Positions 1 to 26,317 of a stretch of DNA of 26,317 bases are shown here, piece after piece. The notes under the pieces are model-generated. The model searched no databases. It was not told where the DNA came from and saw only the letters and a list, made by a program, of their open reading frames with translations. The stretch covers positions 1-26,317 of the IMG/VR virus record IMGVR_UViG_3300011114_000937; one strand, given 5' to 3'. Source of the DNA: a virus. The position numbers were made by a program, and so were the translations under genes. Position 1 is the first letter of the stretch. Every line of letters begins with the position of its first letter.

Positions 1-142
1 CACTAAGGTCTAACGGATCGCCAATTGCGTAAGCGTTTCCATCAGTTGAAACAATATAGTACATCCGAGCTTGACCGTTGTACGCAGCCCCGTTGAGGTA
101 TTGTACAGGCGACAAGCCGGCGATTTTGCTAGTGTTAGCCAT
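1..142 (-). CDS. capsid-associated virion protein, N-terminal 47 residues (partial)
   Basis: The gene starts at 142 on the minus strand and runs off the left edge, so only its N-terminus is visible. A GGAG Shine-Dalgarno site lies 6-9 nt upstream of the ATG. The visible protein has the pattern MANTSKIAGLSPVQYLNGAAY followed by a stretch ending in IGDPLD. This N-terminal pattern (glycine, PV, NGxxYNGQ, then GD) is familiar from small phage proteins encoded next to the major capsid gene, so a head decoration or minor capsid role is inferred. It is the most promoter-distal late gene in the window, after the scaffold-like protein and the 174-aa protein. The family is remembered, not searched. Confidence 0.6.
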   Translation of the reverse strand, partial: MANTSKIAGLSPVQYLNGAAYNGQARMYYIVSTDGNAYAIGDPLDLS

Positions 143-158
143 TAAAATCTCCAGTTAT

Positions 159-683
159 TTATGCAGCACGAGGCCGCTTTGGTTTAAAGAGATCCGGAAT
201 TTGTGTGCGTGCCTTATCTACATAGCGGTGTTGCGTATCGCCATAGCCGTCTTTCTCCGACCCCAGCAATCCACCACGCAGACTTGCAGCAACCTTTTCG
301 TTCCGTTCCTCTACAAGTTTTTGATCTTCCTCGAACCACTCTTGCTTGATCTTCATCAGAATCAGTCGCGTCGGCTGTCCATCTTTCCCAACCTCTTGAC
401 CCGATACCACACTAACTCTGCTGCCCATATCTGTATTTCCTGACCTCGTGGATTCTCCCCCTAGCGCGACGTTGTTAATCTTCAGTTCACGCTCATCGAC
501 GAATTCATAACCTCCATCGAGAGCGCGTTGAAGACGCTCTGAACTACCAGTAAACCAGTGGAGATGGAAGCCTGGAATTTCAGGGGCTTCAAGTCTCTGC
601 ACCGGAACGCTCATCGGAATACGCTTGCGCTCGGCATCAGTCTTGCCAGGCAATGTTGCGGGGTTAAGTTTGTCCAAAGCCAT
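159..683 (-). CDS. virion-module protein of unknown function, 174 aa
   Basis: A soluble, charged protein with no membrane segment. It starts two bases after the stop of the scaffold-like gene, and its Shine-Dalgarno site (GAGGAAAA) lies within the last codons of that gene. The middle part (about residues 40-60) has HLHWFTGSSERLQRALDGGY and the tail is basic (KPKRPRAA). The position between the scaffold-like gene and a capsid-associated gene suggests a role in head assembly or structure. I recognise the general type from phage head modules but cannot name a function. A late virion or assembly protein is inferred from context only. Confidence 0.75.
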   Translation of the reverse strand: MALDKLNPATLPGKTDAERKRIPMSVPVQRLEAPEIPGFHLHWFTGSSERLQRALDGGYEFVDERELKINNVALGGESTRSGNTDMGSRVSVVSGQEVGKDGQPTRLILMKIKQEWFEEDQKLVEERNEKVAASLRGGLLGSEKDGYGDTQHRYVDKARTQIPDLFKPKRPRAA

Positions 684-685
684 GA

Positions 686-1525
686 TCAGTTTTCCTCAAA
701 ATATATCTCGGCATAGCGGGTATTCCACTCTGCCTCGGTTTTATAGCGTTTATTCGGGCCGACAAACTGGCGCGCATCAGCTTTACACGCCGCCTTAGCA
801 TCAGCAGGAAGGTTTGCAAAACCCTTTCTACCAGTCTGCCGCGACGTATCTCCACTTCCATTCCGCGCACCTTCAACTTTATCAGCACCTGGGGTCTCGT
901 CTTTCGGCGCAAAAGTTTTTTCAACTTCCGCACTAACGAGAGCAAAGAAATCTCTACCTATAGATTTTTCACCCCCTTCCCGAAGCTCCTGCGCGATGCC
1001 TAATGCAAGAGCCGTTTTTCTACGATCCTTACCAAACCACGGATTTTCTGCGTTCCATTCAGTAAGGTCTGGCGGCGGTACAAAAGGTGCTGGAGCTGCT
1101 TGCCGTTTCGGCGCCTCTTTTTCTGCCGTATTCAACTGCGTTAATTGATCTGTTAACTCTGCCACTCCATCGTGATCTCCAGCTTCACTTGCACGAACCA
1201 GTTGCGCTTTAACTTCTTGCCGCGCACGTTCAACTGCCTTCTGAGTCGCAACAGTATGGCGTTCTTCTATCTGTGCAATTGCATCTTGAGCCGTTTTTAA
1301 CGCGGCGGCTTGCTGGGCACTCTCAGCTTTTACCTGTGCCAGCTCGCTTTGCAGCCGTTTGTTATGCTCCTTTACAATCGGAAGAACGGTCTCTCCACGC
1401 GTGATGTAGTCTTCAGCATCGACAAAACGCTCCGGATCGCCCTTGTACCTAGCCGGCGGAATCCATCCAATTTTTGCAGCAGCTTCTTGTTGCTCTACTG
1501 TTGAAGTACTTGTAACATCACTCAT
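686..1525 (-). CDS. scaffold-like head assembly protein
   Basis: A 279-aa acidic protein. Roughly residues 50-145 are rich in Ala, Gln, Glu and Lys and should form a long coiled coil, as in phage scaffolding proteins that template procapsid assembly. Before it lies a PARYKGDPERFVDAEDY segment and after it a Pro-rich linker and a WNAENPWFG motif. This order (short N-domain, coiled coil, NPWFG block, disordered tail) is typical of scaffold-type proteins of podo-like phages. A GTG lies one codon upstream, but GGAG is best spaced for the ATG at 1525. The start overlaps the end of the GroES-like gene by 8 nt. No protease domain is visible. The scaffold role is inferred from architecture and position. 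Confidence 0.75.
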   Translation of the reverse strand: MSDVTSTSTVEQQEAAAKIGWIPPARYKGDPERFVDAEDYITRGETVLPIVKEHNKRLQSELAQVKAESAQQAAALKTAQDAIAQIEERHTVATQKAVERARQEVKAQLVRASEAGDHDGVAELTDQLTQLNTAEKEAPKRQAAPAPFVPPPDLTEWNAENPWFGKDRRKTALALGIAQELREGGEKSIGRDFFALVSAEVEKTFAPKDETPGADKVEGARNGSGDTSRQTGRKGFANLPADAKAACKADARQFVGPNKRYKTEAEWNTRYAEIYFEEN

Positions 1526-1841
1526 CACGTTCTCCTACTATTGCACAAAAAATATCTCGGTCATTAACCAGCCGGTACATCTCTCCATCTGCTGGCCCTT
1601 TAGCCATAAAACCTGCAAACTTAGTTACAAGCACTTTATCGCCAACTTTTGCACGGGGCTGTGGCTCATCGTGCCAGGCAGATTCACCAACCGCAACGAC
1701 TACCGCGCGATTATCTACCATTGAGATACGTCCCTGCACAGCATCTGGTATCACGATTTGTGCGCCCTTTCGTTCAGGTTCATACGACTTTATTAGTACT
1801 GCTAGGCCCAGAGGCTTCAGGCCGCTTAAGTTCTCCATCAT
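1518..1841 (-). CDS. GroES-like co-chaperonin
   Basis: A 107-aa protein with the GroES fold signature: LKPLGLAVLIK near the N-terminus, a loop with QIVIPD at the place of the mobile loop, then RAVVVAVGE, a PRAKVGDKVLV turn and YRLVNDRDIFCAIV at the C-terminus. GroES caps host GroEL. Phage versions such as T4 gp31 adjust the cage for folding of the major capsid protein. No GroEL gene is visible, so it would act with the host chaperonin. The ATGATG start is preceded by GGAG at good spacing, although this start lies 62 nt inside the previous gene. Placement between portal and scaffold-like genes supports a capsid-folding role. The first or second ATG could be used. Confidence 0.88.
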   Translation of the reverse strand: MMENLSGLKPLGLAVLIKSYEPERKGAQIVIPDAVQGRISMVDNRAVVVAVGESAWHDEPQPRAKVGDKVLVTKFAGFMAKGPADGEMYRLVNDRDIFCAIVGERDE

Positions 1842-2076
1842 CTATCTCCGTCATAAATTGCTCGTAATCCAGTTCTGTTACAAAGGCGTAGCCCTTGCAA
1901 GTACCCAAATTGCCGACATTGACTAGTGCTGTTGTATCAGCCGCGTAATCAGTGAAGGCACCACCTTCCCATTGCTGGCGAAGTTCTTCACGCTTACCAT
2001 TAAGCATTTGCTTAACGCTTTGCGTAACTGGATGAAGCAACCAGTCTTTAAATTCTTCCTCTGTTGGAGCTCTCAT
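1780..2076 (-). CDS. unknown 98-aa late protein
   Basis: A small acidic protein beginning MRAPTEEEFKDWLLHPVTQ, with a predicted helical first half and a segment EELRQQWEGGAFTDYAA. Its start overlaps the portal stop by 4 nt (ATGA) and its 3' end overlaps the GroES-like gene by 62 nt in another frame, a long overlap for this genome. Small proteins of this type directly after the portal gene are common in phage late operons. Function is unknown, and a structural or assembly role is only suggested by position. Confidence 0.75.
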   Translation of the reverse strand: MRAPTEEEFKDWLLHPVTQSVKQMLNGKREELRQQWEGGAFTDYAADTTALVNVGNLGTCKGYAFVTELDYEQFMTEIDDGELKRPEASGPSSTNKVV

Positions 2077-4133
2077 GCGTGTTGACTTGTTGCAAGTCCC
2101 TGCATACCAATCTGATGCTTACTTTGAATTTCAGCTGCGCGAAGCAGTTGTTCGATCTTTGTATTAAGTCCTTCGTTACGCAGCTTCGTTGCAGATATTT
2201 CTGCATTGATCTGTGCAACCTGCGCATAAGCTTGCTCGGTTTGAGCATTGGCAGCTTCGTTATCCGCTTTTGCCATCAGCTCAAGAATCTTCGCATTATT
2301 CATGCGGCGGTCTTCCATCATAGTCATTATAAATTCTTGTTGGCTTGCTTGCAGTTCCATCTGCTTGATCTGCATTTCACCTTGCAACTTGAGTTCTGCA
2401 ATTGCCAGTTTTGGATCTTTAGGCGGCGGCGCACCTTTTGTTCCTGGGAACACCGCATCTATATTATCAATCCTCAGAGCTTTAAGATAGCGTCGTTGCA
2501 CTTCGTCCATATCGTAACCAGGTACAGTTGATGCGGCGGCTACAAGTGCTTGTGCTTGGGTAAAGTGCATGGCGTCGCTTGTGATGCTAGGATCAGCAAC
2601 AGGAGAAATCTCATCCCCTGTTCCCATATAGTCATCACGCGTTACTCCACCAGGCTGCGGTTTATCCGAAGGCAGAAACATTCCATTGAGTTTGTACAGT
2701 TTGATAAACTCTTCTTTGCTTGCTCTCCAAAGACGCTTGAAGATTGCCGAATAGATTTTCTGCCCCATCTCTACCATAGTACGGGAAGTTTCGGCTGGCG
2801 TATTCTGCCCTGGATTCTCCCCTACCATCATATCAGTTGTACCCGAAATGCGATTCGTGTAGTTTATCAGCAAGCTCAACAATTGAAACAGCACATCACT
2901 TGGCGCATTGACAGGCGCGGGAAAGATTGACTTACGCAAGTCATCGCCCGTCGAATCAACACGCTTCCATTCAAACGGTGCAAGCGAATAGTTACCACCA
3001 CGAATCTTAGCTCCACGCGCCAGGAATCCGCCGCCTGTTGTCTGCATTGTTCCGCAGTCCATCAGCATATTAACCAACGAATTTACTGATTCGTTAAGTG
3101 GGCCAAGGAACACGCCAAACCCGATATCGTAGATTCCACCATCAGGAGAAGGGATAAAAGTCTTCTTAGTAAAGTATTCAATGGGGTTGATCTTAATGAT
3201 CTTGCCTTTGTTTGAACCGGCAAGTACCCGTTCGACAGCTGCTTCACTATCAAAGCGCGTAACAATCCGCACTACGCATTTCGAAGTACTTTCAAACGTG
3301 ATGATATAGGGTTCTGCATAACCATCATCATCCAGATCTAAATTGCAATGCTGCTCAAGAAACAGCAGCGAAGTCGTATCATCGGTAGGTGGGGGCATAA
3401 TCCCCTGCCGATTGTCCTGCTTAATCTGCTGCGTAGTGGTGCGAGCTGCTGGCAATGCCTGATACCAGGTCTCTTCCAGCACATCGCAGAAAATTCCACG
3501 CATTACTTTTTCGTAAACTTCATTCCGAAACATCGGAACCAAATGAGTCTTGCGCGGCGACTCTTCTACACTCTTCGACCAGTAATCCAGCACAAGGTCT
3601 TTTGCCAGCACCAGTTCGCTGATGTTGTGGCCCTTAGAAGGAGAGTAATAGGATTTCTTAAAGTTTGTGCCAACAATGCACAGATTTAAGATTGCCTTAT
3701 CTTCCTGCTCTTCCCAGCATTTGTCCTGATACAGCAACTGCCAGCTCATGTGCGTACTGACGCGCGCAGCATGGGCAGTCTTTATGCCACTTGGATCATC
3801 CCCAAATACTGCACATTTTACCAGATCTGTTCCGTTAACAATAGCAGGATAAGCACGAGCATGAAACTGCATGGCAGCAATAGTGACTAGGGGAAACGCA
3901 ACATTAGAGCAGCCTTGCCAAGGAAAAGACTTATCTTTCTGAATTTGAAGCGCCAAGTCCATGCCCGCTTCATTTCGCTTCATCCAAGTGGCGCGTGAAA
4001 GGCAATCATGGTCATAACCTGTCCAGCACATTTCACCTATGCGCTTCAGATCATCCGTGTCAAAACGATCCGCAAGGTTAGGCGATGCAATTGCTGCCGC
4101 ATCGAGTTTTAAAGGGGAATTAAGCGTAAGCAT
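2073..4133 (-). CDS. portal (head-tail connector) protein
   Basis: A 686-aa protein immediately downstream of the large terminase gene, the usual place for the portal, which forms the dodecameric channel for DNA entry and exit at one capsid vertex. The N-terminal third contains WKRNEAGMD-like and SNVAFPLVTIAAMQFHARAYP segments seen in portals of podo-like phages, and the length fits the P22-type large portals. The last 120 residues are a long Gln/Glu/Ala/Met-rich helix, fitting the C-terminal barrel or coiled-coil region of such portals. The start follows an AGGA Shine-Dalgarno site and lies two bases after the terminase stop. The assignment rests on pattern recognition plus synteny and is strong. 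Confidence 0.9.
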   Translation of the reverse strand: MLTLNSPLKLDAAAIASPNLADRFDTDDLKRIGEMCWTGYDHDCLSRATWMKRNEAGMDLALQIQKDKSFPWQGCSNVAFPLVTIAAMQFHARAYPAIVNGTDLVKCAVFGDDPSGIKTAHAARVSTHMSWQLLYQDKCWEEQEDKAILNLCIVGTNFKKSYYSPSKGHNISELVLAKDLVLDYWSKSVEESPRKTHLVPMFRNEVYEKVMRGIFCDVLEETWYQALPAARTTTQQIKQDNRQGIMPPPTDDTTSLLFLEQHCNLDLDDDGYAEPYIITFESTSKCVVRIVTRFDSEAAVERVLAGSNKGKIIKINPIEYFTKKTFIPSPDGGIYDIGFGVFLGPLNESVNSLVNMLMDCGTMQTTGGGFLARGAKIRGGNYSLAPFEWKRVDSTGDDLRKSIFPAPVNAPSDVLFQLLSLLINYTNRISGTTDMMVGENPGQNTPAETSRTMVEMGQKIYSAIFKRLWRASKEEFIKLYKLNGMFLPSDKPQPGGVTRDDYMGTGDEISPVADPSITSDAMHFTQAQALVAAASTVPGYDMDEVQRRYLKALRIDNIDAVFPGTKGAPPPKDPKLAIAELKLQGEMQIKQMELQASQQEFIMTMMEDRRMNNAKILELMAKADNEAANAQTEQAYAQVAQINAEISATKLRNEGLNTKIEQLLRAAEIQSKHQIGMQGLATSQHA

Positions 4134-4135
4134 TT

Positions 4136-5614
4136 CTAGTATCCTGTAATCTGGGAACGCCCATCGTCGCGGCTACCCCGCCCACGCTGCCGAAAACCGC
4201 GCTCAAGTTCCCACTGGTCTTCGTCAAAGAAATCTTCAGGCTCAACATGGCTGAAGTCGTCAAAGCCGCGCGAAAGAAGCGCAGCAGAATCAAATTGATC
4301 GTCCAAAGTTGCTGCTGCTGTGCCGGTGAAACGCAGGTTTTCCTGCTCAAAGCCCGGATACCACTCGGATTTCTTATCAAAGCGGCATTGTCCTGCCCGC
4401 ATACGTCTTTGATATGACCTTCCACGAGTGGCTTTGTCCTTTACTGGTAAGATCGCTTCGATGTTTATGCGAACGTCCCGCACCTGCATCTCACGATATA
4501 CCATCGATTTTACAGATTTCCAAATCACACCATCTTCTACCCAGAAAACTTCGGGATTCCAGCGTTGTTGGATAAGAAACATCTCATCAATCCACTCAAC
4601 TGGATCCCACCTGCCAACTCGCTGGTCAAGAAAATGCAGCAGGTTGTTCACATCTTTTCCACCGATAGTGAAACTAGTACGGTTAGCCTTATCCGCCTTT
4701 GATACAGCGAAGTCAGCACCCGCACAGACTACCTTATCGGTTTCGTAGTCATCTAGATTCATCGGAAGAAAATCGCCGAGGCGCAGAAAAGCGTCACTGT
4801 GATCCAGCGGATCGTTTAAGAACTCTTGAGAGTAACCGGCCGCATCCCCGTCCTCTACAAACTCTTGACGCCGCGCTCTAAGCTGCGCTTCACTCCAGCG
4901 CTCCGGCCAAAGGATATTTGAAAAATCGTCAAAACTTGTATGAGCTTTGTAATACAAATGTTTCCAGGTACGGTTCTTCCGCAACCGCGATAAGAGTGAG
5001 TCTTCGTGAAGAATAGTCCCATGGACTCTAATTTTACCAGATTTACTCAGTGCTTGTTTAGCGGCGCGGAAGAACCATCTACGGAACTTGACGCGGCGGT
5101 CAGCGTTTTCCACCTGCTCGTCATCTTCCATGTCGTCACAGACTAGAAGGTTGGGGCGTTTGCCCTTCCACAGCCGGCCTCGAATTCGTTGTTCTGCACC
5201 ACGTGCCAGGATGCGAAACCTATGCCCGTCATTCATTCTGACAATGATGTCAGTCTTTGATGCTGATTCAAAACTCTTAACGCCAAACTCTCTAATAAGA
5301 TCTTCATTCTCATGCAGTTCTTCTGCGATGTTACCGAGCTGCTCAGCTGCGCCGTCTTCCGTTGAGCTAACCAGGATTACGTAATCGCTTGTGCGGAAGA
5401 GCACTTCCGCCAAGATGTAATCAAAGGTTAGTGCGGTACTTTTAGCATGGTCACGAGGCGCAACCAGCATACACTGAGGATGCGTTGAAGTATAAAGCGC
5501 CCAACCTTCTCTGTGCAGATCTGGCGTAGGACGTGCCTCGTCATAGCGGGGCGACAAGAAAGTCCCCGCGAAGGACTCGACTAGATCAGACGTCAGTGCA
5601 ACAGAAGCAATCAT
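4136..5614 (-). CDS. terL: terminase large subunit (packaging ATPase and nuclease)
   Basis: A 492-aa protein with both terminase domains. The ATPase has a Walker A APRDHAKST at 52-60, a Walker B LLVCDDMEDD around 156-165 and a coupling motif HGT at 198-200. The C-terminal RNase H-like nuclease shows GADFAVSK with Asp301, a second acidic site at Glu360/Asp361 and a third in DDQFDSAAL (439-445). It pumps DNA into the procapsid through the portal and cuts the concatemer. The start overlaps the previous stop by 4 nt (ATGA). The Arg of the Walker A (PRDHAKST) is typical of this phage branch. Five small genes separate it from the small-terminase candidate, an unusual order. Confidence 0.96.
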   Translation of the reverse strand: MIASVALTSDLVESFAGTFLSPRYDEARPTPDLHREGWALYTSTHPQCMLVAPRDHAKSTALTFDYILAEVLFRTSDYVILVSSTEDGAAEQLGNIAEELHENEDLIREFGVKSFESASKTDIIVRMNDGHRFRILARGAEQRIRGRLWKGKRPNLLVCDDMEDDEQVENADRRVKFRRWFFRAAKQALSKSGKIRVHGTILHEDSLLSRLRKNRTWKHLYYKAHTSFDDFSNILWPERWSEAQLRARRQEFVEDGDAAGYSQEFLNDPLDHSDAFLRLGDFLPMNLDDYETDKVVCAGADFAVSKADKANRTSFTIGGKDVNNLLHFLDQRVGRWDPVEWIDEMFLIQQRWNPEVFWVEDGVIWKSVKSMVYREMQVRDVRINIEAILPVKDKATRGRSYQRRMRAGQCRFDKKSEWYPGFEQENLRFTGTAAATLDDQFDSAALLSRGFDDFSHVEPEDFFDEDQWELERGFRQRGRGSRDDGRSQITGY

Positions 5615-5922
5615 TCGAGATCAGTTATGATAACCAAAAAACCACTGAGTTGAAGGGTCTGTGAAGTGCTGGTTGTAATTGTGCAAAGCAATTTATAGGT
5701 AACGCCAAGAGTTCCTGCAGTTATTTTCTGTGTTACTTTTTGCCCGCTGATCGTCGTACTACCGGAGATGATACTGGACGGCGACGCGTCTGTACCGGAG
5801 TAGACAGAAGCTGTAACGATTGCAGTGCTGATCGTTTCAGTTGCCGCAAGCCGGCTGGTAAAGTCAAAAGTTTCTGTGGCGGTTTCACCAAGGAGCTTCC
5901 CTTCAAAAGTTACTCTAGACAT
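5611..5922 (-). CDS. Ig-like virion protein, probable fibre-tail adaptor
   Basis: A 103-aa protein starting MSRVTFEGKLL. The longer reading frame upstream is coding for the previous gene in another frame, and the ATG at 5922 overlaps that gene's stop by 8 nt. It has the features of a small beta-sandwich: a TFDFTSRLAATETISTA segment, SGTDASPSSI, a central TISGQKVTQKI strand pair, then GVTYKLLCTITTSTSQTLQLSG. This pattern is frequent in phages and is, from memory, the type annotated as phage fibre-tail adaptor (gp77-like). It probably joins fibre to the tail or neck. The family name is remembered, not checked. Confidence 0.7.
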   Translation of the reverse strand: MSRVTFEGKLLGETATETFDFTSRLAATETISTAIVTASVYSGTDASPSSIISGSTTISGQKVTQKITAGTLGVTYKLLCTITTSTSQTLQLSGFLVIITDLE

Positions 5923-6268
5923 ACACCATCTTGACTGCAAAGTTAGAAGTCGGTACAGTAGAACCCGATGTACCACCTGCCGTTGTTGCAGCGTAAGTAA
6001 GGGCGGTTCCAAAAGTCAATCCACTTGGAATTACTATTGTACGCGAAACTGAAGCAGGAACCATAATCACCCAGTCAGGAACAGTTGTTCCTAACGTAAC
6101 TGAAGCGGTATTAAAAATTTTAAAGAAAGAAGCCGCTGCGTTTAGCGTATTATCTAGCTCAAGCTCGTAAAGAACAGCACTAGAAGCTTTTGCAGTAACG
6201 GCAGTGCCAGCAGCAGTTTCAACAAGAAGAATTGAACCTGTTAACAGCGGAATATTAGAGACAGACAT
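5915..6268 (-). CDS. virion protein of unknown function, 117 aa
   Basis: A Ser/Thr/Ala-rich, beta-predicted small protein (MSVSNIPLLTGSILLVE..., ending FAVKMVYV) with no charged clusters, typical of a structural phage protein. The AAGGA ribosome site overlaps the stop of the 39-aa gene before it. Its stop overlaps the start of the Ig-like protein by 8 nt (ATGTCTAG). It lies between the two terminase genes among likely tail or fibre connector genes. No enzymatic motif is visible. Function is unknown and the virion role is inferred from composition and position. Confidence 0.75.
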   Translation of the reverse strand: MSVSNIPLLTGSILLVETAAGTAVTAKASSAVLYELELDNTLNAAASFFKIFNTASVTLGTTVPDWVIMVPASVSRTIVIPSGLTFGTALTYAATTAGGTSGSTVPTSNFAVKMVYV

Positions 6269-6276
6269 GATTGTCC

Positions 6277-6396
6277 TTAAAGGTCAAAACCAAACAAAGT
6301 CAAACCCGTGCTTTCAAAAAAAGATTTGTGCGGGGCAGAGATGGTCGTGGCAGCCGCCGTGGTCGCGGGGCCAACTGTCGCAAGAGCAAAGTTCAT
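6277..6396 (-). CDS. 39-aa small protein between virion genes
   Basis: A short frame that exactly fills the gap between two late genes. Its ATG overlaps the previous stop (ATGA at 6393-6396), and its TAA lies in the AAGGA ribosome site of the next gene. The product begins MNFALATVGPATTAAATTI and ends GLTLFGFDL. It is Thr/Ala-rich, like its neighbours. Coupled overlap at one end and tight spacing at the other make it a credible gene. The last 19-nt stretch of the gene is also repeated at 15294-15312, so this segment may serve as a DNA element as well. No family is recognised. Confidence 0.55.
   Translation of the reverse strand: MNFALATVGPATTAAATTISAPHKSFFESTGLTLFGFDL
6286..6304 (-). repeat. 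19-bp sequence repeated at 15294-15312
   Basis: Minus-strand copy of TTTGACTTTGTTTGGTTTT, inside the end of the 39-aa gene and upstream of the 117-aa virion gene. See the plus-strand copy at 15294-15312. Confidence 0.6.
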
Positions 6397-6635
6397 TGCG
6401 GGATTTCCTGATTTTTGAAGTCGCGGTAGCAAGTGGTGTAGTAGCGTTCGGCGGCCGGCACGTCGTTCTCTAGTCCTAATGCCTGCAAACGCTTAACATA
6501 CGCCAGGCCAAGGGCCGCCGCCCGAATCAAATACCAGCCCGTAGTGCCATCCGCCGGCTGATCAACCGTTCCCTGCCCGTAGGAATCAAACTCTTCCTGC
6601 AGCAAGTTCACAGCGGTTTCCAGCGGAGTGGTCAT
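6393..6635 (-). CDS. unknown 80-aa late protein
   Basis: A mostly helical protein (MTTPLETAVNLLQEEFDSYG..., ADGTTGWYLIRAAALGLAYVKRLQALG) with an amphipathic pattern but no membrane segment. Start and previous stop overlap as TAATG at 6633-6637, and its stop overlaps the next start as ATGA, so it is part of a coupled chain. Its position between the terminase genes suggests a connector, tail-completion or packaging accessory role. No conserved catalytic motif is visible and no family is recognised. Confidence 0.75.
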   Translation of the reverse strand: MTTPLETAVNLLQEEFDSYGQGTVDQPADGTTGWYLIRAAALGLAYVKRLQALGLENDVPAAERYYTTCYRDFKNQEIPQ

Positions 6636-6817
6636 TAGCAGCCGCCGGCCATCTTATACCGTGACCGTACCGGCTCGGCGTCAGTTGGCGCAAACTGCTC
6701 TTTGAGGGGATTCACCTTCATGAGGTTCCTGTCCACGTAAGTCGCCGGCACAGTGTTCCTATAGCTCTCGTTGCGCCCCGCAGCTTTCTTAGCCGGGGAC
6801 AATTTCGGATATGCCAT
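6635..6817 (-). CDS. small basic late protein, 60 aa
   Basis: A 60-aa basic protein (MAYPKLSPAKKAAGRNESYRN..., ending SRYKMAGGC) without hydrophobic segments. A clear AAGGAG site lies 9 nt upstream of the ATG, within the end of the small-terminase candidate, which overlaps this gene by 29 nt. Small proteins with a Lys/Arg-rich N-terminus and a conserved-looking tail occur near terminase genes in many phages, but I cannot assign a function. Virion or packaging accessory is the best guess from position. Confidence 0.7.
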   Translation of the reverse strand: MAYPKLSPAKKAAGRNESYRNTVPATYVDRNLMKVNPLKEQFAPTDAEPVRSRYKMAGGC

Positions 6818-7292
6818 TTATCGTTACTCCTTGGTTATCCCGCACACGACTCTGCAGGTCAATTAATCGATTAGCCAATTGCGCCAAGTGGTCGGCCGGC
6901 GGGGGGGCTACTATTGCGTTCCCTCCAATCCCCATAGCCTTCGCACCCAGCTCTACTGCCCTCAACACCACCTGATCACTTACCACCGGAGCGTCTAGTT
7001 TCTCCATGAGCCGCTCCAGACTCCGAATCGTCACGCCCCGAAAGCGCTCGTCCACGGTCAGCTTCAGCTGGGGATCAACGATCTCCTCCCGCCGCGCCGC
7101 CATCGCACTCTGCCAGGCATCGCTCGCCATGACATTACAGATCCAGCTCTGCGTGTACCCGTACCGAGCCGCCAGGGCACCTTGGCTTATCCCAGGATTC
7201 GAGATAATAAAGTCGATCATATCCGTATGCGAGTAGCGTAGTTTTGCTACCGCCTGTACTCTGTGGGAGATGTCCTCTATGCTCTGCATCAT
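6789..7292 (-). CDS. probable terminase small subunit (HTH protein)
   Basis: First gene of the leftward late operon. The N-terminal half holds a helix-turn-helix: DMIDFIISNPGISQGALAARYG followed by a recognition helix YTQSWICNVMASDAW. This is the arrangement in small terminases that bind the packaging site. A helical oligomerisation segment follows (VRDNQGVTINGISEIVPG at the C-terminus). The start is uncertain: GTG at 7310 or the ATGATG pair at 7292 and 7289 are all possible. I use 7292. A putative ECF-like promoter would place the transcript start almost on this ATG. The role is inferred from HTH, size and operon position. The gene order TerS, five small genes, TerL is unusual but known in phages. 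Confidence 0.7.
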   Translation of the reverse strand: MMQSIEDISHRVQAVAKLRYSHTDMIDFIISNPGISQGALAARYGYTQSWICNVMASDAWQSAMAARREEIVDPQLKLTVDERFRGVTIRSLERLMEKLDAPVVSDQVVLRAVELGAKAMGIGGNAIVAPPPADHLAQLANRLIDLQSRVRDNQGVTINGISEIVPG

Positions 7293-7296
7293 GCCT

Positions 7297-7327
7297 ATTT
7301 GACAACGCACCTGGCCTACTAGTTCCG
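7297..7327 (-). promoter_or_regulatory. possible ECF-like promoter on the minus strand, before the small terminase
   Basis: Reading the minus strand, CGGAAC (7327-7322) is followed after 17 nt by TGTC (7304-7301), extending to the -10-like TCAAAT. This matches the six plus-strand elements, with one change in the first base. The -10 ends about 5 nt before the ATG at 7292, so a transcript from it would be nearly leaderless. One such match could be chance in 26 kb. Low confidence. Confidence 0.3.
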
Positions 7328-7350
7328 CAGCGGTGGGAATGATTTAATGG

Positions 7351-7380
7351 CGCGTGCTTTATTATGTCATAACTCGCGCG
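7351..7380 (-). promoter_or_regulatory. CGCGCG-TTAT-N6-ATAA-CGCG element, copy 1 (late leader)
   Basis: On the minus strand: CGCGCG, 2 nt, TTAT, 6 nt, ATAA, 4 nt, CGCG. It lies at roughly +12 to +41 of the predicted late promoter and points in the direction of transcription. As RNA it could fold as a GCGCG/CGCGC stem, internal loop and TTAT/ATAA stem with a 6-nt loop. As DNA it has dyad symmetry. The same layout is found at 12449-12478 and 23455-23482. Confidence 0.55.
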
Positions 7381-7398
7381 TGAATCAAAAAGCCTTAA

Positions 7399-7427
7399 AC
7401 TATATTAAAGTGGATTAATCGGTTCAA
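7399..7427 (-). promoter_or_regulatory. sigma70-type promoter of the late operon
   Basis: On the minus strand TTGAAC (7427-7422), 17 nt, TATAGT (7404-7399), a good match to the housekeeping consensus TTGACA-N17-TATAAT. Start of transcription is expected near 7392, about 100 nt upstream of the small-terminase candidate. It is the only strong minus-strand promoter seen ahead of the packaging and head genes, so it probably serves the whole leftward operon. Confidence 0.6.
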
Positions 7428-7491
7428 CGCGCAGCGATGCTTTGCCTCCCCCATGCCTCGGTCAGGCCAGTCGAGATTTCGACAGGTGCCG

Positions 7492-7536
7492 TGGTGCGCT
7501 GCAACAATGGAATGAGTCCAATGGTGCGCTGCAACA
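7492..7536. repeat. 15-bp direct repeat, two copies 30 bp apart
   Basis: TGGTGCGCTGCAACA occurs at 7492-7506 and 7522-7536. The 30-bp period is close to three helical turns. Between and after the copies lie TGGAATG (7508-7514) and CATTCCA (about 7535-7541) as an inverted pair. A GTCGA-GATT-TCGAC inverted repeat is just upstream near 7470. The repeats sit in the divergent control region between late and early genes, so they may be operator or replication-origin iterons. They are too few and too close for a CRISPR. Confidence 0.7.
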
Positions 7537-7580
7537 TTCCAGCACACGGGCGGGCGGTCGATTGTGCAGTGCATCAAAAA

Positions 7581-7594
7581 CAATTTGCAAATTG
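7581..7594. promoter_or_regulatory. perfect 14-bp palindrome just upstream of promoter A
   Basis: CAATTTGCAAATTG reads identically on both strands and ends one base before the TGGAAC of promoter A (7596). A second perfect palindrome covers the -10 region of the same promoter, so the pair looks like a two-site operator. The binding protein is unknown. Confidence 0.5.
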
Positions 7595-7595
7595 A

Positions 7596-7625
7596 TGGAA
7601 CTAACCTGACAACGCGTTGTCATAT
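7596..7625 (+). promoter_or_regulatory. ECF-sigma-like promoter A, with palindrome over the -10
   Basis: TGGAAC (7596-7601), 16 nt, TGTC (7618-7621) within TGTCATAT. This is the layout of sigma-E/AlgU-type promoters (GGAACTT, 16-17 nt, TCxxA). A perfect 16-bp palindrome TGACAACGCGTTGTCA covers 7607-7622 and would compete with sigma binding. The start of transcription is expected near 7631, 38 nt before the first early gene. Confidence 0.6.
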
Positions 7626-7668
7626 GTATGTAGGCCAATACAATGCAACAACAACACGGGAGGTTAGT

Positions 7669-7836
7669 ATGCGGAACACCAAATCGATTGAGCAACAAAT
7701 TCTGGAACGTGGTTATGCGAGGCGCGCCCTGACGCCAGCCGAGTACGAGGCATTAGAAAAATCGTATGATGTTAGGGTTTTTTCTGCCGTGTATCAAAAC
7801 GGGCGCAAGATTTGCACAATACGTAAATCAAAATAG
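7669..7836 (+). CDS. 55-aa early protein of unknown function
   Basis: First rightward gene. The start at 7669 is chosen for its strong Shine-Dalgarno site (GGGAGG 6 nt upstream). The longer upstream frame would run through promoter A. The protein is basic (MRNTKSIEQQILERGYARRA..., ending KICTIRKSK) with a helical LTPAEYEALEKSY segment. It could be a small DNA- or RNA-binding protein or a host-takeover factor, but no family is recognised. The leader GGAGGTTAGTATG is repeated exactly at the next gene. Promoter B starts right after its stop codon, so this gene and the next can be transcribed separately. Confidence 0.65.
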   Translation: MRNTKSIEQQILERGYARRALTPAEYEALEKSYDVRVFSAVYQNGRKICTIRKSK

Positions 7837-7837
7837 A

Positions 7838-7873
7838 TGGAACTTTCTAACGGTATGGATGTCATATCGTTAG
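7838..7873 (+). promoter_or_regulatory. ECF-sigma-like promoter B with overlapping inverted repeat
   Basis: TGGAAC (7838-7843) followed by TT, 16 nt in total to TGTC (7860-7863) within TGTCATAT. An 11-bp inverted repeat CTAACGGTATG / CATATCGTTAG (7847-7857 and 7863-7873, 5-nt spacer, one G-T mismatch) covers the -10 and start region and looks like an operator. The palindrome differs from the one at promoter A. Transcription from here would drive the 119-aa gene at 7911. Confidence 0.65.
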
Positions 7874-7910
7874 GAGGCAATCATCCCGATTGTCATCATA
7901 GGAGGTTAGT

Positions 7911-8270
7911 ATGAAACGTAAAATCGAAGCAGGTAAGATTGTATTCACGTTCGAAGGCTATGAGTCTATCGTGTTCGACAGCAACAAGGCAAGCTTGCCT
8001 AACATTAGCTACGCGACAATGCACGGGTTTAATCAGCGTATCGGTGACGCAGCAGCATCGAGCAAAACCGAGGGCGAGAGGCGTGACGCAGTGCAACAAA
8101 TGATCGCGCATTATGAGAGTGGCAGTGATGACTGGAACATCAAGGGTGACGGTAAACGTGCAGCACCCCAGAATGCCACCATTCTCGCCATTGCCAAAAA
8201 GCGCGGGTGCAGCTACGCCGAGGCCGAGGCATGGATAGCGGAACGGATGCTGGCCGAGCTCGCCGAGTAG
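7911..8270 (+). CDS. 119-aa early phage protein of unknown function
   Basis: A soluble protein with an N-terminal beta segment (KRKIEAGKIVFTFEGYESIVFD), a helix with YATMHGFNQRIGDAAA, a GEGER-like charged stretch and a C-terminal helix. The order 'beta hairpin, MHGFxQRIxDAAA, GS..W' is familiar from conserved hypothetical phage proteins, but no function is known to me. The start has GGAGG 5 nt upstream. It is alone between promoter B and a terminator at 8281, so it forms its own transcription unit. Single-gene control with an operator suggests tight regulation or high expression. Confidence 0.75.
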   Translation: MKRKIEAGKIVFTFEGYESIVFDSNKASLPNISYATMHGFNQRIGDAAASSKTEGERRDAVQQMIAHYESGSDDWNIKGDGKRAAPQNATILAIAKKRGCSYAEAEAWIAERMLAELAE

Positions 8271-8280
8271 AGCATACATC

Positions 8281-8314
8281 AGGCACCGTGACAGGGTGCC
8301 TTGTTGTGTGTTTT
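8281..8314 (+). terminator. rho-independent terminator
   Basis: AGGCACC (8281-8287) pairs with GGTGCCT (8295-8301) around a 7-nt loop and is followed by a T-rich tail ending in TTTT (8311-8314). It starts 11 nt after the stop of the 119-aa gene and closes the first early unit. Confidence 0.75.
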
Positions 8315-8360
8315 AATCAAGGAGACTCAAATAGGTTGTTGAGAGAGCTTGAATAATGCG

Positions 8361-8613
8361 ACTACGTCTACAACGTATACGACACCACGACCCCCCCTTC
8401 CCTTTTTATTCCCAGTCCTGTGATATTCATTTCTCATATACGCGCCCGTTATCATCTAAGCTCTAGTTGTTTATAAGTTTTTTTTTTCTATTAGACTAGA
8501 GAGATAGAAGAACCTTAGAACATAATACACGCGAGAATGAGAATGGAAAGTAGGATGACTGGGAATTATTTTGATAGGGGGGGTGATGGTGATGTGTACG
8601 TTGTAGACGTAGT
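8361..8613. repeat. long imperfect inverted repeat (about 250 bp), noncoding
   Basis: Outer ends match over 20 bp with one difference (8361-8380 against 8594-8613). Inward, CCCCCCC (8391-8397) faces GGGGGGG (8577-8583). ATTCCCAGTC (8408-8417) faces GACTGGGAAT (8557-8566), and further matches continue to about 8460/8510 around a centre with a 10-T run (8478-8487). Arms are about 100 nt and broken by small mismatches. No frame in it has a ribosome site. Flanks give no clear target duplication. It sits between a terminator and promoter C. Possible roles are a replication origin, a structured RNA or a miniature element. Confidence 0.75.
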
Positions 8614-8631
8614 GCTATTTTTTTCAGTGAG

Positions 8632-8661
8632 TGGAACTTTAGCGCCAGCCTGGTGTCTAAT
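8632..8661 (+). promoter_or_regulatory. ECF-sigma-like promoter C
   Basis: TGGAAC (8632-8637) with TTT following, 16 nt to TGTC (8654-8657), extending to the -10-like TCTAAT (8656-8661). It lies 44 nt upstream of the HTH gene at 8705 and just to the right of the long inverted repeat. It matches sigma-E-type promoters closely (GGAACTT-N16-TCTAA). Confidence 0.65.
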
Positions 8662-8704
8662 TGGTATGAGGCGGGAATCAGTATTAGATTACTAGGAGAG
8701 TGCG

Positions 8705-9013
8705 ATGCTAGATGAAGTGGCGGTAAGAAGGCTACGTGACCTGAAGGCGCGTGGGATGCTGAAGGTGCGGCAAGAAGCAATGTTCTATGGAGTAGGGAGT
8801 GAGTCAATCAGACGCGCAGTGCGAGGAGATACGTGGACGGGGCTGAGTATGAGCCCGCAGGAAGCGGATCTTGAAGGAGCAGTGGAAGCGAGTCTGGCAA
8901 AGCTTCAGCGGATGTTGGCGGAAGAGAGGGAGAGAGTAGCTATGCCTGACAAGGCGGTAGCAGAACTAGCGGGGCTAGCGGGGCTAAAAGGAGAGCATGA
9001 TGCAGGGTACTGA
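8705..9013 (+). CDS. small HTH DNA-binding protein, 102 aa
   Basis: The N-terminal part reads as a helix-turn-helix: VRRLRDLKARGMLKVRQEA then FYGVGSESIRRAVRGDTW. This is the pattern of short HTH units that scan for target sites (such as those next to homing nucleases or in small phage regulators). The second half is a charged helix (QRMLAEERERVAMPDKAVAEL) that could dimerise. It is first in an operon behind promoter C and next to the long inverted repeat, so regulation of that region is a possibility. RBS AGGAG lies 9 nt upstream. The regulatory role is inferred from the HTH only. Confidence 0.65.
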   Translation: MLDEVAVRRLRDLKARGMLKVRQEAMFYGVGSESIRRAVRGDTWTGLSMSPQEADLEGAVEASLAKLQRMLAEERERVAMPDKAVAELAGLAGLKGEHDAGY

Positions 9014-9299
9014 TCCGGTGTTTGATGGAGTGATAGAGAAATATGGCCAGGATATGTTTGCGCTGGTTATGGCGGCAGGTGTGGCAGGGCAAGCCGCCGA
9101 GGCAGCAGCCGCGCTCGGGCAGCATAATCCCAAAATGCTTCATGCGGTAGGGATGCTGGCGGGCTGCTTTAATCAGGTGAGCAATGCGCTGGTGATAGCG
9201 AAAGGATGGGACGAGGCACTGGTAGCTCAGTGTGACCGTGATATTCAACTAGCCTTCAGCGGGAAGATCGTCGAAGGCAAAATTATACTGGATAGCTGA
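8997..9299 (+). CDS. 100-aa protein of unknown function
   Basis: It starts inside the end of the HTH gene (17-nt overlap) with GGAG upstream of an ATGATG pair. The protein is helical and Ala/Gly-rich (VMAAGVAGQAAEAAAALGQ..., MLAGCFNQVSNALVIAKGW), with amphipathic rather than membrane-spanning character. The stop overlaps the next start by one base (TGATG). No motif points to a function. It is conserved-looking only in the sense that its frame is tightly packed and has a good ribosome site. Confidence 0.7.
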   Translation: MMQGTDPVFDGVIEKYGQDMFALVMAAGVAGQAAEAAAALGQHNPKMLHAVGMLAGCFNQVSNALVIAKGWDEALVAQCDRDIQLAFSGKIVEGKIILDS

Positions 9300-9763
9300 T
9301 GAACATTTTTTATCTGGATGAGAGTCCGAAGCGCGCAGCGCAAGCGCATTGTGATAAACACGTAGGGAAGATGCTGATCGAAACCTGCCAGCTGTTGGCG
9401 GCTGCGCAGCACCTGTGTGGCGGGAGTGCAACCTACAAGCTTACGCATCAGAATCATCCCTGTGCAAAATGGGTGCGAGCGAGCAGAGAGCATTATAGCT
9501 GGCTGGTCGAGCTGGGGCTGGCGCTTGGGGATGAGTTTGAGGTGCGCTATGGGAAGCGGCATAAGAGTGGAGAGGTGCTGAAGCGTGAGTTGCTGCAGCC
9601 GCCAGAGGGATTAGGTGAGGGATTTCAACCGCCTCCGCTTGCAATGCCAGATGAGTTTCGGCGAGCTGATCATGTGCTGGCTTATCGCGATTACTATCAC
9701 AGCAAGCAAGCAAGCTTTGTGATGGCGTGGAAAACGTCTAAACCAGCATGGTGGCAGGCATGA
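9299..9763 (+). CDS. conserved phage protein, pyrimidine-dimer-glycosylase-like annotation
   Basis: A 154-aa protein with the strongly conserved pattern NIFYLDESPKRAA, HCDKHVGKMLIETCQLL, THQNHPCAKW, a Tyr-Trp-Leu helix and RYGKRHKSGEV. This is a widespread protein in phages of several families. It is sometimes annotated as a pyrimidine dimer DNA glycosylase, but it does not resemble T4 DenV and the activity is unproven. Invariant-looking His, Asp, Lys and Cys residues in the first 55 residues suggest an enzyme or metal site. Start overlaps the previous stop by one base. A nucleic-acid role is the best guess. Confidence 0.8.
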   Translation: MNIFYLDESPKRAAQAHCDKHVGKMLIETCQLLAAAQHLCGGSATYKLTHQNHPCAKWVRASREHYSWLVELGLALGDEFEVRYGKRHKSGEVLKRELLQPPEGLGEGFQPPPLAMPDEFRRADHVLAYRDYYHSKQASFVMAWKTSKPAWWQA

Positions 9764-9975
9764 GTGAGCCTAGGCATTTTGGAGCAATGGCTGTAGCGAT
9801 TGCGCTGGAGTTGTGGGTGAAGCGAAAAATGCGCGTGAAGGCCGCTTGGACGCCAGGGGTTATGATGCGGGCGGCAGAGAGCTATACGGGCGAGAAGTTC
9901 CGCGCAAGAGATTACGAGGGAGCTGCACGAAAATTGCGGGAACTGGTGGAACTTTCGCGTAAGACTGTTGTCTAA
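9760..9975 (+). CDS. 71-aa basic protein of unknown function
   Basis: Start at 9760 is preferred to the ATG at 9748 because it overlaps the previous stop by 4 nt (ATGA). The protein is basic and helical (ALELWVKRKMRVKAAWTPG, then GEKFRARDYEGAARKLRELVELS). No known domain is seen. Its last codons contain promoter D: the -35 lies in the VELSRK codons and the -10 covers the stop codon. It is the last gene of the promoter C unit. Confidence 0.7.
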   Translation: MSEPRHFGAMAVAIALELWVKRKMRVKAAWTPGVMMRAAESYTGEKFRARDYEGAARKLRELVELSRKTVV

Positions 9976-9976
9976 T
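9947..9976 (+). promoter_or_regulatory. ECF-sigma-like promoter D, inside a gene end
   Basis: TGGAAC (9947-9952) with TTT, 16 nt to TGTC (9969-9972), then TCTAAT (9971-9976). The -10 overlaps the TAA stop of the upstream gene. The start of transcription would lie near 9982, 38 nt before the ATG at 10020. This is the closest of all copies to the sigma-E consensus. Confidence 0.65.
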
Positions 9977-10019
9977 GGTATATCGGGCTAATAATGGCAC
10001 GATTTAATGGAGAGCTCAG

Positions 10020-10217
10020 ATGAATACTTATTTTGTAATTGTTCAGTTGGCTTGCGGCAAAAATGCAAATCTGGCTAATCACACAGGCAAAGTCTGTATA
10101 ATTGCTGCAGACGAAGCTTCAGCTGGCGCGCAAGCGATGGTTAAAACAGGCGGCATAGGTGTACGAAGCATCACACAACTTACACCAAACGTAGCTTTTG
10201 TTGTAAGTTCAATTTAA
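10020..10217 (+). CDS. 65-aa protein of unknown function
   Basis: A small protein beginning MNTYFVIVQLACGKNANLANH with a hydrophobic start, a DEASAGAQAMVKTGG middle and a FVVSSI end. It resembles small alpha/beta ferredoxin-like folds but no motif is definite. The leader ATTTAATGGAGAGCTCAG before its ATG is repeated nearly exactly before the next gene, so both probably share translational control. Promoter D precedes it. Confidence 0.7.
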   Translation: MNTYFVIVQLACGKNANLANHTGKVCIIAADEASAGAQAMVKTGGIGVRSITQLTPNVAFVVSSI

Positions 10218-10228
10218 GGAGAGCTCAG

Positions 10229-10408
10229 ATGAATCGAAATAAGATCGTAGAAGTGCTGATGAGGCGCGATGGACTGTCGGAGGAGGAAGCGCTGGAGATT
10301 CTGGCTGATGGCAGGAGGAGTGTGGAGCAAGGGGAAGATCCCGAGGAAGTGCTGTATCAGGAGTTCGGGCTTGAGCCGGACTATATCTTTGATCTGATCG
10401 AAGTATGA
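10229..10408 (+). CDS. conserved 59-aa phage protein
   Basis: Below the usual size for gene callers. It starts at 10229 with the same GGAGAGCTCAG leader as the gene before it. The sequence (RDGLSEEEALEILADGRRSV, then DPEEVLYQEFGLEPDYIFDLI) matches a small helical protein found in many phages, with the DPEEVLxxEFGLEPDYIFDLL tail as hallmark. Function is unknown. It looks like a two-helix unit that could bind another protein. Its stop overlaps the start of the 29-aa membrane protein by 4 nt. Confidence 0.75.
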   Translation: MNRNKIVEVLMRRDGLSEEEALEILADGRRSVEQGEDPEEVLYQEFGLEPDYIFDLIEV

Positions 10409-10494
10409 CACATCCCTTGTGGTTCTGGGCAGTTGGATTCTTTACAGGAGTAGTACTTACGTGGTTCTTTACTTCGGAGGTTAAAGATGAATAA
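10405..10494 (+). CDS. 29-aa single-span membrane protein
   Basis: ATG overlaps the previous stop (ATGA). The product begins MTHPLWFWAVGFFTGVVLTW and ends SEVKDE: one hydrophobic segment of about 18 residues with two Trp near its ends and an acidic tail. Its last codons contain the GGAGG site of the next gene and its stop lies in that gene's second and third codons. Perfect packing makes it credible. Tiny early phage membrane proteins often act on host membrane processes or superinfection, but no function is shown here. Confidence 0.55.
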   Translation: MTHPLWFWAVGFFTGVVLTWFFTSEVKDE

Positions 10495-10687
10495 CATAGA
10501 GTATTATATGGCTTTGTGGCAAGTGCCAGGTGTGCCGAATTCAGGCATGGATGATAAGGTGGTTCCGTACTGCCAGCAACCTGTTGCAGTCGTCCTGCAT
10601 GAGTATAAAATTGGCGCGCTGGTGCAAGAGGGGAAGGTCTGGCGGCAGCGTGGCGTAACGAAGGGTGAAGGGCAATTTAGCTGTTAG
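10487..10687 (+). CDS. 66-aa protein of unknown function
   Basis: Start at 10487 has GGAGG 8 nt upstream and lies in an 8-nt overlap with the 29-aa membrane gene. The protein (MNNIEYYMALWQVPGVPNSG..., PYCQQPVAVVLHEYKIG) is mixed and possibly beta-rich in the second half with a single pair of separated cysteines (Cys29, Cys66). No family is recognised. It is part of the promoter D unit. Confidence 0.65.
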   Translation: MNNIEYYMALWQVPGVPNSGMDDKVVPYCQQPVAVVLHEYKIGALVQEGKVWRQRGVTKGEGQFSC

Positions 10688-10752
10688 ATGTGTGGAGATC
10701 GGGACTTGGCAACAGGTTCCCTTCTGGACACTTCTGTCCTATGGAGGCTGCT

Positions 10753-10974
10753 ATGAAATACTGCTGCGATTGTCTGTATTATAAGCGAGATGTGAGAGGA
10801 AGTCTGTTTGATGAGTGTACGAGTGCGGAAGCGCAGTCGGGGCATCCTAGCAACTGGATTAGGAAACGCGAAGGCAAGATGACCTATACGCGCTGCGTTA
10901 CGATGAGGCTGGTTGGGCAAGCCTGCGATCTTGGAGCGAAGCTGTTTGTGGTGGCAGAGGCGGCAGACAAATGA
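10753..10974 (+). CDS. Cys-rich 73-aa protein, possible zinc binder
   Basis: The start at 10753 is chosen because GGAGG lies 7 nt upstream. The longer frame has no ribosome site. The product begins MKYCCDCLYYKRD and has further cysteines at ECTSAEA, TRCVTM and QACDLG, six in all. CxxC-like spacing at the N-terminus (CCDC) suggests a metal-binding knuckle. No catalytic motif is visible. Its stop overlaps the next start by 4 nt. It could be a small nucleic-acid or protein-binding factor. Confidence 0.65.
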   Translation: MKYCCDCLYYKRDVRGSLFDECTSAEAQSGHPSNWIRKREGKMTYTRCVTMRLVGQACDLGAKLFVVAEAADK

Positions 10975-11171
10975 ACCGCTTTCAGGATTGGTACTCAACG
11001 CTTGTCTGGGAACGAGCCCAGGCTCGGCGGGAGCAAGCAAAAAAGCGCCGATGGGAAGCGGAGGAGAGAGAGCGAGAGGCAATTGAGGCTATGGAAGTCG
11101 CCGGTCGCCGACTCAAGCGGGTGAGGCTGGAGCGCTGGCGGCTGAAGCGCTTGCGCGATTTAGGTATGTAA
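10971..11171 (+). CDS. 66-aa strongly basic coiled-coil protein
   Basis: About one residue in three is Arg or Lys and another quarter is Glu (for example QARREQAKKRRWEAEEREREA, RLKRVRLERWRLKRLRDLG). It should be a single long helix, probably a coiled coil or a nucleic-acid-binding helix. The start overlaps the previous stop by 4 nt (ATGA). It ends 15 nt before promoter E and so is the last gene of this unit. No family is recognised. Translation is plausible, but low-complexity basic composition means a family search would mislead. Confidence 0.6.
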   Translation: MNRFQDWYSTLVWERAQARREQAKKRRWEAEEREREAIEAMEVAGRRLKRVRLERWRLKRLRDLGM

Positions 11172-11186
11172 TTATTTGCGAAAGGG

Positions 11187-11217
11187 TGGAACTTCGGACG
11201 TAGTTCTATTGTCATAT
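11187..11217 (+). promoter_or_regulatory. ECF-sigma-like promoter E
   Basis: TGGAAC (11187-11192), 17 nt, TGTC (11210-11213) in TGTCATAT. The spacing is one longer than in the other five copies because one T is missing after the -35, still within the range of sigma-E promoters. The start of transcription is expected near 11223. The 5' leader carries a hairpin. Confidence 0.6.
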
Positions 11218-11232
11218 ACGTATGCGGCACAC

Positions 11233-11256
11233 GGGGCGAGCCGCTTAAATCGCCCC
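11233..11256 (+). promoter_or_regulatory. 5' leader hairpin
   Basis: GGGGCGA (11233-11239) pairs perfectly with TCGCCCC (11250-11256) around a 10-nt loop. It ends 5 nt before the AAGGAG ribosome site of the gene at 11274 and lies about 10 nt after the predicted transcript start. There is no T-run, so it is not a terminator. It may stabilise the mRNA or control translation. Confidence 0.5.
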
Positions 11257-11273
11257 AACCAAGGAGAGCTAGA

Positions 11274-11906
11274 ATGAGTGAAGATGTCGTTAGCAAGACA
11301 GTAGTTACCGCAGTTGAGATGACCGATGGCCGGACTGTGAACTTCGGCGGCAAGCGTAAGGTCAACAAGGAAACCGTGATCGATGGTAGTAAGATTACAG
11401 TTGATGGCGATGTGGTGCAGCTGGAGTCCGGTGCAGTCAGCATCCGCATGGACTTCAGGAACGGTGAGACTCGTCTGATTCCGATTCCCCTGGCATTGCT
11501 GGCGCGGTTCGCTGGTCATGGCATGGAGCAGAAGTATGGGGATGAGCTGGCGAGTCCGGCAGACAAGCCGCTTAGTGAAGATGACATGGTAGTGGCGATC
11601 GATGATCTGGACTCCCGTATTCAGAAGGGTGACTGGGGCAAGGGTCGTGCTGAAGGTGGTGGTGGCGTTTCGGGTGCCAGCGTTGTTGTGCTGGCCATTA
11701 TGGAAGCGACTGGTAAAGATGCGGCAACGGTCAAAGCGTTCTTGCAGAAGAAGCTGGACGCCGACAAGGATCTTACCCGCAGGGCTCTGTACGATTCCTT
11801 CCGTGTCGCAGGCACCAAGACTGGTATCATCATCAAGCGTCTGGAAGATGCTAAGTTGGCTAAAACGGCGAAGGTTGATGCCGATGCTGAGTTGGCTAAT
11901 ATCTAG
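11274..11906 (+). CDS. 210-aa phage protein, unknown function, probably highly expressed
   Basis: Three parts: an N-terminal beta-rich region (about 1-80) with TVNFGGKRKVNKETVIDG and VSIRMDFRNGETRLIPIP. Then a Gly-rich linker (KGRAEGGGGVSGASV, about 122-137). Last is a helical C-terminal part with ATVKAFLQKKLDADKDL and IIIKRLEDAKLAK. It is a single-gene unit between promoter E and a hairpin terminator with a protected leader, which suggests high expression. Conserved-looking blocks (WGKxRAEGGGGxSGAS) are familiar from phage hypothetical proteins. It could be a nucleoid-type or ssDNA-associated protein, but that is a guess. Confidence 0.75.
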   Translation: MSEDVVSKTVVTAVEMTDGRTVNFGGKRKVNKETVIDGSKITVDGDVVQLESGAVSIRMDFRNGETRLIPIPLALLARFAGHGMEQKYGDELASPADKPLSEDDMVVAIDDLDSRIQKGDWGKGRAEGGGGVSGASVVVLAIMEATGKDAATVKAFLQKKLDADKDLTRRALYDSFRVAGTKTGIIIKRLEDAKLAKTAKVDADAELANI

Positions 11907-11927
11907 ACATTCTACGCAACATACTCC

Positions 11928-11945
11928 AGGGAGCTTCGGCTCCTT
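11928..11945 (+). terminator. UUCG-tetraloop hairpin, likely terminator
   Basis: AGGGAGC (11928-11934) pairs with GCTCCTT (11939-11945, one G-T) around TTCG, a very stable tetraloop. The following TTGTGG is T-poor, so termination may be weak. A second, weaker pair GGAGGC and GCCTCC frames 11956-11997. Together they separate the 210-aa gene from the next. Confidence 0.5.
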
Positions 11946-12096
11946 GTGGTACTAGGAGGCAGGCTTCTGCTTCCGAGTCCAGGGGAAATGAGCCTCCGAC
12001 CTGGGCGGCGACAGGAGGCGGTGGCGGGAAGCGCGCAATGCGATGATTCCTGCTAGCCGCCGGCGCGCTTACACGGAGGCACTATGGAGTGCTCAA

Positions 12097-12405
12097 ATGG
12101 GAACAGTAAACAAAGAGATCGCTGACGCGGTGATTCGAGGGGAGTACCCTGAAGATGAAATCCTCCGCATCGTTCGCTATACTAATGCTTGGGGCGGAGA
12201 GAGCTATGGGCTGGTGAGCAAGGGGCAGCCGGTGAATACTTATGCCGCATCCAGCTTTGTAATAAACCCTACCGTCTACTGGGTAAGGTCGCCCAAGACC
12301 TCGATGTATGATGAGGGGTACTGGGAAGAGAAAGCCGCCGACGAGAATTGGAAAGCGGAAGCCGCGGATGACTTGCGGCGCGACTTTCCTGACAAAGATA
12401 TTTAA
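12097..12405 (+). CDS. 102-aa conserved phage protein
   Basis: The start at 12097 is chosen over the ATG at 12043 because GGAGTGCTCAAATG is the same leader as at 12488. The protein shows MGTVNKEIADAVIRGEYPEDE, RYTNAWGGESYGL and SFVINPTVYWVR, a pattern shared with small hypothetical proteins of many phages. An alpha/beta fold seems likely. No function is known to me. A 190-nt stretch before it holds the hairpins after the 210-aa gene but no good promoter, so it is probably read through from promoter E. Confidence 0.75.
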   Translation: MGTVNKEIADAVIRGEYPEDEILRIVRYTNAWGGESYGLVSKGQPVNTYAASSFVINPTVYWVRSPKTSMYDEGYWEEKAADENWKAEAADDLRRDFPDKDI

Positions 12406-12411
12406 AGCGCG

Positions 12412-12441
12412 TGGAACTTTACGGGGAAGCTGTTGTCTAAT
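12412..12441 (+). promoter_or_regulatory. ECF-sigma-like promoter F
   Basis: TGGAAC (12412-12417) with TTT, 16 nt to TGTC (12434-12437), then TCTAAT (12436-12441). It lies 6 nt after the stop of the 102-aa gene. The start of transcription is expected near 12448, directly at the CGCGCG element (12449). It should serve the long coupled operon from 12499 to 15239. Confidence 0.65.
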
Positions 12442-12448
12442 TATTACA

Positions 12449-12478
12449 CGCGCGGATTATTCAATCATAAAGGGCGCG
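12449..12478 (+). promoter_or_regulatory. CGCGCG-TTAT-N6-ATAA-CGCG element, copy 2
   Basis: CGCGCG, GA, TTAT, TCAATC, ATAA, AGGG, CGCG. The outer ACGCGC and GCGCGT are a perfect 6-bp inverted pair. It occupies about +2 to +31 of promoter F and so can be a repressor site or an RNA hairpin at the 5' end of the operon transcript. The ATG follows 20 nt later. Confidence 0.55.
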
Positions 12479-12498
12479 TATTAAACAGGAGTGCTCAA

Positions 12499-12708
12499 AT
12501 GTCAGAGAAGACTGCACGAAAAAGTATCAGGGAAGCAGCGTTTGTTGCTGAGAAGTATGAGGATTTACTGGGGGCGGTCTACCTGCTCCCCTCTGACGCC
12601 TGGCGTCTGTTGTCCTACGAGCTGTCGGGGCGAGATGAAGCGTTCAGTGCGATGGAGCATAGCACTGGCATCCTCTTTCTTTACTTCATGGGGCAGGATA
12701 ACTCATGA
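12499..12708 (+). CDS. 69-aa protein of unknown function
   Basis: Start at 12499, with GGAG 7 nt upstream (leader GGAGTGCTCAAATG, identical to that at 12086). The earlier start in this frame would place promoter and hairpin elements inside the gene. Helical protein (TARKSIREAAFVAEKYEDLLGAV) with a mildly hydrophobic C-terminal part (HSTGILFLYFMGQDN) too short for certain membrane insertion. First gene of the promoter F operon. Its stop overlaps the next start by 4 nt. Confidence 0.65.
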   Translation: MSEKTARKSIREAAFVAEKYEDLLGAVYLLPSDAWRLLSYELSGRDEAFSAMEHSTGILFLYFMGQDNS

Positions 12709-13280
12709 ACAGCCTTGATGATCTGTTTCGGGAAGCCAAAGCGCATATTCTGGTAGAGAGGAAGGCGAAGGATGCGAAGGCGTTGAAGACGCAAGGGGAT
12801 ACAAGTGCGCTGTATAATAATCCTGATAACTGGGAGCGCAAGCGCGGGATTGCTCTGGTGCATGAGGAGACAGAGACGCTGCTCGGGAACTTTAGTGAGT
12901 ACGTGCATAAGAGTGTGCATAACTGCCGCCGGCTCGTGCGCGAGGCGACTCCCATAGCGATCCAGGCGACTGAGCGCGTAAGCGGCAGCTGGTGGGTCGG
13001 CGGCGAGAAGGTACCGGAAGTCCGGCAGATCTGGCACGAGAAGCGAGCGGTCGTGCTGCACCTGCATCTGGACGAGCTGCTGGTTCATGCTCCGGCGTGT
13101 GAGCTGGAGGTGCATCTGTCGTATGGGAGCATAGCGAGAGTGGAGCTGCTACGTGCTACCACCTTTGCGCAGGTGCTTGATGCTCAGGAACAGTTGCTGA
13201 TACTGCCAGCTGGTACGAATGTGCTGCCGGTTATGGGAGCTGATTGTAAATTGAATCTGCGAAAAGGATTAGGGATATGA
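12705..13280 (+). CDS. 191-aa protein of unknown function
   Basis: An N-terminal charged helical part (MNSLDDLFREAKAHILVERK, AKDAKALKTQGDTSALYNNP), a middle with YVHKSVHNCRRLVREATP, and a beta-rich C-terminal part (VVLHLHLDELLVHAPACELEV). Starts in an ATGA overlap and ends in an ATGA overlap. No motif for an enzyme is visible. The mixed architecture suggests a two-domain protein, but the family is not recognised. Confidence 0.7.
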   Translation: MNSLDDLFREAKAHILVERKAKDAKALKTQGDTSALYNNPDNWERKRGIALVHEETETLLGNFSEYVHKSVHNCRRLVREATPIAIQATERVSGSWWVGGEKVPEVRQIWHEKRAVVLHLHLDELLVHAPACELEVHLSYGSIARVELLRATTFAQVLDAQEQLLILPAGTNVLPVMGADCKLNLRKGLGI

Positions 13281-13543
13281 AGATTGTAATTAACTGCTGC
13301 TTTGGCGGGTTTGGGCTGAGCCTGGCGGGTGAGGAGTATTTTGAAGCTCTTGGCGGCGAGGATTCCTATGCGACTTCGCGGGCAGACTCAGCGCTGATTC
13401 GGACAGTGGAGGAGCTTGGGGAGGAGTCCTGGGGAGCCCACTCACAGCTGAAGATCGTTGAGGTTCCTGATGGCGTGGACTGGGAGATTGAAGAGTATGA
13501 TGGGATTGAGCGCGTGGTTGAAGCGCATCGGATCTGGCTATGA
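13277..13543 (+). CDS. 88-aa conserved phage protein (MKIVIN...CFGGFGLS)
   Basis: The N-terminus MKIVINCCFGGFGLSLAGEEY, the central RADSALIRTVEELGEESWG and the C-terminal VEVPDGVDWEIEEYDGIERV form a signature of a small protein widespread in phages and prophages. Despite being common it has no established function. An alpha/beta fold with a conserved acidic C-terminal strand is likely. Coupled on both sides by 4-nt overlaps. Confidence 0.82.
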   Translation: MKIVINCCFGGFGLSLAGEEYFEALGGEDSYATSRADSALIRTVEELGEESWGAHSQLKIVEVPDGVDWEIEEYDGIERVVEAHRIWL

Positions 13544-13731
13544 TTTCTTTCAGGATTCGGGAGCCAGGAGCAGTTGACTGGACGCAGGTTAGCTTTGATG
13601 GAGAAGGAGAGGGGGAGGCAGCTCATCTCCTTGTCTGGCTGCTGGCGCGGGAAGGCTGGACTGTGCTGGTGGCGAAGGAATCGCGGGAGTGGGAGACGCT
13701 GGATGAGAGTAGCTGGGAGGATGATGTATGA
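13540..13731 (+). CDS. 63-aa acidic protein of unknown function
   Basis: A small acidic protein (ISFRIREPGAVDWTQVSFDGEG, LLVWLLAREGWTVLVAKESRE, ending WEDDV) with a probable beta-alpha-beta pattern. It follows the conserved 88-aa gene with a 4-nt overlap and overlaps the next small gene by 4 nt. No family recognised. Placement in a tightly coupled chain supports it being real. Confidence 0.65.
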   Translation: MISFRIREPGAVDWTQVSFDGEGEGEAAHLLVWLLAREGWTVLVAKESREWETLDESSWEDDV

Positions 13732-13871
13732 ATAAAGATTACAGTGATCCTGCAGTACAGATCGAAGTGCTGAAAGAGTATATGAAAGTGATGATTGCTC
13801 TGGGGGACTGGCATGGAGTGTCAGATGCAGCTAATGATCTGCGGGAAATAGAAGCGAGGGTAGGGAAATGA
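13728..13871 (+). CDS. 47-aa small helical protein
   Basis: A 47-aa frame with 4-nt overlaps at both ends and GGGAGG upstream (inside the previous gene). Sequence: MNKDYSDPAVQIEVLKEY, then ALGDWHGVSDAANDLREIE. It should be two helices with a turn at GDWHG. Similar short helical proteins with a DWHGVxDAANDLREI pattern occur in phages, from memory. Function is unknown. Confidence 0.7.
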   Translation: MNKDYSDPAVQIEVLKEYMKVMIALGDWHGVSDAANDLREIEARVGK

Positions 13872-14245
13872 AAAAGCTAACTAGGCAAAACATTTTTAAC
13901 ATCTCCGCTAGTGGGTTGTTAAAGCAAGGCAAGGCAAGTAAAGACAGCTCTTCTTGTATGTACCGTGGGCCAAACGGTCTTAAGTGCGCTATCGGGATGC
14001 TCATACCAGACAAACTGTACAAACCCCGCTTTGAGGGTTATGATGCAAGTGGATTTGGTGTAAGGAAAGCCCTTGTAAAAGCTGGTGTGCCAAACACCGT
14101 TGCCTTTGTAAATTTCCTTGCTTGTTTGCAAAAAGTGCATGATGCCCACCCCGTAGAAGATTGGGATCGTGAACTAGTTAATTTCGCGCACCTCTACGAC
14201 CTCAACCCATTGCCGATGTACGAAGGCGTGGAGGTGTTGCCATGA
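13868..14245 (+). CDS. 125-aa conserved phage protein of unknown function
   Basis: Signature: IFNISASGLLKQG, SSCMYRGPNGLKCAIGMLIPD and FLACLQKVHDAHPVEDWDREL. The RGPNGLKCAIGxLIPDxxY block is typical of a conserved hypothetical phage family of this size. Cys at the CAIG motif and His/Asp in the DAHPVEDWD segment could be functional. It uses more A/T-ending codons than the genes downstream, which may hint at separate acquisition. Coupled by 4-nt overlaps. Confidence 0.78.
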   Translation: MKKLTRQNIFNISASGLLKQGKASKDSSSCMYRGPNGLKCAIGMLIPDKLYKPRFEGYDASGFGVRKALVKAGVPNTVAFVNFLACLQKVHDAHPVEDWDRELVNFAHLYDLNPLPMYEGVEVLP

Positions 14246-14499
14246 CAGCCACTAAGAGAACGGCTAAGCAGTCTGACTATACGGAGCAGTTGAAAGATTG
14301 TTCCGCTGTGGTTGACAGGCAGCAAGAACAGTTAGACAGGAACGCAGAGCAACTCGCCGCCCTGCGGGAGCAGAACAGATGGTTGTTGCACGAACTGAAA
14401 ACAGCCGCAGACAGGCTAACGGATTGTCAGCAAACGACTATATCAGCGAGGGACTGCATTGGTCGAGTTGAGGCAGCTTTAAAGGAGGAAGGGAAATGA
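14242..14499 (+). CDS. 85-aa coiled-coil protein
   Basis: Almost entirely a predicted coiled coil (DRQQEQLDRNAEQLAALREQ, LLHELKTAADRLTDC). The C-terminus VEAALKEEGK is encoded by a stretch containing the AAAGGAGG ribosome site of the next gene. The following gene ends in the same way (NAALKEEKK), so this tail is shaped by the ribosome site or shared by duplication. No function can be assigned. Confidence 0.7.
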   Translation: MTATKRTAKQSDYTEQLKDCSAVVDRQQEQLDRNAEQLAALREQNRWLLHELKTAADRLTDCQQTTISARDCIGRVEAALKEEGK

Positions 14500-14753
14500 G
14501 TTGTGACATCTGCGGGAAAAATAACTGTATAGCGGCGTTTCATTCCATCCAAATGCAACAGGCTCGCGATGATGCAATCAAGTCCGAAATCGCCGCCCTG
14601 CGGAAGGAGTTGTCAGAGGCCGAGGCCGAGCGTGACAAAGTAGTTGCGGCATTTGCTCACTTGCAAAGCTTTGTGTCCGGTGATTTGCAAGAACATGATG
14701 CGGCAGAAGTTGCATCTATGATCAATGCAGCCTTGAAGGAGGAAAAGAAATGA
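14496..14753 (+). CDS. 85-aa zinc-finger-like/coiled-coil protein
   Basis: The first 17 residues carry CDICGKNNCIAAFH, a CxxC-x4-C-x4-H set that could hold one zinc ion. The rest is a helical coiled coil (IAALRKELSEAEAERDKVVAA). The ribosome site GGAGG lies 9 nt upstream in the end of the previous gene. It could be a small regulator or nucleic-acid-binding adaptor. No known family is recognised. The tail again includes the GGAGG site of the next gene. Confidence 0.7.
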   Translation: MSCDICGKNNCIAAFHSIQMQQARDDAIKSEIAALRKELSEAEAERDKVVAAFAHLQSFVSGDLQEHDAAEVASMINAALKEEKK

Positions 14754-15025
14754 GTCGCCGGCCATCCTTAATCCCCAGTGTCCAACTCAACGTAGCGCTT
14801 CCGCTTGACGTTCACACTAAGCTCACGGCGCACCTTTACAGCGAGCTCGAAGGTCGTGTTCCTCTCGGTGCCTATCAACGGTTTCTTGTTGAACGTATCA
14901 GGGAGTACTTTCACCACGAGCATATTGACCTGGCACCTTGGTCTGATGTGCCCCCAGGTTTGTTCACAGTATCCGGCGACCCCCTTACTATAACCCATCT
15001 TAAGAAAGTACTAGCCCATGAGTAA
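14750..15025 (+). CDS. 91-aa protein, possibly ribbon-helix-helix-like
   Basis: The N-terminal VQLNVALPLDVHTKLTAHLYSE block has the strand-helix layout of ribbon-helix-helix DNA-binding proteins. GRVPLGAYQRFLVERIREYF follows as a second conserved segment. Such 'LPxDVHxKL...GRVPxGAYQRF' proteins are frequent in phages with this gene set. DNA binding is inferred from the pattern only. GGAGG lies 9 nt before the ATG. Its end overlaps the next gene by 8 nt. Confidence 0.72.
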   Translation: MSRRPSLIPSVQLNVALPLDVHTKLTAHLYSELEGRVPLGAYQRFLVERIREYFHHEHIDLAPWSDVPPGLFTVSGDPLTITHLKKVLAHE

Positions 15026-15239
15026 TCCCGTACCACTTGATCTGCAGAATAAGATTGCTGCTTGGCGCTTGAAAGCCGCCGACGGTACGCTGACCCTGGA
15101 AGAGATGAAGGAGGCCATTATACATCTGCGCCAAGGGCGGGTTGCCGCCGTCACCGCAAGCGCGGCTGCCAAGCGCAAGAAGTCCATTGCCGAGATTCCC
15201 CACGCTGATGATCTTCTAGGCGAACTCGAGGGATTGTGA
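15018..15239 (+). CDS. 73-aa conserved small phage protein
   Basis: A helical, basic-centre protein (DLQNKIAAWRLKAADGTLTLEE, KEAIIHLRQGRVAAVTASAAA, KRKKS) ending in the acidic DDLLGELEGL. Proteins with this 'AAWRxKAADGTLTxEEMKxAIxxLRxGR' pattern are common in phages and have no established function. It may contact nucleic acid through its KRKK segment. Last gene of the promoter F operon, followed by a 98-nt gap. Confidence 0.75.
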   Translation: MSNPVPLDLQNKIAAWRLKAADGTLTLEEMKEAIIHLRQGRVAAVTASAAAKRKKSIAEIPHADDLLGELEGL

Positions 15240-15293
15240 CACCGGCGGCGAAGCGCGCTGCTCTCACCCTGCTACTGTTTTCTGCAAGCTGGT

Positions 15294-15312
15294 TTTGACT
15301 TTGTTTGGTTTT
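15294..15312 (+). repeat. 19-bp sequence also present at 6286-6304 (minus)
   Basis: TTTGACTTTGTTTGGTTTT occurs here on the plus strand and identically on the minus strand at 6304-6286. Both copies lie shortly upstream of a gene start (44 nt and 36 nt from the ATG's first base to the repeat's start) and start with a -35-like TTGACT. An exact 19-bp match is not expected by chance in this length. Possibly a shared promoter or regulator site. The rest of the 98-nt gap holds a 20-codon GTG frame (15236-15298) but no certain gene. Confidence 0.6.
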
Positions 15313-15337
15313 CCCTTTCACGAGATAGGAGTACATA

Positions 15338-15610
15338 ATGCAACTGTTTATTCATGCCCGTTATTCTGAGTACACGAAGGACTTCTCCTTCGAAGTCTAC
15401 CCTACCGATATGTCGGCTTACGGCTACATCCATCTAGAAACCCGCGAGCTGCCCTTCTCCCCGCCGCCCATAGCTAATCTCATATTTCTCCAGCACCAGC
15501 AGTTGAAGGACAAGCTGGAAAAGGTTCGCGCTGATGCCCAGGTTGAGGTAGTCAAGATTGAGGAGTCTATTCAAAAGCTTCTCTGCCTCGAGCACAAGGA
15601 GGCCGTATGA
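15338..15610 (+). CDS. 90-aa protein of unknown function, start of replication module
   Basis: The gene has a good ribosome site (AGGAG 9 nt before the ATG). The N-terminal half is beta-rich (LFIHARYSEYTKDFSFEVYP, YIHLETRELPFSPPP) and the C-terminal half a coiled coil (KDKLEKVRADAQVEVVKIEES). Its end overlaps the nuclease gene by 4 nt, so the two are probably made together. No family is recognised. It could be a partner or regulator of the nuclease. Confidence 0.7.
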   Translation: MQLFIHARYSEYTKDFSFEVYPTDMSAYGYIHLETRELPFSPPPIANLIFLQHQQLKDKLEKVRADAQVEVVKIEESIQKLLCLEHKEAV

Positions 15611-16512
15611 GCCGCCCGCCCTTTCCGCAGACGCTTGACTCCACCTTCATGGCGGCCTTTAAATCCTGCCCCCAGAAGGCCAACCTCGAGTTTGTCCAAC
15701 ACTGGAAACTCCGCGATCAGTCCGTCCATCTCCACGCTGGTGCCGCCTATGCCTCGGGCATGGAGGCTGCTCGCACCGCTTATTACATCGATGGCCTTAA
15801 TGCTGAAGACAGCGTAGCCACCGGCCTACAGGCTCTGCTCACTGCCTACGGCAATTTCGAGTGCCCACCTGATTCTGCTAAGTCTGCCGAACGTATGGCA
15901 GGTGCGCTTGAGTTCTACTTCTCCCGCTATCGGCTCGGTGAGGATAAGGCTACGCCCATGACCCTCCCAGGCGGTAAGCGTGGTATCGAGTTCTCTTTTC
16001 TCGAACCACTTGACATCCTCCATCCAGAGACTGGCGACCCTATCCTCTACTCCGGCAGGATGGATATGATGTGTGACTTTGAAGGGATGAAACTCGGTGA
16101 AGACGATAAAACCGCATCACAGCTTGGAGCCTCTTGGCCGCGTCAGTGGGACTTACGTTCGCAATTTACCGGCTATGTATGGGGAGCTAGACGCGCTGGT
16201 ATTATCCTTAACGGATTCCTTGTGCGTGGTGTCTCCATACTTAAAACCAAGTACGACACCCTCGAAGCTATTACCTACCGACCCGACTGGCAAATCGACA
16301 GATGGGAGCAGCAGTTGACTCGTGACATCAAGCGCCTCATAGCCGCCTGGGAGGAAGGTTACTACGACTATAATCTCGACCACGCTTGCGCCGAGTATGG
16401 CGGCTGCCCCTTCCGTTCTGTCTGTCAGATGCGTGACCCCACTAATCTTTTATCGCAGCAATTTGAACGTAGGCGCTGGGACCCAGTAGCCCGCACGGAG
16501 ACACTACTGTGA
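15607..16512 (+). CDS. Cas4/RecB-like PD-(D/E)XK exonuclease with probable Fe-S cluster
   Basis: A 301-aa protein with the nuclease core LYSGRMDMMCDFEGMKLGED: GRxD at Asp153, then Glu165-Asp166-Asp167-Lys168 as the (D/E)xK pair, then QFTGY (186-190) as motif QxxxY. Cys21 near the N-terminus together with Cys261, Cys267 and Cys273 (C-x5-C-x5-C) makes the arrangement of Cas4/AddB-type [4Fe-4S] nucleases. It would process DNA ends for recombination with the neighbouring Sak4-like ATPase and SSB-like protein. The start overlaps the previous gene and the stop overlaps the next GTG start. No CRISPR array or cas1/cas2 is present, so it is a recombination nuclease. Confidence 0.88.
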   Translation: MSRPPFPQTLDSTFMAAFKSCPQKANLEFVQHWKLRDQSVHLHAGAAYASGMEAARTAYYIDGLNAEDSVATGLQALLTAYGNFECPPDSAKSAERMAGALEFYFSRYRLGEDKATPMTLPGGKRGIEFSFLEPLDILHPETGDPILYSGRMDMMCDFEGMKLGEDDKTASQLGASWPRQWDLRSQFTGYVWGARRAGIILNGFLVRGVSILKTKYDTLEAITYRPDWQIDRWEQQLTRDIKRLIAAWEEGYYDYNLDHACAEYGGCPFRSVCQMRDPTNLLSQQFERRRWDPVARTETLL

Positions 16513-16859
16513 ACGTCACTGCCTCCTACTTCATCGGCGAACGCTTCTTCGGCACAGCCTCTGTTGCCAAGGGTGCTGACTCCATTGCTTACTTCTGCAG
16601 CACCTGCGGTGAGATCTGGGCGCGCATTGTTACCGAGGAAGGCTGGCAGGTTGAGGTCGTTCCCTGCGCTTCACACGAGCCTCGCAGTGCTATAGATTGG
16701 AGCAAGACCCCAGGAAGTCTTATCAACCCTTTCGTTACCCAACGCTTCGTTGGCGCCTGGGCATGGGCAGCTGTAATTGAGGCACTCCCACCTGAAGTAC
16801 TCCGCCACGAATTTGAACTTCATATAAAACGCTACGATAAAGGCTTACCAAATGACTGA
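16509..16859 (+). CDS. 116-aa protein of unknown function
   Basis: Starts with GTG in a 4-nt overlap (GTGA) with the nuclease stop. The first half is beta-rich with one CxxC pair (YFCSTCGEIWARI), a partial zinc ribbon lacking a second pair, though Cys53 and His56 (VPCASH) might complete it. The second half is helical (FVGAWAWAAVIEALPPEVLRH). It sits between nuclease and recombinase genes and may be an accessory of the recombination complex. No known family recognised. Confidence 0.75.
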   Translation: MNVTASYFIGERFFGTASVAKGADSIAYFCSTCGEIWARIVTEEGWQVEVVPCASHEPRSAIDWSKTPGSLINPFVTQRFVGAWAWAAVIEALPPEVLRHEFELHIKRYDKGLPND

Positions 16860-17706
16860 TCCAAAAGACACACGTGCCCTGATGGGGCCTAAGGTTTGCC
16901 TCATGGGGCTAGGCGGAACGGGTAAAACCTACGCGCTTGGCACCCTCTGTGATTGGGCTACAGCTAATGGGTTTGAAGTCGCCGTCCTCTTTACCGAGAA
17001 TGGACTGGAGACTCTGCTTGGCTACTACCGTGATAAGAATCAGGCGCAGCCGGCTTGCCTGTTCTGGCATCAGCAGACCACGCGACCGATCTCTCTCAAG
17101 ACTCTCATGGCAACGGCAGATTCCGTAGGCAAGCTCTCCTACGAGGCTCTTGCAAAGTCCATAGATCCTAATCGCGGCGGAGAGTCCAATGCCTTCTGGA
17201 AGATACTGCAATCTTGCTCTGACTTCAAGGACGACCGGACAGGCAAGAGTCTCGGCGGCATAGATTCCTTCCCACTCAAGCGGATCTTCGTCATGGACTC
17301 TCTTACGGAGACCAGCAACGCTGCCATGAAGATGCAGATTGGCAGCCGCCCGATGGCCAGCCCAGGTGACTACGGCGTAGCCCAAAACAATCTCATGAAC
17401 TTCCTTCGCCTCTGCACCCAGGGCATGGAGTGTCCTTTCGTTATGACTGCCCACGTAGACAGGGAAACCGATGCAGTAACTCAGTCCACTAAGATTATGA
17501 TTAAAGCTATCGGTAAGGCACTGGCGACTGAAATCCCTACATTATTCAGCGACGTAATTTACACGACGCGGGAGGCGGATAAATTCTTCTGGGACACAGC
17601 AGCTTACGGTGTTGATACCAAGACCCGCAGTCTCGGCTATCGTTCCAAGATCGAACCTAACTTTGCTCTCATCTTTGACGTCTGGAAGAAGCGAAGCGGC
17701 GTTTGA
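16852..17706 (+). CDS. Sak4-like RecA-fold ATPase (single-strand annealing/recombination)
   Basis: A 284-aa P-loop ATPase with Walker A GLGGTGKT at 19-26 and Walker B RIFVMDS at 144-150, and a long middle with the EAVLFTENGLET segment. This corresponds to the AAA_24/Sak4 type, small RecA-like proteins that help anneal or exchange strands in phage recombination. A later block VMTAHVDRETDAVTQSTKIM resembles the sensor part of RecA-fold ATPases. The gene is between nuclease and SSB-like genes, as is usual for Sak4. The start overlaps the previous stop by 8 nt. No homology search was done. Confidence 0.82.
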   Translation: MTDPKDTRALMGPKVCLMGLGGTGKTYALGTLCDWATANGFEVAVLFTENGLETLLGYYRDKNQAQPACLFWHQQTTRPISLKTLMATADSVGKLSYEALAKSIDPNRGGESNAFWKILQSCSDFKDDRTGKSLGGIDSFPLKRIFVMDSLTETSNAAMKMQIGSRPMASPGDYGVAQNNLMNFLRLCTQGMECPFVMTAHVDRETDAVTQSTKIMIKAIGKALATEIPTLFSDVIYTTREADKFFWDTAAYGVDTKTRSLGYRSKIEPNFALIFDVWKKRSGV

Positions 17707-17767
17707 GTACCACGCGGCGAACAGCGCGCTATCTGTTTAAATTCTCTCAACCTTAAGGAGTATTACA

Positions 17768-18250
17768 ATGGCATCTGCATTTGATCCTAGTGCTTTTCTT
17801 GACGCGCAACAAACTGAAGTTAACGAGAAGCGTCCTGCTCTCCCGACAGAAAATCCGGAAGATCCAAACGGCCTCTACACGGCTGTGATCGGCGAGATCA
17901 AGATGGACGGTGGCACGATTGGCAAGGGTGATCGTACTGGTCAACCCTGGATTTCCGCAGTCGTTCCGCTGCGTATTCAAGTTCCTGCAGCAATCCAAGC
18001 ACTCGGCTTGCCAGCAGAGTTGACGTTGACTGACCGCGCGTTCCTCGACCTTACCCCCGCTGGTGGTATCGACAACAGCAAAGGCAAGAATCGTGCGCAG
18101 AAAAACTATCGCGATGCAACTGGTACTAACATCGCCGGCGAACCCTTCGCATGGCGTCAGCTGCAAGGCAAGGTAATCAAAGTCAAGGTCGCACATGAGC
18201 TCTATGAAGGCAATCTTCAAGAGCGTGTTGGCCAAGTTCTCGCAGCGTAA
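17768..18250 (+). CDS. SSB-like ssDNA-binding protein (inferred)
   Basis: A 160-aa protein with an AAGGAG site 8 nt upstream. It has a beta-rich core: GLYTAVIGEIKMDGGTIGKG, WISAVVPLRIQVPA, LTLTDRAFLDLTPAGGIDN, then KGKNRAQKNYRDATGTN and GKVIKVKVAHELYEG. This pattern is common in phages, and proteins with it sit next to Sak4-type recombinases where an SSB is expected. OB-fold binding of ssDNA is inferred from strand pattern and position. Classical SSB signatures and the acidic C-tip are absent. It ends just before a strong terminator. Confidence 0.6.
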   Translation: MASAFDPSAFLDAQQTEVNEKRPALPTENPEDPNGLYTAVIGEIKMDGGTIGKGDRTGQPWISAVVPLRIQVPAAIQALGLPAELTLTDRAFLDLTPAGGIDNSKGKNRAQKNYRDATGTNIAGEPFAWRQLQGKVIKVKVAHELYEGNLQERVGQVLAA

Positions 18251-18260
18251 TGTAGTAGCT

Positions 18261-18290
18261 CAGGGGGGAGATGTTTCCCTCCTGGGTTTT
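18261..18290 (+). terminator. rho-independent terminator after the SSB-like gene
   Basis: CAGGGGGGA (18261-18269) pairs with TCCCTCCTG (18276-18284, one G-T pair) around a 6-nt loop and is followed by GGTTTTCTCT. It is the strongest terminator in the window and can attenuate transcription into the methyltransferase and polymerase genes, raising expression of the SSB-like protein relative to them. Confidence 0.8.
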
Positions 18291-18304
18291 CTCTAGGAAC
18301 CCAA

Positions 18305-19660
18305 ATGAAACTTGTTCATATAGGCGCCATCAAGATCCTTCCTGATCGGCAGCGGCGTAACTTTTCTGCTGATGCTTTACACGAACTCACTGAATCAATC
18401 CGTGAGCGCGGCCTGTTCCATCCTATAATTCTTCGTATTGTAGGAGACGATTACATCCTTGTCTCCGGCGAACGGCGCTTACGTGCAATGACTGACATCT
18501 ATGATCTCGGCGGCAGCTTCAAGCACGATGGCGAAGTCATCCGTGAGTCCTTCATTCCCTACACTCTTCTCAATGAGCTGAATGAGCTGGCGGTTGAAGA
18601 AGCTGAACTTGAGGAGAACATCCGCCGTGCAGATCTTACTTGGCAAGAACGCGCCGCTGCTCATGCTAGACTTAGCGCCCTTCGGACAAAGCAAGCCGCA
18701 AGTCGTGGGGAAGCTCCGCCGACTGTCGCAGACATATCTCTCGAAGTTCGAGGCTCAAGTGACGGTATCCACCAAGAATCAACGCGCAGAGAAATTATTG
18801 TCGCAAAGCATCTTGACAATCCAGCTGTCAAAGCTGCCAAGTCTGTTGATGAAGCATTCAAAATACTCCGGAAAGAAGAAGGGACGGCCAAGTCAAAAGC
18901 GCTTGGAGAGCGAGTAGGTCGGACGTTCACAGCTGACTTGCATCGTGCGCTGAATGAAGACTCGCTGGCCTGGATGAAGGCGGCTGACGCAGGGCAGTTC
19001 GATGTGATACTCACCGATCCTCCTTACGGCATGGGGGCAGACGAGTTTGGGGATTCTGGTGGTATTGCTAGCTACTCGGTTGGCGTTACTGGCGGAGCAG
19101 GCGGAGTACACACATATAAAGATAACGAAGAAAACTTTCTCGAGATCATGAAAGTGCTGCCTTATGAAGCTTTCCGTTTGGCTAAAGAGCAAGCGCACCT
19201 ATACTGCTTCTGCGACATTGACTGGTTTATCCATTTGCGTAATGAGTTCCGTCTAGCTGGCTGGTGGGTATTCCGTACTCCCCTTATCTGGCACAAGCCT
19301 TCCGGTGCTAGGGCACCCTGGCCGGAGCATGGCCCTCAGCGCAAGTATGAAACTATACTCTACGCGGTCAAGGGCAAGCGTCCGGTACTCAAGATGGCAC
19401 CTGACCTGTTCGCACACCTTCCCGATAAGAATCTCGGCCATGCTGCACAGAAACCAATTGCGCTCTACGAAGATTTGCTACGGCGTTCGTGTCATCCAGG
19501 CGATTCAGTCTTCGATCCCTTCTGTGGCAGTGGCCCTATCTTTGCCGCCGCTCACGCGTTGAAGGTTCGTGCTACGGGAATTGAACTCGACACAGCTAAC
19601 TTCGGCATCGCGGTCAAGCGCATTGAACAACTGAAGGCTCAACTTGAACTGGATATCTAA
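18305..19660 (+). CDS. ParB-like domain fused to DNA methyltransferase
   Basis: A 451-aa two-domain protein. Residues 1-185 are ParB/Srx-like: ILPDRQRRNF, LHELTESIRERGLFHPIIL, GERR at 55-58 and ENIRR at 104-108, the ParB box signature, followed by a helical segment. Residues 210-451 are a methyltransferase with DPPY at 238-241, HAAQKP at 379-384 and the SAM-binding FDPFCGSG at 403-410 then GIELD at 425-429. The DPPY motif before the SAM motif means the beta-class order, N4-cytosine or N6-adenine methylation. It probably modifies phage DNA against host restriction, with the ParB domain as CTP-type or DNA-binding module. The end overlaps the polymerase start by one base. Confidence 0.9.
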   Translation: MKLVHIGAIKILPDRQRRNFSADALHELTESIRERGLFHPIILRIVGDDYILVSGERRLRAMTDIYDLGGSFKHDGEVIRESFIPYTLLNELNELAVEEAELEENIRRADLTWQERAAAHARLSALRTKQAASRGEAPPTVADISLEVRGSSDGIHQESTRREIIVAKHLDNPAVKAAKSVDEAFKILRKEEGTAKSKALGERVGRTFTADLHRALNEDSLAWMKAADAGQFDVILTDPPYGMGADEFGDSGGIASYSVGVTGGAGGVHTYKDNEENFLEIMKVLPYEAFRLAKEQAHLYCFCDIDWFIHLRNEFRLAGWWVFRTPLIWHKPSGARAPWPEHGPQRKYETILYAVKGKRPVLKMAPDLFAHLPDKNLGHAAQKPIALYEDLLRRSCHPGDSVFDPFCGSGPIFAAAHALKVRATGIELDTANFGIAVKRIEQLKAQLELDI

Positions 19661-22152
19661 TGCGGATCAGAGGGGAAGGGCCAGCGCCCACTCGTATAAT
19701 GCTGGTAGGGGAATTTCCAAGCGAGCAAGATGAGAGAGCCGGTGTAGCGTTTTCAGGGTCAACCGGCCAGGAACTCAATCGGATGCTACAAGAAGCGGGT
19801 ATCATGCGCTCCGAGTGCTACGCTACACACGTGTGCAAGGTGCGGCCGCCGAGCAACGACATCAGCAACTTCATCGCAATCCGCAAGAAGGATGTTTCGA
19901 CTACTCACATCTTTCTTCGTGGCCGCTACGTCACTAAGGAAATCGCACAAGGCTACGCTGAGCTTCTCCAGGAGATTGAACTCGTCCAACCAAACTTAAT
20001 CCTGGCCTTCGGCAACCTTGCTATGTGGGCGCTTACACGGGAGTGGGGAATACTTAAGTGGCGGGGCTCGCAGCTCTCTACTGAAACCGGTATCCAAGTT
20101 ATCCCTACACTCACACCTTCCGCGGTCATCCGGCAGTGGGAACTTCGGGCACTCATCCTCTCCGATCTTCGTCGGGCTAAGCGTCACCTCATCACTCGCT
20201 CCTACGCCAACAAGCCGACCTGGAACTTCATCGTTCGCCCAACTTTTGATCACGCAGTTACCGTCCTTCGCGCACGTCTTGCAGATGTAGAAGCCGGCGT
20301 ACTCTGGCTTGACTTCGATATTGAAACGCGGGCAGGTGGGGGTGTGAAGGGCTACACCGCAGGTTACATTGACTGCATCGGCATAAGCTGGAGTCGTACC
20401 GATGCCATCTGCATTCCCTTTATGAGTACAACTAATTCCGAAGGGTACTGGGGGGCAGATGAAGAAGGCGAACTTGTGTATCTGCTCTACCTCCTGCTCA
20501 CCCATCCAAACGTCAGAATCCGCTGGCAGAATGGTCTCTACGATGCGCAGTATGTTTATCGGCGCTGGCATTTCCTAGCTATCAACAGCCAGGATACAAT
20601 GATCTCTCAGCACTCCCTGTTCGCTGCTCTCCCCAAGGGACTCTCACTTCTCGCCTCCCTCTACGCCGACTGGTATGTCTACTGGAAGGACGAGGGCAAG
20701 CTTGCAACTGGCGAACCCGAGGACAAGCGTTGGATTTATAACCTGCAAGACTGCATCTATACCCGCGAATGTGGAGAGGTGCTGGCGGAGTCAGCTCGCA
20801 CGATGGGGCTGGAAGCTGTCGAACAAACGCAGCAAGCATTGTTTGCTCCTGTCCTTCGCGCTATGCTACGCGGTGTGCTAGTCAGCAAGGACGCTAAGAA
20901 CAAGATGGCAATGGAGATACAAGAGGAGCTATCCAAGCGCGAAGCATTCCTGTTTCAGATCCTGGGGCACGCTGTAAATCCTGGGTCGCCGAAGCAGATG
21001 CAAGCGTTACTCTACGATGATCTCAAGCAGCCGGTAATTCTTAAACGCACCCTAGTCCTGGGTCGTACCAAGATGTCGCCGACCTGCGATGATGAAGCAC
21101 TCACCAAGATCGCTGCACGTGAGCCACTCCTTCGCCCTCTCTGCAATTGCATAGCCGACATACGTACACTTAACAAGTTCCTTGGTGACTTCGTCATGAT
21201 GCCTCTGGATGAGGACGGACGGATGCGCTGTTCCTTTAACATCGCGGGAGATGCTGGTGGAAAATCTGCACCGTATTCTTATAGACTTAGCTCGAGCAAG
21301 AATCCTTTTGGATCAGGTGGTAATCTTCAAACCATACCGAGCGAGAAATCTAAGTCTAGCGGTAAGGCGGCTGCTCGGGGTTCAATGGATTTTGTGCTGC
21401 CTAACATTCGCTCTATGTATGTGCCAGATCCGGGATTTACTTTCTTCGATATGGACTTGGATAGGGCGGATCTTCAAGTAGTTGTATGGGAATCTGATGA
21501 CCAGATGCTCAAGGCTGCTATGCGCCTTGGCGTCGATATCCACTTGCTCAACGTATTCGCGCTTGATAAACAGGAACCGCCACCATTGGAGGAACTAGTT
21601 GAAACGCATCCACGTTACTGGGATTACAGGGGGCCGCGTAAGCACAAGCGGGAATTCGCCAAAGTATTCTGCCACGCGACGAACTATGTCGGCGGCGCTA
21701 AGACGGTCGCGGCTCACACAGGCCGTGGAGTCCACGAGATTGATACGGCGCAGAAGTACTGGTTCTCTGTGCATCCTGGAATCAAAACTTGGCACGATCG
21801 GACGGAAGCTCAAATCCAAAGATATCGTTTCGTTGAAAATAAGTTCGGTTATCGCTGGTATATATTCGACCGCCTTGATGCACTTCTTCCCGAAGCAGTC
21901 GCTTGGATTCCCCAGTCCACTGTCGGAATCGTTATCAACAAAGCTTGGCTTTCCTTTCACACCAACGTTCCTGAAGTACAGGTATTGCTACAAGTGCATG
22001 ATAGTTTGGCCGGACAATTTCCGACACACCGCGCAGCACACCTTTTGCCACTCATGCAGAAGCACTCTAGAATTACGATTCCTTATGAAGATCCCTTGAT
22101 TATTCCAACTGGTGTTAAGACGAGTACTGTATCATGGGGAGATTGCGAGTGA
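19660..22152 (+). CDS. UDG-like domain fused to family A DNA polymerase with 3'-5' exonuclease
   Basis: 830 aa with three parts. Residues about 12-175 resemble family 4/5 uracil-DNA glycosylases (GEFPSEQDERAGVAFSGSTG, VRPPSND, then LTPSAV at 151-156). The expected HPS motif is TPS and the N-terminal Fe-S cysteines are missing, so glycosylase activity is doubtful. The exonuclease follows with DIE (220-222), Asp295 and YNLQD (360-364), all intact. The polymerase has motif A DLDRADLQ (599-606), motif B R664-K668-H672-Y676 and motif C LQVHDS (777-782). Changes from the usual DYSQIELR, F762 (His here) and HDE (Ser here) mark a divergent phage subfamily. This is the replicative polymerase of the module. 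Confidence 0.92.
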   Translation: MRIRGEGPAPTRIMLVGEFPSEQDERAGVAFSGSTGQELNRMLQEAGIMRSECYATHVCKVRPPSNDISNFIAIRKKDVSTTHIFLRGRYVTKEIAQGYAELLQEIELVQPNLILAFGNLAMWALTREWGILKWRGSQLSTETGIQVIPTLTPSAVIRQWELRALILSDLRRAKRHLITRSYANKPTWNFIVRPTFDHAVTVLRARLADVEAGVLWLDFDIETRAGGGVKGYTAGYIDCIGISWSRTDAICIPFMSTTNSEGYWGADEEGELVYLLYLLLTHPNVRIRWQNGLYDAQYVYRRWHFLAINSQDTMISQHSLFAALPKGLSLLASLYADWYVYWKDEGKLATGEPEDKRWIYNLQDCIYTRECGEVLAESARTMGLEAVEQTQQALFAPVLRAMLRGVLVSKDAKNKMAMEIQEELSKREAFLFQILGHAVNPGSPKQMQALLYDDLKQPVILKRTLVLGRTKMSPTCDDEALTKIAAREPLLRPLCNCIADIRTLNKFLGDFVMMPLDEDGRMRCSFNIAGDAGGKSAPYSYRLSSSKNPFGSGGNLQTIPSEKSKSSGKAAARGSMDFVLPNIRSMYVPDPGFTFFDMDLDRADLQVVVWESDDQMLKAAMRLGVDIHLLNVFALDKQEPPPLEELVETHPRYWDYRGPRKHKREFAKVFCHATNYVGGAKTVAAHTGRGVHEIDTAQKYWFSVHPGIKTWHDRTEAQIQRYRFVENKFGYRWYIFDRLDALLPEAVAWIPQSTVGIVINKAWLSFHTNVPEVQVLLQVHDSLAGQFPTHRAAHLLPLMQKHSRITIPYEDPLIIPTGVKTSTVSWGDCE

Positions 22153-22244
22153 GTCCTATACGCGCACAGCGCGTAACCCCGCTTGCAAAGAATGTCGTGG
22201 TTGCCGCCAGCGCCACAGTTCTCGGGGGCAATCGCAATGTCTAG
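22149..22244 (+). CDS. 31-aa basic small protein between polymerase and helicase (tentative)
   Basis: A GTG frame that overlaps the polymerase stop by 4 nt (GTGA) and overlaps the helicase ATG by 8 nt (ATGTCTAG, as at 5915-5922). The product begins MSPIRAQRVTPLAKNVVVAA and ends GGNRNV. It fits the gap exactly and would couple polymerase to helicase translation. The same DNA contains a 7-bp stem TACGCGC-ACA-GCGCGTA, so the stretch may instead be a structured leader. No good ribosome site is seen for this frame. Confidence 0.4.
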   Translation: MSPIRAQRVTPLAKNVVVAASATVLGGNRNV

Positions 22245-23442
22245 AAACTTCCCCGATTGGCTAACAGCTTACGTTAATTATGCCAGCGTTACAGAGGCGC
22301 CAAAGCGGATGCACTTCTGGAGCGGAGTCGGTGCGGTCGCCGGCGTCCTTCGTCGTCGCGTCTGGATCGATATGAAGCGCTTTCAGTGGACGCCCTCCTT
22401 CTACATCATCTACGTTGGCCCTCCAGGTATCGTTGCCAAGTCTACCACCATTGACATAGCCGCCGACCTTCTGCGTCAGGTGCCAGGCGTCAAGTTCGGG
22501 CCTAATGCTATCACATGGCAGGCACTGGTCACTGCGTTCGCCGGCGCTTCGGAATCCTTCGAGTACAATTCTGAATGGCATCCGATGAGTCCGCTGACCC
22601 TAGTTGCCTCCGAGCTTGGATCGCTGCTGAATCTTCAGGACAAGGATATGGTTAATCTTCTGATTGAGCTGTGGGATGGCAAGAAGAAGTATGAGAAGAT
22701 CACCAAGATGTCTGGCAACGACACCATCGAAGCGCCGTGGATTAACCTCCAAGCTGGCACTACGCCCCATTGGATCGCAGACAATATGCCCCAGGCTATG
22801 ATCGGCGGCGGCTTATCCTCCCGCTGCATCTTCGTCTACGGCGACACGAAAGCCAAGTACGTAGCTTATGTAGACGAGGTCGTCAGTCAGGACGATGCAC
22901 AACTCCGCTTGCAACTCATCCAGGATCTTGAACAGATCGCTATGCTCTGCGGCCCTTTCATCATCGACAAGCGCGCACGTGCCTGGGGTCGTGATTGGTA
23001 CGAGAGGTTCTGGAAGGATGCTGCTTCCCGCATGGATGATCAGATGCTAGAAGGCTATGCTGCCCGCAAGCAGACTCACCTCCACAAGACCGCGATGATA
23101 CTGTCGGCCTCCCGTTCACCCTCCCTGGTAATCACCGAGGAAGATCTGCAACTAGCCAACACCATGCTCCTAGACATCGAGAACGATATGCACTTTGTAT
23201 TCAGTCGCATCGGGCGTACCGAGGACTCTATGCAAGCCGAACGCTTCATCGACTTCGTCCGGAGGAAGGGAAGCATACCCTATGCCGATGCTTATAAAAT
23301 GATCCATATCTACTTTCCAGACTTCCGCGACTTCGAGGGCATCTTGTCGGGGGCGATACAAAGCGGTCAGCTTCGCATTGTGGCGACCGTGGCGGGCATG
23401 GTATTGGAAGCAGTGACGGTTGACCCCAACGGGAGAACCTGA
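22237..23442 (+). CDS. DUF3987-like replicative helicase/primase-helicase protein
   Basis: Start at 22237 (MSRNFPDWLTAYVNYAS) is chosen because related phage proteins begin with such a WLxAYxxYxS block. Earlier TTG and ATG starts at 22183 and 22192 have no ribosome site. The 401-aa product has a P-loop GPPGIVAKST at 61-70 and an acidic candidate Walker B (LTLVASELGSLL, near 120). This fits the DUF3987 family of helicase or primase-helicase proteins that phages use for replication. No separate primase gene is visible nearby. It follows the polymerase directly. The specific helicase activity is inferred from family and context. Confidence 0.78.
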   Translation: MSRNFPDWLTAYVNYASVTEAPKRMHFWSGVGAVAGVLRRRVWIDMKRFQWTPSFYIIYVGPPGIVAKSTTIDIAADLLRQVPGVKFGPNAITWQALVTAFAGASESFEYNSEWHPMSPLTLVASELGSLLNLQDKDMVNLLIELWDGKKKYEKITKMSGNDTIEAPWINLQAGTTPHWIADNMPQAMIGGGLSSRCIFVYGDTKAKYVAYVDEVVSQDDAQLRLQLIQDLEQIAMLCGPFIIDKRARAWGRDWYERFWKDAASRMDDQMLEGYAARKQTHLHKTAMILSASRSPSLVITEEDLQLANTMLLDIENDMHFVFSRIGRTEDSMQAERFIDFVRRKGSIPYADAYKMIHIYFPDFRDFEGILSGAIQSGQLRIVATVAGMVLEAVTVDPNGRT

Positions 23443-23699
23443 TGGCAGATAACCCGCGCGATTTATCATTACATAACACGCGCCCGAATAGCGTCAGTTA
23501 TCTCATCACACAGGGCCTTGGTTACTGTTGCGAGTACGCTTTCTTCTCTCGGTACAAGAACACTGAGATGATCGCGGCTCGACTAGGAGTAACGCCCCGC
23601 GCAGTTAATCTACACAGGGCGATGGTGCGTGATGGGAAGCTACTGTGTGAGGGTGCTTCCCGTTGTCTAGCGGCTAAAAGTTTCCACCAACCGGATTAA
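23442..23699 (+). CDS. HTH protein, possible regulator
   Basis: 85 aa with a clear helix-turn-helix in the middle: NTEMIAARLGVTPRAVNLHRAMV. It is preceded by a LITQGLGYCCEYAFFSRY segment and followed by CEGASRCL. The start overlaps the helicase stop by one base (TGATG) and is preceded by GGGAGAA. Codons 5-14 contain the CGCGCG-TTAT-ATAA element (23455-23482), so if this protein binds that motif it could repress itself, the late promoter and promoter F. That link is inference. The 3' end overlaps the convergent secreted-protein gene by 26 nt. Confidence 0.7.
   Translation: MADNPRDLSLHNTRPNSVSYLITQGLGYCCEYAFFSRYKNTEMIAARLGVTPRAVNLHRAMVRDGKLLCEGASRCLAAKSFHQPD
23455..23482 (+). promoter_or_regulatory. 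CGCGCG-TTAT-N6-ATAA-CGCG element, copy 3
   Basis: CGCGCG, AT, TTAT, CATTAC, ATAA, CA, CGCG. This copy is inside the start of the HTH gene and points in its direction. The right-hand spacer is 2 nt instead of 4. It can still form the same two-part RNA stem. See 7351-7380 and 12449-12478. Confidence 0.5.
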
Positions 23700-24201
23700 G
23701 AACTCCTACCGGCGCATCGGTTACAATCTTTGCACCTGGTTTAACCCGACCATTTGTAAGAGGCGATTCATTTATAGGGCCGTAGCAACTTGCCAGTGTC
23801 ACACCATTAACTGGCTTTGCTTGTTTGTCACACAGAAAACTCCATTGGTTGCTCATTCCGCTGTCTTTACTCAGCGTAAAGGTTCGACTAACCAGTGGAG
23901 CAACAGCCCAGATTGGTGCTTGTGGAGCTTCTGACACGGTGCTAAACAAGCTCCATACCTTTCCTGCCGGCGCATCACAGCTACCTTTCATCAGCGTAGC
24001 ATTGGCAACCGAGCGCCCTTTCAGCACCGGACACACGGCCATACCTTCTGCAAACATTTTTCCTTGCACGTTGATCCTGCGTCCAGTTGGAGTAGAGCCT
24101 GATGCTGCACACAGCGCATACTCTCCATTACAAACCATCAGATTTGGCGCAGCTCCAAAGGCCAGGGTAGGAAACATCAGTAGTACTAGTAGTTTATACA
24201 T
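23674..24201 (-). CDS. secreted Cys-rich protein of unknown function
   Basis: The start at 24201 is chosen because GAGG lies 6 nt upstream and it overlaps the endolysin stop by 8 nt. The longer frame adds 8 residues with no ribosome site. The 175-aa product begins MYKLLVLLMFPTLAFGAAPN, a signal peptide with a likely cut after AFG-A. There is no lipobox cysteine. The mature part has six cysteines (VCNGEYALC, AVCPVL, GSCDAP, FLCDKQ, ASCYGP), which suggests disulfides in the periplasm. It is in the lysis cassette, so a periplasmic or cell-envelope role (receptor masking, lysis aid) is possible. No family is recognised. Confidence 0.75.
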   Translation of the reverse strand: MYKLLVLLMFPTLAFGAAPNLMVCNGEYALCAASGSTPTGRRINVQGKMFAEGMAVCPVLKGRSVANATLMKGSCDAPAGKVWSLFSTVSEAPQAPIWAVAPLVSRTFTLSKDSGMSNQWSFLCDKQAKPVNGVTLASCYGPINESPLTNGRVKPGAKIVTDAPVGVLNPVGGNF

Positions 24202-24610
24202 AGATCCTCGTTCCAGTTTTGTCAATAATAAGTGCGTTCTTACGGGGTACTACTGCTATCGAAACGTGCGTCCAGCGATCAAACTCCCGTATCACCTGAT
24301 CATAGGCTAGGTTACTTGCAATGATTGCTTTTACCACTTCATCAGGTGTCATGCCAGGAACCCTAATATCAGCAGCACATCCCGTTCGATGTTGACTGCT
24401 GTCCTTACTACCAACTGCATCATTGACTGCCTTAGAACGGTAAGCTGAATTAACTACGATTGGTTTGTTGCCAAGCACCCGCCTAACGTGTTCAAGAAAG
24501 TTTGCAAGGTGTACCAGATTAACCTTCTCGCTTTCGTTAGGCGTGTTGTCAAGGAGTCGATGATCCGTGTGGGTTAGTTCTTCATAGGAAAAATGTTCAC
24601 TTAGTTGCAT
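24194..24610 (-). CDS. endolysin, M15-type peptidase
   Basis: A 138-aa protein of the peptidase M15 (VanY-like, Peptidase_M15_3) type. It has IVVNSAYRSKAVNDAVG, then SQHRTGCAADI with His74 and Asp81, and WTHVSI with His115 as the third zinc ligand. It would cleave peptide bonds in peptidoglycan cross-links (D-Ala or L-Ala type). It has no signal peptide, so it needs the holin for access. The start overlaps the holin end by 14 nt. Placement after the holin makes a classic lysis cassette. Confidence 0.92.
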   Translation of the reverse strand: MQLSEHFSYEELTHTDHRLLDNTPNESEKVNLVHLANFLEHVRRVLGNKPIVVNSAYRSKAVNDAVGSKDSSQHRTGCAADIRVPGMTPDEVVKAIIASNLAYDQVIREFDRWTHVSIAVVPRKNALIIDKTGTRIYV

Positions 24611-25007
24611 CGGGTTTCTTCATCATAACAAGCACCTTTTCCAGCGTTCTGCCGCCGAAGTAAAAACTCATAATCAACATCCCCCATTGGCCCAGCAACT
24701 CCACATACCGCTGGTTAGTATCAATCCCAAAAGCGCTCATCATGGCGAAGATAAAGTACCCACCAAGAATAGCTATGAGTGCCATTGGCCTGATGTTCTT
24801 AGCCAACCAGCTATCACTAGCCATGTCTGCTTGAAGGCGCTTAGTAAGTTCCTGCCCTTCACTTACATCAGCACCAAGCTGCGCTAGCTCCCCGTTCTGC
24901 CGCATCTTCAATAGTTCAAGTTGCGCAGCAGCCTTTTGTTCGGGATCAGGAAGAAACCTATCAATCAGCTTTGACCCGATACCTAGCAGCGCATCGAGAG
25001 GAAACAT
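24597..25007 (-). CDS. holin (3-TM family)
   Basis: A 136-aa protein with an N-terminal amphipathic part (FPLDALLGIGSKLIDRFLPDP), a charged helix and two hydrophobic spans in IRPMALIAILGGYFIFAMMS and WGMLIMSFYFGG. The pattern fits the GTA/phage 'holin of 3TMs' family, with the first segment as the weak third span. It would form membrane lesions that time lysis. It is directly followed by the endolysin (14-nt overlap) and preceded by a small membrane protein (TAATG overlap). Confidence 0.82.
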   Translation of the reverse strand: MFPLDALLGIGSKLIDRFLPDPEQKAAAQLELLKMRQNGELAQLGADVSEGQELTKRLQADMASDSWLAKNIRPMALIAILGGYFIFAMMSAFGIDTNQRYVELLGQWGMLIMSFYFGGRTLEKVLVMMKKPDATK

Positions 25008-25240
25008 TATTTATCCACCTTGCTATCTAGCTTCTCAAAGATCTTGCCAAGCATAGATTTAATTTCTCTAATGTCCTCGCGATACTCAGATTTAGGAACG
25101 TACTCTCGCGGAAGAACTTCTCGCAACGACGCCAGATCAGCTTTCAAATCCTTAACTGCTGCCCAAAGCTCTCGCGCAAACCAGCCGAGGACTGCAAAGC
25201 CGCCGACCAGTAGCGCGTTAATCAAATGTTGATTCTCCAT
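25007..25240 (-). CDS. small membrane/coiled-coil protein of the lysis cassette
   Basis: 77 aa with one N-terminal transmembrane helix (LINALLVGGFAVLGWFAREL, about residues 6-25) and a coiled-coil C-terminal part (VKDLKADLASLREVL, IREIKSMLGKIFEKLDSKV). Proteins of this layout are seen next to phage holins, as antiholins or spanin-like partners. No cysteine lipobox or o-spanin partner is visible. Coupled to the holin start (TAATG). Function is inferred from architecture and position. Confidence 0.65.
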   Translation of the reverse strand: MENQHLINALLVGGFAVLGWFARELWAAVKDLKADLASLREVLPREYVPKSEYREDIREIKSMLGKIFEKLDSKVDK

Positions 25241-25593
25241 TAGACTTCAACCCAAGCCCGAGTTGCTTCATCCCACGTATAGCGCTTATCGTCTACGGGC
25301 ATTGGAGTCGGCGCAGTCCATTGGCAAGTCGCCTCGTCCAGCGTCCAACTTGGGAAAGGCCGTGGCGGGATGAAGGCATCGCGTCCAGCGTCAAAGGTAA
25401 ATCCGATACCGGCGTAATTCTTACGTATAGTGCCGTGATAGCTGGTCTGCTTCCACTCCCCACCCAATAGCCTCTCGCAGAACGCAGCGCCGAGGTACTC
25501 TTTCTCCACGCCCTGAGAGTCAGCCGTGTCCGTGTTTGATACGACGATGACCTGAGTGACTACACCGTTTTCAACTTTAGCAAAATGTGCCAT
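25240..25593 (-). CDS. conserved fibre-associated phage protein (MAHFAKVENG type)
   Basis: A 117-aa protein with the pattern MAHFAKVENGVVTQVIVVSN, a TSYHGTIRKNYAGIGFTFD block, then DAFIPPRPFPSWTLDEATCQW and YTWDEATRAWVE. This is a characteristic protein of many marine and freshwater phages, usually encoded beside tail fibre genes. From memory it has no proven function; a role as fibre or chaperone partner is inferred. It lies just after the Gly-rich tail protein and shares the minus-strand operon. An AGGG site precedes the ATG. Confidence 0.8.
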   Translation of the reverse strand: MAHFAKVENGVVTQVIVVSNTDTADSQGVEKEYLGAAFCERLLGGEWKQTSYHGTIRKNYAGIGFTFDAGRDAFIPPRPFPSWTLDEATCQWTAPTPMPVDDKRYTWDEATRAWVEV

Positions 25594-25603
25594 GTTTATC
25601 CCT

Positions 25604-26317
25604 TTACCATGTGATTATTACGATACCTGAACCGCCAGCGCCACCCACGCTACCTCCTCCACCACCACCACCGCCCAGATTAGTGGTTCCAGAAGTTGCC
25701 GGAACTGAAGTTCCTACGCGCCCAGCACCACCACCGCCAGACCCACCTGTTCCTGCGGTTGTGCCAGAAGATGAATTTGCGCCACCACCACCACCACCAG
25801 CGTAGGTTACGGACGAGCCTGAAAGAGAAGACGCAGTTCCAGCGCCCCCGTTACCGCAAGTAGACGTAGGAGATGCATCAACTCCGTTACCACCAACAGC
25901 ACTAGCACCACCGCCGCCGCCACCCGCCCTAGCATTTATGCCAGCATAATTACCAGAGCCGCCATTGCTGCCTTGACCGGACGGTGTAGCGGTTCCACCA
26001 GCGGTTGTGCCATCACCACCACCACCACCACCAGAACCACCGTTGCCGCCAACAGAACCGCTATTAATATCAGAGCCAAACCCACCGCCAGCAGACGTTA
26101 TGGTTGAAAAAACCGAATTTACACCAACCGTTCCATTGCCCCCACTACCACCAGCGCCGCCAGCGCCAACTGTTACCGTATATGAGGTTCCCGGTGTAAC
26201 AGATAGTCCTGTAGCAGTCCTATATCCACCCGCACCGCCGCCGCCGCCAGCCAACTGACCACCCCCACCACCACCCGCAACGACAAGATAATTCACGCTC
26301 GTCACGCCAGTCGGAGC
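25604..26317 (-). CDS. Gly-rich tail fibre/tail tip protein, C-terminal part (partial)
   Basis: The reading frame is open to the right edge (238 codons), and the usual first Met would be an internal GTG, so this is a C-terminal fragment. The visible part starts APTGVTSVNYLVVAGGGGGG and is dominated by Gly-rich runs of 4-8 residues, a VTVGAGG block and a VFSTITSAGGG motif. It ends GGSGIVIITW. Such polyglycine-sandwich-like ends are typical of receptor-binding fibre tips in phages. GC-rich GGN/CCN codons make the opposite strand look like a proline-rich frame, which is not a gene. The upstream part is outside the window. Confidence 0.85.
   Translation of the reverse strand, partial: APTGVTSVNYLVVAGGGGGGQLAGGGGGAGGYRTATGLSVTPGTSYTVTVGAGGAGGSGGNGTVGVNSVFSTITSAGGGFGSDINSGSVGGNGGSGGGGGGDGTTAGGTATPSGQGSNGGSGNYAGINARAGGGGGGASAVGGNGVDASPTSTCGNGGAGTASSLSGSSVTYAGGGGGGANSSSGTTAGTGGSGGGGAGRVGTSVPATSGTTNLGGGGGGGGSVGGAGGSGIVIITW

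Follow-up and report, generated by a model that had tools for sequence, protein, structure and literature searches.

What kind of element is the long inverted repeat that lies in a noncoding gap of the virus record IMGVR_UViG_3300011114_000937, and would it act as DNA or as RNA? The window, meaning the whole stretch of 26,317 nucleotides analysed here, is a 26.3-kb virus record encoding TerL, a portal protein, a Pol A DNA polymerase, a primase-helicase, a ParB-methyltransferase and recombination genes. A sequence-only reading had proposed a replication origin, a structured regulatory RNA or a remnant miniature transposable element, and had described the repeat as either an old palindrome in decay or one kept by structure.

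The inverted repeat and its genomic setting

The inverted repeat was confirmed as a single ungapped register of 253 bp at 8361-8613, with its dyad centre at 8487. The left arm (8361-8486) is pyrimidine/C-rich on the plus strand and the right arm (8488-8613) is purine/G-rich, with the local inverted repeat reaching outward to 8352 and 8622, respectively. Among the 126 arm positions there are 79 Watson-Crick pairs, 12 G-T, 5 A-C and 30 other combinations. This is the top palindrome in the window: its local inverted-repeat score is 43.0, against a mean of 10.1 and a maximum of 16.5 in 400 dinucleotide shuffles, and the runner-up outside 8361-8613 scores only 15. BLAST against its own record recovered the match of the repeat to its own reverse (66% identity, E = 2.6e-11) and one copy only of the hairpin. 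The repeat matched no described family in Rfam, and its DNA matched none of the GenBank phages.

Most of the structural details in the sequence-only reading were borne out. In the outer 20-bp ends only position 18 is mismatched (G-T), the inner blocks keep the register (CCCCCCC with GGGGGGG, ATTCCCAGTC with GACTGGGAAT), and the T-rich centre is a T10 tract on the plus strand at 8478-8487. Folding the repeat as RNA, which had been suggested as a check, predicted a highly stable structure (-117.6 kcal/mol; z = -9.5 for the plus strand and -12.0 for the minus strand), and the predicted DNA fold has a z of -9.9. The supposed CGCG half-sites did not hold up, as the window shows no enrichment of the related motif CGCGGATTA and the arms keep no sequence between relatives.

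The repeat lies close to the point where late genes, leftward from about 7.3 kb, diverge from early genes, rightward from 7.9 kb. The left edge of this junction is a probable small terminase gene (TerS; 6789-7310, minus strand), named from its position adjoining TerL and from synteny, with no Pfam or PHROG match. Gene A (7911-8270, plus strand; 119 aa) stands between the TerS/A divergence and the hairpin, leaving 1-2 kb from terS to the hairpin. It belongs to a conserved family whose members invariably stand ahead of the hairpin in clade I; 24 members were aligned, and the AlphaFold model is confident (pLDDT 89). Gene A had no Pfam, PHROG or PDB fold match, and its candidacy as a known nucleic-acid-binding fold was rejected for lack of a PDB match. 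The terminator and promoter said to flank the repeat were both recovered, as a terminator-like stem at 8281-8301 (plus strand), between gene A and the hairpin, and as a promoter-like GGAACTT at 8633; by eye, comparable stems precede the hairpin in three related loci (L013, L004 and L128). Gene B (8705-9013, plus strand; 102 aa), helix-turn-helix-like by eye, is the first gene past the hairpin.

The window encodes a fusion of a ParB-like domain with a DNA methyltransferase (18305-19660) and a pyrimidine-dimer DNA glycosylase (PF03013; 9299-9763). Endonuclease VII-family (HNH) genes occur sporadically, beside gene B in L013 (3345-3824, minus strand) and in 7 other records. The L013 gene prompted the idea of a cruciform resolvase linked to the hairpin, which was rejected, with PF02945 present in 8 of 31 records and RusA in 0 of 31.

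A fixed address with free arm sequence

TerL searches yielded about 80 viral contigs, together with a few contigs from MAGs whose labels, Rhodocyclaceae or Pseudomonadota, give a hint of beta- or gammaproteobacterial hosts. In most loci, a strand-neutral inverted-repeat scan of the 7.5 kb upstream of TerL found one outstanding repeat; its score was usually 19-53, and the runners-up mostly stayed near 13-16. The slot in question is the gap that separates the first rightward gene past the TerS divergence from the second. It could be defined in 33 loci, and within these a slot score of 17 or more was counted as positive. An outstanding repeat occupies this same slot in 28 of the 33 loci, related contigs not being independent (L102, L103 and L106 are near relatives, and likewise L127, L133 and L135). 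The repeat is weak in three loci (L012, L139 and L141) and was not detected in the slot of two (L147 and L010). Gene mapping places the hairpin after gene A and before B/C in gene-A-type loci wherever it was detected; in clade II, which is without a recognisable gene A, it follows the first conserved rightward gene and precedes the second. Across the family the hairpin is 150-300 bp long.

The arms themselves are mostly unrelated between loci and often consist of (CAN)n/(NTG)n-like runs. Since arm alignments were too uncertain for column-wise covariation in subclades, we replaced it by an arm-swap test, in which the mean self score was 35.0 (minimum 21.4) versus 12.8 for left and right arms taken from different loci. 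Arms turn over while TerS remains 60-80% identical. Between L103 and L104, TerL is 98% identical, flanking DNA is 82-94% identical, and the apex and both flanks align, but the arms have been replaced (self scores 32 and 41, cross scores 15-18). Among the matches listed, a search with exact 15-mers from the window's own arm gave only chance single hits. Contigs L003 and L097, from close relatives of the window phage, stop short of the hairpin or inside it and fall outside the comparison.

The repeat is not a decayed relic; the other half of the earlier description, that it was kept by structure, stands. Relatives devoid of symmetry here, with arms evolving independently, had been named as the mark of a functionless repeat, and this pattern did not occur. 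A MITE or other transposon remnant, which should show conserved terminal repeats, mobile copies at several sites and target duplications, is excluded by the single copy, the fixed syntenic site, the unrelated arms and the presence in almost all relatives.

Turnover of this kind could also come from a functionless template-switch hotspot: an AT-rich place where replication or transcription pauses and palindromes repeatedly arise, are corrected and disappear. Template switching is known to make and maintain hairpins and to give multi-base compensatory changes in one event (PMC8794818), and L103 differs from L102 and L106 by two short changes, each of which betters pairing. The persistence of the AT core where arms are weak also agrees with such a hotspot. 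However, presence in 28 of 33 loci and a stable size across deep divergence are hard to explain without selection, and such palindromes are not seen elsewhere in these genomes, so we regard this explanation as improbable.

A structure-recognised start of DNA packaging (pac/cos-type) near terS is more doubtful still. The hairpin does lie upstream of terS, where cos or pac sites often occur, and three contigs (L097, L130 and L136) end inside it, but such breaks would arise just as readily where sequencing runs into a strong hairpin. Sequence specificity marks the known pac/cos sites, whereas here the arms turn over while TerS keeps its 60-80% identity, and gene A and the distance to terS intervene. 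Counting also L134 and L003, the latter ending just before the hairpin, the contigs that end inside or beside it probably do so through sequencing or assembly failure at strong hairpins. Contig breaks of this sort can conceal such elements in metagenomes.

AT-rich core, mismatches and early promoters

The centre of the palindrome is AT-rich. In the window, the 60 bp at 8467-8526 have 23% GC, the lowest of any such segment, and resemble an unwinding element. Over the hairpins, the central 40 bp of the dyad average 19% GC versus 45% in the arms. In 29 of 33 loci the slot contains the lowest-GC 60 bp of the whole locus, where its length would predict 2.3. This minimum also holds where arms are weak or absent; the exceptions are L131, without an AT minimum, and L009 and two clade II loci, where the site ranks 2-5. 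The site also holds the genome-wide GC minimum in the window and in five near-full-length records, of which one is taken as complete because it has 127-bp end repeats. Such an AT-richest segment is what an origin with a duplex-unwinding element would show. A T-run of 8-12 stands at the apex in nearly all gene-A-type relatives, always on the plus strand in clade I, while in clade II the apex is A-rich on that strand though flanking genes are still rightward.

More distant phages have something comparable. MW202796 (42% TerL identity) and the cultured Alcaligenes phage QDWS535 (36%) both have their genome-lowest-GC 100 bp in a (TA)-type palindrome upstream of terS, at 48.5 kb in QDWS535; we treat these palindromes as analogous to the hairpin and not as proven homologous. 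Of the annotated CDS of MW202796, two small ones at 18630-18852 overlap its (TA)-rich palindrome and are probably not genes.

The main rival to a DNA element is a long hairpin RNA from the plus strand, of which only the fold would matter while the arms turn over. With the promoter upstream it would form the 5' leader of the B operon, and with the promoter downstream the 3' tail of gene A. It might act on host dsRNA-binding factors, as a decoy or an inhibitor, or be an RNase III-processed regulator. The extreme predicted RNA stability suits this reading, as do the loop U-run on the plus strand in clade I and the better folding of the plus than the minus strand in 26 of 32 cases, but composition explains the G-T excess. 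Against it stand the reversed apex polarity of clade II beside rightward genes and the Rfam search without a match. An intrinsic terminator would have a GC-rich stem with a T-run directly behind it; in the window a T7 run lies a few bases past the stem, but relatives such as L102 have none.

Mismatches give a more direct comparison, as pairing selected in a transcript should over-represent G-U among them. An attempt to choose the strand by G-U excess failed, because the 165 GT versus 101 AC in T-apex hairpins, significant at first sight, were reproduced by the composition null. The idea was dropped and recast as a controlled comparison with terminators. Terminator-like stems of the same loci have 53 GT, 10 AC and 15 other mismatches, control stems without a T tail have 15, 14 and 49, and the isolated mismatches of the hairpins are 56, 36 and 115. 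The hairpins thus differ from terminators (p = 6e-10) and not from control stems (p = 0.22), with GT making up 27% of mismatches versus 68% in terminators; their overall G-T share also matches the composition null (0.626 vs 0.656). G-U is therefore not favoured over other mismatches on the strand that would be transcribed, and the wobble signature so strong in terminators is absent, which weakens the RNA reading without killing it, since long stems may tolerate mismatches.

Promoter positions bear on the same choice. Predicted promoters P_A (7839-7867, plus strand; GGAACTT-N15-GTCATAT), before gene A, and P_B (8633-8661, plus strand; GGAACTT-N15-GTCTAAT, RpoE/ECF-like), before gene B and 19 bp past the repeat, flank the window hairpin together with gene A. 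Relatives vary: ten loci have a predicted early promoter 18-55 bp past the hairpin and eight have one 25-80 bp ahead of it, and none has a strong one in both positions. Those ahead of it include RpoE-like promoters in L098, L107, L109, L009 and L145, in keeping with a hairpin RNA. The opposite arrangement, seen in the window, L102-106, L004, L005 and L013, several with a terminator-like stem before the hairpin, argues against one, as a promoter past the hairpin does not transcribe it there. A transcript is consequently not always formed from the hairpin. Taken with its points in favour, a hairpin RNA seems to us rather unlikely, though a serious contender.

Putative promoters of the form GGAACTT-N15-GTC(T/A)A precede early genes of the window at 7839, 8633, 9948, 11188 and 12413 (plus strand), GGAACTT occurring 15 times versus 3 expected, and the same type precedes the TerS-side gene of the cultured Alcaligenes phage (L165 48814-48842). 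They resemble host RpoE (sigma-E/ECF) promoters, and early transcription may rely on an envelope-stress sigma factor. Just before the hairpin, L102, L103, L104 and L106 share a conserved stretch of some 50-60 bp that contains GGATTA-N8-TAATCC. Next to the -35 box of the following promoter is a third copy, GGATTAC, so that the middle copy is able to pair with either of the other two.

The CBASS-activating phage RNA (cabRNA) is structured and arises from within the terS/terL coding sequence (PMC10686824). The hairpin, known from DNA sequence, shares its nearness to the terminase genes but is noncoding, single, long and upstream of terS/terL; homology was rejected, origin and form being different.

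A candidate replication origin region

The locus combines a fixed address, an AT minimum at the dyad, complementary arms free in sequence and an adjoining early promoter on either side. The AT-rich tip, the absence of a G-U signature and the placement of an early promoter before or after the hairpin favour a DNA element. Among the candidates of the earlier reading, the transposon remnant falls away, and between origin and RNA the evidence leans, without settling the matter, to the DNA level. Our leading interpretation, to which we give an even chance, is a cis-acting DNA element with an AT unwinding core in a structure-only palindrome, most likely a replication origin region. More tentatively, such an origin could be specified by shape and melting alone, its free arms being continually rewritten together by template switching.

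Under the origin interpretation, transcription-driven supercoiling or an R-loop from the early promoter would open the AT core, and the arms would fold as hairpins or a cruciform, holding it open. The phage helicase-primase or replication machinery could then load at the opened core and initiate there. The arms would be quickly rewritten because only complementarity matters, probably by template switching in replication, one arm being copied onto the other. The Pol A, primase-helicase and recombination genes of the window are a supportive context. DnaA boxes are not enriched (0.083 per kb near versus 0.058 far), and iterons are absent at the site. Cumulative GC skew, also suggested earlier, has its minimum about 1 kb from the hairpin, at the TerS/A divergence, and turns with gene direction; an origin call by skew was rejected as confounded with it. 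Against an origin, a symmetric cruciform does not need the T-run strand bias of clade I, although in established origins an unwinding element can have one T-rich strand, and the AT-rich apex equally suits an unstructured RNA loop.

The closest documented precedent is given by the origins of c2-type lactococcal phages (Ceduovirus), which are noncoding, lie at the early/late junction and are flanked by the first two early promoters (PMC7150918). They comprise three types without mutual similarity, each more than 90% conserved within type, and all support plasmid replication (PMC7150918). Our locus is likewise noncoding at the early/late divergence, with gene A intervening, is flanked by the predicted first early promoters and keeps its address without sequence similarity. 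Unlike the c2-type origins, whose function was demonstrated, it is read from sequence alone, gene A lies between the promoters, and nearly every lineage has its own arms, a long palindrome and a genome-minimum-GC dyad being the common features. The oriS and oriL of herpes simplex are palindromic viral origins with an A/T centre whose arms carry conserved sites for the origin-binding protein. The hairpins share with them a long palindrome, an AT-rich dyad and nearby divergent promoters, but showed neither sequence conservation nor an initiator site.

Of the replication and packaging sites known in tailed phages, the majority are recognised through their sequence. Here, conservation extends only to address, complementarity and melting, with arm turnover even between phages whose terminases are 98% identical. 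If the origin interpretation is true, structure alone can serve as a stable genetic signal, and these loci would be a natural record of inverted-repeat rewriting. It would also provide a search rule for the origins of uncultured phages: the genome GC minimum together with the dominant inverted repeat at the early/late junction.
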